This document shows positions 1 to 64,000 of a stretch of DNA of 64,000 bases, piece by piece. Source of the stretch: an uncultured Lachnospiraceae bacterium (GTDB taxonomy: Bacteria; Bacillota; Clostridia; Lachnospirales; Lachnospiraceae); NCBI GenBank assembly GCA_947243855.1, contig CAMXIK010000013.1, positions 1 to 64,000 of the forward strand, given 5' to 3'. The translations under genes were made by a program, and so were the position numbers. Every line of letters begins with the position of its first letter. Within the stretch, counting starts at the first letter, position 1. The notes under the pieces are model-generated. The model saw only the letters and a list, made by a program, of their open reading frames with translations, had not been told where the DNA came from and did no database searches.

Positions 1-85
1 CGAGGCAGCCGAAACTGTCTCGCTAATAAAGTCTAACTTTATGGGGTCACCTCATAAATTAGTGGCTTTAATATTTTGCATTAAA

Positions 86-113
86 TGACAGAATTAACTT
101 TTTATGGTAAAAT
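86..113 (+). promoter_or_regulatory. Possible promoter of the first operon
   Basis: An ATGACA hexamer (86-91) lies 16 bp before TAAAAT (108-113), and a TG one base before the -10 makes it extended. It is 35 bp upstream of the first gene. The match is moderate and is the only promoter-like signal in the first 147 bases; nothing else was recognised there. Confidence 0.4.
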
Positions 114-147
114 GTAAACATCTGCTATGAAAGGGGGATAAGGTTTT

Positions 148-498
148 ATGGATACAAATGCGATTGCAAAGAACTTAAACAAAAATGTTGATGTGGTGGA
201 AAGCACGTTTTCACAGAACAACTTACAAGTAATCAGCTATGGCTTTTGCGGAATAAGTGAGAATAGTGGGTGGATGGAGCTTTTGGTAGAAATAGCAACT
301 CTAAATGGAACATCAATAATCAATTCCATATCAGTAAAAGCAAATTTTTATGACGAGGATAATATCATAATTTATTCATATGATACAAAAGTTGATTCAG
401 AAGATTTTGAAGGATATGACACATTACACTTATACTTGAACGAAGACAATTTGGCTTTTAATGCTGTAAAATGCCGATTATTTGCAACGAGGGCATGA
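148..498 (+). CDS. Small hypothetical protein, coupled to the GHKL ATPase
   Basis: A 116-residue protein of unknown function. A strong ribosome binding site (AAAGGGGGA) precedes the ATG. The second half alternates hydrophobic and polar residues with short acidic turns (KANFYDED, HLYLNED), which looks like a beta-sandwich similar in style to FxLYD/Ig-like domains; this is inference from pattern only. There is no signal peptide, membrane segment or catalytic motif. Its TGA overlaps an ATG of the next gene (ATGA at 495-498), so the two are probably translated together and may work as a pair. The base composition is AT-rich, like the rest of the mobile segment. Confidence 0.7.
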   Translation: MDTNAIAKNLNKNVDVVESTFSQNNLQVISYGFCGISENSGWMELLVEIATLNGTSIINSISVKANFYDEDNIIIYSYDTKVDSEDFEGYDTLHLYLNEDNLAFNAVKCRLFATRA

Positions 499-500
499 AT

Positions 501-2510
501 ATGAATATAGTGGAGAAATTGCATAAAGAATTTTTAGCTGAGGCAAGTAGTTCCTCAATTTTATTAAATGACTTGGCAGCTATGGAGAAGTATATAGCAG
601 AAAGTTATATGGGGCGATCCTTGATTGAACTATTGCAAAATGCTGATGATGCCAACGCAACTAAATTTTATATCAAAAAATTAAAAAATAATACTTACTT
701 GGTTGCGAATAACGGGCGAGAATTTACAGAAAAAGACCTGTATGCTTTATGCAGAAGTGGTGCGTCTACGAAAAAGAGAAAATCAGGCACAATAGGTTTT
801 CGGGGAATAGGGTTCAAGTCAGTTGTTAATTATGCTAAAACAGTACATTTGATAAGCGGAGATATTAAGGCGACATTTTCAAGAGATAAAACAAGGAAAG
901 AGATACCAGATATAGAAATGGTTCCGCTTATACGTATCCCGCATATTTTTTGCGGAGAGAATTTTGATAAAGAAATACAGAAGATTTTTGAAAATGGGTA
1001 TACCACTATTTTTATTTTTGAAACGGAAAATGATTCTTTAGAGAATGAAATTCAAGGCTTTAATATAAGTTGTATGATTTTTTTGCGAAATCTTTCAGAA
1101 ATTATGTATTATGGAGAATCCGAGCGGTTATGGAAAACATCAAGGGAGAAAGTAAGTAATATATCAAAAGTTATAACTTGTTTTGACGGAACAGAAAAAA
1201 TATCATGGCTAGTATTTAGCAGTGAGGAAAATAAACCTTGTGATATTGCGTTTTGTTATGACGGAAACAAGGTTGTACCAGCATCAAAAGAAGCGGTGGT
1301 ACATTCTTTCATGCCAACAAACAATGGTTTATCAATTCCTGTAAAGATAAATGGGGATTTTTCGACAGACCCATCAAGAACAAAGATTACTATTGATAAT
1401 GAAACAATGGATGCTGTGAAAAAGTGTGGGATTTTTTTGTCAGAAATTGCAACCAATATAATAAACTCTGGAAAAGACGAATTGAATATTATAAAGATAA
1501 TTAGCATGGGGAAAATTGACCCATTAAGCAATATTAGAGGAAAAAGTATAAGCGATTATTTTGTTGAGTGCGTACAAGAAAGAATAAAGAAGTATTTTCA
1601 AGTAATTGCAAATGGGAAAAATATATATTACCAACAAGAGGGAATGACAGACAATGATTTTGATGAAATAATAAATAGAATAGGTGCTATAGGAATAGGA
1701 CAGGAACAGGGAAGGAAGATTTTGGGGTTAATTGATCTATTAAAAATTATTGGGATAAACCCTATTCCAACAGAGAAAATATTAGATGCAATGGAAACGC
1801 TTAATTGTGAAAAGCCAACAAGAATACAAGTTTTAGCTGATGTTGTGCAAAATTCAAGGCTTGGAATAAACCAAGATATTAAAGAAAAAGTTAGAAAAGC
1901 TAAACTTATCGAATATGACAAGGGTGTTAAAAGCATTGAGAAACAATGCAAAGATGATATTGTGGAGGAAAGTTTTCAAGGTGCAGTTGTGGAAAAACTC
2001 GGTACATTTTCTGGGTTAGAGTGGTTTGCAAAACAGATGAATATTCCTTTGCAAAAAGGCAATTCTTCAAAAAAAGGAAACACTGAAATAGAGAGTAGAA
2101 ATATGGTATTTACCAACCATATAATCAAAAAGTGGAGAAGCGTAGAAGAAAACTTTTTGCAGTTTGTTCAGAATTTGCCGAATGTTGAGAATGCCATTGA
2201 TGTTGCCAGTAAAAACATTGGTTATGATATAGAAGTTACCTTAAAAAATGGAGAACATGAATATTACGAAATTAAAAGTGTTAATAGAATGGGAGAGTCG
2301 TTCTCCATGACAAACAATGAGTTTTCGTCAGCAATTCAGTATAAAAATAAGTATAAATTGGCGGTCGTACAGCAAAGCAAGAGCGAATTTGAAGTTTGTA
2401 TTATAACAGATCCTGCAAATTCTTTGATTTTAAACAAAAGAGTTACTCGGTGGGAATGGTGCTGTAATGATTATTCTGGTGAGGTTTTTCAAGCAAGAAT
2501 AGAAAATTGA
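501..2510 (+). CDS. GHKL (sacsin-like) ATPase with C-terminal DUF3883-like domain
   Basis: A 669-residue protein. The N-terminal ~250 residues form a Hsp90/sacsin-type GHKL ATP-binding fold: the N-box LIELLQNADDANA (about 41-53) carries the Mg-binding Asn, and GTIGFRGIGFKS (about 96-107) is the glycine-rich lid. The C-terminal ~110 residues (around GYDIEVTLKNGEHEYYEIKS) match the DUF3883/NO VEIN C-terminal type, a restriction-nuclease-like fold with a D-(x)n-E-x-K pattern. The middle is helical and unassigned. The start at 501 has GAGGG seven bases upstream; 495 is the alternative and overlaps the previous stop. Proteins of this architecture occur in defence islands, so an anti-phage role is plausible but not shown. 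It lies on the integrase-bearing segment. Confidence 0.8.
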   Translation: MNIVEKLHKEFLAEASSSSILLNDLAAMEKYIAESYMGRSLIELLQNADDANATKFYIKKLKNNTYLVANNGREFTEKDLYALCRSGASTKKRKSGTIGFRGIGFKSVVNYAKTVHLISGDIKATFSRDKTRKEIPDIEMVPLIRIPHIFCGENFDKEIQKIFENGYTTIFIFETENDSLENEIQGFNISCMIFLRNLSEIMYYGESERLWKTSREKVSNISKVITCFDGTEKISWLVFSSEENKPCDIAFCYDGNKVVPASKEAVVHSFMPTNNGLSIPVKINGDFSTDPSRTKITIDNETMDAVKKCGIFLSEIATNIINSGKDELNIIKIISMGKIDPLSNIRGKSISDYFVECVQERIKKYFQVIANGKNIYYQQEGMTDNDFDEIINRIGAIGIGQEQGRKILGLIDLLKIIGINPIPTEKILDAMETLNCEKPTRIQVLADVVQNSRLGINQDIKEKVRKAKLIEYDKGVKSIEKQCKDDIVEESFQGAVVEKLGTFSGLEWFAKQMNIPLQKGNSSKKGNTEIESRNMVFTNHIIKKWRSVEENFLQFVQNLPNVENAIDVASKNIGYDIEVTLKNGEHEYYEIKSVNRMGESFSMTNNEFSSAIQYKNKYKLAVVQQSKSEFEVCIITDPANSLILNKRVTRWEWCCNDYSGEVFQARIEN

Positions 2511-2676
2511 GAACTTTTGTTTTTGTAATGACACGATGATATAATAAGAATATGTAAATATCAGCATTATTTTAAAAGAAGAATGTTTACTATTTGACTG
2601 ATTTTCCACGGATATGAAACTCAATATTTCTTATCTGTGTGAAATTACTTGACTATATATGGAGGTAATGTGACAT

Positions 2677-3846
2677 ATGGAAAATTATGCCTTTTACAAT
2701 GAAATCATGGAATTACTTTCTAGGGGGCGTGAAGGACCATATTGGGATTATAAAAGTGATTATCCCGATTGCCCAGAGGATAAGCTAAAAGATATAATTT
2801 GCATGGCAAATAATCTTGAAAACAGAGACGCTTATTTGATTTATGGAGCAAATAATGACGGAAGTATATGTGGTATAGAAAATACAAGAATGTCACGAAT
2901 ATCTTCAGCGGGATTGACGGAATTTTTAAGAACGAAACCATTTGCTGGAGGATATTACCCACAAACAGATGTAAAGACTATAAATGCAGGGGAGCATCAA
3001 CTTGATATAGTCATTATATATAATAGCAGACATACGCCATATTACTTACAAGTAAAATACGAAAAAGGACATGATGTGAAAAAACATTTAACGCCGGGGA
3101 CAATTTATACTCGTGTATTTGACGCAAACACACCCACGAATAAGACGGCAAGTATTGAGCAGACAGAGTATCTTTGGAGAAAACGATTTGGTTATGATTT
3201 GACTCCATTTCAAAGATTACTTAATCTATTGGAGACACCAGAACGATGGTCGAAAGTGAACTGGGATAGTTGTCGACATAGTTATAGTTTGGAATTCCCA
3301 GAATTTCAAATTATAATTGAAGAGTCAAAAAATGGATATGAAGAATTGGCATATTTTTACGATAATGAGACAATGTTCTATGCTCCATTAAAAATCAATT
3401 ATCTGTCCACCACGCTATATGAGACAGAGTTGTGGTATATGGATGAGGCACGTTGTCTTATTACTTTGCCAGAGAGTAAACATATGGATAATCAACATAT
3501 TCTTTATTATTATATTTTAAAAGACAGCATAAATGGAAAACTTTTACCATTTTTTAATTATGGGAAATTTCAATGTCATAATCGGTCTGGAGCAGAAATG
3601 CCAATATTATTATTCCGTAATAAAATGGAACAAGAAGAATTTGAATTATGGATAAATAATAATCCGGCTGAGATAAAATCGGTAGAAGAAAAACTAGAGA
3701 ATAATGCAATTTTTGAGCATATACTCATCAAGTCAAATCATGATGGATTTGTCAGAGAAGATGGAATAAGAGAAATCGCTATTTCATATGGACTGTATAA
3801 AAAGTGGGGGAGAGGACTATGTGACGGGAGAGGTTTTATAATGTAG
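2677..3846 (+). CDS. Schlafen/AlbA_2 domain ATP-binding protein, C-terminus frameshifted
   Basis: 389 residues. The N-terminal ~150 residues match the AlbA_2 (Schlafen-like putative nucleic-acid/ATP-binding) domain: an early acidic YWDYKSDYP segment, ICMANNLENRDAYLIYGANNDGSICGI and a later basic stretch. The C-terminal ~230 residues are not recognised. The frame ends abruptly at ...CDGRGFIM, but a +1 shift at the T-run 3834-3837 restores an open frame that continues GFYNVVCEIIERK... for about 22 more codons to a TAA at 3903-3905. The gene has therefore lost its native end or carries a homopolymer sequencing error. GGAGG at 2661 supports the start. Schlafen-type proteins are common defence cargo on mobile elements. 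Confidence 0.75.
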   Translation: MENYAFYNEIMELLSRGREGPYWDYKSDYPDCPEDKLKDIICMANNLENRDAYLIYGANNDGSICGIENTRMSRISSAGLTEFLRTKPFAGGYYPQTDVKTINAGEHQLDIVIIYNSRHTPYYLQVKYEKGHDVKKHLTPGTIYTRVFDANTPTNKTASIEQTEYLWRKRFGYDLTPFQRLLNLLETPERWSKVNWDSCRHSYSLEFPEFQIIIEESKNGYEELAYFYDNETMFYAPLKINYLSTTLYETELWYMDEARCLITLPESKHMDNQHILYYYILKDSINGKLLPFFNYGKFQCHNRSGAEMPILLFRNKMEQEEFELWINNNPAEIKSVEEKLENNAIFEHILIKSNHDGFVREDGIREIAISYGLYKKWGRGLCDGRGFIM

Positions 3847-3934
3847 TTTGTGAAATTATTGAGAGAAAAATTACTGATATTCTAAAAGACGGATATGAGA
3901 ACTAATAGTGAAGAATTTACTATGACGAAGGGGT

Positions 3935-4037
3935 TAGGGGATTTCCCCTACCAGCAATTTTGTAAAAAACTACCTATGGACGTCCATAGGCAGTGCTTGC
4001 TATTTCGCCCTGTGTCATGACACAGGCAGTGCTTGCT
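3935..4037. repeat. Palindrome-plus-tag tandem modules
   Basis: Two perfect 18-bp palindromes, CCTATGGACGTCCATAGG (3973-3990) and CCTGTGTCATGACACAGG (4009-4026), differ in their inner bases but are each followed by the identical 11-mer CAGTGCTTGCT (3991-4001, 4027-4037). The spacing is exactly 36 bp. A third, looser unit precedes them: TAGGGGA-TT-TCCCCTA (3935-3950) followed by CCAGCAATTTTGT. The palindromes are conserved as palindromes rather than as sequence, which suggests a structural or dimer-binding role such as an oriT-like or regulatory RNA element. Function is unknown. Confidence 0.85.
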
Positions 4038-4385
4038 GTTTTGTCCCAATCTGTTCGTAGGAAGATTGCAGTTTGTAAAATGAAGCGACATACGGCAAAA
4101 AATCACATGGATATTATAACATAAATTTTCTTGAAATTTTTTGAAATAGGAAGGTTTTTTGCCCCTTTACTATTTACAATAGCATTGTAAGTCAGATGGG
4201 AGGAGGATAAAAAGCGATTGAGGGTTTGTTGAAAGTATATGCTGAACAAGTTTAAAACTTAGGGCAGTTATGTCAAGATTTGGCATTTAAAATTGAATAC
4301 ATAATCCCGTAAATGATGCTGCAATCATTCCCGACAGTTTGCAGAACAATCAGGGATTTAAGATGTTTTTTATCTAACACAGCGT

Positions 4386-4440
4386 AAAGGGCAGTCACAG
4401 ACCATAGGGAATCGGTCTGGGCTGTCCTTTTGTGCTTTTT
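4386..4440 (+). terminator. Hairpin with T-run upstream of xis
   Basis: AAAGGGCAGTCACAGACC (4386-4403) pairs imperfectly with GGTCTGGGCTGTCCTTT (4414-4430); TTTT and a second T-run follow. It probably stops or attenuates transcription entering the xis-int region from the element. Confidence 0.6.
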
Positions 4441-4460
4441 AAGGAGAAATTTGATAGGAG

Positions 4461-4682
4461 ATGGCTGAAAACATGAGGAGCAATAATGCAAACAAAGTAC
4501 CAATCTGGGAAAAATCCAACTTAACGATTAGAGAAGCCGCAGAATATTCCAATATCGGAATTAATCGGATAGAAGAACTGCTAAAGATGCCGAATTGCAA
4601 ATTTGTACTATATGTGGGAAAGAAGAAACTCGTAAAGCGTAGAGAATTTGATGAATTTTTAAGCGATACAGTGGAAATATAA
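4461..4682 (+). CDS. xis: Excisionase, Tn916 Xis type
   Basis: A 73-residue basic protein, the usual size for this family. The core VPIWEKSNLTIREAAEYSNI is characteristic of Tn916-type Xis, a winged-helix DNA-binding factor that bends the element ends and directs the integrase toward excision. A Lys/Arg-rich wing (GKKKLVKRREF) follows. It sits immediately before the integrase gene, the expected order. The start is uncertain: 4461 lies directly after TAGGAG with AAGGAG further upstream, while the ATG at 4473 has a 12-base spacing to GGAG. Confidence 0.85.
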   Translation: MAENMRSNNANKVPIWEKSNLTIREAAEYSNIGINRIEELLKMPNCKFVLYVGKKKLVKRREFDEFLSDTVEI

Positions 4683-4701
4683 AATCCTGCAATTTACTTT
4701 T

Positions 4702-4767
4702 GAGCCTTACTATGCTATACTATCAATGCTCGGCTTGCCGAGCATTTGGTATTAAGGCTCTTTTTTT
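4702..4767 (+). terminator. Compound hairpin terminator/attenuator between xis and int
   Basis: The outer arms GAGCCTTA (4702-4709) and TAAGGCTC (4753-4760) enclose a perfect inner stem TGCTCGGC-TT-GCCGAGCA (4727-4744), and seven T residues follow (4761-4767). The int ribosome binding site starts directly after. It probably uncouples integrase from xis transcription or adjusts their ratio. Confidence 0.7.
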
Positions 4768-4783
4768 GAAAGGAGCTTTTACT

Positions 4784-5914
4784 ATGGGAAAGGATATAAA
4801 AGGAAAGGAACTTGGCGTTGGAATAAGCCAAAGGTCGGATGGCTTCTATGTTGGAAGATTTACTACGAAATACGGACAACGGAAGCAGAAATTATTCCGC
4901 AAATTACAAGAGTGCAGGCAATGGCTGGCAGACTCGCAATATCAGAACGAGCATAGCAATCTGAATTTCCCGGAAGAAATGACGGTAAAGGCATGGTTTG
5001 ACTATTGGATCAGCATGAAAAAACGAACGGTACGCCCGAACACGGTAAGAAATTATACAGAGCGTTATGAACGTAACATTGATCCAGTGATTGGAAAACT
5101 GATTTTGTCAGAAGTAAAACCGATTCAGTGTCAAATGATTATGAACCGTATGGCTGACGAAGGGTATCGAACATCTACTATTTATCAGACAAGGATAGCA
5201 TTGTTTAATATGCTTGATTATGCGTATCAAAACGATGTGATCATGAAAAATCCCTGTAATGGAATGGTAAAATCTGATATCGGGAAGCCTACACAGAAAA
5301 AGGAAGCACTGACGTTAGAGCAGCAGAAAAGGTTTGTAAGGGGCATTGTGGGAAATGCGTACGAGTACCAATACAAATTTTTATTGCAGACAGGGCTTAG
5401 GACAGGAGAACTTGTAGGTTTGAAATGGTCGGATATTGATTTTGATAACCGTACTCTAACGATTAGCCGTTCTATGGAATACCGTCATTCGACAGGTGAA
5501 TGGAGAGTGGGAGAACCTAAGAGTAAATCGGGGTATCGTTCCATTCCTTTGACGGAGGAAGCGTTGGACATGCTTCGTAGGCAAAGGAAGAAGAATCTTG
5601 AAGTCAAAGTTATTCCGATGGAATGGTCAGAATATGTTTTCCTGTGCAGAAAGGGAACGCCGGTTAAGAACAGCACATATGACACCATGTTATTCAAACA
5701 GTGTGACAAGATAGGAATTCCGAGGTTTTCCATGCATGTATTGCGACATACATTTGCCACCAGATGTATAGAGGGCGGTATGAAGCCAAAGACATTGCAG
5801 ACGATACTTGGACATTCCAACATTGGTATAACAATGAATCTGTATGTTCACACGACGGAAGATGAAAAGCACAAAGAAATTGAAAAAATTGCGGCGGCTC
5901 TTAAGGTAGTTTAG
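4784..5914 (+). CDS. int: Tyrosine recombinase/integrase, Tn916 Int family
   Basis: 376 residues. An N-terminal arm-binding domain (GVGISQRSDGFYVGRFTTKYGQ, AP2-like) is followed by a SAM-like core-binding domain (about 65-160) and the catalytic domain. Catalytic residues: Arg near 206 in TGLRTGEL, H-x-x-R at 318-321 in HVLRH, His in LGHSNIG, and the nucleophile Tyr near 354 in LYVHT. It integrates and excises the element by site-specific recombination. The start at 4784 has AAAGGAG eight bases upstream; an in-frame ATG at 4700 lies inside the attenuator hairpin and is rejected. The gene ends 90 bp before ychF, so this is one end of the element; the other end is outside the window. Confidence 0.93.
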   Translation: MGKDIKGKELGVGISQRSDGFYVGRFTTKYGQRKQKLFRKLQECRQWLADSQYQNEHSNLNFPEEMTVKAWFDYWISMKKRTVRPNTVRNYTERYERNIDPVIGKLILSEVKPIQCQMIMNRMADEGYRTSTIYQTRIALFNMLDYAYQNDVIMKNPCNGMVKSDIGKPTQKKEALTLEQQKRFVRGIVGNAYEYQYKFLLQTGLRTGELVGLKWSDIDFDNRTLTISRSMEYRHSTGEWRVGEPKSKSGYRSIPLTEEALDMLRRQRKKNLEVKVIPMEWSEYVFLCRKGTPVKNSTYDTMLFKQCDKIGIPRFSMHVLRHTFATRCIEGGMKPKTLQTILGHSNIGITMNLYVHTTEDEKHKEIEKIAAALKVV

Positions 5915-5918
5915 AAAA

Positions 5919-5940
5919 TTGGTACGTAGATTGGTACGTA
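5919..5940. repeat. Direct repeat just after int, possible att/arm site
   Basis: TTGGTACGTA occurs at 5919-5928 and 5931-5940, 12 bp apart, directly behind the int stop. Short repeats at this place are often integrase arm-binding sites or the attachment junction. The host boundary lies somewhere between here and the ychF ribosome binding site (AAAGGAG near 5990). Confidence 0.45.
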
Positions 5941-6004
5941 ACCAAATCCATAAGAGACAAAAACCTTATAAAATATAAGAAAAACCAAAGGAGATTAAAA
6001 TAAC

Positions 6005-7102
6005 ATGAAATTAGGCATCGTCGGGCTCCCCAACGTAGGCAAGAGCACTCTTTTTAATTCACTCACCAAAGCGGGCGCGGAATCCGCCAACTACCCCTTC
6101 TGCACCATCGACCCGAATATCGGTATCGTGACGGTGCCGGACGAACGGCTAAAGCTCTTGGGGGACATGTACCACTCCAAGAAAGTGACGCCCGCCACCA
6201 TAGAGTTTGTAGATATAGCGGGACTGGTGAAAGGCGCATCCAAGGGAGAGGGGCTTGGAAACCAATTCTTAAGCAACATCCGCGAGGTGGACGCGATTGT
6301 TCATGTGGTGCGGTGCTTTGAGGACTCTAATATCGTGCATGTGGACGGCTCGATTGACCCTCTCCGGGATATTGAAACCATCAATCTGGAACTGATTTTT
6401 TCCGATATTGAGATTCTGGACCGCAGAATGGCAAAGACGGCCAAAATCGCCAAGATGGATAAGACGGCGGCGAAGGAGTATGCTCTTTTGGAACGAATCA
6501 AGGCGCATCTGGAGGAAGGCAGACTGGCGAAGGTGTTTGAGACGGAGGATGAGGATGAACTGGCTCTTCTTACCTCCTATAACCTTCTCACCTACAAGCC
6601 GGTGATCTTTGCGGCTAATGTGGCGGAAGACGATCTGGCGGATGATGGCGCGGGCAATGAGGGCGTGAAAAAGGTCAAGGCGTTTGCGGCCGAAAACGGC
6701 AGCGAGGTGTTTGTGATCTGCGCCCAGATCGAGCAGGAGATCGCGGAGCTTGACGAAGAGGAGACGGCTATGTTCCTTGAAGATCTGGGGCTGAAGGAGT
6801 CGGGTTTGCAGAAGCTGGTTCGTGCAAGTTATCAGCTATTGGGGCTTATGAGCTTTTTGACGGCAGGGGAAGACGAGACAAGGGCTTGGACGATTAAAAT
6901 TGGAACCAAAGCGCCTCAGGCGGCCGGAAAGATACATACCGATTTTGAACGCGGTTTTATCAAGGCAGAGGTGGTCAACTATAAAGACCTTCTGGAGCAG
7001 GGTTCTCTGGCGGCGGCAAGGGAAAAGGGGCTTGTCGGTATGGAAGGAAAAGAGTATGTGGTGCAGGATGGCGACGTGATTTTGTTCCGGTTTAACGTCT
7101 GA
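6005..7102 (+). CDS. ychF: Redox-regulated ATPase YchF (OBG-type P-loop protein)
   Basis: 365 residues, normal length. P-loop GLPNVGKS at 7-14, a switch region with DIAGLVKGA, a coiled-coil insertion (about 130-200) and a C-terminal TGS domain. The fourth nucleotide motif reads NVAE rather than NKxD, which in this family gives preference for ATP over GTP. It binds ribosomes and influences translation and stress responses in the cytoplasm. From here onward codon use is GC-richer than in the mobile segment. The ribosome binding site AAAGGAG is well placed; CTTATA-AAA-TATAAG lies just upstream. lgt follows after 13 bp, so the two are probably one operon. Confidence 0.97.
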   Translation: MKLGIVGLPNVGKSTLFNSLTKAGAESANYPFCTIDPNIGIVTVPDERLKLLGDMYHSKKVTPATIEFVDIAGLVKGASKGEGLGNQFLSNIREVDAIVHVVRCFEDSNIVHVDGSIDPLRDIETINLELIFSDIEILDRRMAKTAKIAKMDKTAAKEYALLERIKAHLEEGRLAKVFETEDEDELALLTSYNLLTYKPVIFAANVAEDDLADDGAGNEGVKKVKAFAAENGSEVFVICAQIEQEIAELDEEETAMFLEDLGLKESGLQKLVRASYQLLGLMSFLTAGEDETRAWTIKIGTKAPQAAGKIHTDFERGFIKAEVVNYKDLLEQGSLAAAREKGLVGMEGKEYVVQDGDVILFRFNV

Positions 7103-7115
7103 TAGGAGATCTAAT

Positions 7116-8021
7116 ATGCAGGATATGATGGGCAATATGGATATCGCCTTTCCCAATCTGGGAATTTATTTACGGAATGTGCCGAAGTCGTTTACCATTT
7201 TCGGCTTTCAGATTGCGCTCTACGGTGTGATCATAGCAATCGGCGTGCTGGGGGGCGTGCTTCTGGCGGCAAAAGTGGCTAGATTAGAAAAACTGGATTC
7301 GGATGTGATTTGGGATTTCGCGATCTATGCGATCATTTTTTCAATTATCGGGGCGAGAGTCTATTATGTGGTCTTTTCGTGGGACAGATACAAGGACGAT
7401 CTGCTTAGTGTCTTTAACTTAAGGAATGGCGGATTGGCTATTTACGGTGCGGTGATTGCCGCCTTTCTTACGTTATGGATTTACTGTCTTAAAAAGAAAC
7501 AAAGCTTTTTACAGCTTGCGGATATCTGTGTGCCGGGGCTTGTGCTTGGTCAGGTGATCGGCAGATGGGGCAATTTTACGAACAGGGAGGTCTTCGGGGA
7601 GTATACCGACAGTCTTCTCGCCATGCGGCTTCCGACACAGATGGTCAGGGTGGGGGATATTTCCGAGACGATTGCGGCGCATATGACGGAGGGGACGAAT
7701 TACATTCAGGTGCACCCGACCTTCCTCTATGAGAGTCTGTGGAATCTGGCCCTGCTCGCGCTGCTGCTTCTCTACCGGAAGCATAAGAAATTTGAGGGAG
7801 AACAGTGGCTTTTGTATTTGGGCGGTTATGGCCTTGGCAGGGCATGGATTGAGGGCATCCGCACCGACACCCTGTTTATTCCCCACACTACGATTGCGGT
7901 ATCGCAAGTGCTGGCGGTCGTCCTCTTCGTCGTCGCGCTGGCGGCGGACGTCTTCATTCGATTCTATTTAAAAAAACATACAACGGCCACAGTTGAAGTG
8001 GAAAAGACGGACACAAAGTGA
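7116..8021 (+). CDS. lgt: Prolipoprotein diacylglyceryl transferase
   Basis: 301 residues with about seven membrane segments. It transfers diacylglycerol from phosphatidylglycerol to the lipobox cysteine of prolipoproteins, the first step of lipoprotein maturation at the cytoplasmic membrane. The Lgt signature is present as GRWGNFTNREVFGE (about 150-163), followed by VHPTFLYESLWN. The start has GGAG seven bases upstream. The stop codon lies inside the terminator hairpin. Likely substrates in this window include the lipoprotein at 62269-63021. Confidence 0.96.
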   Translation: MQDMMGNMDIAFPNLGIYLRNVPKSFTIFGFQIALYGVIIAIGVLGGVLLAAKVARLEKLDSDVIWDFAIYAIIFSIIGARVYYVVFSWDRYKDDLLSVFNLRNGGLAIYGAVIAAFLTLWIYCLKKKQSFLQLADICVPGLVLGQVIGRWGNFTNREVFGEYTDSLLAMRLPTQMVRVGDISETIAAHMTEGTNYIQVHPTFLYESLWNLALLALLLLYRKHKKFEGEQWLLYLGGYGLGRAWIEGIRTDTLFIPHTTIAVSQVLAVVLFVVALAADVFIRFYLKKHTTATVEVEKTDTK

Positions 8022-8042
8022 AACGCTTGTGTCCGTCTTTTT
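8003..8042 (+). terminator. Rho-independent terminator after lgt
   Basis: A perfect 14-bp stem AAAGACGGACACAA (8003-8016) with TTGTGTCCGTCTTT (8027-8040) and a following T-run. The left arm includes the last codons of lgt. Confidence 0.93.
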
Positions 8043-8100
8043 CGTTTCCCAGACGATATCGTCTGCCTTAATGTTTTCTTAATATTTCTTTCTTTTTTCC

Positions 8101-8129
8101 TTGCATTCTCCCTGTAGATGAGGTAGAAT
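8101..8129 (+). promoter_or_regulatory. Sigma-A promoter of the dcw cluster
   Basis: TTGCAT (8101-8106), a 17-bp spacer, TAGAAT (8124-8129). It ends eight bases before the MraZ boxes, so a bound repressor would sit over the start of transcription. Confidence 0.8.
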
Positions 8130-8136
8130 TGATTTA

Positions 8137-8205
8137 AAAGTGGTGAAAAGTGGAGAGAAGTGGTTTAAAGTGGCAGAGAAATCCCTTTTCGTGGCAGACC
8201 ACTTT
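8137..8205 (+). promoter_or_regulatory. MraZ operator: four AAAGTGG-type boxes at 10-bp spacing
   Basis: AAAGTGG-like boxes end at 8143, 8153, 8163 and 8173, an exact 10-bp period that puts them on one face of the helix. An inverted CCACTTT follows at 8199-8205. This matches the direct-repeat operators known for MraZ, which regulates its own dcw operon. Confidence 0.85.
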
Positions 8206-8258
8206 CTGATCAGAGAAAGCGCAGTGTACAGCGTTACATGCGGGCAGGGTGATTGCAC

Positions 8259-8690
8259 ATGTTTATGGGAGAATACAATCACACAATCGACGCGAAGGGC
8301 AGGCTGATTGTTCCCTCGAAGTTCAGGGAAATTCTGGGAGACGTATTTGTAGTAACCAAGGGATTGGACGGCTGCCTGTTTGTGTATGATAACGAAGAGT
8401 GGAAGCTCTTTGAAGAGAAATTGAGAGCCCTGCCCATTACCAACAAGGAGGCCAGACAGTTTGTAAGGTTTTTTCTGGCGGGAGCCACAGAAGCGGAAGT
8501 GGACAAACAGGGAAGAATCCTGATTCCCAATGTTTTAAGGGAATTTGCTGGACTTACAAAGGATGTGGTGCTTGTGGGCGTTGGAAGCAGGATAGAGATT
8601 TGGGGAAGGGAACGTTTCGAAGATACGGCGGCCTTCGAGGATATGGATGAGATTGCGGAGCACATGGCACAGCTTGGGCTGGGGATCTAA
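8259..8690 (+). CDS. mraZ: Transcriptional regulator MraZ
   Basis: 143 residues, normal length. Two SpoVT/AbrB-like DNA-binding repeats, each with a DxxGR motif: [11 protein letters not shown] near the start and [11 protein letters not shown] near 80. MraZ forms a ring-shaped oligomer that binds the tandem boxes upstream and controls the division/cell-wall operon. The chosen start gives the conserved [11 protein letters not shown] beginning and has AGGGTG seven bases upstream; a TTG two codons earlier is not needed. First gene of the dcw cluster. Confidence 0.97.
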
Positions 8691-8715
8691 TGACCGCATA
8701 AGTAAGGAAAAAAAC

Positions 8716-9654
8716 ATGGAATTTAAGCACACCTCGGTGCTCCTTGAACAAACCATAGAGAATCTGGACATCAAACCGGAAGGAATCTATCTGGACGGGA
8801 CCTTGGGCGGCGGCGGACATGCCTTAGCGGTTGTTTCAAAATTAAACGGAAAAGGCCGGCTCATCGGTATCGATCAGGATGAGGACGCGATTGCGGCGGC
8901 AGGAGAGAGGCTTAAGCCCTATGGGGAACGGATCACCTTACTCCGTGATAATTACGCAAATGCAGCGGAGGCTCTTGCAGGGATTGGGATTTACGGGGTT
9001 GACGGCATTGTGCTGGATCTGGGGGTGTCGTCCTACCAGTTGGATAATGAAGAGAGAGGTTTTTCCTATCGGTATGATGCCGCTCTCGATATGAGGATGG
9101 ACAGAAGACAGTCCTTAAGTGCAAAAGAAATTGTAAACGAATATTCGGAGACGGAGCTTACCCGTATTCTGCGGGATTACGGGGAAGAGAAATTTGCAAG
9201 GAACATTGCGAAACATATTGTGGCGGCCAGAAAGGACAAGCCGTTAGAAACCACGGGAGAGCTAAATGAAATCATAAAAGCGGCGATACCGGCGAAGATG
9301 CGGGCCGTGGGAGGGCATCCCTCCAAGAGAACCTTTCAGGCAATCAGGATTGAGTGTAACCGGGAGTTGGAAGTGCTTAAGGATTCTTTGGACGGGCTGA
9401 TCGACTTATTACATCCGGGCGGAAGAATCTGTGTGATTACTTTCCATTCATTAGAGGACAGGATCGTGAAATCCGCATTTCGGAAAAATGAGAATCCCTG
9501 TACCTGTCCGCCGGACTTTCCGGTGTGCGTGTGCGGTAAAAAGCCAAAAGGCACAGTTATGACGAAAAAGCCGATCCTGCCAACCGCGCGGGAGATGGAA
9601 GAAAATAGCCGGGCTAAGAGTGCAAAGCTTCGGGTTTTTATGAAAAATGTTTGA
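8716..9654 (+). CDS. rsmH: 16S rRNA (cytosine-1402-N4)-methyltransferase
   Basis: 312 residues (formerly MraW). It methylates N4 of C1402 in the ribosomal P site using S-adenosylmethionine. The SAM-binding motif [12 protein letters not shown] is near residue 30; conserved [23 protein letters not shown] and [12 protein letters not shown] follow, and [10 protein letters not shown] is near the C-terminus. A Cys-rich segment ([15 protein letters not shown]) is usual for Firmicute members. The start at 8716 has AAGGA upstream; an earlier in-frame ATG would overlap mraZ and lacks a binding site. Confidence 0.97.
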
Positions 9655-9687
9655 TAGCGGAAAAAGTATGAAGGGGAAGTAAGGAAA

Positions 9688-10146
9688 ATGGCAGCAACGA
9701 GGCAGAACGCCTATTATGTGCAGGGCAGTACGGTAAGGAAAACTCGTCCGGAACGGGAGATCACCCGCAGTCCCAAGAAAAAAGTCAATAACAGTGTGAG
9801 AAGAAACAGGGATCGCGCGAAACATATGAATGCGGGATATGTCCTGTTTTTGGGGTTGGCACTTGTCGCAACCGGTATCATTCTGGTATACTATATTGGA
9901 TTGCAGTCGGATATCACAAACAGCGTGAAGCATATTTCGACACTAGAGAGCCAGTTGAATGAGATTAAGGTTGCAAACGAGGAGAATTACAGTAGGATAT
10001 CAAGCAGCGTGGATTTAGAGGAAATCCGCAGGATTGCGATACAGGAGCTTGGAATGCAGTACGCGCAGGAAGGACAGATTATTTCCTTTACCAGTGAGAA
10101 CAGCGATTATGTGAAGCAGATGGCTGAGATTCCCAAGCTGGATTGA
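9688..10146 (+). CDS. ftsL: FtsL-like bitopic division protein
   Basis: 152 residues. A basic cytoplasmic tail of about 45 residues, one membrane helix (YVLFLGLALVATGIILVYYI), then an extracellular coiled coil (SDITNSVKHISTLESQLNEIKVANEEN in pieces) and a short tail. This is the FtsL/DivIC layout, and its place between rsmH and the PBP gene is the conserved ftsL position. FtsL links FtsQ/DivIB to the septal PBP and FtsW. Sequence identity in this family is low, so the assignment rests on topology and context. Confidence 0.85.
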   Translation: MAATRQNAYYVQGSTVRKTRPEREITRSPKKKVNNSVRRNRDRAKHMNAGYVLFLGLALVATGIILVYYIGLQSDITNSVKHISTLESQLNEIKVANEENYSRISSSVDLEEIRRIAIQELGMQYAQEGQIISFTSENSDYVKQMAEIPKLD

Positions 10147-10158
10147 GTAGGTGGTTTT

Positions 10159-12477
10159 TTGGCTGGAAAAAGAAAAAATTCCGTGTTGAAGTTTACAATG
10201 AAGATGCAGAAGAAGCTGGTGGTGTTATATCTGCTTATTCTGGCGTCCTTTTTGGGACTCAGCGCACGGCTGTTTTTAATCAACAGGGATAATGGGGAAG
10301 AGTACAAGAAGCAGGTATTGTCACATCAGGAGTATGATTCTGTGACAATACCTTTTAAACGTGGCGAGATCATAGACTCTAACGGTACGGTTCTGGCGGT
10401 GAGCAATAAGGTTTACAATGTAATCTTAGATACGAAGCTTGTGTTGCGGAAGGAGGACTATCTGGAACCTACTTTAAGCGCGTTAAATCGATTCTTTGAT
10501 ATAGATACGAGCGCGGTGAGGGCCTATATTGCGGAACATCCGGAATCCTCTTACTATGTTATGGCAAGACGGGTCGAGTATGAGAAGAAGACCGCCTTTG
10601 AGGAGTTCTGCAAAGATGAAGAACAGGGAAAGAATATCAAAGGGGTCTGGTTTGAGGACGAGTATAAGAGGGAATACCCGAACGGTTCCCTTGCCTGTGA
10701 CGTAATCGGCTTTACGACAGGCGATAATGCGGGCACATATGGGCTTGAGGAATATTACAACGACACCTTAAGCGGCATTAACGGCAGGCAGTATGGCTAC
10801 CTGAACGACGATTCCACGCTGGAGCGTACCACCATAGCGGCAAGGGACGGCAACAATATTCAGATTACCATAGATGCCAATATCCAGACCATCGTGGAAA
10901 AATATCTGAAAGCGTTTAATGAGGAATATAAAGATAACGCAAGGCCAGGCAACGGCGCGGAAAATCTCGGCTGTATTATTATGGAGCCAGATACGGCCAA
11001 TATACTGGCTATGGCAAGCTATCCCACATTTGATCTAAACGACGTCAGAAATAAGGATAATCTGCTCGGTATGCCGTTGCTTGACAAGGATGGAAAAAAG
11101 GTTACGGTTGATGAGGAAGGAAACTCGATTAAGGGAGCCTGTGTGACGGAAGAAGCCCTTGCGGAAATGAATGACGAAGTCATGTACCAGCATTTAAACG
11201 CCCTGTGGAAAAATTTCTGCATTGTCGATTCCTATGAGCCGGGTTCCGTGGCCAAGCCCTTCACGGTGGCGGCGGCGCTGGAAAGCGGTTCCATCACGGG
11301 AAATGAGACGTATCTTTGCGAAGGCAAGCTTCATGTGGGAGATCACGATATCAAGTGCCACCAGACATATGGGGACGGCCGTCTGTCGGTACAGGAAGGG
11401 ATAGAGCGTTCCTGCAACGTGGTTTTGATGAACGTAGCTTTTGCGGTTGGGAAGGAAAAGTTTGTAGAGTATCAGCACAGCTTTAATTTCGGCTTAAAGA
11501 CGAATATCGATCTGGCGGGCGAACCGAGGACGGATACCGTGATCTTTCATAAAGACAATATCGGTATGACGGATCTTGCCACCAATTCCTTTGGACAGGG
11601 CTTTAATGCTACCATGATTCAGATGATCACGGGGTTCTGCTCCCTGATCAACGGCGGAAACTACTATGCGCCCCATCTTGTCAGCAGAATCACGACGGCG
11701 GACGGCGCTACCATCGAAAATATCGAGCCAAGACTTTTGAAACAGACCATATCACAGTCCACCAGCGAAACCATCAGGGAGTATTGTAATACGGTAGTGA
11801 GCGGGGAGAACGGCACTGGAAAGACGGCCAGGCCGGCGGGGTATATGATAGGCGGAAAGACGGGGACGGCGGAGACCCTGCCGCGCGGCAATCATGAGTA
11901 CGTGGTTTCTTTTATGGGATATGCGCCGGCGGACGATCCGCAGGTTGTCATTTATGTGGTGGTGGACAGGCCCAATGTACAGCTTCAAGATAATGCCAGA
12001 TACGCAACCGTAATCGTCAGAAATATTTTGACGGAGGTGCTTCCCTATATGAATATCTTCATGACGGAGGAACTCAGCGACAAGGAGAGAGAAGAGTTAG
12101 AACAGCTTCAAATCCAGATCAGACAGCCTTTGCCGGCAGACGAAGAGGGAGAGACCGAACTGGATGAGGAGGGGAATCCCATTCCGCCCGAAGAGGGCGG
12201 AGAAACCGCTGGCGACGGCGGGGAAGCGCCCGCAGAGGGAGAAGAAGGCGGTGAGGAAGAACCGGAAGTCAATGAAGAGTGGAGAAACTTCCCGAAAGAC
12301 CCGGCTACCGGCTATCTGGTTGACCCTGCCACGGGTAATATGCTTGATCCGCAGATCGGCACTGTGGTGAGCGGCGGAAGTCTTCTGGGGGAAACGCCGG
12401 AAGGAGAAACGCCCGAAGGGACGGCTGCGGGAGGCGAAACGCCGGAAGGAGAAGGGAACCCCGGGGAAACAGAATAG
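10159..12477 (+). CDS. Class B penicillin-binding protein (FtsI/SpoVD type) with acidic tail
   Basis: 772 residues. One N-terminal membrane helix (LVVLYLLILASFLGLSARLF), a PBP dimerisation domain, then a transpeptidase domain with all three active-site motifs: SVAK (Ser near 363), SCN (about 418) and KTGT (about 567). It crosslinks septal peptidoglycan. The last ~110 residues are a Glu/Gly/Pro-rich low-complexity extension instead of PASTA domains; it contains ATGYLVDPATGNMLDP. The start is a TTG with AGGTGG upstream. The second PBP gene is 69 bp downstream, so the two may divide vegetative (FtsI) and sporulation (SpoVD) roles; which is which cannot be told from sequence. Confidence 0.93.
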   Translation: MAGKRKNSVLKFTMKMQKKLVVLYLLILASFLGLSARLFLINRDNGEEYKKQVLSHQEYDSVTIPFKRGEIIDSNGTVLAVSNKVYNVILDTKLVLRKEDYLEPTLSALNRFFDIDTSAVRAYIAEHPESSYYVMARRVEYEKKTAFEEFCKDEEQGKNIKGVWFEDEYKREYPNGSLACDVIGFTTGDNAGTYGLEEYYNDTLSGINGRQYGYLNDDSTLERTTIAARDGNNIQITIDANIQTIVEKYLKAFNEEYKDNARPGNGAENLGCIIMEPDTANILAMASYPTFDLNDVRNKDNLLGMPLLDKDGKKVTVDEEGNSIKGACVTEEALAEMNDEVMYQHLNALWKNFCIVDSYEPGSVAKPFTVAAALESGSITGNETYLCEGKLHVGDHDIKCHQTYGDGRLSVQEGIERSCNVVLMNVAFAVGKEKFVEYQHSFNFGLKTNIDLAGEPRTDTVIFHKDNIGMTDLATNSFGQGFNATMIQMITGFCSLINGGNYYAPHLVSRITTADGATIENIEPRLLKQTISQSTSETIREYCNTVVSGENGTGKTARPAGYMIGGKTGTAETLPRGNHEYVVSFMGYAPADDPQVVIYVVVDRPNVQLQDNARYATVIVRNILTEVLPYMNIFMTEELSDKEREELEQLQIQIRQPLPADEEGETELDEEGNPIPPEEGGETAGDGGEAPAEGEEGGEEEPEVNEEWRNFPKDPATGYLVDPATGNMLDPQIGTVVSGGSLLGETPEGETPEGTAAGGETPEGEGNPGETE

Positions 12478-12493
12478 CGGGAATTGAGAATAA

Positions 12494-12538
12494 CCTCATA
12501 AAAAGGATAATAGATTATATTAATACCTTTTTATGGGG
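12494..12538 (+). terminator. Weak hairpin between the two PBP genes
   Basis: CCTCATAAAAAGG (12494-12506) pairs with CCTTTTTATGGGG (12526-12538), followed by TTTTCC. The stem is AU-rich, so it is more likely a partial attenuator or processing site than a full stop. It covers the region just before the ATG of the second PBP. Confidence 0.45.
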
Positions 12539-12546
12539 TTTTCCTT

Positions 12547-14292
12547 ATGGATGATAAGATGAACCATAAAACCTATCACAGGAGCAAGACAGTGACGGTT
12601 TTTTTTCTGTGTGCGATTGTACTGTTCGGGCTGGCGGGAAGACTGGTCTATTTGATGGTATTCCAATCGGAGTATTATACGTTGAAGGCAAGAGAACTTC
12701 ACGAGAGAGAGAGAAGCATTAAGGCGGCAAGGGGACGCATCATAGATGCCAACGGGAAAATTTTGGCGGACAACAAGACTGTCTGTACGGTTTCCGTGAT
12801 TCACAGCCAAATTAAGGACGCTGAGAAGGTGATCGCTGTGCTTTCGGAAGAACTGGGGCTGTCGCAGGATTATGTCCGAAAGCGGGTGGAGAAATATTCG
12901 TCCATCGAAAAGATTAAGAGCAACGTGGATAAGGTTACGGGGGACGCGATCAGAAGTTATGCCATGGACGGCGTCAAGGTGGATGAGGATTACAAGCGGT
13001 ACTACCCTTACGATACGCTGGCCTCCAAAGCGCTTGGCTTTACCGGCGGGGACAATCAGGGTATCATAGGACTAGAGGTGATCTATGAGGAATATCTAAA
13101 GGGAGAAGCGGGAACGATCTTAACGGTGACGGATGCCAAGGGCGTGGAGCAGGACGAGGAGGGCGAGGCAAGGGTGGAGCCGGTGAGCGGCCGCGACCTC
13201 TATGTGAGTCTGGATATCAATATTCAAAGCTATGCGACCCAGCTTGCGAAACAGACGATGGAGACGAAAGAGGCTGACCGTGTGTCGATTCTAGTTATGA
13301 ATCCGCAAAACGGGGAAATTCTGGCGATGGTAGATGTGCCGGAGTTCGATTTAAATAATCCCTATACGCTCCAGAATGGAATGGATGCCATGGCCTATTC
13401 TGAGAAAAAGCGGCAGGAGCTTTTAAACGCGATGTGGAGAAACGGCTGTATCAATGATACCTATGAGCCGGGCTCTACGTTTAAGATTATCACGGCGGCC
13501 GCTGGGCTGGAATCCGGCGCGGTAAAACCGGAGGACACCTTTAACTGTCCCGGATTTATTATGGTGGAGGACAGAAAGATCCGCTGTCATAAGGTGGGAG
13601 GCCACGGCGCGGAAAATTTTGTACAGGGTACGATGAATTCCTGCAATCCCGTTTTTATCACGGTAGGACTGCGGATTGGCGTGGAGCGGTATTATTCTTA
13701 TTTCAGGCAGTTTGGTCTTCTGGATAAGACGGGCGTCGATCTGCCGGGGGAAGCGGGCACGATTATGCACAAGATGGAAAATATCGGGCCTGTGGAATTG
13801 GCAACGATTTCTTTTGGACAGTCCTTTCAGATTACGCCGATTCAATTAGCAACCACGGCTTCCTCCATTGTAAACGGCGGCAGACGTATCACGCCCCACT
13901 TCGCCGTGAAGGCGGTATCGGCGGACGGAACGGACAGTCTGGTTTTTTCCTATCCGGTGAGAAACGATGTGGTGTCTGCGGAGACTTCCGAGACGATGCG
14001 CTATATTCTGGAACAGGTGGTGGCGGAGGGAAGCGGCAAAAACGGCGCGGTGGAGGGTTACCGCGTGGGCGGTAAGACGGCCACCAGCCAGACCCTGCCC
14101 CGCGGAAGCGGCAGATATATCGCTTCCTTTTTGGGATTTGCACCGGCGGACGATCCGCAGGTTTTGGCGCTGGCGATCATCCACAATCCGCAGGGAACTT
14201 ACTATGGCGGACAGATTGCAGCCCCGGTGGTGAGACAGCTCTTTGAGAATATCCTTCCCTATTTGGAAAAAAAGGGATATAATCGAACATGA
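12547..14292 (+). CDS. Second class B penicillin-binding protein, KTA instead of KTG
   Basis: 581 residues. Membrane helix near the N-terminus (VFFLCAIVLFGLAGRLVYLM), PBP dimer domain with RGRIIDANGKILA, then transpeptidase. Active-site motifs are STFK (Ser near 310) and SCN (about 365), but the third motif reads K-T-A-T (510-513) where KTG(T/S) is expected. The neighbouring PBP has a canonical KTGT in the same sequence context. The Ala at this beta-3 position could alter substrate or beta-lactam binding. No PASTA domain. The ribosome binding site is poor (GGGG only), which may mean lower translation or dependence on the upstream hairpin. Confidence 0.92.
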   Translation: MDDKMNHKTYHRSKTVTVFFLCAIVLFGLAGRLVYLMVFQSEYYTLKARELHERERSIKAARGRIIDANGKILADNKTVCTVSVIHSQIKDAEKVIAVLSEELGLSQDYVRKRVEKYSSIEKIKSNVDKVTGDAIRSYAMDGVKVDEDYKRYYPYDTLASKALGFTGGDNQGIIGLEVIYEEYLKGEAGTILTVTDAKGVEQDEEGEARVEPVSGRDLYVSLDINIQSYATQLAKQTMETKEADRVSILVMNPQNGEILAMVDVPEFDLNNPYTLQNGMDAMAYSEKKRQELLNAMWRNGCINDTYEPGSTFKIITAAAGLESGAVKPEDTFNCPGFIMVEDRKIRCHKVGGHGAENFVQGTMNSCNPVFITVGLRIGVERYYSYFRQFGLLDKTGVDLPGEAGTIMHKMENIGPVELATISFGQSFQITPIQLATTASSIVNGGRRITPHFAVKAVSADGTDSLVFSYPVRNDVVSAETSETMRYILEQVVAEGSGKNGAVEGYRVGGKTATSQTLPRGSGRYIASFLGFAPADDPQVLALAIIHNPQGTYYGGQIAAPVVRQLFENILPYLEKKGYNRT

Positions 14293-14302
14293 AGAATATC
14301 TA

Positions 14303-14370
14303 AGACAGCAAAGAACGCTGTCTAAGATATACTAAGTCATGTTCAGAAGAATATGCGTTGCATATTCTTC
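14303..14370 (+). other. Two consecutive hairpins before mraY
   Basis: AGACAGC-N7-GCTGTCT (14303-14323), extended by near-complementary flanks, is followed by GAAGAATATGC-GTT-GCATATTCTTC (14346-14370), a perfect 11-bp stem. Neither has a strong T-run, so they look like RNA processing or stability elements in the operon transcript. Confidence 0.6.
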
Positions 14371-14396
14371 GCAGATTGAGAACAGACGGAGGAAAT

Positions 14397-15353
14397 ATGA
14401 ATAGCGTAATTCTAATATCAGTGTTAGTATCTTTTGCAATCAGCGTACTATTGGGGCCGGTGGTGATCCCCTTCCTGCGGCGGTTGAAGATCGGACAGAC
14501 GGAGCGGACGGAGGGGCCGGAGAGCCATTTGAAGAAAAACGGTACGCCCACCATGGGAGGCATTTTGATTTTGGTCAGCGTGGTGGTTACGTCCCTGCTT
14601 TTTGTGCGCGATTATCCAAAAATCATTCCGGTGCTGTTTCTCACGCTGGGATTTGGGCTGGTTGGGTTTCTGGATGACTATATTAAAGTGGTTTTGAGAC
14701 GGTCTATGGGGCTTCGGGCTTGGCAGAAATTTGCGCTGCAGATTTTAGTGACGGGGGTGTTTGCCTTTTATCTGTTGCACTACACGGATGTTTCGCTGGC
14801 TATGAAGGTTCCTTTTTTAGCAGACGTATATCTGGATTTCGGATGGTTTAATATTCCGTTTCTGTTCTTTGCCGTGATCGGTACGGTGAACGGCACTAAC
14901 TTTACGGATGGTCTGGATGGTCTGGCAAGCTCCGTGACAGTGCTGGTGGCGACGTTCTTTACGGTGGTGGCGATCGGAACGAACAGCGGCATCGAGCCGA
15001 TTACCTGCGCGGTGGTGGGAGCCCTTCTTGGCTTTTTGCTGTTTAATGTGCATCCGGCCAGCGTGTTTATGGGGGACACAGGTTCCCTTGCCCTCGGCGG
15101 ATTTGTGGCGGCCACGGCCTACATGATGCAGATGCCGCTTTTTATCGTGATCGTGGGACTGGTCTATGTGGTTGAGGTTTTGTCCGTGATGATGCAGATC
15201 ACGTATTTTAAAGCGACCGGCGGCAAACGTATTTTTAAAATGGCGCCGATCCATCATCATTTTGAACTTTGCGGGTGGTCGGAGACGCGGGTTGTCGCGG
15301 TATTCTCGATTGTAACGGCGCTGCTTTGCCTTGTGGCATTAATGGGGGTGTAG
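14397..15353 (+). CDS. mraY: Phospho-N-acetylmuramoyl-pentapeptide-transferase
   Basis: 318 residues, about ten membrane segments. It transfers phospho-MurNAc-pentapeptide from UDP to undecaprenyl phosphate, making lipid I at the inner face of the membrane. Conserved motifs: HLKKNGTPTMGG near 45, FLDDYIKV near 100, NGTNFTDGLDGLA, and the Mg/nucleotide loop with APIHHHFELCGWSE near the C-terminus. The start at 14397 has ACGGAGGA directly upstream. murD begins 3 bp after the stop. Confidence 0.97.
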   Translation: MNSVILISVLVSFAISVLLGPVVIPFLRRLKIGQTERTEGPESHLKKNGTPTMGGILILVSVVVTSLLFVRDYPKIIPVLFLTLGFGLVGFLDDYIKVVLRRSMGLRAWQKFALQILVTGVFAFYLLHYTDVSLAMKVPFLADVYLDFGWFNIPFLFFAVIGTVNGTNFTDGLDGLASSVTVLVATFFTVVAIGTNSGIEPITCAVVGALLGFLLFNVHPASVFMGDTGSLALGGFVAATAYMMQMPLFIVIVGLVYVVEVLSVMMQITYFKATGGKRIFKMAPIHHHFELCGWSETRVVAVFSIVTALLCLVALMGV

Positions 15354-15355
15354 GT

Positions 15356-16720
15356 ATGAATTTACAGGGAAAGAAAGTGCTGGTAGTGGGTTCTGGCATC
15401 AGCGGAATGGGGGCTGTGGAGGCTTTAAACCATGTGGAGGCGGAACCGGTTCTGTTTGATGAAAACGAAAAGCTGAATGTGGAGGATATCAGGGCGAAGC
15501 TGAAACCCGGTCTGCGGGCGGAAATAGTGATCGGGAATCTGCCTGAGGAGATCAAACAGTCTGTGGAACTGGTGGTATTAAGTCCCGGTGTGCCTACGGA
15601 TACGGACTTTGTGGAGGGGTTTCGAAAAAGGGGTGTGAAGATCTGGGGTGAGATCGAACTGGCCTTTGAGATCGGGAAAGGTACTGTGATCGGGATCACG
15701 GGAACCAACGGCAAGACTACGACCACTTCTTTGGTGGGAGCGATCATGGCGTCCCACTGTGCGGATGTGGACGTGGTGGGGAATATCGGGAACCCGTACA
15801 CGTTGACGGCTCTTGATTCCACGGATGAGACGGTGACGGTGGCGGAGATCAGCAGCTTCCAGCTAGAGACGGTGGAGCGGTTTCGGCCGAAGGTTTCCGC
15901 CATCCTGAACATAACGCCGGATCATTTAAACCGGCATCACACCATGGAAAATTACGCGGCGGCAAAGGAGGCTGTCTGCAAAAACCAGACTAAGGAGGAA
16001 ACCTGTGTTCTCAATTATGAAAACAGCTATACGAGAGAGTTTGGGGATCGGTGTCCAGCACAGGTCGTGTGGTTTTCTTCGGAGCGGAAGCTTGCGGACG
16101 GTTTTTATCTGGAAGGGGAAGAAATCTTTCGGGCAAAGAACGGCGTCTCCGAAAGGCTCATGAATATCCATGATATGAAGCTTGTGGGACTGTGTAACGT
16201 GGAAAATGTGATGGCGGCTATGGCGGTGTCAACGGCCTGCGGCGTGCCCATGGAAGAAATTTTGTCGGTAATCAGGGCGTTTGCGCCGGTGGAGCATAGG
16301 ATTGAGTTTGTGGCAGCAAAACGGGGCGTAGACTATTACAACGATTCCAAGGGAACGAATCCCGATGCGGCTATTCAGGGAATTAAGGCGATGGACCGGC
16401 CAACGGTGCTGATCGGCGGCGGTTATGATAAGCAAAGCGAGTATGACGAGTGGATCGAGGCTTTTGACGGCAAGGTGAAATGTCTGGTGCTGATCGGGCA
16501 GACGCGGGAGAAGATTGCGGACTGCGCGAAGCGGCACGGCGTGAAGAATATTGTGCTGGCGGATACCTTTGAGGAGGCGTTTGCGGTATGTGTGGAGCAG
16601 GCTGAGGCAGGAGACGCGGTTTTGCTGTCGCCGGCCTGTGCAAGCTGGGGGATGTTTCCTAATTATGAGGTCAGGGGACAGATGTTTAAGGAAATGGTAA
16701 ATCAGATGGAGGAGAACTGA
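15356..16720 (+). CDS. murD: UDP-N-acetylmuramoylalanine--D-glutamate ligase
   Basis: 454 residues. It adds D-Glu to UDP-MurNAc-L-Ala with ATP. N-terminal Rossmann-like domain (KVLVVGSGISGMGAVEAL), central ATP domain with the P-loop GITGTNGKTTTTSL near 115-128, NITPDHLNRH near 185, and the C-terminal ligase domain with DYYNDSKGTNPDA near 325. The start at 15356 is separated from mraY by two bases and has AGG upstream; translation coupling is likely. ftsW follows 3 bp after the stop. Confidence 0.97.
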   Translation: MNLQGKKVLVVGSGISGMGAVEALNHVEAEPVLFDENEKLNVEDIRAKLKPGLRAEIVIGNLPEEIKQSVELVVLSPGVPTDTDFVEGFRKRGVKIWGEIELAFEIGKGTVIGITGTNGKTTTTSLVGAIMASHCADVDVVGNIGNPYTLTALDSTDETVTVAEISSFQLETVERFRPKVSAILNITPDHLNRHHTMENYAAAKEAVCKNQTKEETCVLNYENSYTREFGDRCPAQVVWFSSERKLADGFYLEGEEIFRAKNGVSERLMNIHDMKLVGLCNVENVMAAMAVSTACGVPMEEILSVIRAFAPVEHRIEFVAAKRGVDYYNDSKGTNPDAAIQGIKAMDRPTVLIGGGYDKQSEYDEWIEAFDGKVKCLVLIGQTREKIADCAKRHGVKNIVLADTFEEAFAVCVEQAEAGDAVLLSPACASWGMFPNYEVRGQMFKEMVNQMEEN

Positions 16721-16723
16721 TCG

Positions 16724-17890
16724 GTGGCACAAAGAAATGCTTCCCGTAGAGGGCAAAAAAAAGGCGAGAGCTTCATGGATTACAGCCTGTTGTTCATTGT
16801 GCTGTTTCTTGTGGGATTCGGCATGGTGATGGTGTTTTCTTCAAGCTCTTACGAGGCGAATCTAAAGCTTGGAGATTCCACAAGCTATTTGCGGCAGCAG
16901 CTTTTCGCGTCGATTTTGGGGCTGGTGGCTATGATGGTGGTGGCGAACATTCCCTATCACTTTTGGGAACGGTTTGCGGTGCCCGCCTATATCGGTTCCG
17001 CCGTGTTGATTTTACTGATCATTCCTTTCGGGCATGAGTCTGGCGGCGCGACGAGGTGGTTATACATAGCGGGTATCTCCTTACAGGTGGCGGAGGTAGC
17101 GAAACTGGGTATGATTCTGTTTCTTTCAAGCCTGATCTGCACCTTGGGAAAGGGCATACGGACGAATAAAGGGTTTTTGCTTGTGCTGCTTTCTCCCGTA
17201 CCGATCGCAGCCATGATTTATCTGATTACCAATAATTTGAGTTCGGCGATCATTGTCATGGGCATTGCGGTGTTGATGCTGTTTGTGTCCTGCCCGGATT
17301 ATAAAAGGTTTTTCCTTTTAGGACTTATCGTGCTGGCTGTGGCGGCGGCGCTGGTTTTTTATGTGGTGCAGACGGCGGAGGCCCACGTGGACGATCTGGA
17401 TTTCAGAGGCGCCCGCATTCTGGCATGGCTGGACCCGGAGGCCTACTCTGACGACAGGGCGTTCCAGACGATACAGGCGCTCTACGCTATCGGCAGCGGC
17501 GGCGTATTGGGGAAAGGTCTCGGACAGAGTATGCAGAAGAGAGGATTTCTGCCGGAGGCCCAGAATGATATGATTTTTTCCATTATCTGTGAGGAATTGG
17601 GGCTTTTTGGCGGGATTGCCGTGATCGTCATGTTTTTGCTGCTGATTTGGCGGCTGATGATCATAGCCAACAATGCGCCCGATCTGTACGGCGCGCTTTT
17701 GGTGGTGGGTGTGCTGGGACATATCGCCGTGCAGGTTATCCTGAATATTGCGGTGGTCACCAACACGATTCCCAATACGGGTATTTCCCTGCCGTTTATC
17801 AGTTACGGAGGCTCGTCGGTCATGTTCCTTTTGATCGAAATCGGCTTGACTTTGAGCGTGGCCAAAGGCATACATTTAAAAGATTTATGA
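16724..17890 (+). CDS. ftsW: SEDS glycosyltransferase FtsW/SpoVE
   Basis: 388 residues, about ten membrane segments. SEDS-family peptidoglycan polymerase that works with a class B PBP at the septum. Signature ITNNLSSAIIVMGIAVL and the C-terminal NTGISLPFISYGGSSVMFLL. The GTG start has GGAGGAG nine bases upstream; an ATG at 16775 would remove a basic N-terminal tail that SEDS proteins often have. In endospore formers this position is occupied by ftsW or spoVE, which cannot be separated here; both PBPs upstream are possible partners. Confidence 0.92.
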   Translation: MAQRNASRRGQKKGESFMDYSLLFIVLFLVGFGMVMVFSSSSYEANLKLGDSTSYLRQQLFASILGLVAMMVVANIPYHFWERFAVPAYIGSAVLILLIIPFGHESGGATRWLYIAGISLQVAEVAKLGMILFLSSLICTLGKGIRTNKGFLLVLLSPVPIAAMIYLITNNLSSAIIVMGIAVLMLFVSCPDYKRFFLLGLIVLAVAAALVFYVVQTAEAHVDDLDFRGARILAWLDPEAYSDDRAFQTIQALYAIGSGGVLGKGLGQSMQKRGFLPEAQNDMIFSIICEELGLFGGIAVIVMFLLLIWRLMIIANNAPDLYGALLVVGVLGHIAVQVILNIAVVTNTIPNTGISLPFISYGGSSVMFLLIEIGLTLSVAKGIHLKDL

Positions 17891-17961
17891 GGACAAGATA
17901 ATTTTTAATCGAAAATCCATATAGATAGAATAGGTCATAATTTGAGATTTGAGGTAAATTT

Positions 17962-19212
17962 ATGGACGCTGTTCGTATCTATGGTGGAAAAAGTCTTTCA
18001 GGACAGACGAGGATACAAGGTTCCAAAAACGCTTCGCTGCCGATTTTGGCGGCGACGCTTTTGATAGACGGTATCTGCGAGATCGAAAACTGTCCGGATA
18101 TTTCGGATGTCTATCATATGCTGAGACTTCTGGAAAGTCTGGGGTGTCGGGTAACCAGAGAAAAGGATTTGATTCGTGTGGACACAACCGGGGTGGCGGC
18201 CCATGACATGCCGGCTGATTCTGTCGGGGTGATGCGTTCTTCCATTATGCTTTTAGGGGCGCTGCTTGCGAGAATGGGCACGGTTTCCATGGAATATCCG
18301 GGCGGCTGCGTGATTGGCAAACGGCCTATCGACCAGCACCTTCATGCGCTGCGGCGCATGGGAGTGGAGATTACCGAGAAACGGGAAGGATTTTGCGCAA
18401 GAGCCGTAAACTTACGCGGCGCAGTGCACGAGCTTCCCTTTGTCAGTGTGGGCGTGACGGAAAATTTGATTTTAGCGGCGGTTTTGGCGGAGGGCGAGAC
18501 GGTGATCCATCCGGCGGCCAGGGAACCGGAAATACAGGCTTTGTGCGAATTTTTGGTGAAGGCCGGCGGCCGTATCTTCGGCGTAGGGACGGATCGTCTG
18601 GTGATTGAGGGCGTAAAAAAACTTCATCCGGTACAATTCCGCGTGCCTGCGGACCGGATTGTTGCCGGTACTTATCTGGCAGCCTGTTTATGTGCGGGAG
18701 GCAGCGTCTTTTTAGAGGATGCGCCCTGCGAACAGATGCAGAGTGTGATTGATTATGCGAAAGGACTTGGCGCCAAGCTTATGGTGTGGCCGGATGGGTT
18801 GTTTGTGGAGGGAAAGGCCTGCAATCAGTTGGAAGAAGTTCTGGTGACAGAGGTTTATCCCGGATTCCCGACGGATCTGCAATCCCTTTTCATGGCGGCG
18901 ATGGCGTTGTCGGGGCAGGGAGGGCAGATTGAAGAGACGGTTTTTGAAAATCGTTTCCGCATTGTGCCGGAACTGGTTAAAATGGGGGCGGACATTGCAG
19001 TAGAGGGAAACCGGGCTTATGTCCGGGGCGGTAAGCCTCTTCACAATACGGTTGTGGAGGCGCAGGAACTTCGGGGCGGGGCGGCGCTTGTGGTGGCGGC
19101 TCTGGCGGCGGAAGGCACTGGCATTGTGACAAACCGCCATTATATCGACCGGGGATACGAGGATATCACCTTAAGCCTGCGGGAGCTGGGCGCGGACATA
19201 GAGTTAGCGTAA
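17962..19212 (+). CDS. murA: UDP-N-acetylglucosamine 1-carboxyvinyltransferase
   Basis: 416 residues, full length. It transfers enolpyruvate from PEP to UDP-GlcNAc, the first committed step of peptidoglycan synthesis. The N-terminal RIQGSKNASLPILAATLL binds substrate; the flexible loop with the catalytic Cys, in YPGGCVIGKRPID near 116, is intact (so fosfomycin-sensitive type at this residue). The place of murA between ftsW and ftsQ, where many bacteria have murG, is unusual for the cluster in general. A 71-bp gap separates it from ftsW. Confidence 0.97.
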   Translation: MDAVRIYGGKSLSGQTRIQGSKNASLPILAATLLIDGICEIENCPDISDVYHMLRLLESLGCRVTREKDLIRVDTTGVAAHDMPADSVGVMRSSIMLLGALLARMGTVSMEYPGGCVIGKRPIDQHLHALRRMGVEITEKREGFCARAVNLRGAVHELPFVSVGVTENLILAAVLAEGETVIHPAAREPEIQALCEFLVKAGGRIFGVGTDRLVIEGVKKLHPVQFRVPADRIVAGTYLAACLCAGGSVFLEDAPCEQMQSVIDYAKGLGAKLMVWPDGLFVEGKACNQLEEVLVTEVYPGFPTDLQSLFMAAMALSGQGGQIEETVFENRFRIVPELVKMGADIAVEGNRAYVRGGKPLHNTVVEAQELRGGAALVVAALAAEGTGIVTNRHYIDRGYEDITLSLRELGADIELA

Positions 19213-19241
19213 ATGTACGTAAAAGAAGATGAGGTTTGCGG

Positions 19242-20105
19242 ATGGGAAACAACAAAACCGTTAAAAAGGGAAAGAAAAGGAATCCGAATCTGCGGCTTGT
19301 GAAGAATGGAGAAACCGGACGGGAAAAGAAAAAAAAGAGCGGAAAAAAAGCGCGGGAGCCCAAACCGGAAAAGCTGCGTTTTGGCAAATTTAAGCGGACG
19401 GGAATTTTGCTTACGGTTTTGTTTGTTCTTCTTTTTGTCCTGATTGGCGGCGGCCTTTATATTATTAACAACTATAAAGTGACGACGGTGTATGTGGACG
19501 GCAGTATCCATTACACAAACGAAGAGATTATGGATATGGTTATGGGGGGCAGATTCGGGGATAATTCTCTGTTTTTGTCCCTGAAATACAGGGATAAGGG
19601 AATAGAGGGCATTCCTTTTATCGAAATGATGGACGTATCGATCGAGGCGAAGGACACGATTCGCATTACGGTCTATGAGAAAGCGCTGGCCGGATATGTC
19701 AAGTATCTGGGACGGTATATTTATTTTGACAAAGACGGCATTGTGGTGGAGACTTCGGAGGAGGAGACTTCCGGTATTCCGCAAGTGACAGGCCTTTCCT
19801 TTGACCACGTGATTCTGCATGAGCCTCTGCCGGTGGACAAGCCGGAATTGTTTGATGAAATTTTGAATATTACGCAGCAGCTTGCGAAGTATTCGCTCTC
19901 GGCGGACAAGATTTATTTTGACAGCGCCTATCAGGTGACGCTGTATTTTGGGGATGCCAAGGTTGTGCTGGGGGACAACGTGGATATCGATGAGAAGATT
20001 ATGCTGCTGCAGAGCCTTTTACCGAATTTGCTGGGAAAAAGTGGCACCTTGGATATGAGAGAGTACAGTGAAGACACGAAAACCTACAGTTTTGAGCAGG
20101 ATTAA
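19242..20105 (+). CDS. ftsQ: Cell division protein FtsQ/DivIB
   Basis: 287 residues. Lys/Arg-rich cytoplasmic tail of about 50 residues, one membrane helix (GILLTVLFVLLFVLIGGGLYII), then an extracellular POTRA domain starting VTTVYVDGSIHYTNEEI and the FtsQ beta domain. It scaffolds FtsL/DivIC at the septum. The start at 19242 has GAGG seven bases upstream; a TTG two codons earlier is the alternative. Located between murA and ftsZ as in many Firmicutes; no ftsA is present between ftsQ and ftsZ. Confidence 0.93.
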   Translation: MGNNKTVKKGKKRNPNLRLVKNGETGREKKKKSGKKAREPKPEKLRFGKFKRTGILLTVLFVLLFVLIGGGLYIINNYKVTTVYVDGSIHYTNEEIMDMVMGGRFGDNSLFLSLKYRDKGIEGIPFIEMMDVSIEAKDTIRITVYEKALAGYVKYLGRYIYFDKDGIVVETSEEETSGIPQVTGLSFDHVILHEPLPVDKPELFDEILNITQQLAKYSLSADKIYFDSAYQVTLYFGDAKVVLGDNVDIDEKIMLLQSLLPNLLGKSGTLDMREYSEDTKTYSFEQD

Positions 20106-20238
20106 GCAGGCTGGCGGCCCGGACAATTCCGATAAAAAGAGAAAAAACAAAAAAATGGCTTGCTAAGTTCGGAAAATAATTATATGATAAACTATATGAG
20201 TTTATTCGGAGTATGTGGGAGTAGAAGGAGGAATCACC

Positions 20239-21450
20239 TTGCTGGAGATTAAGTCGAACGAAGCGGAGTCCGCAGCAAAGATCATAGTGGTCGGCGTTGG
20301 TGGTGCGGGTAATAACGCTGTAAATAGAATGATAGATGAAGAAATTGACGGTGTGGAATTTATCGGGATCAATACGGATAAACAGGCGCTGCAGCTTTGC
20401 AGGGCGACCAGACTGCTTCAGATTGGCGAGAAGCTGACGAAGGGACTCGGCGCTGGGGCGAAGCCGGAGATCGGCGAGAAGGCGGCTGAGGAAAGCTCCG
20501 AGGAAGTGGCACAGGCATTAAAAGGTGCGGATATGGTGTTTGTCACCTGCGGTATGGGCGGCGGCACCGGGACGGGAGCGGCTCCTGTGGTGGCCAAGCT
20601 TGCGAAGGATATGGGCATTTTGACCGTAGGCGTAGTCACGAAGCCTTTCCGGTTTGAGGCGAAGACGCGTATGACCAATGCGTTAGCTGGTATTGAGAAG
20701 ATTAAAGATAATGTGGACACTTTGATTGTGATTCCGAACGATAAATTGTTGGAGATCGTGGACAGGCGGACAACCATGCCGGAGGCGTTGAAGAAGGCGG
20801 ATGAAGTGCTGCAGCAGGCGGTACAGGGCATTACCGACCTGATTAATATGCCGGCGATTATCAATTTGGATTTTGCGGATGTACAGACGGTTATGAAGGA
20901 CAAGGGTATCGCCCATATCGGCATTGGCACCGGCAAGGGAGACGACAAGGCTTCCGAGGCGGCTAAGATGGCAGTGGAAAGCCCGCTTTTGGAGACGACG
21001 ATCACCGGAGCGACCCATGTGATTATCAACGTTTCAGGAGATATCTCACTGGCGGATGCTTCCGATGCTTCCGATTATGTGAGAAATCTGACAGGGGATG
21101 AGGTCAATATCATCTTCGGCGCGATGTATGATTCCAGTATGACAGATACTTGTAACGTGACCATTATCGCTACGGGTATTGAAGAGAAAGCAGCCAGACA
21201 GAGCGGTCTGGGATTCAAGAGCGGTTACATAACCCCCACTTCCCTGCAGGGGAAGAGCACGGTCGGAACCGGCGCGGGCTTGAGCGCTTTTGCGGCGGCT
21301 AATATGGGATTAAAACAGTCGGCTGCCGTACAGGGCGGACAGTCTAAGGCGCAGACGCAGCTCAAGCAGATCGGCATTCAGAAGACCAACGACATCAAGA
21401 GCTCCGTTGAGGAGAAGTCCTTGGATATCCCCAGCTTTTTAAGAAAATAA
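20239..21450 (+). CDS. ftsZ: Cell division GTPase FtsZ
   Basis: 403 residues. Tubulin-like GTPase that forms the Z ring. [13 protein letters not shown] near 20, the tubulin signature [15 protein letters not shown] near 105, and the T7 loop with [11 protein letters not shown] near 205. The C-terminal conserved peptide is DIPSFLRK at the very end, the FtsA/SepF-binding tail. The start is a TTG at 20239 with AAGGAGGA six bases upstream; a GTG at 20215 precedes that binding site and is rejected. Last gene of the dcw cluster, followed by a terminator. Confidence 0.98.
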
Positions 21451-21472
21451 AAAATTGATGACACAGCATGAC

Positions 21473-21503
21473 AAAACCGCAGGAGAATATCCTGTGGTTT
21501 TTT
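21473..21503 (+). terminator. Terminator after ftsZ
   Basis: AAAACCGCAGGA (21473-21484) pairs with TCCTGTGGTTTT (21490-21501) with one G-U, followed by T residues. It closes the dcw cluster. Confidence 0.9.
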
Positions 21504-21545
21504 GTTGTTATCTGTCTGGAAAAATAAAGGAAATGCTCCCTGATT

Positions 21546-21578
21546 ATGACAGAATATGCAACCGCTATTTTCTATAAT
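21546..21578 (+). promoter_or_regulatory. Possible spoIIG-type promoter with wide spacer
   Basis: ATGACA (21546-21551) and TATAAT (21573-21578) are 21 bp apart. The Bacillus spoIIG promoter also has an abnormally long spacer and needs Spo0A. A convincing TGNCGAA Spo0A box is not visible; TGACAGA overlaps the -35 with two mismatches. Confidence 0.4.
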
Positions 21579-21602
21579 AAATAGGAAATACGGAGGTGGA
21601 GA

Positions 21603-22415
21603 GTGTATTACAAATTATATATTGACAGTGTTTTCATCCTACAGCTTTTGACCAATCTGTATTTGCTGTCTTTAGCCGGACAAATTATGAGGCGTACTGC
21701 CACGCGCCGAAGAATCTGGCTGGGAGCGGCGGTGGGAGCCGGGATGAACTGCCTGAGTTTTGCGCTTCCGGTGTCTGCGCTGGGGGTCAGGCTTTTGATT
21801 GGCGCAGTACCTGTCAGTATGTGTATGATGTGTCTCACCTACAGGATACATGGGGTGGGAAATCTCTTTAAGGCATCTCTTGTCATGGCGGCGGCCGGCT
21901 TTTTTTTAGGAGGCGTCATGATATGGATTCTAAACCGCTTGAGATTTGTTATGAAGGGGCGGGGAGGACTGCTTTTATCTCTGATGGTGGGGGCGCTGTC
22001 CTATCTGATGCTGAAGGGGCTGCTTTTGAAATTCATGAGAAAGAGAGAGGAGAGTCTGCGGACGGTATGTTTTTATGTGCCGGCTCTTGGACAGGAGATC
22101 CGCGTCAGGGCGCTTGTGGATACGGGAAATCATTTAAGCGATCCTATAAACGGCGCGCCGGTGAGCATAATCAGCAGAAAAACGGCCGCTTGTCTGGAAT
22201 CCAGCCTGTCTCTGGAAAAATTTCATGCAATTCCCTACAGAAGCGTGGGCAGGCAAAGAGGGATTTTGCCCGCTTATGAGCTGCCGGAGATGGTGATAGA
22301 AGAGGCGGGAACTATGCTGAAAAGAGAACATGTCATAGTTGCGGTTTGTGATGCAGGGATATCGGAGAGAAGCGAGTATCAGATGATATTACACCCCGGG
22401 CTATTAGATAACTAG
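21603..22415 (+). CDS. spoIIGA: Sigma-E processing peptidase SpoIIGA
   Basis: 270 residues. The N-terminal half has about five membrane segments; the C-terminal half is a pepsin-like aspartic protease domain with the DTGN motif in [13 protein letters not shown] near 175. It cleaves the pro-sequence of sigma-E in the mother cell when signalled from the forespore. The GTG start has GGAGGTG upstream. sigE follows after 11 bp, the classical spoIIG operon. Confidence 0.94.
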
Positions 22416-22426
22416 GAGGAAAAAAG

Positions 22427-23167
22427 ATGGTTTTAAAAGTGGCAATTCCCGGTAAAATTCAGTTCAAGATGGTGCAGAGGAATCCGAAATTCCTGATGAA
22501 CGGACAGGGAGATATTCATTACATAGGAGGGGCGGAGGTGCTTCCGCCGCCTCTCGAGAGCGACAGGGAAAATGAGATTATCAGTGATCTGGGAACGGAA
22601 TATGAGGATGAGGCCAAGTCGATTCTGATAGAGCATAATTTAAGATTGGTCGTTTATATTGCAAAAAAATTTGATAACACGGGTGTGGGGGTAGAGGATC
22701 TGATTTCCATCGGGACGATCGGGTTGATTAAATCTATAAACACCTTTAATCCGGGAAAAAATATCAAGTTAGCAACTTATGCTTCGCGCTGCATTGAGAA
22801 TGAGATATTGATGTACCTTAGAAGAAACAATAAGCACCGGATGGAGGTTTCCATAGACGAACCCCTAAATGTGGACTGGGACGGCAACGAGCTTCTGCTT
22901 TCGGATATTTTAGGAACGGACGAGGATGTGATTTATAAGAATCTGGAAAACGAAGTGGAGAGAAAACTGTTAATCAAGGCGATTGCCAAGCTCTCCGAGC
23001 GGGAACAGACAATTATCCGTCTGCGTTTCGGGATCGGGAACGCGGAAGGAAAGGAGCTGACACAGAAGGAGGTGGCGGAGCTGCTGGGGATTTCACAATC
23101 CTATATTTCCAGATTAGAGAAAAAGATTATGCGGCGGTTGAAAAAAGAAATGAGCCGGGATAGTTGA
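22427..23167 (+). CDS. sigE: Sporulation sigma factor sigma-E (pro-form)
   Basis: 246 residues. Sigma-70 regions 2 ([49 protein letters not shown]) and 4 ([33 protein letters not shown]) are intact. The first ~30 residues are a basic/hydrophobic pro-sequence ahead of [14 protein letters not shown], which aligns with the known processing region of Bacillus sigma-E. It directs early mother-cell transcription after cleavage by SpoIIGA, encoded directly upstream. Sigma-K is similar, but the spoIIGA linkage settles the name. Confidence 0.95.
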
Positions 23168-23223
23168 TCCGGCAATCCCGGATAGTGAATCCCACAATCC
23201 TAGATAATTGATCGGAGATGTGT

Positions 23224-23252
23224 TTGCTTTTTGGCTTCATAGCGGGTATAAT
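23224..23252 (+). promoter_or_regulatory. Sigma-A promoter of the response regulator gene
   Basis: TTGCTT (23224-23229), a 17-bp spacer and a perfect TATAAT (23247-23252). Two imperfect ~21-bp repeats (GATCCGGCAATCCCGGATA and a variant) lie just upstream, between the sigE stop and the promoter. Confidence 0.75.
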
Positions 23253-23325
23253 AGAACAAGGGCAGTGTGAAAAATGAGATTGATGCGCTGATTTTTATAT
23301 GTTACATAATTAATATGGGGGACAA

Positions 23326-25320
23326 ATGAAAAAAATTATTTTGATCGTCGATGACGACAGACTGACGCTGGCGACAGCGCAGAAGCTGTTGGACGGGGAA
23401 TACAAGGTAGTGGCCGTAAACTCCGCGAAACAGGCTTATAAGTACCTTGAGCGGCATACGCCGGATCTGATTCTTCTGGATATCAATATGCCGGAGATCG
23501 GCGGCTTTGAGGTGATGGAGACATTGCAGAAGGACGCGCGCCTGAAAAAGATACCGGTGATCTTTTTGACAGCGGACCGTAGCGCGGAGACAGAAATCGA
23601 GTGTTTCCGTGTGGGAGCAAACGACTATATTTCTAAGCCCTTTGAGCCGAATATACTGCTCAGCCGCACGAGAAGCACGATAGAGTTGGACGGCTACCGT
23701 AAGGATTTACAGCGCAGGCTGGATGAAAAGACAAAGGAGATGGAGCGCGTCACCATACAGGCGATTATGACGGTCGCCAATACGGTGGATGCGAAGGACG
23801 ACTATACAAAGGGACACTCCATGCGGGTGGCAGCGTACTCCGAATTGTTAGCGCAGCGTCTGGGCTGGTCTGAGGAAGAAATTCAGAATATTTATTATGT
23901 GGCTATGCTGCACGATGTGGGAAAGATCGGCGTTCCAGACGCTGTGCTCAATAAGCCCTTTAAGCTGACAGACGTGGAATTTCGTCTGATTAAGGGACAT
24001 ACACTGATGGGGGCTGAAATTTTAAACGATTTCAGAATGTTTCCCAATATCAGTGTGGGAGCTAAGTATCATCATGAACGCTACGACGGCAAAGGGTATC
24101 CGGAGGGACTGAAGGGAGAATCGATCCCGCTTGTGGCCCGTGTGATCGGTCTGGTGGATTCCTATGACGCCATGACAAGCAACCGCGTTTACCGCAAAAG
24201 GCTGAGCGACGATATTGTCATGCAGGAGCTGGAGAAGGGAAAGGGAAGCCAGTGGGACCCTGATCTTGTAGATATCTTTGTCGAACTGATTAAAGAGGGC
24301 GCTCTGGCGAAAATGTGGATGCCGGAGGAAGATATGGCGACGCCGATTTTTGGCAGCGGCAAGATCCTTGGAGAGTCTATGTCGTCTGAAAATATTCTGG
24401 ATTCCCCGGTGGACTATCTGACGGGACTTTTGAGCAAGCAGAAAGGCGAACACGATATTACCTTAAGTCTGCGGGCAGACGGCGGTAGTCTGATGCTCAT
24501 TGATATGGATCATTTCCGAAAGATTAACGACGAGTACGGCCATCTGATGGGAGACGTAGCCTTGAAGATGACGGCGGACGTGCTGCGGGAAGTCTGCGGC
24601 AACAATCTGGTCTGCAGAACAGGCGGAGACGAATTTTTATACTATCTTGACGGTATTATGGATGAAGAGGTAGTTACCGCCAAGGTGAAGGAACTCTTGG
24701 AGGCTTTTCATAAAAAGCAGCAGGAAGTGGAAGTGCTCAGGGATGCGGAGCTATCGGTGGGTATCAGCATTTCCGGTACGGACGGAAGAGAGTTCGACGA
24801 GCTTTACAGGCGGGCTGATAAAGCCCTTTATCTAGTGAAGCAGAATCACGGACTGCACTATGGATTTTACCAGAAGTCGGGCATTCTGCGGACGCCTGAA
24901 CAGTCCCAAGGCGATCTGGACAAGATTATGGACGCCATCAAAAACAGAGAGTCCTATCAGGGCGTGTTCCAAGTGGACTACGACGAATTTAATCATGTCT
25001 ATGATTTTGTACGGCACATGTCGGAGCGAAGCAAGAAGGAAACCCAGCTTCTGCTGTTTACCCTCTTTTCCTCCAACGGCAGCGAGGTTAAGCTGGATCG
25101 GATGGAAACCGCCATGCAGTGTATGGAGCAGGCGATCTGTAAGTCCTTGCGCGGCGTGGACGTAGGCGCGAGATACAGCAGCTCCCAGTTTCTTGTAGTG
25201 CTCCTTGGTACGGAACGGGAGAATGTGCGCGTGGTGACTGACCGTATCGTGCAGAATTACTTCAAGCTTTATGGGGAGAAGGATATCACGCTGACTTATG
25301 ATATTGCGAAGTTTGGGTGA
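23326..25320 (+). CDS. Response regulator with REC, HD-GYP and GGDEF domains
   Basis: 664 residues. REC domain 1-120 with phospho-acceptor Asp52 (LLDINMPE) and the acidic pair at 9-11. HD-GYP phosphodiesterase domain about 145-330: GHSMRV, HDVGKIGVPD near 196, HHERYDGKGYP near 249. GGDEF domain about 390-510 with intact GGDEF near 434. The last ~130 residues resemble a further GGDEF-like fold without the motif. It can therefore both make and break cyclic-di-GMP under control of an unknown kinase; no kinase gene is adjacent. It lies between sigE and sigG with its own promoter, so a link to the sporulation decision is possible but only positional. Confidence 0.92.
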   Translation: MKKIILIVDDDRLTLATAQKLLDGEYKVVAVNSAKQAYKYLERHTPDLILLDINMPEIGGFEVMETLQKDARLKKIPVIFLTADRSAETEIECFRVGANDYISKPFEPNILLSRTRSTIELDGYRKDLQRRLDEKTKEMERVTIQAIMTVANTVDAKDDYTKGHSMRVAAYSELLAQRLGWSEEEIQNIYYVAMLHDVGKIGVPDAVLNKPFKLTDVEFRLIKGHTLMGAEILNDFRMFPNISVGAKYHHERYDGKGYPEGLKGESIPLVARVIGLVDSYDAMTSNRVYRKRLSDDIVMQELEKGKGSQWDPDLVDIFVELIKEGALAKMWMPEEDMATPIFGSGKILGESMSSENILDSPVDYLTGLLSKQKGEHDITLSLRADGGSLMLIDMDHFRKINDEYGHLMGDVALKMTADVLREVCGNNLVCRTGGDEFLYYLDGIMDEEVVTAKVKELLEAFHKKQQEVEVLRDAELSVGISISGTDGREFDELYRRADKALYLVKQNHGLHYGFYQKSGILRTPEQSQGDLDKIMDAIKNRESYQGVFQVDYDEFNHVYDFVRHMSERSKKETQLLLFTLFSSNGSEVKLDRMETAMQCMEQAICKSLRGVDVGARYSSSQFLVVLLGTERENVRVVTDRIVQNYFKLYGEKDITLTYDIAKFG

Positions 25321-25327
25321 TACAACC

Positions 25328-25375
25328 GCGCTCAGGCCGTCAGATACATCCGCATGGTCTTGAGCGCATTTTTTT
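25328..25375 (+). terminator. Terminator for the response regulator, inside the sigG 3' end
   Basis: GCGCTCA (25328-25334) pairs with TGAGCGC (25361-25367), followed by ATTTTTTT. The right arm and T-run are coding sequence of sigG on the other strand; the two genes converge with only 11 bp between their stop codons. Confidence 0.5.
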
Positions 25376-26111
25376 CAAGCCTCGAAACCTGCGCTTGGGA
25401 AATGCCGATCTTTTCGGCGACCTCCATCTGGGTTTTTCCCTCGAAAAAGCGCAGGGAAATGATTTCATGCTCCCGTTGGGTGAGTTTTTTCATGGCTTCG
25501 GACAAGGAGATGTGCTCGACCCAGACCTCCTCGCCGTTTTTCTTGTCGCTGATCTGGTCCATCACATAGAGGGTGTCGCCGCCGTCCGTGTAAACCGGCT
25601 CATAGAGGCTTAGGGGACTCTGGATGGCGTCCAGCGCATAGACGATATCTTCCTTGGGAATACCGATTTCCGTGGCAATTTCCGTGACGGTAGGCTCGCG
25701 GGAGTTGGTGCGGGTCAGATGTTCTTTGGCATAGATCGCCTTGTAGGCGGTGTCCTTTAGGGAACGGGAAACGCGGATGGAGTTGGCGTCGCGCAGATAG
25801 CGGCGGATCTCCCCCACGATCATAGGGACGGCATAGGTACTGAACTTCACGTTGAGAGAGCTGTCAAAGTTATCGATTGCCTTGATTAAACCGACGCAGC
25901 CGATCTGGAAGAGATCGTCTACATTTTCACTGCTGGAATGAAAGCGTTTGATCACGCTTAAGACCAGACGGAGATTGCCGTTGATATATTCCATTCTGGC
26001 ATCCTGATCTCCGTTTTCAATTTTTTTAAACAATTCCTCTTTTTCTGCGTTTTTTAAAAGCGGCAGTTTTGCAGTATTCACGCCGCATATTTCTACTTTT
26101 CCCTGTATCAT
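25332..26111 (-). CDS. sigG: Sporulation sigma factor sigma-G
   Basis: 259 residues. Sigma-70 family, late forespore. The N-terminus KVEICGVNTAKLPLLKNAEKEELF is the sigma-G hallmark, including the short segment recognised by anti-sigma factors. Region 2 (GNLRLVLSVIKRFH, DLFQIGCVGLIKAIDNFD, VKFSTYAVPMIVGEIRRYLRD) and region 4 (LTQREHEIISLRFFEGKTQMEVAEKIGISQAQVSRLE) are intact. The start at 26111 follows GAAAGGCTGG on the minus strand; 19 extra upstream codons lack support. In many Clostridia sigG lies beside sigE as here, though here it is inverted and separated by the regulator gene. Confidence 0.95.
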   Translation of the reverse strand: MIQGKVEICGVNTAKLPLLKNAEKEELFKKIENGDQDARMEYINGNLRLVLSVIKRFHSSSENVDDLFQIGCVGLIKAIDNFDSSLNVKFSTYAVPMIVGEIRRYLRDANSIRVSRSLKDTAYKAIYAKEHLTRTNSREPTVTEIATEIGIPKEDIVYALDAIQSPLSLYEPVYTDGGDTLYVMDQISDKKNGEEVWVEHISLSEAMKKLTQREHEIISLRFFEGKTQMEVAEKIGISQAQVSRLEKNALKTMRMYLTA

Positions 26112-26289
26112 GAAAGTACCAGCCTTTCGTAAGAATTGTTCTGTTCTTTTAGAGCTAGTATCAAGCATGTGCGATTGGCGGGAAATTATTCACAAAATCT
26201 TAAGGAAAAAAGATTCGTTAGGATTTTACAAAAGGCGAGTTTTTTGGTACATTATTATATGACAAAAGATAATGCGAGGGGTGATAAGA

Positions 26290-27102
26290 ATGGTATGTAA
26301 AAAATGTGGCGCGGAGATTTTTCCGGACGATCAGTTCTGTCCAGAGTGCGGCGCTAAGATCATAAGGAAAAAACGTTGTCCCGAATGCGGGGAGCTTTAC
26401 CGGGTGGGGACGAAGTTCTGCCCCAACTGCGGTGCGGAAACGGGCGAGGCGCGTCCGGTTAAAAAGTCTGATCCGGATGCGGCGCCGAAAAAGAAAACAA
26501 GCTCCGGCGCAGCGCCGAAGCGCAAGTCCGATCCGGCGCCTCCGCCGAAGAAGAAACCCGTCTATCGGGAGGAGCCTCCGAGAAGAAGGCGGGACTGGGA
26601 AGACGAGGATTGGGATGACGATGATGACGACGAGGAGGATAGTGTGGATTTCCTCTCTATCATGACTGTCGCTGTCGGCTGTATCATTCTGGTGGTCGTT
26701 GCCGTGCTTGGGTATAATCTGTTTCAACGGTATGTGCCGAAGAATTACGATAGGGCGGCGGAAGAACAGCAGGAGAGCGAAGAGGACGGTGAAGAAGGAG
26801 AGGATGGCGAAGCGGAAGGCAGCGGAGACGGCCAAGCGCTTGAGCCCCAAGAACAGCCGGAGGAAGCCGAAGCGGAGGTGTCGGAAAGCGAATCCGGTGG
26901 TACGCTTGTTACCATTGCCGACGTTCGGATCAGAACTTCTCCGAGCACTGGCTCTGACTCAACGGTGATCAAAACGGCGAAAACAGGGGAAAGCTATGAG
27001 TACATCGAAGTCGTGGAAGGCGGCGCATGGTATCATATTATTTTAGTTGACGAGGAATATGACGAAGGCTATGTTTCCGCAGATTATGTAGAAGTGCAGT
27101 AG
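26290..27102 (+). CDS. Zinc-ribbon membrane protein with extracellular SH3b domain
   Basis: 270 residues. Two N-terminal zinc ribbons with four CxxC pairs (CKKCGAE, CPECGAK, CPECGEL, CPNCGAE), a Lys/Pro-rich linker, an Asp/Glu-rich stretch, a membrane helix near 125-147 (SIMTVAVGCIILVVVAVLGY), an acidic low-complexity spacer, and a C-terminal bacterial SH3 domain (VRIRTSPSTGSDSTVI...YVSADYVEV). Topology suggests zinc ribbons inside and SH3b outside, where it might bind cell wall. The start at 26290 has GAGGGGTG upstream. The exact role is unknown. Confidence 0.85.
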   Translation: MVCKKCGAEIFPDDQFCPECGAKIIRKKRCPECGELYRVGTKFCPNCGAETGEARPVKKSDPDAAPKKKTSSGAAPKRKSDPAPPPKKKPVYREEPPRRRRDWEDEDWDDDDDDEEDSVDFLSIMTVAVGCIILVVVAVLGYNLFQRYVPKNYDRAAEEQQESEEDGEEGEDGEAEGSGDGQALEPQEQPEEAEAEVSESESGGTLVTIADVRIRTSPSTGSDSTVIKTAKTGESYEYIEVVEGGAWYHIILVDEEYDEGYVSADYVEVQ

Positions 27103-27155
27103 ACACCTTTTTCCGACGGTATCATAGGATAATAAAAAGGCCCGGAGAGGTTTTC

Positions 27156-27389
27156 ATGTTATTTTCGGAATTAAAGAAGAAGGAAGTCATCAACCTGAAA
27201 AACTGCGAGTGTCTGGGAAAGGTGACCGACTTCGAATTTGACGAGTGTACGGGACAGATTTGTAAGCTGATCATTCCGGGGGACAATAAGTGGTGCGGGT
27301 TCTTCAAAAGCGAGCCGGATTATGTGATCTGTTATAAGGACATTAAAAAGATTGGCCCGGATATTATCGTGGTAGACATTTGTATATAA
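27156..27389 (+). CDS. YlmC/YmxH family sporulation-associated protein
   Basis: 77 residues, one PRC-barrel-like domain: MLFSELKKKEVINLKNCECLGKV, then DFEFDECTGQICKLIIPG. The YlmC/YmxH family is conserved in endospore formers and often lies next to sporulation or nrdR genes. No enzymatic motif. Molecular function is not established. An RBS-like AGAGG stands before the ATG. Confidence 0.9.
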   Translation: MLFSELKKKEVINLKNCECLGKVTDFEFDECTGQICKLIIPGDNKWCGFFKSEPDYVICYKDIKKIGPDIIVVDICI

Positions 27390-27415
27390 ACAGCAAATTG
27401 GTTACCATAAGATAG

Positions 27416-27444
27416 TTGACATAATGATTATTTTCTCCTATAAT
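27416..27444 (+). promoter_or_regulatory. Sigma-A promoter of nrdR
   Basis: Consensus TTGACA (27416-27421), a 17-bp spacer and consensus TATAAT (27439-27444), 35 bp before the nrdR ATG. Confidence 0.9.
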
Positions 27445-27479
27445 AAAGATATTGAGTACGTAGAAGGAGGAAATCCGGG

Positions 27480-27932
27480 ATGAAATGCCCATTTTGTGGT
27501 CATGAAAATACGAGAGTAATTGACAGCAGGCCGGCGGAGGACAACAGTTCTATCCGCAGACGGCGTGTCTGCGATGAGTGCGATAAGCGGTTTACTACGT
27601 ATGAGAAGGTTGAGACGATTCCGCTTATTGTGATCAAGAAGGATAACAACAGAGAGACCTACGACAGATCGAAGATTGAGGCCGGCGTTTTGAGGGCTTG
27701 TCATAAGAGACCCATCAGCGCAAACCAGATTAACAAATTGGTAGACGAGGTGGAGACGGAAGTCTTTAACCGGGAGGAAAAGGAAATTCCCAGTCAGGTG
27801 ATTGGCGAGCTTGTCATGAATAAGCTAAAGGATCTTGAGGCCGTTGCCTACGTCAGATTTGCTTCCGTTTACAGGGAATTTAAGGATATCAACACCTTTA
27901 TGGAAGAGCTGAAAAGCGTGTTGGATAAATAG
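27480..27932 (+). CDS. nrdR: Transcriptional repressor NrdR
   Basis: 150 residues, the standard size. N-terminal zinc ribbon (MKCPFCGHENTRVIDSRP ... CDECDKRFTTYE, four Cys) followed by an ATP-cone domain (VIKKDNNRETYDRSKIEAGVLRACHKRPIS). It senses ATP/dATP and represses ribonucleotide reductase genes. GAAGGAGG precedes the start. It has its own strong promoter and a hairpin after the stop, so it is probably monocistronic. Confidence 0.98.
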   Translation: MKCPFCGHENTRVIDSRPAEDNSSIRRRRVCDECDKRFTTYEKVETIPLIVIKKDNNRETYDRSKIEAGVLRACHKRPISANQINKLVDEVETEVFNREEKEIPSQVIGELVMNKLKDLEAVAYVRFASVYREFKDINTFMEELKSVLDK

Positions 27933-27944
27933 GCTGCGAAGAGG

Positions 27945-27971
27945 ACACCCTGCATGGTTGCAGGGTGTTTT
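27945..27971 (+). terminator. Hairpin after nrdR
   Basis: A perfect 10-bp stem ACACCCTGCA (27945-27954) with TGCAGGGTGT (27959-27968), TGGT loop, short T-run TTTT. The U-tract is short, so some read-through into yqeG is likely. Confidence 0.75.
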
Positions 27972-27998
27972 GCACGAATGAAGTAAGAGGAGTAAATT

Positions 27999-28517
27999 AT
28001 GGCGTTGTTGGAATGTTTTTACCCGGATGTATATCTGGACTCCGCCTATGAGGTGGATTTTGAGACCTTGTATCAGAGAGGATTCCGGGGGGTTATTTTC
28101 GATATTGATAATACGCTTGTGCCCCACGGCGCTCCGGCGGACGAAAGAAGCATTGCCCTGTTTGAAAGACTGCGGCGCATCGGATTTGCAAGCGTGCTTT
28201 TGTCAAACAATAAGGAGCCGCGGGTCAAGAATTTTAACGACAAAGTGCATTCCCGCTATCTTTACAAGGCGGGAAAACCGGCTCGGAAAGGGTATCTTGC
28301 AGCCATGGAGTTAATGGGGACGACACCTGATACGACGCTTTTTGTGGGCGACCAGCTTTTCACGGATGTGTGGGGCGCAAAGCGGGCTGGGATATTGACC
28401 TATTTGGTCAAACCAATCCATCCGAAGGAGGAAATTCAGATCGTCTTAAAGCGGCGTCTGGAATGGATTGTATTATTTTTTTATCAAAGATCCTTGCAGA
28501 AACAGGGAACAAAATAG
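27999..28517 (+). CDS. YqeG family HAD-IIIA phosphatase
   Basis: 172 residues. HAD-superfamily motifs: nucleophile DIDNTLVP near 34-41, LLSNN near 68 (motif II), Lys in KPARKGY, and motif IV GDQLFTDVWGAKRAG near 113-127. The YqeG group is widespread in Firmicutes; related proteins dephosphorylate phosphatidylglycerophosphate or remain unassigned. It starts a run of aro genes: aroE begins 10 bp after its stop. Confidence 0.92.
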   Translation: MALLECFYPDVYLDSAYEVDFETLYQRGFRGVIFDIDNTLVPHGAPADERSIALFERLRRIGFASVLLSNNKEPRVKNFNDKVHSRYLYKAGKPARKGYLAAMELMGTTPDTTLFVGDQLFTDVWGAKRAGILTYLVKPIHPKEEIQIVLKRRLEWIVLFFYQRSLQKQGTK

Positions 28518-28527
28518 GGAGGAAAGT

Positions 28528-29403
28528 ATGGAAATAAACGGGAAGACGAGAACCTGCGGATTGATTGGGAATCCGGTGGAGCACACCCTTTCCCCGATGA
28601 TACATAATACGCTTGCAAAGCTGTTTGGGCATAATCTGGTATATGTTCCGTTTCCAGTAGAGACGGGGCGGGTTGAAGAAGCGGTAACGGGCGCTTCCGC
28701 GCTTGGGATTTTGGGACTCAATGTGACGGTGCCCTATAAAAGCGAGGTGATTCCCTGTCTGCGGGAAGTGGATTCTCTCGCGGCGTCCATCGGCGCGGTC
28801 AATACGCTGGTGCGCCTTTCAGACGGATATAAGGGATATAATACGGATATGGAGGGGCTTTACCGCGCTATGACGGCGGAGGGCATCAGGTTAGCGGGAG
28901 AAGAGATTATTCTGCTTGGCGCTGGCGGCGCTTCCCGTGCGGTAGCCTATTTGTGCGCTGTAAAAGAGGCGAAACGGGTTTATCTGTTGAACCGGACGTT
29001 AGATAAGGCGCAGAAAGTGGCGGAGGAGGTGAACCGCTGCGCGGGACGGGAGGTTATCCAGCCCATGCCCCTTGCGGAGTTTGACAGTCTGCCGGATCAG
29101 AAGTTTTTGGCGATACAGGGCACTTCGGTGGGGCTTTATCCTAACGTGGAGCAGGCGGCGATCTGGGACGAGGCTTTTTACAGGCGGATTCATACGGGAT
29201 TTGATCTGATTTATACGCCATGGGAAACTGTTTTTATGAAACTGGTGCGGAAAAATGGCGGACAGGCCTACAATGGCTTGAAAATGCTGCTCTATCAGGG
29301 CATTATTGCTTATGAACTGTGGAATGGGGTGGAGGTGTCCGAAAAAGAGGCGCAGATTGTATATGAAGCATTGAAATCCCATTTTGCCAGTGCGCCGGAT
29401 TGA
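28528..29403 (+). CDS. aroE: Shikimate dehydrogenase
   Basis: 291 residues. It reduces 3-dehydroshikimate to shikimate with NADPH. Substrate-binding N-terminal domain with GLIGNPVEHTLSPMIHN; catalytic Lys/Asp in VTVPYKSEV and YNTDMEGL; NADP-binding GAGGASRAVAYL near 137. The start at 28528 has AGGGAGGAAAG upstream. Part of a yqeG-aroE-aroK-aroQ run covering three steps of the shikimate pathway. Confidence 0.96.
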   Translation: MEINGKTRTCGLIGNPVEHTLSPMIHNTLAKLFGHNLVYVPFPVETGRVEEAVTGASALGILGLNVTVPYKSEVIPCLREVDSLAASIGAVNTLVRLSDGYKGYNTDMEGLYRAMTAEGIRLAGEEIILLGAGGASRAVAYLCAVKEAKRVYLLNRTLDKAQKVAEEVNRCAGREVIQPMPLAEFDSLPDQKFLAIQGTSVGLYPNVEQAAIWDEAFYRRIHTGFDLIYTPWETVFMKLVRKNGGQAYNGLKMLLYQGIIAYELWNGVEVSEKEAQIVYEALKSHFASAPD

Positions 29404-29496
29404 CTGAAACGGATGCAAGAGACAAGAAGAAAAGATAAAAGCACAGACGGCCGAAGACAAAAAGGCGTATGGAAGATAAGGAAATGGTGAGGGTAC

Positions 29497-30003
29497 ATGG
29501 GAAATGTGATATTGATTGGATTTATGGGATGCGGAAAAACCACGGTGGGCCTGAGATTGTCCTATCGTCTGCGCCAGCCGGTCATAGATACGGATAAGGA
29601 GATTGAAAAGGAAGAGAAAAGAACCATATCAGATATTTTTGCAACGGACGGCGAGGGTTATTTCAGAGACCGGGAGACAGATTGTCTCAAAAAGCTGATT
29701 GAAAGCGCAAATAATCAGATTATTTCGGTGGGCGGCGGTCTGCCTATGCGGGAGGAAAACAGGAAACTCCTGCGGGAGCTTGGACAGGTGTTTTATCTGC
29801 GGGCAAAGGGTGAGACCATATATGAAAGGCTGAAAGATGACACCACAAGACCGCTTTTGCAGGGGAACGATCCGTTGACAAAAATAAGGACGCTTTTAGA
29901 GGAGAGAGATCCCTATTACAGGGCGGCGGCGGATGTGGTGATTACTGTGGACGGCAAGAGTTTTCAACAGATTTTGGACGAGATCGAAGAGAACGTTACA
30001 TAA
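29497..30003 (+). CDS. aroK: Shikimate kinase
   Basis: 168 residues. It phosphorylates shikimate at the 3-hydroxyl with ATP. P-loop GFMGCGKTT at 8-16, DTDKEIE (Mg and shikimate contact) near 34, FRDRET, and SVGGGLPMREEN in the Walker-B position; LID Arg in DDTTRPLL. A 93-bp gap after aroE holds a purine-rich stretch without clear signals. Confidence 0.96.
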   Translation: MGNVILIGFMGCGKTTVGLRLSYRLRQPVIDTDKEIEKEEKRTISDIFATDGEGYFRDRETDCLKKLIESANNQIISVGGGLPMREENRKLLRELGQVFYLRAKGETIYERLKDDTTRPLLQGNDPLTKIRTLLEERDPYYRAAADVVITVDGKSFQQILDEIEENVT

Positions 30004-30059
30004 AAGAACAAGGAAAACGACTAGAACAAGGAGGAACGCTTCGGCGGAAGGGAGAAAAC

Positions 30060-30509
30060 ATGAAAATACTGGTTATTAACGGTCCGAATTTGAATTTTTT
30101 GGGGATTCGGGAGAAGAGCGTGTACGGTACGCAGGATTACGATTATCTTTTGCAGATGATTGCCGATAAGGGAAAGGAGACAGGCAGTACCATCGAGGTT
30201 TTTCAGAGCAACCACGAGGGGGCGATCATTGACCGGATTCAGGATTCCTATTTTGACGGTACGGAAGGAATTGTAATCAATCCGGGGGCGTTTACCCATT
30301 ACAGCTATGCCATTAGGGATGCGCTGGCGAGTATTACAGTGCCAAAAGTGGAGGTTCATATTTCCGACATTACACAGAGGGAAGAGTTTCGGAAAATTTC
30401 AGTAACGGCGCCGGTCTGCGACAAACAGATTTATGGACAGGGGCTTGACGGTTATTTGCAGGCGATTACTTTTATCTTGGCTTTTTTCAATAAAGAGGTT
30501 GAAAAATAG
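30060..30509 (+). CDS. aroQ: Type II 3-dehydroquinate dehydratase
   Basis: 149 residues, forms the dodecameric type II enzyme that converts 3-dehydroquinate to 3-dehydroshikimate. Hallmarks: INGPNLNFLG at the start, active-site Tyr in SVYGTQDYDYL, FQSNHEGAIIDRIQ, and NPGAFTHYSYAIRDAL with VEVHISDI. A GGAGGAA motif lies upstream of the ATG. Followed after 61 bp by efp, a common Firmicute order, although the intervening peptidase gene found in some relatives is absent. Confidence 0.97.
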   Translation: MKILVINGPNLNFLGIREKSVYGTQDYDYLLQMIADKGKETGSTIEVFQSNHEGAIIDRIQDSYFDGTEGIVINPGAFTHYSYAIRDALASITVPKVEVHISDITQREEFRKISVTAPVCDKQIYGQGLDGYLQAITFILAFFNKEVEK

Positions 30510-30570
30510 ACTTTTTTAGTATAAACTAGAAAAGAATTATATTTGTGAATGTTTAGGAGGAGACAGAAGA

Positions 30571-31128
30571 ATGGTATCAGCGGGTGATTTCAGAAACGGC
30601 ATTACCGTCGAGATGGAGGGTAATGTTTATCAGATAATTGAGTTTCAGCATGTAAAACCGGGCAAAGGCGCCGCTTTTGTCAGGACGAAGCTGAAAAATA
30701 TCATCAACGGCGGCGTAGTGGAGAAGAGCTTCCGGCCGACAGAGAAATTCCCTCAGGCACGTATTGACAGAAAGGATATGCAGTATTTATATTCGGACGG
30801 CGATTTGTTTAATTTCATGGATACGGAGACCTACGACCAGATCGCATTGAATGCGGATGCGGTAGGCGATGCGTTAAAGTTTGTGAAGGAAAACGAGATG
30901 GTTAAGATCTGTTCTTATAACGGCAATGTGTTTGCTATTGAGCCTCCGCTGTTTGTAGAGCTTGAGATCACAGATACCGAACCCGGCTTCAAGGGAGATA
31001 CCGCGACTGGCGCGACGAAGCCCGCTATCGTGGAGACTGGCGCGAAGGTTATGGTGCCTCTGTTTGTGGAGAACGGCGAGAAGATCAAGATCGATACCAG
31101 AACAGGCGAGTATCTGTCCAGAGTATAA
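30571..31128 (+). CDS. efp: Translation elongation factor P
   Basis: 185 residues, three beta-barrel domains. It relieves ribosome stalling at polyproline. The functional loop reads KPGKGAAF with Lys32 at its tip, the residue modified by 5-aminopentanol in Bacillus-type EF-P; no epmA/epmB partner is visible. The C-terminal signature [13 protein letters not shown] is intact. AGGAGGAG precedes the ATG. Followed by a terminator. Confidence 0.98.
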
Positions 31129-31153
31129 ATAAAAGTCAAAACGCAAAGCCCAT

Positions 31154-31190
31154 AAGACAATATAGACGAGAGTCTGTATTGTCTTTCTTT
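31154..31190 (+). terminator. Terminator after efp
   Basis: AAGACAATATAGAC pairs with GTCTGTATTGTCTT (one G-U) around a GAGA loop, followed by TCTTT. Confidence 0.85.
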
Positions 31191-31233
31191 ATGCCCGAAA
31201 TATATGTTTGGAGAGAATGGGAAAGAGGAGAAT

Positions 31234-32121
31234 ATGGGTTTTCAGACATTTGTAGATCATATCGTGGACTTATTGCAGGAAAGAATGGGAGACGCCTATG
31301 AGATTAAGGTAATCCGGGTAACCAAAAACAATGACGTGGAATTAACGGGGATCGCCATTACCAGACAGCAGGACAGCATTTTCCCGACCATTTATCTGGA
31401 GGGACTCTATGAGGAGTTTAAAGAAGGGGAAAGACTCAGCGCTCTTGTGGAAAAAATTATCAACTGTCACGAGGAGCAGTCCATGGCTTTGGAATTGGAT
31501 ATGGAGTTTTTTCGCGATTATAGTAAGGTAAAAGACCGGATATTTTACAGACTGGTGAGCTTTGAGAAAAATAAAAAGTTTCTTCGGGATGCGCCCCATT
31601 TAAGGTGGCATGATTTAGCGGTTGTCTTTTATTACGCCATGGAGAAAGATGTGATGGAGGGCGGTTTTATCGCGGTCAATAGAGAGCATATGCTGATGTG
31701 GAAACAGAATGCGGAGTCTCTGTACCGCTTGGCCGGACGTAACACGAGGCGGGAGATGCCGGAACTTTTGGTTTCCATGCGGGAGCTTGTTATGGAGCTG
31801 ACAGGGGTATGGATACGGGACGAGGAAACCGTGCCGATGTATGTGCTGACCAATCAGGAGAAACGTTTTGGTGCTGCGGCCATGTTGTATTCTGAGCAGA
31901 TCGGAGAGCTGGCGGAGCGGTTGGAAAGCGATCTTTTGATTCTGCCCAGCTCCATCCATGAGGTGCTGCTGATTCCTGATGATGACAGCCGCGAATATGA
32001 TGCTTATAGACGGATGGTGGAGGAGGTCAACAGGACGCAGGTAGAGCCGGAAGAGGTGCTGTCTTACGGACTGTACCGGTATTGTCGCAAGAGTTCGGAA
32101 ATTGAGGAAATTATTTCTTAG
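31234..32121 (+). CDS. DUF5688 family protein
   Basis: 295 residues, soluble, no signal peptide. It matches the DUF5688 pattern common in Lachnospiraceae (early VKNNDVELTGI-like motif TKNNDVELTGIAI, then SIFPTIYLEGLYEEFKEG, later VLTNQEKRFGAAAMLY and LLILPSSIHEVLLIPDD). The function is unknown. The chosen start at 31234 has GAGGAG six bases upstream; ten earlier codons are possible but overlap this site. It ends 104 bp before the tRNA gene. Confidence 0.85.
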   Translation: MGFQTFVDHIVDLLQERMGDAYEIKVIRVTKNNDVELTGIAITRQQDSIFPTIYLEGLYEEFKEGERLSALVEKIINCHEEQSMALELDMEFFRDYSKVKDRIFYRLVSFEKNKKFLRDAPHLRWHDLAVVFYYAMEKDVMEGGFIAVNREHMLMWKQNAESLYRLAGRNTRREMPELLVSMRELVMELTGVWIRDEETVPMYVLTNQEKRFGAAAMLYSEQIGELAERLESDLLILPSSIHEVLLIPDDDSREYDAYRRMVEEVNRTQVEPEEVLSYGLYRYCRKSSEIEEIIS

Positions 32122-32225
32122 GCGCGATTACTTGACAAGTGTGCTCGCTTGGAGTATGATACAAAAGATGTAACAAAATTGTAACAAATTTTATGTGAAC
32201 TAGCAATTCGGTTACATTAAGGCGG

Positions 32226-32297
32226 GCACCCGTAGTCTAATGGATAAAACGTAGGCCTCCGACGCCTTTGATGCAGGTTCGAGTCCTGTCGGGTGCA
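32226..32297 (+). tRNA. tRNA-Arg (anticodon CCG)
   Basis: Acceptor arms GCACCCG (32226-32232) and CGGGTGC (32290-32296) with discriminator A. Anticodon arm AGGC-CTCCGAC-GCCT gives CCG, which reads CGG. The T arm has GGTTCGAGTCC. CCA is not encoded. It reads the rare arginine codon CGG and is a typical integration target, but no integrase is next to it. Confidence 0.95.
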
Positions 32298-32376
32298 TAG
32301 GTAAGGAATTTCCGGAGCGGATTGTTGCTCTGGAAATTCTGAGGCTTTATCCTTAGCCTGTAAATGGAGGATTTTA

Positions 32377-33654
32377 ATGAATAAGTCAAATAATACCATA
32401 TTGGATTTTCTGAAAGCGGGATTTGAGGCGCTGAAGAAATGGCTGGTAAAATACTCAAAGATCGTTCTGCCTATTATTCTGGTGATCTGCGTTGGACTTA
32501 CGATTGTGATAGCGATTCAGGCCAATAAGCGTAAGGTGGAGCAGGAGGAAGCGGTCGTTGCATCGGATGAAAATGCAGAAGATGAAGGAGCGCTCATTGA
32601 AGTTCCGGATGTACCCTTGGAGAAGGATGCAGTGCCAGGGATTAACGAGTTGATCAACAAATACTATAAGGCGATGGTGGAAGGCGATACGGACACCATG
32701 GGCGAATTGGTGTATTATCTGGATGCCAATGAAATATTAAGGGCAAAAGAGACAAGTAAATATTTGGAGGATTATCCGACTCTGGAAGTTTATACGAAAC
32801 CGGGTCCCAGAGAGGGGTGTTATCTTGTCCTCGCTTATATGGAGTTAAAGTTTTATGATTATGATAAACCGATTCCGGGCATGAATGTGTACTATGTGTG
32901 CACCAATGAAGACGGAGAATTTTACATCAATCAGGACGGCGATGAGAACGAGGGCGAATTGCAGTATATGCGGAAGATTCTGGTTCAGAACGATGTCATT
33001 GATCTGAATAACAGGGTGACGGTCGCATTTAATGATATGGTTGCCGAGGATGGGACACTAAAAGAGTTTTTGACGAAATTGGATGAAGAGATTGACGTGA
33101 GTGTGGGCGAGACGCTGGCATCTGCTACGGAAAACGAAGAAACGGAGAGCGAGCCAGCGGAAGAGGCGTCTACGGAAGAGGAAACGCAAGAGCCAGAAGT
33201 GGTAGTGTCCAAGGTAAAGACGACGGATGTCGTTAATATAAGAACTTCCGACAGCGAGACGGCGGATAAGCTGGGGAAAGCGGCTGTGGGAGACGAGTTT
33301 GAGCTTCTTGAGGAGAAAGGAAACGGCTGGAGCAAAATTCGGTATAATGATGGGGAGGCTTTTATCAAGAGCGAATTTTTAGAGCCTTCTGAAACAAAGA
33401 CAGCTTCTACCGATGACGAGCCAGACCAAGAGGAGGAAGAACCGCAGCAGACGGCTGAGAGCGCGAATGTGACTGGAACGGTAACTGTTCAGGAAACCGT
33501 CAAGATCCGCAAGGGCGCAAGCACAAGCTCCGATCAGATCGATACGGTTTATGCGGGTACAAAGCTGGATGTGATCATGAAACAGGCGGACGGCTGGACG
33601 AAAATCAAATATAACGGACAGACAGCCTATGTGAAGTCGGATTACGTAAAATAG
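32377..33654 (+). CDS. Membrane-anchored protein with two SH3b domains
   Basis: 425 residues. Short cytoplasmic part, membrane helix near 28-48 (IVLPIILVICVGLTIVIAIQ), an extracellular domain of about 170 residues resembling NTF2-like folds (INELINKYYKAMVEGDTDTM), a Glu/Ser/Thr-rich linker, then two bacterial SH3 domains (VVNIRTSDSETADKLG... and VKIRKGASTSSDQIDTV... ending AYVKSDYVK). Probably a cell-wall-associated protein; the ligand is unknown. The overall plan resembles the zinc-ribbon/SH3b protein at 26290-27102. AATGGAGGATT precedes the start. Confidence 0.85.
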   Translation: MNKSNNTILDFLKAGFEALKKWLVKYSKIVLPIILVICVGLTIVIAIQANKRKVEQEEAVVASDENAEDEGALIEVPDVPLEKDAVPGINELINKYYKAMVEGDTDTMGELVYYLDANEILRAKETSKYLEDYPTLEVYTKPGPREGCYLVLAYMELKFYDYDKPIPGMNVYYVCTNEDGEFYINQDGDENEGELQYMRKILVQNDVIDLNNRVTVAFNDMVAEDGTLKEFLTKLDEEIDVSVGETLASATENEETESEPAEEASTEEETQEPEVVVSKVKTTDVVNIRTSDSETADKLGKAAVGDEFELLEEKGNGWSKIRYNDGEAFIKSEFLEPSETKTASTDDEPDQEEEEPQQTAESANVTGTVTVQETVKIRKGASTSSDQIDTVYAGTKLDVIMKQADGWTKIKYNGQTAYVKSDYVK

Positions 33655-33731
33655 GCGCGTTTTGCGAATGGGCGTGAGTTGAACTGTGAGGCTATCGATA
33701 GTGATTAAAAGACCATAAAACAGGAAATACT

Positions 33732-33766
33732 AGACAGATGAGGGAAATTTTCTCTCATCTGTCTTT
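33732..33766 (+). terminator. Terminator after the SH3b protein
   Basis: A perfect stem AGACAGATGAG (33732-33742) with CTCATCTGTCT (33754-33764), then TTG. The U-tract is short. Confidence 0.75.
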
Positions 33767-33793
33767 GTATGTACAGGAAAGGAGCAAACCAGC

Positions 33794-34225
33794 ATGAAGC
33801 ATGACGATGAAATGGTTTTGAAGGAGATACAGAAAAATACGCAGATGGGAATGACGGCCATTGATACCATCCTTGATAAGATCGGAAACGACGAGTTCTC
33901 CATTACTTTATCCAGACAGTCCCTGCACTATGCGGATATCCATAACAGGGCGCTGGATAAGATATTACAGCAGGAGGGCGAGGGCTATCGCAGCAGTCAG
34001 ATCAGTGAAATGATGTTGAAAGGGAGCATTCATGCCAATACCGCTTTTAATATCAGCACGGAACATCTGGCGGAGATGATGATTCAAGGGAGCAACAGGG
34101 GGATCACCAGTATGTGGAAGAGCCTAAAGCATAACGGTCTGGCTGAAAACGATACCGTGGAATTGGCCAAGGAACTGATGGATTTTGAGGAGAAAAGCAT
34201 CGAGCGGCTGAAAGAATATTTATAG
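33794..34225 (+). CDS. Conserved helical hypothetical protein
   Basis: 143 residues, predicted almost entirely alpha-helical, with evenly spaced His, Glu and Met (SLHYADIHNRAL, HANTAFNISTEHLAEMM). The pattern suggests a four-helix bundle, as in ferritin-like or DUF2383-like folds, but no diiron ExxH pairs are clear. No signal peptide. AAAGGAG stands nine bases before the ATG. Function unknown. Confidence 0.75.
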   Translation: MKHDDEMVLKEIQKNTQMGMTAIDTILDKIGNDEFSITLSRQSLHYADIHNRALDKILQQEGEGYRSSQISEMMLKGSIHANTAFNISTEHLAEMMIQGSNRGITSMWKSLKHNGLAENDTVELAKELMDFEEKSIERLKEYL

Positions 34226-34303
34226 AGTGTATACAAGTATTTTGGTATTATTGTACAATATATCTAAAAAAACGAAAAAAAATTTTACACTTTAATTCGC
34301 TAA

Positions 34304-35728
<1,425 letters not shown>

Positions 35729-35744
35729 ATAATAGTTTGCTGTT

Positions 35745-35787
35745 AAAAAACTCCCGCAAGATGATAAATGCTTGCGGGAGTTTTTTT
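35745..35787 (+). terminator. Strong terminator after gdhA
   Basis: A perfect stem AAAAAACTCCCGCAAG with CTTGCGGGAGTTTTTT, 10-base loop and seven T residues. It acts in both directions. Confidence 0.96.
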
Positions 35788-35838
35788 GGACATTTCTGCT
35801 GATTAAATTGATAAAAATGTGAAAAAACCACAATTTTA

Positions 35839-35867
35839 TTGACATAATATTTAAAAATCGGTATATT
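35839..35867 (+). promoter_or_regulatory. Sigma-A promoter of the RloA/RloB pair
   Basis: TTGACA (35839-35844), a 17-bp spacer and TATATT (35862-35867), 25 bp before the ATG. The pair is therefore an independent unit. Confidence 0.85.
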
Positions 35868-35892
35868 ATATACTGTGAGGAGGTACTGAAAT

Positions 35893-37086
35893 ATGTTGGT
35901 CCAATTTATGCTGAAAAATGTTTTGTCCTTTAAGAATGAAACTATATTGGATATGACAGCAGTAAATGCCTATAAAGAGCATGAGACAAACTTAATTGAT
36001 ATTGGAAACAAAGAGAAAATTATAAGAGTAGCGGCCATTTATGGTGCAAATGCCAGTGGAAAATCAAATTTGTATTTAGCTATGGATTATTTTCAAAGGA
36101 TTATTGTCGAATCGTTAAATAATGTTGACGAGGGAGAACTGTCGGCAATTGCAGAGTATTATCTTCCATTTTCTTTTGAAGAGGAGCAGGAAAATTCTGA
36201 ATTCCAGATTATAGAGATTGTTGAAAATGATGAATATAGGTATGGTTTTGAATACAATGATGAATGTATAGTAGCAGAATGGATGTATAAGAAGAATATA
36301 AATACAAACAGAACGTCAACCATTTTTGAGAGAACCGCTGATTCGGTGGAATTTGGCGCTTCGGTCAGAAAGGAATGTGAGGTATATAAAGAACAGATTC
36401 CGTCAGAAACATTGGTTTTGACTTTTTTTAATAAGCTTAAATTGAAGACAGCGGTTTTCAAATCTCTTTATCGAAGTATAATGAGCACGTTAGTTGTTCC
36501 AACAGAGTTTTGGGAGAACGATTCAATGTTGGATAAGCTTTTGCCAGTGATGATTGATAATGAGAGGGAAAATTTGGTAGGGTTTCTTCGGGCAATTGAT
36601 ACAGGGATTGTGGATATTAATTATTTTGACAGAGATAATCAAATTGAATTTATTACGACACACATAGGAAAAGATGAGAAAGAATATTTCTTAGGCCTGC
36701 AAAATGAATCGGAGGGTACAATTAAGAGCATTTTGATTTATATTTACGCAAAAATGTCTGTGTTAGGTAATGGTTCCATTTTTGTTGATGAGTTAAATAT
36801 TAAACTGCATCCATTGCTCTTAAAATTTATTGTAGATTTGTTTTATGAGAAGGATTCAAAAGCACAGTTGATTTATACGACACATGATACGACCCTGATG
36901 GATAAAAAGTTCTTTCGCAGGGATCAAATCTGGTTTGTGCAGAAGGATGAATTTGGTTATTCGGAGTTAACTGCATTATCAGACTTTAAAGTAAGATCGG
37001 ATGCTTCTTTTGAAAAGGACTATCTGGCGGGAGTATACGGCGGCATTCCACTTATCAAGGAATTTGAATTGAAAGAAGGTGAATAA
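35893..37086 (+). CDS. AAA ATPase, RloA/AbiLi-like
   Basis: 397 residues, SMC/OLD-like AAA ATPase. Walker A GANASGKSN near 51-59; the short ABC-like signature is in ESEGTIKSI; the Walker-B region is FVDELNIKLHPLLLKF near 296-311, with the usual His switch in TTHDTTLMD. The N-terminus LKNVLSFKNETILDMTAVNAY is typical of AAA_15/AAA_21 proteins. With the next gene it forms the ATPase/RloB combination found in AbiL abortive infection of lactococci and other phage-defence modules; the role here is inferred. AT-rich compared with flanks. GTGAGGAGG precedes the start. Confidence 0.88.
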   Translation: MLVQFMLKNVLSFKNETILDMTAVNAYKEHETNLIDIGNKEKIIRVAAIYGANASGKSNLYLAMDYFQRIIVESLNNVDEGELSAIAEYYLPFSFEEEQENSEFQIIEIVENDEYRYGFEYNDECIVAEWMYKKNINTNRTSTIFERTADSVEFGASVRKECEVYKEQIPSETLVLTFFNKLKLKTAVFKSLYRSIMSTLVVPTEFWENDSMLDKLLPVMIDNERENLVGFLRAIDTGIVDINYFDRDNQIEFITTHIGKDEKEYFLGLQNESEGTIKSILIYIYAKMSVLGNGSIFVDELNIKLHPLLLKFIVDLFYEKDSKAQLIYTTHDTTLMDKKFFRRDQIWFVQKDEFGYSELTALSDFKVRSDASFEKDYLAGVYGGIPLIKEFELKEGE

Positions 37087-37770
37087 GTGGGAACGGATGA
37101 TTTATTTAAAAAAAGGAGAGAAGATAGAAAGCAAAGACAACATGAGACTAAAACACCCAAGGCTAATTCTTATTTAATCGTAACGGAGGGTGAGAGAACA
37201 GAACCGTATTATTTTAGTGGTTTAAAAAATTTGATTGTTGAAAAAATCGGAGGAACGGTCAATGTGGTAGAACTCCCTTCAATAGATATACAAGGAAAAG
37301 GGAGTTCGACAGGTAAATTGATTGAAATTACAGAACAGCTTATAAAAGAAGCAAAGGTTATGTATCAGAATGTATGGATCGTATTTGATAAAGATGACTT
37401 TGAGGATTTTGATCAAGCAATTCAAAAGGGCGTGGAAAAAGGATATCGTGTCGCGTGGAGCAATCAGTCGTTTGAATATTGGTTATATCTTCATTTTTAT
37501 TATAGCGATTCTGCGCTACATAGGGATGAATGGAATGAGAAGTTGGATGCAATTTTTAAAGAGTATGGAATAGGGAATTGCGTTTACCAAAAAAATTATA
37601 AAGACATATATCATATGGTAAATCAAAATGATGGGGTAAATACTGCCATAAAACATGCAAAACGAAGGATGGCGGATTTTGACGGCAGTAAAGATAAACC
37701 TTCAGAATACGATCCCGGAACTATGGTTTATAAACTTGTTGAAGAGTTGAAGAACTATTTGGACGAATAG
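37087..37770 (+). CDS. RloB family protein (AbiLii-like)
   Basis: 227 residues. TOPRIM-like RloB domain: YLIVTEGERTEPYYFSGL near 28-45 supplies the catalytic Glu, and VWIVFDKDDFEDF near 95 the DxD-type acidic pair. The N-terminus is very basic (KKRREDRKQRQHE). It probably cleaves or otherwise acts on nucleic acid when licensed by the ATPase encoded directly upstream. The GTG start follows the upstream TAA with no gap, so translation is coupled. RloB proteins were first seen inside type I restriction loci; no restriction genes are near here. Confidence 0.88.
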   Translation: MGTDDLFKKRREDRKQRQHETKTPKANSYLIVTEGERTEPYYFSGLKNLIVEKIGGTVNVVELPSIDIQGKGSSTGKLIEITEQLIKEAKVMYQNVWIVFDKDDFEDFDQAIQKGVEKGYRVAWSNQSFEYWLYLHFYYSDSALHRDEWNEKLDAIFKEYGIGNCVYQKNYKDIYHMVNQNDGVNTAIKHAKRRMADFDGSKDKPSEYDPGTMVYKLVEELKNYLDE

Positions 37771-37805
37771 CTGTTTTTCTTAAAATCAGGGATATTTTAT
37801 GCGCA

Positions 37806-39131
37806 TTAGTAAAGTGCATGGTTCCGATAAAGAAACCCCACCGCCACAATCGCTGTAATGAGTTCCGCGAGCGGTACTGCAAGCCATACCCCCATTACGC
37901 CCAAAAGATCAGGCAATATCAGTAGCAACACCGTAATCAGTCCGAAAGTCCGCAGGAACGACAAAATGGCTGACAGCTTCCCGTTTGATAATGCTGTAAA
38001 TGTGGCAGAGGTAAAAATGTTCAGCCCGCAAAACAAAAAGCTAAAGGGAAAAATCAAAAATCCGTTTCGCGCAATTTCATAAACAGGCGTTCCCTTTTGG
38101 GCAAAAATACCAACCAGTGGCGAACCAAAAATAAAAGCTGCTGCAAAAACAGTGACCGAAACAAAAACTATGAACCGCATACAAATAGAAAATATATTCT
38201 TTAGCTGTTTTTCGTCCTGCTTCCCATAGCGATAGCTGATAACAGGGGCTACTCCCATAGAAAAGCCTATGTAAAGGGCGCTCAATAAAAACTGCGTATA
38301 GATCATGATTGTGATTGCCGCAACTCCGTCTTCTCCAAGCAATTTCATCATAATCCGGTTAAAAAGAAATGTTGTAACCGCTGTTGCTGCCTGACTTACC
38401 ATTTCTGAAAAACCATTGGTACAGCTTTTGGCCAATACGGTAAAATCAAGGACTGGCTTCCTAAAATGCAGACTGCCTTTCTTTGCGGAAAAGAACCACA
38501 ATCCAATCACCGCTGGTATCAGATAGCCAATACCCGTACCAAATGCCGCCCCCTTAATGCCCATGTGAAGCGGTACCATAAAAAGATAGTCCAGTAAAAT
38601 ATTTACGATTCCAGCGCTTACGCCGAGCGCCATACCCATTCCAGGGCGTCCCGCCGTTACGATAAGATTTTGAAAAAGCACCTGCAGGATACTTGCGGGC
38701 GTGAATAACAGCAGGATAAAAAGGTATTCTTTGCAGTATGGAAATAGAATGCTGCTTGCTCCAAGCCCCCAGACAATTCTGTCAATAAAAACCGTTCCTA
38801 ATACTGCAATCAGTATGCCTAACAAAATGCCAGCCAAGATAATCAGCGTAAAATCCTGTGCCGCCCGTCTTTGTTCCCCAGCGCCCATTTTGCGGGCAAT
38901 GATTGCGCTTCCTCCCGTTGCAAGCATGGTTCCAAGACCGACAATCAGGTTGACGACAGGGCAGACAATATTCAATGCCGAGAGTGCGTTTGTGTCTACA
39001 AAGCGCGCTACAAAAATTGTGTCAATGACTGTATACAGCCCCATGAAAATCATCATTAAAATGGTCGGAAATGCAAATTTCAACAATGATTTAATGGTAA
39101 AGTTTTGCGATAATGGATTTAGGTCACTCAT
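37806..39131 (-). CDS. MATE family efflux transporter
   Basis: 441 residues, twelve membrane segments in two six-helix halves. Multidrug/cation antiporter of the MATE (MepA/DinF-like) group: the N-terminal IPTILMMIFMGLYTVIDTIFVARFV-like helix (seen as FAFPTILMMIFMGLYTVID) and the paired SAI/LNI segments. The start at 39131 follows GGAGGGCGGG and overlaps the 3' end of the AraC-GNAT gene by 8 bp, so pump and regulator are co-translated. Substrates unknown. First of three MATE genes in the window. Confidence 0.93.
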   Translation of the reverse strand: MSDLNPLSQNFTIKSLLKFAFPTILMMIFMGLYTVIDTIFVARFVDTNALSALNIVCPVVNLIVGLGTMLATGGSAIIARKMGAGEQRRAAQDFTLIILAGILLGILIAVLGTVFIDRIVWGLGASSILFPYCKEYLFILLLFTPASILQVLFQNLIVTAGRPGMGMALGVSAGIVNILLDYLFMVPLHMGIKGAAFGTGIGYLIPAVIGLWFFSAKKGSLHFRKPVLDFTVLAKSCTNGFSEMVSQAATAVTTFLFNRIMMKLLGEDGVAAITIMIYTQFLLSALYIGFSMGVAPVISYRYGKQDEKQLKNIFSICMRFIVFVSVTVFAAAFIFGSPLVGIFAQKGTPVYEIARNGFLIFPFSFLFCGLNIFTSATFTALSNGKLSAILSFLRTFGLITVLLLILPDLLGVMGVWLAVPLAELITAIVAVGFLYRNHALY

Positions 39132-39981
39132 TGTTCCCGCCCTCCGATTTTTCTCTGTGAAGTATGAACCGCTGTGTCGGATAGCCAAACTCAATTAACA
39201 GTTCCGCTTCGGCAAAGCCAAGACTTCCCCATATCTCCCGATAGCCCGTATCTGCCTTGTCGCCCTCTCTGAAAGTCGTCACGCTAATCTGTGCGGAATG
39301 CGCAAGCTCATTCAATGCTTTTTCACAAAATGCTTTCGCTATCCCTCTTTTCCGATACTGTGGGTGTACCCCAAAGAAATCAATGCTCCCCGTTACCTCG
39401 TTAAATGCCATAATTCCGATTGCCGTATCAGCGTCTTTCAAAATCAATGCCCGCTTATTTTTGATATATTCCTGTAACTGTATAAGGTACTGCTTTTCAT
39501 CCAAGTGTGGGAAACCGTCAATGACAAGGTGAACCAGTTCTATCCATTTGGGGATATCTTCCTGTGTTGCAAAGACGATTTTATCCTGCCATTCTTTTTC
39601 CTCTAACTTTGTCGGATTTTCATGTAAGACATATCTTAGCTGCAACGGATAAAATTCTTCTTCCTCCCTGTACTGGTTAGGAGTTTTTTTATACATGGCT
39701 TTGAAACTATCCGTAAAGGACTGCTGGCTCTCATATCCGGCAGAAAGCGCAATTTCAAGGATTGGTCTGTCGGAAAGTACAAGCAGTTTTGCGGCTTCGG
39801 TCAACTGACGGCGTTGTACATAATCGTGGATTGTCAACCCTACCGTATCTGTAAACATTCGGTGCAGATGATATTTTGAATAATGTACAGCCCCCGCAAC
39901 TGCTTCTAAGTCCAGTTTTTCGTGCAGGTGGCTTTCGATATAGTCGATTGCCGCCATTACATGTTTGATCGTTTTCGGCAT
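39124..39981 (-). CDS. AraC-type regulator fused to a GNAT acetyltransferase domain
   Basis: 285 residues. Residues 1-105 carry the two helix-turn-helix units of AraC/XylS (ESHLHEKLDLEAVAGAVHYSKYHLHRMF and LSDRPILEIALSAGYESQQSF). Residues about 130-285 are a GNAT fold with the acetyl-CoA loop in VHPQYRKRGIAKAFCEKAL. The AraC part is N-terminal, so the GNAT domain takes the place of a ligand sensor and might acetylate a drug or bind acetyl-CoA as signal. Probably regulates itself and the MATE gene it overlaps. The start at 39981 has GAAGGAAG upstream. Confidence 0.9.
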   Translation of the reverse strand: MPKTIKHVMAAIDYIESHLHEKLDLEAVAGAVHYSKYHLHRMFTDTVGLTIHDYVQRRQLTEAAKLLVLSDRPILEIALSAGYESQQSFTDSFKAMYKKTPNQYREEEEFYPLQLRYVLHENPTKLEEKEWQDKIVFATQEDIPKWIELVHLVIDGFPHLDEKQYLIQLQEYIKNKRALILKDADTAIGIMAFNEVTGSIDFFGVHPQYRKRGIAKAFCEKALNELAHSAQISVTTFREGDKADTGYREIWGSLGFAEAELLIEFGYPTQRFILHREKSEGGNNE

Positions 39982-40002
39982 TGTTGCTTCCTTCTTTCTC
40001 TC

Positions 40003-40042
40003 TAGTGACAGATTAGGCATTATGCTTTCTGACCTGTCACTA
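40003..40042. promoter_or_regulatory. Inverted repeat upstream of the AraC-GNAT gene
   Basis: TAGTGACAG (40003-40011) and CTGTCACTA (40034-40042) form a perfect 9-bp inverted repeat with a 22-bp centre, 22 bp from the start codon. The distance between half-sites is two to three helical turns, as for AraC-type operators. Candidate autoregulatory site. Confidence 0.55.
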
Positions 40043-40181
40043 TATGATAACAGGATGTTTCGTTTGGGTTTTCATATATCTTGCTGTTTTAAAAGCAAGT
40101 ATTTACCAGTATACAACAGTACGCTCCACGGGGAAAGAGGCAGGTGCGGCGGGCCGGGTCATTGTGATTGCTTGGCTGATG

Positions 40182-40190
40182 TGCTATAAT
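40182..40190 (+). promoter_or_regulatory. Extended -10 element of the sortase gene
   Basis: TGCTATAAT; the same element with flanking bases recurs in front of the truncated sortase copy (from 42963) and TGCTATAAT also stands before the AlbA gene (41274-41282). No good -35 is visible, consistent with an extended -10 promoter. Confidence 0.6.
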
Positions 40191-40224
40191 CTCAGTGTCA
40201 TCGGATTTTTTAGAGAGGGATGCA

Positions 40225-41082
40225 ATGGAGAAAAAACAGAAATACCGTTGGACACGAATAGAGCTTCTCGTCATTTTTACAGCGTGTATGGTCAGAATAG
40301 GCTGGGAACGCCATCTTACGTTGGAATACCAGAGACAGCAGGAGGCTCTTCGCGCCGTTGTGGAAGCGGAAGCGGGCACGGAGAAAAATGACGGCGCGGA
40401 TAAAACCGCGGAGGAAGAGAAGGGCGATACCGCGGAGAAAATGGACGCGTCCGAGGAAGAGAATTTGGAGACGGTGGAGGAGATGGAGCCAAAGCCGCCT
40501 GTGATACTGGGTAAATATGAAAAACTCCACGAAGAGAATGGGGATATGGTCGGGTGGCTGTCTATTCCGGGAACGAAAATCGACTATCCCGTCATGCAGA
40601 AAGAGGGCAACGACTATTATCTGCATCATGATTTTTACGGGGAGGAGAACAGGCACGGATGCCTGTTTGTAAAAGATATCGCGGACGTGAATACGCCGGG
40701 AGACTGCTTTATCATATACGGCCATAATATGAAGGACGGAACTATGTTCGGCGATCTGGACGAATACAGAAGCGAAGAGTATTACAAGGAGCATTCGGTT
40801 CTTCAATTTAACTCCCTTTACGAGGAGCGGGAATATGAGATTATGGCAGTGTTTCTGTCCCATGTCTATCACGAGGGGGAGGAAGGGTTCCGGTATTATG
40901 AGTTTTATACGGCGGACACGGAGGAAGCGTTTCAGGATTTTTACACGAATGTGAAGGAAAAATCTCTCTACGATACGGGCGTTGACGCTGCGTACGGCGA
41001 CGCCTTCCTGATGCTGTCCACCTGCGCCTACCATGAGGAGGACGGCAGGCTCGTTGTGGTTGCGAAGCAAAAGAAGGACTAG
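40225..41082 (+). CDS. Class B sortase
   Basis: 285 residues. Short basic N-terminus, a membrane anchor (RIELLVIFTACMVRIGW), a Glu/Lys-rich stalk of about 60 residues, then the sortase domain. Catalytic residues are His near 167 (IIYGHNMKDGTMF), Cys267 (LSTCAYHEEDGR) and Arg275. The pattern TLxTC-like STC-(x)7-R and the helix insertion fit class B. It cleaves a sorting signal and joins the protein to the cell wall; no sorting-signal protein lies adjacent. Start at 40225 with GAGGGATGCA upstream. A truncated copy of the same gene lies at 43014-43207. Confidence 0.92.
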   Translation: MEKKQKYRWTRIELLVIFTACMVRIGWERHLTLEYQRQQEALRAVVEAEAGTEKNDGADKTAEEEKGDTAEKMDASEEENLETVEEMEPKPPVILGKYEKLHEENGDMVGWLSIPGTKIDYPVMQKEGNDYYLHHDFYGEENRHGCLFVKDIADVNTPGDCFIIYGHNMKDGTMFGDLDEYRSEEYYKEHSVLQFNSLYEEREYEIMAVFLSHVYHEGEEGFRYYEFYTADTEEAFQDFYTNVKEKSLYDTGVDAAYGDAFLMLSTCAYHEEDGRLVVVAKQKKD

Positions 41083-41151
41083 AAGCTTATTCCACCTGTA
41101 AAATATCTTCAAAAGGAATCTTGGTATTTACGATCTGCAGGATACGGCTGG
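40972..41151. repeat. Copy A of a ~180-bp direct repeat (sortase end and yolD end)
   Basis: Nearly identical to 43097-43276 (offset 2125 bp). It covers the last ~36 codons of the sortase, its stop, and the last ~65 bp of the yolD-like gene in reverse. Identity stops sharply at TACGGCTGG (41143-41151). Confidence 0.9.
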
Positions 41152-41230
41152 AAGGATAATGTGGTCCGAGTTGGTGGCAGTTTCCAGATTAGCCGTTCCA
41201 TGGGCAGAGGGGCGTTTGGTCTTTCCGTAT
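41083..41230 (-). pseudogene. Remnant of a second yolD/Y-family polymerase locus
   Basis: 41083-41151 equals the 3' end of the yolD-like gene at 43212. From 41152 the sequence instead resembles about 43807-43885, the interior of the polymerase gene (GTCCGAGTTGGTG, TTCCAGAT, AGCCGTTCC shared) with obvious divergence. The jump corresponds to a ~530-bp deletion between two TACGGCTGG copies (43268-43276 and 43798-43806 in the intact locus). No open frame remains. Confidence 0.85.
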
Positions 41231-41366
41231 ATTTTAAGAAAATGAAGGCTTTATGGATGGTTTGTTCTTTAAGTGCTATAATGGAAAATATCGTTAGAAA
41301 AAATTACAAAACAAAATTTTAGTTAAAGCAGTAAAAGATATTCATATCAGAAAGAGGGGCGTTTGA

Positions 41367-42885
41367 ATGATACCTTTAAAGATAGAAACTTTGCTGGAGG
41401 GACGTGTTGTTGAACATGACCGTGTAGAGTATAAAACAGGCTGGAACCCCAATGATATTATCCATTCTATTTGTGCTTTTGCAAATGACTATGATAACAC
41501 CAATGGCGGGTATATCGTCATAGGGGTAAAAGAGAGTAATGGTATGCCAGTATTTCCGTTAGAAGGTGTTCCGAAGGAAAAGTTAGATTCCATACAGCAG
41601 GAAATATTTCAGTACTGTAACCAGATTATTCCAAGGTACATTCCAAGAATGGAAGTGGTTGATTATAAGAATGAAGGAATTTATTTGATATATCTATGGT
41701 GTTCGGCTGGTGATAGCGGTCCTTATCAGGCACCGAAATCAGTGTATGTTGAAAATGGTGAAAAAGCTGATAAAAGTTTGAAATATTGGATTAGACCGGC
41801 AGCGCTTACGACAGATGCCAAGCAGGACGAAATATCTGAATTGTTTGATAAATTTAATTCCGTGCCATTTGATGATCGTGTCAATAGAAAAGCAAAAATT
41901 GATGATATCATGAGAGGCTATCTTGAAGATTTTATTTAGGAAGAGCAACAGTAGTCTGGTGATGGAATTGAATAGCAGTTCATTAGAGGAACTGCTGCTT
42001 GCGCAGGAAGTTGCAAATGAGACAGATACGGAATTAGATATCAGAAATATTGGTGTATTAATGTTTGCGGAAAATCCGGAGAAGCTGATTCCGGGGGCAT
42101 ATATTGAGCTGATTAGATTTCATTCAGAAGAAGCCGAGGCATCGGATGATTTTACGGAAAAAATATTTACAGGACCAATATGGAGACAAGTTCAGGATGC
42201 TTTGAATTATATAAAGACAACTGTGATTGAGCAAAAAGTTGTAAAGGTTCAGGGTCAGGCAGAAGCAGAACGATATTTTAATTATCCATATAATGCATTG
42301 GAAGAAACATTGGTAAATGCAGTATTTCACAAGTCCTATCGCGAGCCGGAACCAGTGGAAATCCGTATATATGTGGATAGCATTCAGATACTCAATTATC
42401 CCGGACTTGCGAAATGGATTAATCTTGAACGTTTTGTATCAGGTAAAGTGAAAGGAAGGAAATATCGTAACAAAAGAATTGGGGAATTATTTAAGGAGAT
42501 TGATTTATCTGAAAAAAAGGGAACAGGTATTCCTAAAATATTAAGAGAACTGAAACAAAATGGTTCACCAGAGCCTGAGTTTGATATGGATGAGGAAAGA
42601 ACCTATTTGAATGCGATTATTCGCATAAGAGACGGTTTTGAAAGAAAAGAGAAAATGTCCGAATCAATGTCCGAATCAATGTCCGAATTGGAAAGAGCAA
42701 GAATGCAGATTATTTTGATTTATCTGGAAACAAATAAAGAAATAAATAGTGCTGTTGCGGCAAAATTGCTGGAAGTTGAAATAAAGACTGCAAGTCGTTT
42801 GTTGTTGAAGGCTGAAAAGCTGAATATTATTAAAGGAGCTGGAAAAACAAAAAACAAAGTATATTTTAGAGATTCGGGTTTTTAA
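41367..42885 (+). pseudogene. AlbA_2/Schlafen ATP-binding protein, split by one frameshift
   Basis: Two overlapping frames (41367-41939, 190 codons; 41923-42885) together make one typical AlbA_2 family protein of about 505 residues. The first part has the AlbA_2 domain (VEYKTGWNPNDIIHSICAFANDY, GGYIVIGVKES); the second carries IRNIGVLMF, the HATPase_c_4-like segment NYPYNALEETLVNAVFHK, EKKGTGIPKIL and a C-terminal winged helix. Removing one T from the TTT at 41936-41938 reads ...DFIRKSNSSLV... and joins them without gap. It is a recent lesion, a programmed slip or a sequencing error. AT-rich, inserted between two decayed copies of the sortase/polymerase region. A strong GAGGGG ribosome binding site is retained. 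Confidence 0.85.
42655..42690 (+). repeat. 12-bp tandem repeat coding Met-Ser-Glu-Ser
   Basis: ATGTCCGAATCA is repeated, with a third unit ATGTCCGAATTG, between the ATPase-like part and the winged helix of the AlbA protein. Units of 12 bp keep the frame, so slippage would change linker length only. Confidence 0.9.
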
Positions 42886-43013
42886 TCCCAGACAATTTCC
42901 TGTTACTTCGTAAATTCGTGGCATTCCGTATCGTTCATAACTGTAATGGCTCCTCTTTCAATGTGCTATAATCTATAATCTCAGTGTCGTCGGATTTTTT
43001 AGAGAGGGATGTA

Positions 43014-43207
43014 ATGGAGCGAATACGGAAGAAGCCGATGGGACGGAGGAAGCGTTTCAGGATTTTTATGGGAATGTCACGCAAAACGCGCTCTATGATA
43101 CGGGCGTTGACGCGGCGTACGGCGACGCCTTCCTGATGCTGTCCACCTGCGCCTACCATGAGGAGGACGGCAGGCTCGTTGTGGTTGCGAAGCAAAAGAA
43201 GGACTAG
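43014..43207 (+). pseudogene. Internally deleted sortase B copy
   Basis: The upstream region and start (TCGGATTTTTTAGAGAGGGA, then ATGGAG) match the intact sortase at 40201-40230; after ATGGAG the sequence jumps to the last ~60 codons. In the sortase frame it reads EEADGTEEAFQDFYGNV... LSTCAYHEEDGR... KQKKD and stop, but the retained ATG is out of that frame. About 220 codons, including the catalytic His, are missing. Its promoter carries a duplicated TATAATC. Confidence 0.9.
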
Positions 43208-43211
43208 AAGC

Positions 43212-43538
43212 TTATTCCACCTGTAAAATATCTTCAAAAGGAATCTTGGTATTTACGATCTGCAGGATACGGCTGGTCTCGTCGATGCGCGCGACCAGCC
43301 CTGTTATTTTGATATACTCCCCTTTGCTGAAATAGACGACTGTCGCCATTTTCCCTTTGGCGATCAGATGCATCCGGCGGTCAAGCTCTTCGGCCATTTC
43401 CGGGGAAAGCTCTATCTTGGGGACGAGCACTTTTTCCTTTGCGGCTAGGGCGTCGGGCAGACCGCGCAGCGCTGCAAAAGGCATAAACTGCTTGGCCCTT
43501 TCCTCGATGGGCATTTTTTCTTTCGGTTTATTCGCCAC
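43212..43538 (-). CDS. YolD-like protein
   Basis: 108 residues. YolD-like family (N-terminal ERAKQFMPFAALRGLPDAL, C-terminal beta domain YIKITGLVARIDETSRILQIVNTKIPFEDILQVE). YolD-like proteins are usually encoded with UvrX-type Y-family polymerases and are thought to modulate them. Its start lies inside the last codons of the polymerase gene (11-bp overlap), so it is translationally coupled and shares the SOS control seen upstream of the polymerase. Confidence 0.9.
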   Translation of the reverse strand: MANKPKEKMPIEERAKQFMPFAALRGLPDALAAKEKVLVPKIELSPEMAEELDRRMHLIAKGKMATVVYFSKGEYIKITGLVARIDETSRILQIVNTKIPFEDILQVE

Positions 43539-44790
43539 TCTTATGACCTCCGATCTGATGGTTTCGCTCTCTGGTGGTTGCGCCTTCTTCCAGATTCATT
43601 CCTTTTAAAATCGCGTCTTTGCCAAATTTGTTTTTGATATTGATAACGGCTTTCTGGACTTCACGATTTTTCTCAAGCTCTTCTGCGTCCACAAAAAAGT
43701 GATATTGATGGTAAGCTTCCGGCATCACATGGTTGCAGGAGATGTTGACGCGGTGGATCGACCATTCCGGGTTGACAATCTTCTCGTAGAGGGCCGTTAC
43801 GGCTGGAAGAATCACGCGGTCCGAGTTGGTGTCGGTTTCCAGATGAGCCGTTCCGTGGGCGGAAGGGGCGTTCAGCCTTCCGGTGTAGCCGATATGAAGC
43901 GTGATGGAACGGGTGACCAAATCCTTTTCCACCAGATCGAGGCAGAGCAGATCCGTCATCTCTTTGACAATCAGCAGGCCCTTGTCATAGGGATAGTCAT
44001 GGCCTAACACTTGACCGCTGGTGAGACAGTTGGTGCGGGGTTTATAGGTCTTAATGTCGCGGATTGTGACTGGCTCTTGGCCCCAAGCATGATCGATCAA
44101 AAGCTCCGCATCCACCCCAAAGAGATGATATAAAAGGTTCTCGTCAGCCCCGGCAATGTCTCCCATAGTGCGGATGCCGAAGGTGTCGAGCCGTTTGGCA
44201 ATGCCCGCGCCCACGCGCCAAAAATCCGTGAGGGGTTTGTGGTTCCAGAGAGTTTTCCGGTAGCTTTCCTCTGTGAGTTCGCCGATAAAATCATCCGCGT
44301 GTTTGGCTGTGATATCGAGAGCGACCTTTGCCAGATAGAGATTGGAGCCCACGCCGCAGGAGGAACGGATGCCGGTCTGTTCATAGATGTCCTGCATAAT
44401 CCGGAAACCGAGTTCTCTGGCGGAGAGGCGGTAGAGCGCAAGATAATCGGTCACATCCATGAAAACCTCGTCGATGGAATAAACGTGGATATCCTCTTTT
44501 GCAATATATTTCAGATAGATGCTGTAGATATCGGCGGAGATGTCCACATACTTCTGCATGCGGGGCGGAGCCACAATATAGTCTACCGATTTCGGAATCT
44601 CAAAAATACGGCAGCGGTTTTTGATCCCAAGCGCTTTCATGGCAGGGGTGATTGCCAGACAGATGGTTTTTTCCGTCCGTGTCGGGTCTGCCACAACCAG
44701 ATTAGTGGTCATGGGGTCTAACCCTCTGGCCACGCATTCCACCGAGGCGTAGAAAGATTTTAGATCAATGCAGAGATAGGTGCGGTTCAT
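43528..44790 (-). CDS. Y-family DNA polymerase (UvrX/DinB-like)
   Basis: 420 residues. Translesion polymerase: YLCIDLKSFYASVEC at 5-19 gives the first metal-binding Asp and steric gate region, VYSIDEVFMDVTDYL near 104 gives the catalytic D-E pair, and the thumb helix-hairpin-helix is seen in DFWRVGAGIAKRLDTFGIRTMGDIA. The little-finger domain follows. It belongs to the UvrX/ImpB-MucB-SamB group common on Firmicute chromosomes and plasmids. A LexA-type box lies 33 bp upstream. Forms an operon with the YolD-like gene. Confidence 0.95.
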   Translation of the reverse strand: MNRTYLCIDLKSFYASVECVARGLDPMTTNLVVADPTRTEKTICLAITPAMKALGIKNRCRIFEIPKSVDYIVAPPRMQKYVDISADIYSIYLKYIAKEDIHVYSIDEVFMDVTDYLALYRLSARELGFRIMQDIYEQTGIRSSCGVGSNLYLAKVALDITAKHADDFIGELTEESYRKTLWNHKPLTDFWRVGAGIAKRLDTFGIRTMGDIAGADENLLYHLFGVDAELLIDHAWGQEPVTIRDIKTYKPRTNCLTSGQVLGHDYPYDKGLLIVKEMTDLLCLDLVEKDLVTRSITLHIGYTGRLNAPSAHGTAHLETDTNSDRVILPAVTALYEKIVNPEWSIHRVNISCNHVMPEAYHQYHFFVDAEELEKNREVQKAVINIKNKFGKDAILKGMNLEEGATTRERNHQIGGHKSGE

Positions 44791-44822
44791 GGCGGTCTCC
44801 TTTCTGGAATAAGCATACTACA

Positions 44823-44836
44823 AGAACGTATGTTTG
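44823..44836 (-). promoter_or_regulatory. LexA (SOS) box of the polymerase operon
   Basis: AGAACGTATGTTTG fits the Gram-positive SOS box CGAAC-N4-GTTCG with GAAC and GTTT half-sites. It stands 33 bp upstream of the polymerase start, which supports damage induction. Confidence 0.8.
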
Positions 44837-44888
44837 GCAAGATACAAGAAAATGGAAACATATATTTTTGACAGCAAATCAACTATTT

Positions 44889-44917
44889 TTGACAGGGGAG
44901 ATATTTGCTGATAGAAT
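44889..44917 (+). promoter_or_regulatory. Sigma-A promoter of the 44967 gene
   Basis: TTGACA (44889-44894), 17 bp, TAGAAT (44912-44917). A second TTGACA stands at 44868. Confidence 0.85.
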
Positions 44918-44966
44918 TCTGTTAAAATGAAAGAAAATTGTCGTTTGTTGTTGCTTGGAGGTTATC

Positions 44967-45635
44967 ATGGAGATTGTAGACAAGGAACAGGAGCGTCTGG
45001 CGAAAGAGCAGACGCCGGAAGGAAGGAAAAAGAGAGCGCTTAAATGGGTGGGGAACCTTGCAGTTTTTGTGGCGATTGCGATTGTATATCAGGTGTTAAT
45101 GCACTATCATGTTTTTTCCGGAGAACCATATCCTGTGAGCTTGGAAAATATCACGATTGTACCGGGACAGACGACGGTGCAGGAACTGTTGGAGGCAGGG
45201 TATGAGCTTTCGGACAGAGAGTACAGCGAAGTGAGGAAAGATACCGGGATGATGTATTATACCGGGGTGATAGATCCGTCGGAAGAGGCGGACGCCAAAA
45301 CTTACTATATGATGGTTTTGGTGAAGGAAGGCCGGGCTCATGCGAGTATTACGGTCTATAACTGGGAAGAGTGGTCGAAAAAGCCGCTTGGGGAATGTAA
45401 AGTTTCTTTGGTTGAGGTGAGAGATTTTCATGAAAAATCGGAGCAGGCTGCGATTTTGGACATTCCTATTTTAGAAGCGACCAAAGAGGCGATTTCAGAG
45501 CGTCTGGGAAAAGAACCGGAGGTTTTGGAGAGCGGCAGGTATAGATGGGAGAAGGGAAAATATTCTTTAATGTTTGAAACGGATGAAAATGCTACGTTGG
45601 GCAAGGGCGTCCGTTCAGAATATAAACTGAATTAA
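44967..45635 (+). CDS. Membrane-anchored hypothetical protein
   Basis: 222 residues. Charged N-terminus of about 28 residues, one membrane helix (WVGNLAVFVAIAIVYQVLM), and an extracellular domain of about 170 residues with no family recognised; two repeats of a VSLENITIVPGQTTVQELLEAGYEL-like element could not be confirmed. The start at 44967 has TTGGAGG six bases upstream. It is followed 20 bp later by another membrane protein, probably an operon. Confidence 0.75.
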   Translation: MEIVDKEQERLAKEQTPEGRKKRALKWVGNLAVFVAIAIVYQVLMHYHVFSGEPYPVSLENITIVPGQTTVQELLEAGYELSDREYSEVRKDTGMMYYTGVIDPSEEADAKTYYMMVLVKEGRAHASITVYNWEEWSKKPLGECKVSLVEVRDFHEKSEQAAILDIPILEATKEAISERLGKEPEVLESGRYRWEKGKYSLMFETDENATLGKGVRSEYKLN

Positions 45636-45655
45636 AGAGAGCGAGGGAGGCAGTT

Positions 45656-46360
45656 ATGGATTCTTATTATGACAGATGGTTGAAAAGGGAAATGGAGTGG
45701 ATTTCCGGAGAGAAGGAAAGCGAGCGGAAAAAGGCGTATCTATATTCCGTCCTTGTGGCGGCGGCAATTCTTTTGATTGCCATTGTGAGCAGACTGACGG
45801 GCGGCGTCCCGCCGCAAGACTTCACAAAAGGCTTATTGCCTAGTCTGCTTATCGGCGTCCTGATGGGAGTTTTATGTCTGTTGTTTCAGTTATGGAATCT
45901 CAGTATTGGGACAAAGAGATACGGGAAAAATGTAGCGAGAGTCGTCGAAGAGACATTATCCCAGACGGAGCGGGAGAACTTTGCCAGACAGATGCTGGGG
46001 GAGGATTTCGAGACAGCGGTCCGGGAGGTGGATTGGAGCAGCGCGATGGAGGGACACACGGTGGCGCGTGTGACGAAGGATTATCTGACCTTTGCAGACA
46101 ATAAAGGCTTCTTTTGGGTTGCGCAGTTGTGGAAAACGGAGCGGATTGAATTGGATGTAAAGGACAGTTCTTTCCGGGTTAGGACAGGAGGCGCATCGAT
46201 CCGCGTCGCAGATGAAAGTTATCCTATGTGCTTATATTACAAGGGAAACCAGACAGAGACGAGCGATTTTTCTTTTGTTTTTAGTAAGCGCGAGTGGCGC
46301 GACAATGTGTTGGAAGCGGTGCGGGCGGTTGCCGGGGATTCGCAGTTTCCGGAAGGCTGA
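45656..46360 (+). CDS. Two-helix membrane hypothetical protein
   Basis: 234 residues. Two membrane helices near 28-45 and 60-82, then a cytoplasmic C-terminal domain (LTFADNKGFFWVAQLWKTERIELDVKD...SFVFSKREWRDNVLEAVR) that resembles the YcxB-like/PH-like fold of small membrane proteins. No enzymatic motif. AGCGAGGGAGG precedes the ATG. Likely cotranscribed with the gene before it. Confidence 0.75.
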   Translation: MDSYYDRWLKREMEWISGEKESERKKAYLYSVLVAAAILLIAIVSRLTGGVPPQDFTKGLLPSLLIGVLMGVLCLLFQLWNLSIGTKRYGKNVARVVEETLSQTERENFARQMLGEDFETAVREVDWSSAMEGHTVARVTKDYLTFADNKGFFWVAQLWKTERIELDVKDSSFRVRTGGASIRVADESYPMCLYYKGNQTETSDFSFVFSKREWRDNVLEAVRAVAGDSQFPEG

Positions 46361-46419
46361 CGCTGGATATTCCGAATAGAGACTTTGACATGACCGGCCG
46401 GTTATGCTGATAGGAAGGA

Positions 46420-46468
46420 AACCCCTTTTGTGAGACAAAAATGAAAGTCTAACGAAAGGGGTTATTTT
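46420..46468 (+). terminator. Terminator after the membrane protein pair
   Basis: AACCCCTTT (46420-46428) pairs with AAAGGGGTT (46455-46463), followed by ATTTTAT. The loop is 26 bases. Confidence 0.65.
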
Positions 46469-46568
46469 ATGCTGTCTGTGTTTTTCTAACGGACATTTTA
46501 TAAAAAAAGAGGACAAAATCATAAATTAATGTTAGAATACCCATATACATATGAAGGGGTAAAGAAAA

Positions 46569-47840
46569 ATGAGCGTTATCAGCAGCAAGGACGTTAATGA
46601 AATTATCAGAAAAACACTCGGTATTATCAATAATAAAATCATGCACCATGGGGAGATCACAGGGTATATCCTGTATAAGATGATGGAGTATGAGAATACC
46701 TATACCGAGCAGAATTATACGGAACAGGAGCTGGTGGACTATACCATGCTCGGCATTCTGCACGATATTGGTCTCTACAAAGAAGATAATGTTAAGAATG
46801 TATCGGACTTTGAGACGAAAAATCTCTGGCCCCATTCGATCTACGGTTTTCTCTTTTTAAAATACCTTTCTCCCATTGGGGACAGGGCGGAGGTTGTGCT
46901 CTATCATCATCTGGACTACAACCGTTACGGCATGATACAGAGCCGTTATCTGCATGTGACGGAACTTTTGAATCTGGCGGACAAGATGGACACCGTTTTG
47001 CACTTGAAAGATGAAAAACTGGAGCCGGATTATTTTGCAAAGTACCGCAATATTAAATTTTCCGGCGCGGCTTTGGATTTGTTCCAGAAGGCGGAAAAGT
47101 GCTATGGCATTACGGAGAATCTGGTGAACGGCAAATACCGGGAGGAACTGGACGTTCTTTTGGCGAAGCGTTCCTTTTCCGAACAGTATAAAAAAGGCTT
47201 TCTGGAAATGCTGGTCTATACCATTGATTTTCGAAGCGAGCACACGGTAATCCACACGCTGGCGACGGTGAATTTTGCGGAGCAGCTTGGAAGATTGGCG
47301 AGAGTTTCCGGCAAGGATCTGCGCGATTTGCATTACGGCGCGCTGCTTCATGATTTGGGCAAGATTGCCATTCCTTTACATATTTTGGAGTCAACAGGGC
47401 GGCTCAGCGATGATGAGATGAAAGTCATGAAGGCTCATGTGCGGATTACGGAGATGATTCTGGAAGGAGTCGTGGATGACGCCGTGCTTCAGATTGCGGT
47501 GCGCCATCATGAAAAGCTGGACGGAACAGGTTATCACAAGGGATTGTCGGCGGCGGATCTGAGCCTGCCCCAGCAGATCATTGCTGTGGCGGATATTTTG
47601 AGCGCCCTTTACGGGAAGCGCAGCTATAAGGAGGCGTTCAGTAAGGAAAAAATTCTGGACATCATGAACTCCGATGCGGACAAAGGAAAGATCAACCGCA
47701 ATGTGGTGACAACCTTGGAAAAGAATTATGACAGTATCATTGCGGAGTTTGAGAAGGAGAAAGAAAATACCATCGGGCTTTATCTGAAAATCAAGGAACA
47801 GTATGCGATTATGATAGAGCGGTTTAAACAATTTGACTAG
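46569..47840 (+). CDS. Tandem HD / HD-GYP domain phosphohydrolase
   Basis: 423 residues. First HD domain about 20-190 with HDIGLYKED near 65 and YHHLDYNRYG near 115, no GYP loop. Second domain about 215-400 is HD-GYP: HTLATVNFAEQL, HDLGKIAIP near 262, HHEKLDGTGYHKG near 318. HD-GYP enzymes hydrolyse cyclic-di-GMP; the first domain may sense or regulate. No REC or membrane part. AGGGG stands 9 bases before the start. It is the second HD-GYP protein of the window. Confidence 0.88.
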   Translation: MSVISSKDVNEIIRKTLGIINNKIMHHGEITGYILYKMMEYENTYTEQNYTEQELVDYTMLGILHDIGLYKEDNVKNVSDFETKNLWPHSIYGFLFLKYLSPIGDRAEVVLYHHLDYNRYGMIQSRYLHVTELLNLADKMDTVLHLKDEKLEPDYFAKYRNIKFSGAALDLFQKAEKCYGITENLVNGKYREELDVLLAKRSFSEQYKKGFLEMLVYTIDFRSEHTVIHTLATVNFAEQLGRLARVSGKDLRDLHYGALLHDLGKIAIPLHILESTGRLSDDEMKVMKAHVRITEMILEGVVDDAVLQIAVRHHEKLDGTGYHKGLSAADLSLPQQIIAVADILSALYGKRSYKEAFSKEKILDIMNSDADKGKINRNVVTTLEKNYDSIIAEFEKEKENTIGLYLKIKEQYAIMIERFKQFD

Positions 47841-47866
47841 TTGATAGGGAAAGGAAGGAGCGTAAC

Positions 47867-48985
47867 ATGGAACAGGCAAAAGTTTATTTTACATCGTTTA
47901 AGGCGACGGAACACGAGAACTTATTGCAGAAACTTCATCGCCTGATGAAGACGGCTGGGTTTGAAACCATTGATTTTCAGGATAAGTATGCGGCTATTAA
48001 AATTCATTTCGGTGAATACGGGAATCTGGCGTTTCTGCGCCCGAATTATGCAAGGGTGGTAGCAGATTATGTGAAAGAATTGGGCGGCAAGCCCTATCTG
48101 ACAGACTGTAACACCCTCTATGTGGGAAGCCGGAAGAATGCCCTTGACCATTTGGAGACGGCCTATGTGAACGGATTTTCACCCTACCAGACGGGGTGTC
48201 ATGTGATTATCGGGGACGGGTTGAAAGGGACGGACGAGACGTTGGTTCCCATCGACGGCGAGTACGTGAAGGAGGCCAAGATCGGCCACGCGATTATGGA
48301 TGCGGATGTGTTTATCTCCCTGACGCATTTTAAGGGTCATGAAATGGCGGGTTTTGGCGGCACGCTGAAAAATATTGGTATGGGCTGCGGTTCCAGAGCG
48401 GGTAAGATGGAACAGCACTGCGACGGAAAGCCGGAGGTGGATCAGTCCCTTTGTGTAGGCTGCGGCGCCTGTGACAGAATCTGCGCCCACGGCGCGCCTG
48501 TCATTGAAAACGGCAAGGCGCATATTGACCACAATAAATGCGTGGGCTGCGGGCGGTGTCTGGCGGTGTGCCCGAAGGACGCCATTGCGGCCAGCTTTGA
48601 GGATTCCATCGCTATGTTAAACTATAAAATGGCGGAATACGCGTGGGCGGTATGCAAGGATAAACCCTGCTTCCATGTATCTTTGATCTGCGACGTATCC
48701 CCTAACTGTGACTGTCATGCAGAGAACGATATCCCTATCATTCCCAATGTGGGTATGCTGGCGTCCTTCGACCCGGTGGCGTTAGATCAGGCCTGCGCCG
48801 ATCTGTGCAATAAGATGACGCCGGTGGAGGACAGCGTGCTGGGTGAGAATCTTCATAAACACGGAAACGAGTCGGGGCACGACCACTTTTTCATGACGCA
48901 CCCCGACACGGAATGGAAGTCCTGTATCGCCCATGCGGTGAAGATTGGACTTGGGACAGATCAGTATGAGTTGGTGACAATTTAA
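47867..48985 (+). CDS. DUF362 domain protein with two 4Fe-4S clusters
   Basis: 372 residues. N-terminal and C-terminal parts belong to DUF362 (IKIHFGEYGNLAFLRPNYARVV, MADADVFISLTHFKGHEMAGFGGTLKNIGMGC-like segment). Inserted near 190-245 is a ferredoxin module with two CxxCxxCxxxC motifs: CVGCGACDRICAHG and CVGCGRCLAVCPKDA. Probably an electron-transfer or corrinoid-type reductive activation protein; substrate unknown. GGAAGGAGCG precedes the start. Converges with the next gene with one base between stops. Confidence 0.9.
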   Translation: MEQAKVYFTSFKATEHENLLQKLHRLMKTAGFETIDFQDKYAAIKIHFGEYGNLAFLRPNYARVVADYVKELGGKPYLTDCNTLYVGSRKNALDHLETAYVNGFSPYQTGCHVIIGDGLKGTDETLVPIDGEYVKEAKIGHAIMDADVFISLTHFKGHEMAGFGGTLKNIGMGCGSRAGKMEQHCDGKPEVDQSLCVGCGACDRICAHGAPVIENGKAHIDHNKCVGCGRCLAVCPKDAIAASFEDSIAMLNYKMAEYAWAVCKDKPCFHVSLICDVSPNCDCHAENDIPIIPNVGMLASFDPVALDQACADLCNKMTPVEDSVLGENLHKHGNESGHDHFFMTHPDTEWKSCIAHAVKIGLGTDQYELVTI

Positions 48986-48986
48986 A

Positions 48987-50399
48987 TTATGCGTGGGGGA
49001 TATTCGTATGTTCGGATATCTCCCGATTGATCGTGCACAGATCGTCCACAGATAAGTCGTGGATATCTGTATTGCCCGTAATGCGGGCGAATGTCTTTAA
49101 TTCTTCGGCGGAACATCTGAGGTAATTTTCCACCCGCTTTGCGGCGGTGTCGATCTGCAATCTTTCCCGCAATTTTTCATCCTGCGTGGCTACGCCTACG
49201 GGACACATGCCGCTTCCGCAGATGCGGTACTGCTGGCAGGCGGCCGCCACCATGCATGCTGAGGCAACGGCCACAGCGTCTGCGCCCATGGCGATCGCCT
49301 TTGCAAAATCAGAAGATACCCGAAGACCGCCCGTGATAACAAGATCAATGTCGGAGCCGATGGAGTCCAGATATTTTCTCGCGCGGTAGAGGGCGTAAAT
49401 CGTAGGCACGCTTGTGGAATCCCGGATGATGGCGGGAGAAGCGCCCGTTGCGCCGCCGCGTCCGTCTATGGTAATGAAATCGGGTTCGGCATAGACGCAA
49501 AATTCCAGATCCTTTTCGATGCGTCCCGCGGCGATTTTGATACCGATGGGCCTGCCGTCGCTCAATGTGCGCAGGTTGGATACCATTCCTTTTAAATCGT
49601 CAGCGCTGTTGATCTGGGCGAATTTTGAGGGACTGATGACGTCTTCGCCAAGCGGTTTCTCCCGGATTTTTGCAATTTCCGGAGTCACTTTGCTGCCCGG
49701 CAGATGTCCGCCCATGCCCGGCTTTGTTCCTTGTCCGATTTTAATCTCGATGGCGTCGGAGGTTTTGAGATTTTCAGTGGTAACGCTGTACATATTGGGA
49801 ACATACTCAAATATGAACTTGCAGGCTGCGGCCTTTTCTTCAGGAAGAACGCCGCCTTCCCCGCTGCACATGGCCGTTTCCACGGAGGCGCTTCCCTTTG
49901 CAAGGGCGATTTTCGTCTCTTTTGAAAGCGCGCCGAAGGACATATGGGAAATGTAGACTGGCATGGCAAGCGTCATTGGTTGTTTCGCGTGTTTTCCAAT
50001 CACGGTTTTTAAAGACACGTCGGCGTGCTCGTCTAAGGGCATGGGATTTAATTGGGCGCCTAAAATGAGCACATCGTCCCAGTTAGGCATATTCATACGG
50101 GTGCCCATTGCTTCGATCGCCGATTTTCCTGTGACAGCCATTTCTTGAATTTCTTTCATATAGCGGTAATCACTGTCTGTTTTCCGGGTTTCTTTCGGAT
50201 AACTTAAATCCAAATTTTCGGTGTTTTTAGAAGAACATTGCGCTTCCGCACCCGCGCAGGCGGCAGGGTTTCCAGCGTCCAATGCTTTGAATTTCTCTGG
50301 CGGCTGCTTGCAGATGGGGCATTCCGTCAGTTCGGAGAAGGGTTTTCCCTCTTTTTCCTCGTCATACTCATAGCCGCAGATACTGCATTTGTAAATCAT
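48987..50399 (-). CDS. Rubredoxin-fused glutamate synthase-like FMN protein
   Basis: 470 residues. Residues 1-45 are a rubredoxin-type iron domain (YKCSICGYEYDEEKEG...CPICKQPPEKF). The rest is the FMN-binding central/C-terminal domain of glutamate synthase large subunit (GMGGHLPGSKVTPEIAKIR, IKIAAGRIEKDL, TIDGRGGATGASP), with the Fe-S cysteines in CQQYRICGSGMCPVG. There is no glutaminase domain, so it uses ammonia or another donor, or serves as an oxidoreductase. The upstream methyltransferase gene ends one base before the start codon. Confidence 0.93.
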   Translation of the reverse strand: MIYKCSICGYEYDEEKEGKPFSELTECPICKQPPEKFKALDAGNPAACAGAEAQCSSKNTENLDLSYPKETRKTDSDYRYMKEIQEMAVTGKSAIEAMGTRMNMPNWDDVLILGAQLNPMPLDEHADVSLKTVIGKHAKQPMTLAMPVYISHMSFGALSKETKIALAKGSASVETAMCSGEGGVLPEEKAAACKFIFEYVPNMYSVTTENLKTSDAIEIKIGQGTKPGMGGHLPGSKVTPEIAKIREKPLGEDVISPSKFAQINSADDLKGMVSNLRTLSDGRPIGIKIAAGRIEKDLEFCVYAEPDFITIDGRGGATGASPAIIRDSTSVPTIYALYRARKYLDSIGSDIDLVITGGLRVSSDFAKAIAMGADAVAVASACMVAAACQQYRICGSGMCPVGVATQDEKLRERLQIDTAAKRVENYLRCSAEELKTFARITGNTDIHDLSVDDLCTINREISEHTNIPHA

Positions 50400-50400
50400 T

Positions 50401-51009
50401 TCAAATCCCTCCTTTTTTCGTAATGATTGCTATGGCGCAGGGCATTCTGCCGAAAACAATATCGTACGTGACGTCTTCAAATCCCGCGTCTTTAAAAAAT
50501 TTTTGATAAGAAGTGAAATCAAACTGCCGCTTAAAGTCTGCGCCGACAAAGGAGAGTAACTGCACGGCCCGCTTATTGATACCAGCGGAGGCGTTGATAT
50601 AAGTGGGAATGATCAGTTTGCCGCCCGGTCTGCACACCCGTTCCAGCTCTTTGACGGCGGCGCTGGGATCGTCTAACAGATGAATGACATTTCCCGCGAC
50701 TACCACGTCAAATTTGTTATCGGGACATTTTAAGCGGGTCAAATCCGCGCGTCTGAGTTTTACGTTGTTGCAGTTACGGCAGTTTTTGCGGGCCTGTTTC
50801 AGCATTCCAGCCGAAAAATCGGTGGCAATTAGCCGTTTACATTTGGGGGCGATATAGTGGCTGATCGCTCCTGTGCCGCAGGCGCATTCCAGTACCGTAT
50901 CGTCCGGTTTGATTGTAAGGGCGACCCTTTCGCCCAGTCCCTGATAAACCTTTTTATTGTAGAGCGTTTCAAATAAATCGTATAATCCGGATATTTGATC
51001 CCAAAACAT
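50401..51009 (-). CDS. Class I SAM-dependent methyltransferase
   Basis: 202 residues. Methyltransferase fold with SAM motif VLECACGTGAISHYIA near 42-57, acidic loop ATDFSAGMLKQARK, and VVAGNVIHLLDDP; similar to UbiE/Methyltransf_11 proteins. The substrate is unknown. The start at 51009 has AAGGAGGAAAA upstream; an earlier in-frame ATG is not supported. Cotranscribed with the rubredoxin-GltB-like gene. Confidence 0.9.
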   Translation of the reverse strand: MFWDQISGLYDLFETLYNKKVYQGLGERVALTIKPDDTVLECACGTGAISHYIAPKCKRLIATDFSAGMLKQARKNCRNCNNVKLRRADLTRLKCPDNKFDVVVAGNVIHLLDDPSAAVKELERVCRPGGKLIIPTYINASAGINKRAVQLLSFVGADFKRQFDFTSYQKFFKDAGFEDVTYDIVFGRMPCAIAIITKKGGI

Positions 51010-51240
51010 GAGTGTTTTCCTCCTTGGCGCAATGATCGGCGGTAAAATTATTTTGATTTTATTATACGTTATTTTTGCAGGGGCTGTCATCTGAAATTTT
51101 GTGAAAATAACTGTAGTATGTAATGAATTAGGCAGTTTATCTATATAGCCGGAATGATTGATTTTTGAATTGCAGTATAATATAATTAGGAATCAGTTTA
51201 TGAATATTAGATAAATCGCGTTTTAAGGGAGAAGACAATA

Positions 51241-51990
51241 ATGGAATATATAAGAGTGACAAAAGAAAATATTGACAAAGAACATATCTGCTGCGCAATA
51301 TCTAATAACAAAGATATACAGGTTTCATCTAAAAAAGATTGGATGAAACAGTGCTTTGATGATGGGCTTGTTTTTTTTAAAAGTACAGAGAGAGGAAAAT
51401 GCTTTATTGAGTATCTTCCAGCAGAAAATGCGTGGGTTCCAATTATCGCTGAGAACTATATGTATATAGATTGCTTCTGGGTATCTGGCTCCTTGAAAGG
51501 ACATGGATACTCAAATGATTTATTGAATGAATGTATAAAAGACGCTAAAGAAAAAGGTAAATTGGGTCTATGTATTCTTTCTTCTTCAAAGAAGAAGCCG
51601 TTTTTGTCCGATCCCAAATATTTGCGGTATAAAGGATTTAAAGTTGCTGATGTATCAGATGTGGGAATCAATTTAATGTATCTTGCTCTTGATGAAAAGG
51701 CAGCGATTCCACAATTTAAAGAATCGGCAAGGCATCCGCATATTGAAGATAAGGGCTATGTTTTGTACTATACAAGCCAATGTCCTTTTAATGGGAAATA
51801 CGTACCCATTGTTGAACAGACTGCTTTTGAGAATAATATTCCATTTAAAGCAATTCATATTAAAACCAAAGAACAGGCACAATCTGTACCAAGTCCATGT
51901 ACATCTTATGCAATGTTTTATAATGGAGAATTTCTTACAAATGAACAGTTTAATGATAAGAAGTTTTTGAAAATGGTGCAAGCGAAATAA
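51241..51990 (+). CDS. GNAT acetyltransferase with YoaP domain
   Basis: 249 residues. N-terminal GNAT domain (YIDCFWVSGSLKGHGYSNDLLNECI is the acetyl-CoA loop) and a C-terminal YoaP domain (YVLYYTSQCPFNGKYVPIVEQTA). The CPF motif resembles a thioredoxin-type site with one cysteine replaced. Function unknown. GGGAGAAG precedes the start. AT-rich island of about 1 kb between GC-richer neighbours. Confidence 0.9.
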   Translation: MEYIRVTKENIDKEHICCAISNNKDIQVSSKKDWMKQCFDDGLVFFKSTERGKCFIEYLPAENAWVPIIAENYMYIDCFWVSGSLKGHGYSNDLLNECIKDAKEKGKLGLCILSSSKKKPFLSDPKYLRYKGFKVADVSDVGINLMYLALDEKAAIPQFKESARHPHIEDKGYVLYYTSQCPFNGKYVPIVEQTAFENNIPFKAIHIKTKEQAQSVPSPCTSYAMFYNGEFLTNEQFNDKKFLKMVQAK

Positions 51991-52101
51991 ACAACTTCGA
52001 TTCGTAATAGCGGTATTGGTTGCAGTGCTGTGTTTGCCAAAGAGAAAGCAAGAGCTTTTTGGGAGAAATTTGCTTTTCACCACAAAAAAATGTCTATTTA
52101 A
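51991..52101 (+). pseudogene. Possible GNAT acetyltransferase tail fragment
   Basis: Directly behind the YoaP stop, in the same frame, 36 codons run TSIRNSGIGCSAVF...AKEKARAFWEKFAFHH and stop at 52099-52101. The KARAFWEKFAF string is typical of the end of GNAT domains. Probably the remnant of another acetyltransferase gene; too short to be sure. Confidence 0.4.
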
Positions 52102-52226
52102 CACACGGCAACTTTAGAAATCTACTTCTTTTTCCGAAATAAATGATAACACGAAGCGAAATGATACGTAAGACGGGAAATGGAACCGAAAACAGATCGA
52201 AATGGGCAGAAAGGCGGTTGTTATTT

Positions 52227-52871
52227 ATGAATATATCATGGGATCAGACCAGCGGTATTTTGCGGAGAATGAATTCTGCGGGCATGTTAAAAAGCACGCA
52301 GGATAGATTGGAACGGCAGGAACAGACACAGAAGCAGGTGGATTTTTTTGAGAAGCAGAAGGAGAATCTCAAGAATGTGCCTTGCGGGAGTGTGGAGGAG
52401 ATCGCCGAAAAACTGAAAATGTTTCAGTCCTATGAGGATCAAATTGCCGCAGCGAAAGCGGCCTATAATCAGGAGCAGATGTTCCACATTCTGGACGAGT
52501 CCACGGAGAAGGGCGAGAAGATTGCAGAAGCACTTGAAAAGATGGAGCCCAAGACCCCGGAGGAGAGATTGGAAGAGATGGCCGAGGAAGCGCTGGGCAT
52601 CGAGGACGGCGGCGAACTCGAGGAGATGATGGACGAACTCGAGGAGGTTGTCGAAGAACTGACAGAAGAAGTGACCGAAGAGTTGGAAGAGGCGCTGCCT
52701 GAGAATGCAGAGCTTACGGAGAATGCGGAGCTGTCTGCGGAAGAAGCTGCGGGGGCTTCTGGTGTTACAGAGGCTTTGGCGGCGACAGAGGCAGCAGCAC
52801 AGGAAGCGGCGAATACAGCAGAAGCGGGAATCATGCCGGAGGAATATAAGCCGTTTGACGTGAGGCTGTAA
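52227..52871 (+). CDS. Acidic helical hypothetical protein
   Basis: 214 residues. N-terminal ~100 residues form a helical region with a coiled-coil look (LKSTQDRLERQEQTQKQV); residues 110-200 are extremely Glu/Ala-rich (EEMMDELEEVVEELTEE). No signal peptide or known domain. The start at 52227 has AAAGGCGG upstream; an in-frame ATG 28 codons earlier lacks support. It seems to stand alone. Confidence 0.7.
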   Translation: MNISWDQTSGILRRMNSAGMLKSTQDRLERQEQTQKQVDFFEKQKENLKNVPCGSVEEIAEKLKMFQSYEDQIAAAKAAYNQEQMFHILDESTEKGEKIAEALEKMEPKTPEERLEEMAEEALGIEDGGELEEMMDELEEVVEELTEEVTEELEEALPENAELTENAELSAEEAAGASGVTEALAATEAAAQEAANTAEAGIMPEEYKPFDVRL

Positions 52872-52905
52872 TATGGTTGCGACAGTGTATTTTTGATAAT
52901 TATGT

Positions 52906-52984
52906 AAACCTCCAAATCAATCAAGGAAATTCTTTGTGTAAAATCTGGTGGATTCTGTTATAATGTAAAAAAAGGTTGGAGGTT
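52906..52984. repeat. Inverted repeat bracketing the toxin-antitoxin promoter
   Basis: AACCTCCAA (52907-52915) and TTGGAGGTT (52976-52984) are a perfect 9-bp inverted repeat; the right arm contains the antitoxin ribosome binding site. The left arm extended, AAACCTCCAAA (52906-52916), recurs as a direct repeat at 53499-53509 behind the toxin gene. Confidence 0.75.
52934..52964 (+). promoter_or_regulatory. Promoter of the toxin-antitoxin pair
   Basis: TTGTGT (52934-52939), a 19-bp spacer, and TATAAT (52959-52964) with an upstream TG (extended -10). Confidence 0.65.
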
Positions 52985-52988
52985 GGCC

Positions 52989-53177
52989 ATGTCAAAACAG
53001 CAGATGATTGCAAATTTGATTTCTACTGCACCAGAGAATAAATTGGATATTATTCTTTCATTTGTGGAATTTGTATTGAGAGAAAGTACAGATTTGGATA
53101 ATATGCTTTTGAGTGAACCGAGTCTTTCTGCTGATTGGATGCTTGAGGAGGAGAATGTGGCATGGAAAGATTTGTAA
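52989..53177 (+). CDS. Antitoxin of a MazF/PemK-type pair
   Basis: 62 residues. N-terminal helical part (KQQMIANLISTAPENKLDIILSFVEFVLRES) of the DUF2281-like type and an acidic, Trp-containing C-terminal tail (SADWMLEEENVAWKDL), as expected for the part that wraps around a MazF toxin. GGAGG six bases upstream. It overlaps the toxin gene by 16 bp, the normal coupling of such pairs. The family assignment of the DNA-binding half is uncertain; the antitoxin role comes from position and tail. Confidence 0.8.
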   Translation: MSKQQMIANLISTAPENKLDIILSFVEFVLRESTDLDNMLLSEPSLSADWMLEEENVAWKDL

Positions 53178-53497
53178 AAGGTGATGTGATTGTTCTTCCG
53201 TTCCCTTTTACAGATTTAAGTTCAGCAAAGAGAAGACCGGCGGTTGTTTTGGCTGATATTAGAGGTGATGATTATATTATGTTACAAATCACCTCTAAAA
53301 ATGTGAAAGATAGCTATGCGATTTCACTATTATCGACGGATTTTATTTCTGGTTCTCTCAAGACGGACAGTAATGTACGTCCAAATAAAATTTTTACTTT
53401 GAACAGGCAGCTTATTTTATATAAAGTTGGACATTTAAGTGAAGAAAAAATAAGGGAATGCGTCAACAGAGTGTGCGAAATAATTCAGAATGAATAG
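53162..53497 (+). CDS. MazF/PemK family endoribonuclease toxin
   Basis: 111 residues. PemK/MazF fold: KGDVIVLPFPFTDLSSAKRRPAVVLAD at the start with the conserved R-P-A-V, ITSKN, and S-x-LKTDSNVRPNKIFTL in the position of the catalytic Thr/Ser region. It cleaves single-stranded mRNA when free of the antitoxin. The ribosome binding site GAGGAGGAGA lies inside the antitoxin gene. Confidence 0.9.
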   Translation: MERFVKGDVIVLPFPFTDLSSAKRRPAVVLADIRGDDYIMLQITSKNVKDSYAISLLSTDFISGSLKTDSNVRPNKIFTLNRQLILYKVGHLSEEKIRECVNRVCEIIQNE

Positions 53498-53498
53498 G

Positions 53499-53545
53499 AA
53501 ACCTCCAAACGATCGTAAGAAAACGAAACTGTTTGGAGGTTTTTT
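53499..53545 (+). terminator. Terminator between the toxin and ABC-F genes
   Basis: A perfect 12-bp stem AAACCTCCAAAC (53499-53510) with GTTTGGAGGTTT (53531-53542), then TTTTG. It is formed from the same AAACCTCCAAA element seen before the promoter. On the minus strand it can also serve the convergent ABC-F gene. Confidence 0.85.
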
Positions 53546-53551
53546 GTTGTA

Positions 53552-55078
53552 TTACAGGGTCACAACCTTTGTTGCAGCTTCTTCCCGAAACCGCACGTCA
53601 TGCTCCACAAAGAGAAGCGTTGGCTGATATTCCAGAATTAATTTTTCAATCTGCATTCTGGAAAATACGTCGATATAGTTGAGCGGTTCGTCCCAGATAT
53701 AAAGATGGGCGGGCGTGAGCAGGCTCGCCGCAATCAATGTTTTTTTCTTCTGCCCCTCCGAGTAGTCTTCCATATTTTTGGAAAACTGAGTCCGCTCAAA
53801 ATCAAGCTGCCTGAGAAGCGTACAAAACAACGTGTAATCCAGTCCCCGCTCTTTACAGAATGCGGAAAGAGAGCCTTTCAGACCGGAGGTATCCTGATTG
53901 ATATAGGAAATGATCAGTCCGGATGCCGTTTCGCAAACGCCGCTCTCTGCGATGGGAAGTCTCTCTTTGGAGTATCCTGATTTTTGCAGAATCATTTTGA
54001 TGAGTGTGGATTTCCCGCAGCCGTTTTCCCCGTGCAGGGCAACCCGGTCTCCCAGACAGAGTTCAAAGGTCAGGCCGCGAAAGAGGGGATTGTCTGCACC
54101 TGAATATTGCAGGCTGTAGTCCCGAACGTTCACAAGCCTTTCTTTGTGATGGGAGAGGGGTGTGAGTTTTAAGTCGGCAGGCGTTTCCAGATCCTGTAAA
54201 AGTCCCTCCTTTTCCTCAATTTCCCGATCAATTCTATTTGCCATCTGTGAAACCCGGCTTTGCATCTTTTTCGTTTTTGCGCCAATATAGGCCCGTGCTC
54301 CTTTGCAGCGGTCATGTTCCTTGACCGGATCGAAACCGATTTTTGTGCGCTCGTTTTGGTCAGCCCAGTCCGAAGCGCGTTTGGCCGCTTTTTTCAGTTT
54401 TTGTATTTCTTTCAGATGTTTTTCGTTTTCCGCTAGATCAAATTGGTCTTTGCGCTGTTTGTTTTCCCACCAACTAGAGAAGTTACCACTCTGCACTTCG
54501 ATGGTCCGTCGGTTTAATACCAGTACATGGTCGATGCTGGCATCTAGAAGATCCCGGTCATGGGACACCAGAATAAAGCCTTTTTTGGAGGCAAGATAGG
54601 TTTTGACCGCCTCTCTGGCATGGCTGTCCAAGTGGTTTGTGGGTTCGTCTATCAGCAAAAAGTCATTTTCACCAGAAAATAAAACCGCCAGCAAAAGCTT
54701 TGTCTGTTCCCCGAAACTTAAGGTTTGGTAAGGGCGGTAGAGAATTTCCGCCGTTTCCCCCAGCTCGGCAAGCTCGCAGATCACCCGCCATTCCTCGCAG
54801 TCCGGTTTGAGCTCTCCGATAAAGCCGGAGGCTGGAAGCCGTTTTTGTTCCTCCGTTACATGATAGGGAAAATAGTCAAAGACGGTTCCAGCGCTGATGC
54901 TGCCCTGATAAGGGAAATCGCCGCTAAGCAGACGCAGGAAGGTAGTTTTTCCTTTGCCGTTTCGTCCGAGAAATCCCAGCTTCCAATTCGTATCAATGGA
55001 AAAAGATACATTTTCGAAGACGGCGTCGAAACTGCCTTCGTAGGAAAATGTCAGATTGGTTACGTTTATTTGTGCCAT
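53552..55078 (-). CDS. ABC-F ribosomal protection protein (Lsa/CplR-like)
   Basis: 508 residues. Two ABC domains without membrane segments. Domain 1: Walker A GRNGKGKTT near 40, signature LSFGEQ, Walker B LLIDEPTNHLD. Domain 2: Walker A GENGCGKST near 355, signature YSEGQ, Walker B IWDEPLNYID. The basic interdomain linker (about 195-280; KRKDQFDLAENEKHLKEIQKL...) is the antibiotic-resistance tip that reaches the peptidyl-transferase centre. Antibiotic-resistance ABC-F proteins displace lincosamides, streptogramins A and pleuromutilins. The start at 55078 follows GGAAAGGAGAG. Its long leader carries an attenuator, as is usual for inducible members. Confidence 0.93.
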   Translation of the reverse strand: MAQINVTNLTFSYEGSFDAVFENVSFSIDTNWKLGFLGRNGKGKTTFLRLLSGDFPYQGSISAGTVFDYFPYHVTEEQKRLPASGFIGELKPDCEEWRVICELAELGETAEILYRPYQTLSFGEQTKLLLAVLFSGENDFLLIDEPTNHLDSHAREAVKTYLASKKGFILVSHDRDLLDASIDHVLVLNRRTIEVQSGNFSSWWENKQRKDQFDLAENEKHLKEIQKLKKAAKRASDWADQNERTKIGFDPVKEHDRCKGARAYIGAKTKKMQSRVSQMANRIDREIEEKEGLLQDLETPADLKLTPLSHHKERLVNVRDYSLQYSGADNPLFRGLTFELCLGDRVALHGENGCGKSTLIKMILQKSGYSKERLPIAESGVCETASGLIISYINQDTSGLKGSLSAFCKERGLDYTLFCTLLRQLDFERTQFSKNMEDYSEGQKKKTLIAASLLTPAHLYIWDEPLNYIDVFSRMQIEKLILEYQPTLLFVEHDVRFREEAATKVVTL

Positions 55079-55133
55079 ACGCATCTCTCCTTTCCGATGC
55101 TCCTTTGCAGGCGGAGACAAGTAAAGCTCCACA

Positions 55134-55164
55134 GCAAAAAGAACTGTCCGCCGCCAAACAGTTC
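55134..55164 (-). terminator. Intrinsic terminator in the ABC-F leader
   Basis: On the minus strand GAACTGT (from 55164 to 55158), loop TTGGCGGCGG, ACAGTTC (55147-55141), then TTTTTG (55140-55135), 57 bp before the start codon. A terminator inside a 5' leader indicates attenuation. Confidence 0.8.
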
Positions 55165-55333
55165 CATTACATACCCGATAACCTCATAAGGAGTGACGCC
55201 GTCAAAGACCGTAACGACAAACGATGACACACAAAAAGAGAGGTTATGAGAACATAATCCACTTTTGGCGACATGAAAACAGTGTGGGAAAAGCTGTCCC
55301 CACTGTGAAAACCTTCATGAAATCAAAAGTAGA
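55165..55333 (-). promoter_or_regulatory. ABC-F leader with alternative RNA helices
   Basis: After the three-codon upstream ORF the minus transcript contains AATCTACTTTTG, which pairs (one G-U) with CAAAAGTGGATT about 60 bases later; inside sits a second stem CATGAA...TTCATG around ACAGTGTGGGA/TCCCCACTGT. Downstream, CTCATAACCTC can pair with GAGGTTAT just before the terminator. A ribosome paused on the upstream ORF would disturb the first helix and could shift the pairing. A 438-bp interval without other genes. Confidence 0.65.
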
Positions 55334-55345
55334 TTATTTCTTCAT
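55334..55345 (-). CDS. Three-codon leader peptide (Met-Lys-Lys)
   Basis: ATGAAGAAATAA on the minus strand, 31 bp downstream of the -10, behind a very strong binding site (GAGGAGAGAGGTGAAAGG). Its stop is 255 bp before the ABC-F start codon. Three-residue upstream ORFs followed by a terminator control the Listeria ABC-F gene lmo0919; the same drug-induced stalling logic is inferred here. Confidence 0.7.
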   Translation of the reverse strand: MKK

Positions 55346-55375
55346 CCTTTCACCTCTCTCCTCAAAGATAAAGCT

Positions 55376-55404
55376 ATTTTATCATCGCTGGTTCTTTGTG
55401 TCAA
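55376..55404 (-). promoter_or_regulatory. Sigma-A promoter of the ABC-F leader
   Basis: On the minus strand: TTGACA (55404-55399), a 17-bp spacer, TAAAAT (55381-55376). Confidence 0.9.
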
Positions 55405-55516
55405 GCCGTTTGTATTACCGCTAAATAATGTTTAACAGTTGACGGCCGATAGATAAAATGATATTGTGATGGAAACGTGGAAAGAGTTGTGAAAAATATT
55501 GTATTTTCAGGAATAA

Positions 55517-56890
55517 ATGAAGATGAAACTATATGATAAAAAACAGATTGCTTGGGAAACGGTTTTGTTTGATAACAGAACATTATTCTGGCTGCTTTTG
55601 CCGATCATTATAGAGCAGTTTTTGAACTCCCTTATGGGCATGGCGGATACGATGATGGTTTCGACTGTCGGAAGCGAGGCGATATCGGCAGTATCGCTTG
55701 TGGATTCGATCAACAATCTTGTCATTCAGATCTTTTCGGCAATGGCATCTGGCGCAACCATCATTTGTTCACAATATATCGGCAGCGGGAATAAAAAAGA
55801 AAGTAACAGGGCGGCGGGACAGGTTGTGTTTATGGTGCTTGCTATTTCACTTTCGATCACGGCGTGTTGTATGTTGGGCGGAGAACGGCTCTTACGACTG
55901 ATCTTCGGAACAGTGGAGGACTCCGTCATGGAAAATGCATTCATTTATTTTATGATAACGGCATTTTCCTATCCATTTTTAGCATTGTTCAGCGCGGGCG
56001 CGGCGTTTTACAGGGCATCCGGTAACGCAAGATTTCCGGCGAAGGTGTCTGTTATTTCCAATGTGATCAATGTGGCGGGAAACGCATTGTTTATCTATGC
56101 TTTTCATTGGGGCGTTGCAGGAGCTGCCTTTGCAACGCTTTTAGCAAGAGTTTTTTGTACGGTCGTGGTTTTTTACTGCCTAAGAAAGCCAAAGCAGACA
56201 ATCGTAGTAAGGGACTATCTGAAAATTCGTCCCGATATGGCGTTGATATTAGCGGTTATGGCAATTGGCGTTCCGGCGGGAATTGAAAACGGCATGTTTC
56301 AGTTTGGAAAACTTGCCGTTCAGTCCACGGTTTCGACGATGGGTACAATAGCTATGTCGGCGCAGGCAATGACGAATATTTTGGAGAATGTGAACGGCAT
56401 TTTCGGAAATAGCGTGGGGATTGGCCTGATGACGGTGGTCGGCCAGTGTATTGGTGCCGATAGGAAGGAAGAAGCAAAATATTATATGGTAAAGCTGATG
56501 GGTATTGCGGGGATTGGTACACTCGTATCCTGTCTTTTGGCGCTGGCAATTACAAAGCCAGTGACATGGCTTGCGGGCATGGAGCCTGCGGCAGCGGAGA
56601 TGTGTTTTGAGTTGGTGGCAGCTATGACGGTGATTAAGCCTTTTATTTGGGTAGGCGCGTTTGGACTTCCGTATGGACTTCGGGCAGCGGGCGACGTAAA
56701 ATTTTCGATGATAGCTTCCGTCTGTATTATGTGGGGCTGCCGTGTGGCGCTCGGTATCGTTCTCGTAAGGGTGTTTCAATTTGGACTAATGGGAGTGTGG
56801 ATTGGTATGTTTGCGGACTGGATTGTCAGGGCGGTTGTATTTACGACGAGGTTTGTGAACGGGAAGTGGCTTCGTTATAAGATATCTTAA
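55517..56890 (+). CDS. MATE family efflux transporter
   Basis: 457 residues, twelve membrane segments. MATE signature helices LLPIIIEQFLNSLMGMADTMMVSTVGSEAISAVSLVDSINNL-type start (seen at 28-70 in pieces) and a similar second half from about 250 (GIENGMFQFGKLAVQSTVSTMG). Multidrug/Na+ or H+ antiporter of the DinF-like group. The ribosome binding site is weak (AGGAATAA). It lies divergently from the ABC-F gene. Confidence 0.92.
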   Translation: MKMKLYDKKQIAWETVLFDNRTLFWLLLPIIIEQFLNSLMGMADTMMVSTVGSEAISAVSLVDSINNLVIQIFSAMASGATIICSQYIGSGNKKESNRAAGQVVFMVLAISLSITACCMLGGERLLRLIFGTVEDSVMENAFIYFMITAFSYPFLALFSAGAAFYRASGNARFPAKVSVISNVINVAGNALFIYAFHWGVAGAAFATLLARVFCTVVVFYCLRKPKQTIVVRDYLKIRPDMALILAVMAIGVPAGIENGMFQFGKLAVQSTVSTMGTIAMSAQAMTNILENVNGIFGNSVGIGLMTVVGQCIGADRKEEAKYYMVKLMGIAGIGTLVSCLLALAITKPVTWLAGMEPAAAEMCFELVAAMTVIKPFIWVGAFGLPYGLRAAGDVKFSMIASVCIMWGCRVALGIVLVRVFQFGLMGVWIGMFADWIVRAVVFTTRFVNGKWLRYKIS

Positions 56891-57059
56891 AATTATGTTT
56901 GTGCGCGGTGGATGTTAGCGATATAATAAAGTTGTTCCTATGTTTGTTAGCATTCACCAGAGGTTGAGAGCGGGGATATGTTGGTCAAATAGAGCGATGG
57001 TTCGCTGTTGTAAATTATCATTTTGTATTGATATGATAGAACAAAATGAGGGTATGAAA

Positions 57060-57332
57060 ATGTCTGATGAAGCAATATTAAGTAGTGAAAATGAATATAC
57101 AATATTCAAATATGATAGATATACGATAAGATTTCGTGCTCCATATTCACTGGAAAAATATACGCAAGTGAAAGAATGGAATAATGGATATTTAGTAGTT
57201 ATGGCAAAATATTTTCATAATCAGGAAGATGAGGAAGAATATATAGACCTTATTCCCATATTAGAAAAACTATATTATGATGCGCAAAAGTTTTTAACAC
57301 CAATAAAGAAAGTGAGGATTCAATATGATTGA
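57060..57332 (+). CDS. Hypothetical protein, first gene of a three-gene module
   Basis: 90 residues, soluble. Tyr-rich beta-strand pattern then a helix (YTIRFRAPYSLEKYTQVKEW, YLVVMAKYFH, EEYIDLIPILEKLYYDAQKFL). No known domain. The start at 57060 has GAGGG seven bases upstream; an ATG at 57054 is too close to it. It overlaps the next gene by 8 bp. The module is AT-rich and looks acquired. Confidence 0.7.
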   Translation: MSDEAILSSENEYTIFKYDRYTIRFRAPYSLEKYTQVKEWNNGYLVVMAKYFHNQEDEEEYIDLIPILEKLYYDAQKFLTPIKKVRIQYD

Positions 57333-57546
57333 TTATAAAGCGGTTGCAGAAGCAGCAAATATGATAATTAACGGCTATGCGTTTACCAAAGATGAAGAAA
57401 ATATAAGAGTTTTAAATCTTAATAACCCAGAAATGGCAATCGTGTTGGATAGTAAGGGAGAGGTTTTAGAAACAACTATGTGTGACATAGAAATACAAAT
57501 CGTAAAAGACTATCTAGCTAATAATATTGAATTTATGGAGGATTAA
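57325..57546 (+). CDS. Small hypothetical protein, second gene of the module
   Basis: 73 residues. A short helix (DYKAVAEAANMIINGYAF) followed by beta strands (IRVLNLNNPEMAIVLDSKGEVLETTMCD). No recognised family. It begins inside the previous gene (AGTGAGGATTC upstream) and ends one base before the next ATG, so the three are translationally linked. Confidence 0.7.
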   Translation: MIDYKAVAEAANMIINGYAFTKDEENIRVLNLNNPEMAIVLDSKGEVLETTMCDIEIQIVKDYLANNIEFMED

Positions 57547-57547
57547 T

Positions 57548-57826
57548 ATGCCAAAATATTATGAATATATGGTTGCTGGTTATTATTTGTATTTTACATC
57601 ACATTGCATTATTGAATGTATGCATGTGCATGCAAGTGATAAGAAGCTTACGGAAGGAAGCTCGGCTAAATTCTTCGTAAAGGAAAATGGAGATACTGTA
57701 CTTCAAAATCAAGGGAGATTAACTGATAGAGAAGTATCAAAGATTCAAAAATTTATTAAAAAGAATTATCGTGAAATGTTTATGAAATGGTCAGAATATA
57801 GTAAAAATGGTTTTTACCAAGAGTGA
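57548..57826 (+). CDS. DUF4160-like protein, third gene of the module
   Basis: 92 residues. The segment GYYLYFTSHCIIECMHVHASDKKL resembles DUF4160 proteins, where a PPHVHV-type motif follows the first strands; here it reads ECMHVHA. The C-terminus is a basic helix (SKIQKFIKKNYREMFMKW). DUF4160 proteins are often paired with DUF2442 partners in toxin-antitoxin-like pairs, so the module might be of that kind; this is inference. GGAGG is seven bases upstream. Confidence 0.65.
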   Translation: MPKYYEYMVAGYYLYFTSHCIIECMHVHASDKKLTEGSSAKFFVKENGDTVLQNQGRLTDREVSKIQKFIKKNYREMFMKWSEYSKNGFYQE

Positions 57827-57885
57827 ATAATATGCTTTACATATTTCTACAAACGAGGGGATAAAAATTCAGGAGGACATATCTT

Positions 57886-58215
57886 ATGATTTTAAATTTT
57901 GACAGTATCGAAGCACAGATCATCCCCAATTTTAAAGGCGGGGAGAAGCAGTTCAAGACGCATATGTATACGGACGAGTCCTGCAAGATCATGCGGGGGT
58001 CTTTGGAGCCGGGAGCAACCATCGGCTTACATACCCACGAAACCAACAGCGAGATCATCTTTATGCTGAAAGGGACGGGCGTGGTTTTATACGACGACGG
58101 GAAAGAGACGCTGCCTGCCGGAAGCTGTCATTACTGCCCCAAAGGACACAGCCACAGCCTGAGAAACGAGAGCGGCGAGCCGATCGAATTTTATGCGGTG
58201 GTACCGGAACAGTAA
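57886..58215 (+). CDS. Cupin domain protein
   Basis: 109 residues, one cupin beta-barrel. Motif 1 PGATIGLHTHETNSEIIFMLKGTG holds two His and Glu metal ligands; motif 2 AGSCHYCPKGHSHSLRN the third His. Small cupins of this type bind metal and act as isomerases, dioxygenases or sensors; the substrate is not evident. GGAGG precedes the start. The MATE gene begins 21 bp later. Confidence 0.92.
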   Translation: MILNFDSIEAQIIPNFKGGEKQFKTHMYTDESCKIMRGSLEPGATIGLHTHETNSEIIFMLKGTGVVLYDDGKETLPAGSCHYCPKGHSHSLRNESGEPIEFYAVVPEQ

Positions 58216-58236
58216 GACGGAGGGAAATACGACACA

Positions 58237-59652
58237 ATGAAAATCACAGCACAGAAGAAGTTTGAAGTAGATCTGCTGCACGGGCCGATCTTGAAAGCGA
58301 TGCTCGTTTTTGCGGTTCCGCTTTTCTTTTCCGGCGTGTTCCAACAGCTTTACAATACCATGGACACGGTGATTATCGGGCATACGCTGGGAGACGAGGC
58401 GCTTGCGGCCATGGGCGCGGCGGGGGCGGTCTATGATCTGCTTGTCGGGTTTGCGCTGGGGATTGGAAACGGTCTTGCCATTGTGACGGCCAGAAGCTTT
58501 GGCAGCGGCGATACAGACCACCTAAAAAGATCGGTGGCGGCTTCCATTGTGATCGGTGTTTGCATCACGACGGTCATTACGGTGGGAGGCAGTCTTATCC
58601 TCCGTCCGTTTTTGGAAATCTTACATACGCCGGTAGAGATTTTAGATCAGTCTTACGCCTATATTTCTACGATTATATTGTTTATCGGGGTCATGTTTGC
58701 CTATAATTTGTGCGCGGGACTTCTGCGTGCGATAGGAAACAGCATGATGCCGTTAGTCTTTTTGATTTTGTCGTCCCTGTTAAATATTGCGTTGGACTTT
58801 TATTTTATCACACAGCTTTCTATGGGCGTGCAGGGCGCGGCGGCAGCCACGGTGATCGCGCAGGGTGTGTCCGTGATTGCCTGTCTGGTTTACATCGGGA
58901 AAAAGGCGGAGATACTGATTCCGAAAAGGGCGCATTTTATTTGGGATAGGGAGCTTTATCAGGAAATGCTGGCGCAGGGCTTTTCGATGGCCATTATGAG
59001 CAGTATTGTCCATGCGGGGACAGCCGTTTTACAGTCTGGCATCAACAGCCTTGGTTATTTGGTGATTGCGGGACATGTGGCGGCCAGAAAGTTATTTATG
59101 TTTTTGATGATGCCCTATATGGCGGTCAGCCAGACGGTCAGCACTTTTGTGGCGCAAAACTATGGCGCGGGACAGATGGGGCGGATTCGCAAGGCGGTTA
59201 AATATTCCTATCTGTGCGGCGCGGTATTAACGGCGGGAATCACGCTGCTTACGGTTCCTCTTGCGCCGACGATGGTACGGCTGCTGTCTGGCTCCTCAGA
59301 GGCGGTGGTGATTGAAAACGGCGCGTTGTATTTACAGGTAGTTGCGCCCTGTTTGATGATTTTGGCATTGCTGAATCCAACAAGATTTGCGTTACAGAGT
59401 ATCGGCAACAAGATCCTGCCCATTGTTTCCAGCGTGATCGAATTAATCGGCAAATATTTGTTTGTGGCCTTTCTGATACCGAGATTTCAGTATATGGCGG
59501 TAATCTTTTGCGAGCCGGTGATCTGGGCTTTTATGGATATGGAGCTTCTGTGGGCGTTTTGGGCAAATCCGAAGGTGCGTGCGGGGAAGGGAGAAAGAGA
59601 TGACGGTGACAGAGAGATTGCAGGCGCTCCGCAGGGAAATGCGAAGCCGTAA
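58237..59652 (+). CDS. MATE family efflux transporter
   Basis: 471 residues, twelve membrane segments. MATE/NorM-like exporter with FAVPLFFSGVFQQLYNTMDTVIIGHTLG-type first helix (28-50) and paired second half from about 245. The last 17 codons overlap the aminopeptidase P gene in another frame, giving an unusual hydrophilic end (GKGERDDGDREIAGAPQGNAKP). GGAGGGAAAT lies before the ATG. Third MATE gene in the window and not closely alike to the other two. Confidence 0.92.
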   Translation: MKITAQKKFEVDLLHGPILKAMLVFAVPLFFSGVFQQLYNTMDTVIIGHTLGDEALAAMGAAGAVYDLLVGFALGIGNGLAIVTARSFGSGDTDHLKRSVAASIVIGVCITTVITVGGSLILRPFLEILHTPVEILDQSYAYISTIILFIGVMFAYNLCAGLLRAIGNSMMPLVFLILSSLLNIALDFYFITQLSMGVQGAAAATVIAQGVSVIACLVYIGKKAEILIPKRAHFIWDRELYQEMLAQGFSMAIMSSIVHAGTAVLQSGINSLGYLVIAGHVAARKLFMFLMMPYMAVSQTVSTFVAQNYGAGQMGRIRKAVKYSYLCGAVLTAGITLLTVPLAPTMVRLLSGSSEAVVIENGALYLQVVAPCLMILALLNPTRFALQSIGNKILPIVSSVIELIGKYLFVAFLIPRFQYMAVIFCEPVIWAFMDMELLWAFWANPKVRAGKGERDDGDREIAGAPQGNAKP

Positions 59653-61390
59653 TATTGCGGCTTATATCGTTCCGACGGACGATTTTCACAGTTCCGAATA
59701 TGTGGGCGATTATTTCAAGGCAAGGGAATATCTGTCCGGCTTTACGGGTTCTGCGGGGACGCTTTTGGTGGAAGAAGAGCGGGCGGCGCTGTGGACGGAC
59801 GGCAGATATTTTTTGCAGGCGGAGAGTCAGCTTAAGGACAGTGGTATCGCGCTGAGGAAGAGCGGACAGCCGGGAGTGCTAACCCTGTTTGAGTATCTGA
59901 GCGAAACGCTTGCAGAGGGCGACGTGATCGGCTTCGACGGACGGTGCGTGACGGGCGCGTTTGTCAAAAAATTAAGAGAAAAGACGGCAAAAAAACAGAT
60001 TACTTTTTACGAAAAGGAAGATTTGGCGGGCCTTGTCTGGCAGGAGAGACCGCCTCTTTCCGAGGAGCCGGTATGGGAGCTTTCCGTTAGCTATGCAGGG
60101 CTTTCCAGAGAGGAAAAGCTCGCCAAGGTACGGGAAACACTGGAAATGCAGAGCGCAGACGCCTTTTTGACAACGGCTCTTGACGAAATTGCATGGCTGC
60201 TCAACTTACGGGGAAATGATGTGAAAAACACCCCTGTTTTTCTATCCTATCTTCTGCTGACGAAACATACAGCGGCGCTTTGCGCGCAGGAGAGCGCTTT
60301 TTCCGAAGAGATTCGGGAAAAACTGTCGCGCGCGGGTGTGGAATTGTTTCCCTATGAGAGCATAGAAACGCAGATTGCAAAACTGTCTGCGGGGACAAGA
60401 CTGCTTGCGGATGGGAGAAAGGTCAATGAGCGGCTTTTACAGGCGATTCCGGGCGGTGTGGAGCGGATAGACGGGGAAAGTCCCATCGAACGCTTAAAGG
60501 CGGTGAAAACGCCGCTGGAGATCGTGAATATCAGGGCGGCCCATGTGAAAGACGGAGTGGCGGTGACTAAATTTATGCATTGGCTCAAGACATGTGTGGG
60601 AAAAGAGAACGTCACGGAAATCAGCGCGGCCAAAAAACTGGAACAATTCCGCGCGGAAGGGGAAGGCTATCTGGGGCCAAGCTTTGACCCGATTATCGCT
60701 TATGGCCCACACGGGGCAATTGTCCACTATGAGGCGGAGCCGGAGACGGATGCGGTTATGGAGCCGCGGAGGTTTTGCCTTGCGGATACGGGAGGTCACT
60801 ATATAGAGGGCACGACGGACATTACCAGAACCATCGCCTTGGGGGAAGTGACGGCGGAGGAGAAAAGGGACTATACGCTGGTATTAAAGGGACATCTACG
60901 GCTGGGAGCGGCCCGGTTTTTGGAGGGCGTCTGCGGGCAGAATCTGGATGTACTGGCAAGGGAACCGCTGTGGCAGGCTGGACTGGATTATAACCACGGC
61001 ACGGGACATGGCGTTGGGTATCTTTTAAGCGTACATGAAGGCCCCCAGAGCTTCCGTTGGCGGCTTACCAAGGATACCGCCTGCGTGCCGTTGGAGGAGG
61101 GGATGATACTTTCCAATGAGCCGGGACTGTACAGGACGGGAAAATACGGCATCCGTCATGAAAATCTGGTATTGGTCAGAAAGGGAGAAAAAACCGACTT
61201 TGGGCAGTTTCTATATCTGGAATCGCTCACGATGGCTCCCTTTGACCGGGACGCCATCGACGGCGCAGTGTTGACGGCGGAGGAGAAAACGCTGTTAAAC
61301 GATTATCACCAAAAGGTATACGAGACGCTTTCCCCTTATTTTGCGTGCGAAGAGCTGGCGTGGCTGAAAGAAGCCACGGCGGCGGTATAA
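59600..61390 (+). CDS. Aminopeptidase P family Xaa-Pro peptidase
   Basis: 596 residues, the long (three-domain) APP1-like form. Two creatinase-like N-terminal domains (IAAYIVPTDDFHSSEYVGDYF; LFEYLSETLAEGDVIGFDGR) and a C-terminal pita-bread metallopeptidase domain: SFDPIIAYGPHGAIVHY, ADTGGHYIEGTTDITRT (two metal Asp), GTGHGVGYLLSVHEGPQS (His), SNEPGLYRTGKYGIRHENL (Glu) and a final Glu in the last strand. It removes N-terminal residues ahead of proline. The start at 59600 has GGGAGAAAG upstream and overlaps the MATE gene by 53 bp. Confidence 0.95.
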   Translation: MTVTERLQALRREMRSRNIAAYIVPTDDFHSSEYVGDYFKAREYLSGFTGSAGTLLVEEERAALWTDGRYFLQAESQLKDSGIALRKSGQPGVLTLFEYLSETLAEGDVIGFDGRCVTGAFVKKLREKTAKKQITFYEKEDLAGLVWQERPPLSEEPVWELSVSYAGLSREEKLAKVRETLEMQSADAFLTTALDEIAWLLNLRGNDVKNTPVFLSYLLLTKHTAALCAQESAFSEEIREKLSRAGVELFPYESIETQIAKLSAGTRLLADGRKVNERLLQAIPGGVERIDGESPIERLKAVKTPLEIVNIRAAHVKDGVAVTKFMHWLKTCVGKENVTEISAAKKLEQFRAEGEGYLGPSFDPIIAYGPHGAIVHYEAEPETDAVMEPRRFCLADTGGHYIEGTTDITRTIALGEVTAEEKRDYTLVLKGHLRLGAARFLEGVCGQNLDVLAREPLWQAGLDYNHGTGHGVGYLLSVHEGPQSFRWRLTKDTACVPLEEGMILSNEPGLYRTGKYGIRHENLVLVRKGEKTDFGQFLYLESLTMAPFDRDAIDGAVLTAEEKTLLNDYHQKVYETLSPYFACEELAWLKEATAAV

Positions 61391-61454
61391 AAAGCAAGGT
61401 TTGGGGGAGGAGAGATTGAAAAATCACCCAAAAAGCTTCGGTACGGAGGAAGAC

Positions 61455-62099
61455 ATGTTAGACGAACAAGAAATTCGGGAAGAAATATGCGAGATTGGCA
61501 GAAGGATGTACGGGCGGCGCATGGTGGCGGCCAACGACGGAAACATTTCCGTAAGGATTTCGGAACATGCGATTCTCTGCACGCCCACCGGGGTTTCCAA
61601 AGGTTTTATGAAACCGGAACAGCTTTGCAAACTAGACCTTTCGGGAAACGTGCTGGAAATGACGGAGGGGTTCGGGCCTTCTTCCGAGGTAAAAATGCAT
61701 CTGCGGGTATATCAGAAACGGCCGGACATGACAGCGGTGGTACATGCACACCCGATTTTTGCCACCAGCTTTGCGGTGATGGGCAGGGCGCTTGACAGTC
61801 CCATTATGCCGGAGGTAATCGTTAATTTTGGGGAAATCCCGCTTGCGCCTTACGGGACGCCATCGACGGCGGAGATTCCCGATGCCATCGAACCTTATCT
61901 GGCGGATTATCAGGCGGTTCTTCTCGAACACCACGGAGCGCTCACCTGGGCGAAAGATTTACAGACCGCTTATATGAAGATGGAATCGGTGGAGTTTTAC
62001 GCGGAGCTTTTGTATCGGACGACGCAGCTTGGCGGGCCGAGGGAGCTTGACGGAGAAAAATTGAAGCGGTTGTATCAGGTAATCGGTATGCAGAAGTAA
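61455..62099 (+). CDS. Class II aldolase/adducin family protein
   Basis: 214 residues. Zn-dependent class II aldolase fold of the fuculose-1-phosphate aldolase / ribulose-5-phosphate epimerase group: ANDGNISVRI near 27, catalytic Glu in SSEVKMHLRVY near 75, the HAHP zinc motif near 98, and EHHGALTWAK near 158 with the third His. It cleaves a sugar phosphate to dihydroxyacetone phosphate plus aldehyde; the substrate is not clear. The start at 61455 has ACGGAGGAAGAC upstream. Confidence 0.92.
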   Translation: MLDEQEIREEICEIGRRMYGRRMVAANDGNISVRISEHAILCTPTGVSKGFMKPEQLCKLDLSGNVLEMTEGFGPSSEVKMHLRVYQKRPDMTAVVHAHPIFATSFAVMGRALDSPIMPEVIVNFGEIPLAPYGTPSTAEIPDAIEPYLADYQAVLLEHHGALTWAKDLQTAYMKMESVEFYAELLYRTTQLGGPRELDGEKLKRLYQVIGMQK

Positions 62100-62153
62100 G
62101 AATAGATAGGTGATGGTCAAGGCGGGTTCGGCTTATATGGGAAGCGGAGAATA

Positions 62154-62201
62154 AAAAAGACAGTGAGATAGGCGTTATGCCAGCTACACTGTCTTTTTTT
62201 T
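62154..62201. terminator. Bidirectional terminator
   Basis: AAAAAAGACAGTG pairs with CACTGTCTTTTTT around a 20-base loop, with A- and T-runs on both sides. It serves the aldolase gene and the convergent lipoprotein gene. Confidence 0.85.
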
Positions 62202-62268
62202 CTATCGTACTGCTAGAGTGCCGAGGCCGCAAAGCGGACTCGCGAGGTTAATCCCGCTGGAATTTATC

Positions 62269-63021
62269 TTACTTTACGGACACGGAAGTGATATGCGGAT
62301 TTGCGCCGTTGTACCAGTACAGGTAACCTTCCATATCAACCGTATCGCCTACTTTCAGACCTTCTACAGCCTTGTATACGTCGGTGCTGCTGTCGCACAG
62401 ATAGGACTCCACGCAGAACGTATAGGTCTGTCCGTCCTTAGACACGTTGAAGTACAAATCACTGTTGGAGTCGGCGGAGCCGGAGTTGTCGTCATTGTAA
62501 ACGAAAGCGCAGTCGTAGGACTGGCCGTCCTTCTCATAGGTCTCCACGGTCATGCCCTTGAAGGAAACGAACTCGTTCTGATGCTTGATCAGTTCCTCTT
62601 CCTTGCCAAGCAGATCGGTGACATCCGTTGCGGAAGCGGTAAAGCTGCCGTCTTCAATCTCGATTGTTGCGCCTTCTGCTACTTCTACCTCACCGGACCA
62701 CTCGGTCTTGTAGCCGGTTACCTTAATCTTGGTGCCGGGGGTCAGCTTTGCATAGTCCGCCTCGGAGCAGACCGCGTTGTAGATAAAGTACGCGCCGTCC
62801 TTGTCCTGTGTGTAGAGGGTTGCTTTGTCTTCCCACCAGGACTGCTTTGCCTGTACATAAGTCTCGATTACAACTTCGCTGTCGAGAGCAGCGTCCATGT
62901 ACTCAGCGTAGGTCATAACGCCATCGGACTTCTTGTCGGCACCGTCGTTTCCGCCCTTGCCGCAGGCAGCGAGAGATAACGTCAGAGCCAGCGCCATCGT
63001 TAATACGAGTTTCTTTTTCAT
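62269..63021 (-). CDS. Lipoprotein with OB-fold-like domain
   Basis: 250 residues. Signal peptide with lipobox LSLAACG (Cys near 20). After an Asp/Lys-rich linker comes a beta-rich domain (EVVIETYVQAKQSWW, KDGAYFIYNAV, PGTKIKVTGYKTEWSGEVEV, IEIEDGSF) with the spacing of OB-fold YdeI-like periplasmic proteins. Two later Cys pairs (YDCAFVY, YTFCVESYLCD) might form disulfides. Substrate of Lgt, encoded at 7116-8021. The start at 63021 has AGGAGG upstream; a GTG seven codons earlier is unlikely. Function unknown. Confidence 0.85.
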   Translation of the reverse strand: MKKKLVLTMALALTLSLAACGKGGNDGADKKSDGVMTYAEYMDAALDSEVVIETYVQAKQSWWEDKATLYTQDKDGAYFIYNAVCSEADYAKLTPGTKIKVTGYKTEWSGEVEVAEGATIEIEDGSFTASATDVTDLLGKEEELIKHQNEFVSFKGMTVETYEKDGQSYDCAFVYNDDNSGSADSNSDLYFNVSKDGQTYTFCVESYLCDSSTDVYKAVEGLKVGDTVDMEGYLYWYNGANPHITSVSVK

Positions 63022-63071
63022 AAAAATCCTCCTCATTGTCACATCGTATGTGAGTTTACGTCTACGCGACG

Positions 63072-63099
63072 ATTATACCATACCAGACAGATAAATCAA
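63072..63099 (-). promoter_or_regulatory. Promoter of the lipoprotein gene
   Basis: On the minus strand: TTGATT (63099-63094), a 16-bp spacer and TATAAT (63077-63072). The -35 overlaps the stop codon of the upstream solute-binding protein gene. Confidence 0.75.
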
Positions 63100-64000
63100 C
63101 GTTTTTTTCTCTTTTTGACAAAATCGTACAAAACATAGAGCAAGATCAGGCACCACGACAGAGCCAGAACGGCGAGGAGAAAGACGGCGGGAGCGGGCAG
63201 AGGCCCCAGATCCAGTTTGCCGCTCGTGGCGATCTCTTTCTGATCGAGACGGTAGAGCGAAATGACATCCGCGTAAAGCTGTTCCATATAAGCTTCGTCC
63301 ACCGTTTCGCGTCGTCTTACGGAGGTTGCCACGTTTTCAATAAGCTGTCCCGCCGCATTTCTGAGAGAAGCCGAGCCGTTAAACACGGGCGTTACGAAGG
63401 TGTCCCCGGTATGGTCGAGAAGAAGCTTGGAGGCTTCGATTTTGATAGCGTAGTGCGTGTTGTTGTCTTCCCCGCTTTTTGCCAGATACTCCTGATAGGC
63501 GGGAGATTCCAGCGCTTTTACAGTGACGGGCAGATAGCCTTCCGTCTGGGCGTAGCCGATTTGCACTTCATTGGTCAAAAGATACTGGGTAAAAAGCCAG
63601 GAAGCCAGCACTTCCTGCGGGTCCGCTTTATTGAAGACGCAGACGGAGGGGCCTTGGGAAATCATTTGGGGATGCGCCGGATCGAACTGAGGCACCATCC
63701 GTATTTCTGTCTCAAAGTCTACGAAAGCGTCCTCGCTGATATCGGCAAGCGGCGCGTCCGCGCCCATCCAAGTTGCTCCGGCTGTGGAGTCGATGGCGAA
63801 AATACACTGTCCCGCGTTTAGGAAATTGGCGGGATAGCTGGAAATCTTAAACGTGGAAAAAGCGCCGCTTTCCACATGGTCTGCAATTTCGTATAAAAGA
63901 GCCTCTGTGGTGTCGTTGAAAAGCCCGATTTCTCCCTCCGGTGTGGAATAATCAGCTCCCTGCTGTTTTAAGGATTGTATCATCATATTGTCCGTGGACT
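63096..64000 (-). CDS. Extracellular solute-binding protein, C-terminal part
   Basis: The reading frame is open to the window edge, so the 5' end is missing (about 301 codons visible). It matches family 1 extracellular solute-binding proteins of sugar ABC transporters: FKISSYPANFLNAGQCIFAIDSTAG, MISQGPSVCVFNK, EVLASWLFTQYLLTNEVQIGYAQTEGYLPV. Unusually, the C-terminus adds a membrane helix and basic anchor (VFLLAVLALSWCLILLYVLYDFVKKRKKR) instead of relying only on an N-terminal lipid. The permease genes are expected outside the window. Confidence 0.85.
   Translation of the reverse strand, partial: STDNMMIQSLKQQGADYSTPEGEIGLFNDTTEALLYEIADHVESGAFSTFKISSYPANFLNAGQCIFAIDSTAGATWMGADAPLADISEDAFVDFETEIRMVPQFDPAHPQMISQGPSVCVFNKADPQEVLASWLFTQYLLTNEVQIGYAQTEGYLPVTVKALESPAYQEYLAKSGEDNNTHYAIKIEASKLLLDHTGDTFVTPVFNGSASLRNAAGQLIENVATSVRRRETVDEAYMEQLYADVISLYRLDQKEIATSGKLDLGPLPAPAVFLLAVLALSWCLILLYVLYDFVKKRKKR

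Follow-up and report, generated by a model that had tools for sequence, protein, structure and literature searches.

The ABC-F gene of this uncultured Lachnospiraceae bacterium is preceded, on the minus strand of the window (the whole 64,000-nucleotide stretch of DNA analysed here), by a leader that we read as a ribosome-mediated transcription attenuator, with a probability of roughly 0.8. Its anatomy, its conservation and the predicted folding of its relatives support this reading and agree with the attenuator layout that the first-pass annotation had suggested. The kind of switch is already known from the vmlR and cplR leaders, but the leader family itself is apparently undescribed. New are the family, which has no Rfam match, and a probable arrangement of tandem terminators, T1 and T2, served by one switch strand, which makes the layout distinct; by sequence, the leader also stands ahead of a non-Lsa ABC-F gene, a kinase-acetyltransferase, a lone acetyltransferase and a MATE pump.

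The features of the element are collected in Table 1. A consensus promoter, a very strong binding site followed by ATG-AAG-AAA-TAA, and a large structured leader with mutually exclusive helices had all been proposed on the minus strand, and all were recovered. The extended −10 sought in the leaders is TGNTANNNT. The binding site, GAGAGAGGTGAAAGG, stands directly before the three-codon upstream ORF (uORF), and the Shine-Dalgarno region pairs with CCTCTC in the 3' arm of hairpin T1. Binding site, uORF and TCTACTTTTG together form strand 1, whose partner in T1 is strand 2 (CAAAAGTGGATTATGTTCTCATAACCTCTC). Strand 3 (GAGGTTAT...ATGTAATGGAACTGTTTGGC) can form about 30 pairs with strand 2. Of the pairings 1:2 (T1), 3:4 (T2) and 2:3 (the antiterminator), the last would be mutually exclusive with both a full T1 and a full T2. 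The intrinsic terminator that had been placed 57 bp before the gene is indeed present (57 bases separate the end of T2 from the ABC-F ATG at 55078), but it is probably the second of two, T1 also ending in a U-tract.

Table 1. Features of the leader and of the gene behind it (window positions).
Feature	Position	Strand	Basis
Promoter TTGACA-17-TAAAAT	55376..55404	(-)	11/12 consensus matches
uORF Shine-Dalgarno region GAGGAGAGAGGTGAAAGG, also 5' basal arm of hairpin T1	55346..55363	(-)	sequence
Three-codon uORF ATG-AAG-AAA-TAA (Met-Lys-Lys)	55334..55345	(-)	sequence and conservation
TCTACTTTTG, remainder of strand 1 past the stop codon; partner CAAAAGTGGATTAT	55324..55333	(-)	alignment, pair counts
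Strand 2 GTCGCCAAAAGTGGATTATGTTCTCATAACCTCTC, T1 3' arm and antiterminator 5' strand	55238..55272	(-)	pairing analysis
U-tract of T1, probable first terminator	55233..55237	(-)	5 T in window
Strand 3 GAGGTTATCGGGTATGTAATGGAACTGTTTGGCGGCG, antiterminator 3' strand, takes in T2 5' arm and loop	55149..55185	(-)	duplex energy
Intrinsic terminator T2 and U-tract, GGAACTG..CAGTTC-TTTTT	55136..55165	(-)	terminator scan
Shine-Dalgarno sequence of ABC-F gene	55085..55090	(-)	sequence
Lsa-like ABC-F gene, 508 aa	53552..55078	(-)	NCBIfam and PDB matches

The product of the gene passes the NCBIfam model for ribosomal protection-like ABC-F proteins (NF000355, 425.8 bits for a cut-off of 380) and has Lsa(A) as its best PDB match (7nhk, E 3.8e-111), as expected of the ABC-F resistance gene that had been called at this place. 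It is 53% identical to plasmid Lsa(E) and matches Lsa_all (NF000167) over its full length with 615.2 bits, below the curated cut-off of 750; by sequence it is thus Lsa-like and falls short of a named-Lsa assignment. A MATE efflux gene (55517-56890, plus strand) begins divergently from the leader's promoter region. At the other side, a PemK/MazF-like toxin gene (52983-53497, plus strand) is convergent with the end of the ABC-F gene, and a small ORF upstream of it, without a Pfam match, is perhaps an antitoxin.

Simple scans of the stretch gave 4 promoter-like matches (shuffle mean 2.8) and 4 terminator-like matches (shuffle mean 2.7), both within chance, so that the case for the element rests on its fold and on comparison. 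The window's leader folds at −109.6 kcal/mol (z −4.85), and one of 100 shuffles was equally good. For the comparison, the genome collection yielded at least 576 homologous loci, of which the best 80 were taken. The leader was found upstream of the ABC-F gene in 72 of these 80, which gives 73 leaders when the window is added. Module A was missing from L016, L033, L052, L074 and L076; L075 and L080 had fewer than 100 bases upstream; and L004, where strand 2 and T2 are kept and strand 1 is not recognisable, was counted among the loci without module A.

The uORF is strongly conserved. Its start place holds ATG in 66 leaders, TTG in two and GTG in one (a start codon in 69/73), and a GAGG, GGGG, GGAG or AAGG word lies 4-17 nt before it in 70/73. 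A three-codon frame is present in 68 of the 73 leaders, window included, and ends with TAA (64) or TAG (4). It mostly encodes M-[R/K]-[R/K/I]: codon 2 is R in 38 frames, K in 27 and T, Q or S in one each (R or K in 65/68), codon 3 is R in 47, K in 14, I in six and E in one, and MRI is encoded by six of the 68. The five non-standard uORFs have two codons (L013), another frame (L020, L023) or seven codons (L024, L029); in these last two the frame opens to seven codons and ends at the conserved ACTTTTGA. An extended −10 was detected in 65 of the 70 scanned leaders (window included; L020, L022 and L023 omitted), compared with 6% of shuffles, and 64 of 68 placements lie 33-40 nt before the uORF start, from which the transcript would begin about 25 bases before the uORF. 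At least 6 T within some 8 bases follow T1 in 67 of 69 leaders, and a T2-like hairpin with a T run is found in 56 of the 58 leaders with the module. Thus, although the promoter and terminator scans were at chance level, conservation across the leaders confirmed the element.

Codon 2 also takes part in T1: AGA and AGG make a pair there, whereas lysine codons break the same pair, which is formed in 31 of 56 leaders (pair 29:23). That a basic codon is kept despite the lost pair, together with CGA or CGG at this place in five loci, argues for selection at the codon level. Alternatively, a liking for A-rich second codons could give a similar pattern.

We then looked at the pairings themselves, in 56 of the 58 loci that have both strand 2 and strand 3 (L004 and L022, which has a run of N, were excluded when pairs and folds were counted). 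An RNAalifold consensus built from 31 sequences contains 35 base pairs, six of them with two-sided changes. For T1, 1742 of 1904 cells were paired, compared with 0.48 to 0.63 of cells when the strands were slid. Row shuffles matched this value (0.915 observed; shuffle average 0.907, top 0.916), meaning that T1 pairing reflects mostly conservation and not covariation. Mapped on the protein tree, double changes within one branch kept a T1 pair in 11 of 14 cases, compared with 3 to 7 in six slid controls; seven of them, G-C/A-U compensations, sit on one pair of the binding-site region adjoining the U-tract side, where the alignment is least certain.

For the antiterminator, counted without the 11 of 69 leaders that failed the T2-module test, the window's 2:3 duplex reached −34.6 kcal/mol, whereas dinucleotide-shuffling the downstream stretch 500 times gave a mean of −21.8 and −33.8 at best. 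Over the 58 loci native duplexes averaged −32.1 kcal/mol, compared with −29.2 (sd 0.31) when strands were swapped between loci; none of 5000 such permutations was as good, a contrast that relatedness inflates. In the 2:3 pairing 1514 of 1680 cells were paired, higher than in each of 300 row shuffles. Same-branch changes kept the pairing in 8 of 12 cases on the protein tree, and four slid controls kept 2 to 6. Changes on either side kept it in 103 of 214, little above the slid strands (88-105 of 228-239); the covariation signal for the antiterminator on the tree is modest. By pairing and covariation, the uORF hairpin T1 is a predicted anti-antiterminator that overlaps the uORF.

The attenuator would work as follows. 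Without drug, ribosomes would complete the uORF and depart, T1 would form, and transcription would stop at T1 or, failing T1, at T2. A peptidyl-transferase drug (a lincosamide, pleuromutilin or streptogramin A, the protection spectrum of Lsa-type proteins) would hold the ribosome at the uORF start, where it would cover strand 1 and bar T1. The freed strand 2 would then capture strand 3 ahead of the synthesis of the T2 3' arm, and RNA polymerase would read through into the ABC-F gene, whose product would clear the ribosomes and so shut the switch again. We infer the drug specificity and the read-through from this arrangement.

Transcripts ended ahead of the T2 3' arm were folded either free or with the span of a ribosome at the uORF start kept from pairing. 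When free, T1 formed with at least 15 pairs in 48 of 56 leaders; the antiterminator already had at least 15 pairs in 10 of 56, two of these with T1 too. When blocked, the antiterminator formed with at least 22 pairs in 52 of 56 (29 pairs in the window). At equilibrium, the blocked whole leader of the window has 29 antiterminator pairs and no T2. Overall, T2 persists with at least 6 pairs in 44 of 56 blocked whole leaders, alongside at least 12 antiterminator pairs in 30 of the 44, few in three and none in 11. These folds mean that T2 opens cleanly in the window and that most relatives need strand 3 captured before T2 is complete; full antitermination in most relatives would thus lean on a kinetic argument, in which strand 3 is transcribed earlier than the 3' arm of T2. 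The free whole leader of the window shows just 14 T1 pairs and 11 strand 2:3 pairs beside T2, and in a longer cut of it T1 closes all the way to the base.

Hairpin T1, long and interrupted, presumably acts as a terminator. Instead, T1 could be an anti-antiterminator only, with T2 as the sole working terminator, a plausible alternative to which we give appreciably less than an even chance. Hairpin SL-1 fills the anti-antiterminator part in vmlR, according to the accessible text of PMC9226507, and the U-tract of T1 is weak in a few relatives (for example CTTCTTTTATG in L025); it is nevertheless the near-universal T-rich tail given above that one would have to set aside. In addition, the 11 leaders that fail the T2-module test, among them that of the close relative L002, all keep strands 1 and 2, so that termination in them may fall to T1 by itself. 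Judged by eye, at least 5 T stand right behind strand 2 in 10 of these 11. TTTGGCA, which is complementary to strand 2, is retained in five of them and TTCCGGCGAC in a sixth; with such strand 3 remnants in six of the eleven, some are worn-down modules and not true absences. In a further variant (L014), the end of T1 and the whole of T2 are gone and strand 2, the T1 3' arm, continues into the binding site of the ABC-F gene. The uORF strand could there hide the binding site of the gene, which looks like a shift from transcription to translation attenuation.

Within strand 3, a conserved ATG-TAA (55172-55167) could be a second, start-stop uORF holding a ribosome over T2. It is preceded by a GAGGTT-like sequence and ATGTAA occurs in 42 of 58 leaders, but in 13 of 58 one of ACG, ATA, ACA, GCA or GCG stands in place of the ATG, and in one more GTG does; the same bases belong to the antiterminator, where some changes track strand 2 (L077 has GCG with TATGCC). 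With 13 of 58 leaders lacking ATG, GTG or TTG and with the antiterminator accounting for the bases, we rejected this unlikely candidate. A leader that binds a small molecule or a protein directly, the uORF being incidental, is still less probable: a long conserved RNA ahead of a resistance gene might suggest it, but Rfam 15 gave no family in the leader at gathering scores (its sole match in the window being a tRNA elsewhere), the alternative helices and the uORF account for most conserved bases, and start and stop are kept as codons. Finally, it is highly improbable that the hairpins are plain terminators of the divergent MATE gene or of an upstream transcript, without regulation, for although the element is partly palindromic and its plus strand also scores (47.1 bits), the minus strand scores 145.5 bits with the model, the plus-strand element stands upstream of the MATE gene and not behind it, the conserved promoter sits just ahead of the uORF, and an ABC-F gene lies behind the element in 43 of 48 further loci.

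The ribosome-mediated attenuator was also compared with known leaders. The lmo0919 leader of Listeria contains a three-residue ORF. That leader of lmo0919/vgaL, rli53, is described in the accessible text of PMC11550727 as an attenuator that responds to lincomycin and stands ahead of an ABC-F gene, much as is proposed for the window. For vmlR, cplR, are5sc and others it is established that drugs stall the ribosome on a very short uORF, according to the text available from PMC9226507, PMC10201436 and PMC12421871. The first-pass annotation had not recognised the Met-Lys-Lys uORF, but it is not so isolated: the published ABC-F leader uORFs include MIN (vmlR), MR[I/M] (cplR) and MK[L/Q] (vmlR2), as given in the accessible text of PMC10201436, and a CplR-like leader (L168) also encodes Met-Lys-Lys. 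The vmlR leader of Bacillus subtilis (MIN) shares with ours a three-codon uORF in an anti-antiterminator hairpin, an antiterminator, an intrinsic terminator and an ABC-F protein acting against lincosamides and pleuromutilins (PMC9226507, accessible text). In contrast, vmlR is described in the same text as having one terminator and a hairpin sequestering the Shine-Dalgarno sequence, whereas here the uORF hairpin bears a U-tract; strand 3 here also takes in the T2 loop, and the gene subfamily differs, the two leaders being likened by description.

The cplR leader of Clostridioides and Clostridium is alike in its three-codon uORF with a basic second residue (PMC10201436, accessible text), although the window's MKK falls outside the cplR-type consensus MR[I/M]. 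According to the same text, the cplR terminator sequesters the gene's own binding site, whereas here T2 ends at 55136 and the gene site lies further on; here, moreover, it is T1 that takes in the binding site of the uORF. CplR-like matches were found in 24 genomes, none of which had a match over the model's cut-off, and 12 loci were examined. Four of the 12 leaders have a three-codon uORF (MKR, MKK, MRN, MRI), then TAATCC, with a GTGGAT arm downstream, which resemble the window's TAATCTACTT and AAGTGGATTA. Shuffles as good as this sensor core numbered 0/60 in three leaders and 1/60 in L168. No such core was found in the other eight of the 12, some of which perhaps have a misplaced gene start, and covariance model R1 fell below E 0.05 in one of the twelve loci (L169, E 0.006). 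The sensor core thus seems common to some CplR-like leaders, while the terminators differ. At L128 (G265, 2586-2731, minus strand), the leader of a different ABC-F gene carries ATGAGAAAATAATCTATTT together with an arm that matches it, and scores 43 bits with R1; this leader may link the window's family to the CplR-type leaders. The leader of the Lsa-family gene lsa(A) has a different uORF peptide, MAGN (PMC10201436, accessible text), and R1 found no match upstream of plasmid lsa(E) (L165). No description of the window's leader was found in the accessible text of the literature, including the RNA catalogues PMC11109978 and PMC8632094 and the premature-terminator catalogue PMC2965389.

Genome scans with R1 found one element in the bacterium's own genome, where at E 0.1 no further copies appeared but an opposite-strand echo. 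In the family sample, 49 of 397 genomes had the element. Under the stricter filters used for the class and phylum samples, it was present in 2 of 391 genomes (the window's own and one of the same genus) and in 1 of 398 (the window's own), respectively. Outside the family, two Ruminococcus flavefaciens loci carry the leader (L032, L047). Among cultured relatives, a Roseburia hominis strain has it as well (L056). We rejected a location on mobile DNA: the leaders of the window and of L035 had no match in plasmid and phage collections, and a 30-base consensus had no exact match in viral contigs.

Looking at the genes behind the element in the 48 family-sample loci other than the window, at least eight of which were judged to be contigs already represented in the set of 80, we found an Lsa-type ABC-F gene (56-76% identity) in 41 and a non-Lsa ABC-F gene (23-24% identity) in two, L121 and L128; the non-Lsa arrangement recurs in another two genomes from the genus of L121 (L159, L161). 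The remaining loci are of several kinds. In L091 (1726-2997) the leader is followed directly by a fusion of a PRK06761-like P-loop protein with a GNAT acetyltransferase, an ABC-F start is followed by remains of a kinase-acetyltransferase in L085, a lone GNAT is found in L089, and a MATE gene comes after an ABC-F remnant in L115. In L090 nothing clear is near the element, and a metallophosphoesterase gene lies at a greater distance; the proteins of L115 and L090 were checked against Pfam. At E 1e-20 no ABC-F relative was found in the genomes of L090 and L115 (G048 and G334); that of L091 (G200) has only a 32% match, and that of L089 (G051) a 53% match elsewhere in the genome. The GNAT and MATE cases could represent either a second regulon or remnants after loss of the ABC-F gene.

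A wider reading, which we hold tentatively and at slightly under even odds, is that the leader is a portable Lachnospiraceae drug sensor, in which one ribosome-released strand turns off two serial terminators, and that it now precedes unrelated genes (Lsa-type and non-Lsa ABC-F, the PRK06761-like P-loop-GNAT fusion, the lone GNAT and the MATE pump). Standing before them, the sensor would mark these genes, including some without a known part in resistance, as defences against drugs that target the ribosome. Since the sensor is conserved and searchable, resistance genes could be found by their leader instead of by their protein, and the ribosome-mediated attenuator would add gut-type commensals to the organisms with drug-switched ABC-F resistance. 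For the P-loop part of the kinase-acetyltransferase no named function was found in the two libraries searched, and the P-loop-GNAT protein is a candidate drug-modifying enzyme. A PRK06761-like P-loop protein is also encoded in L121 (2034-2840) and, within the 2000 bases fetched, downstream of the ABC-F gene in seven of the 80 homologous loci (L019, L037, L040, L044, L049, L050, where it is in two pieces, and L059).
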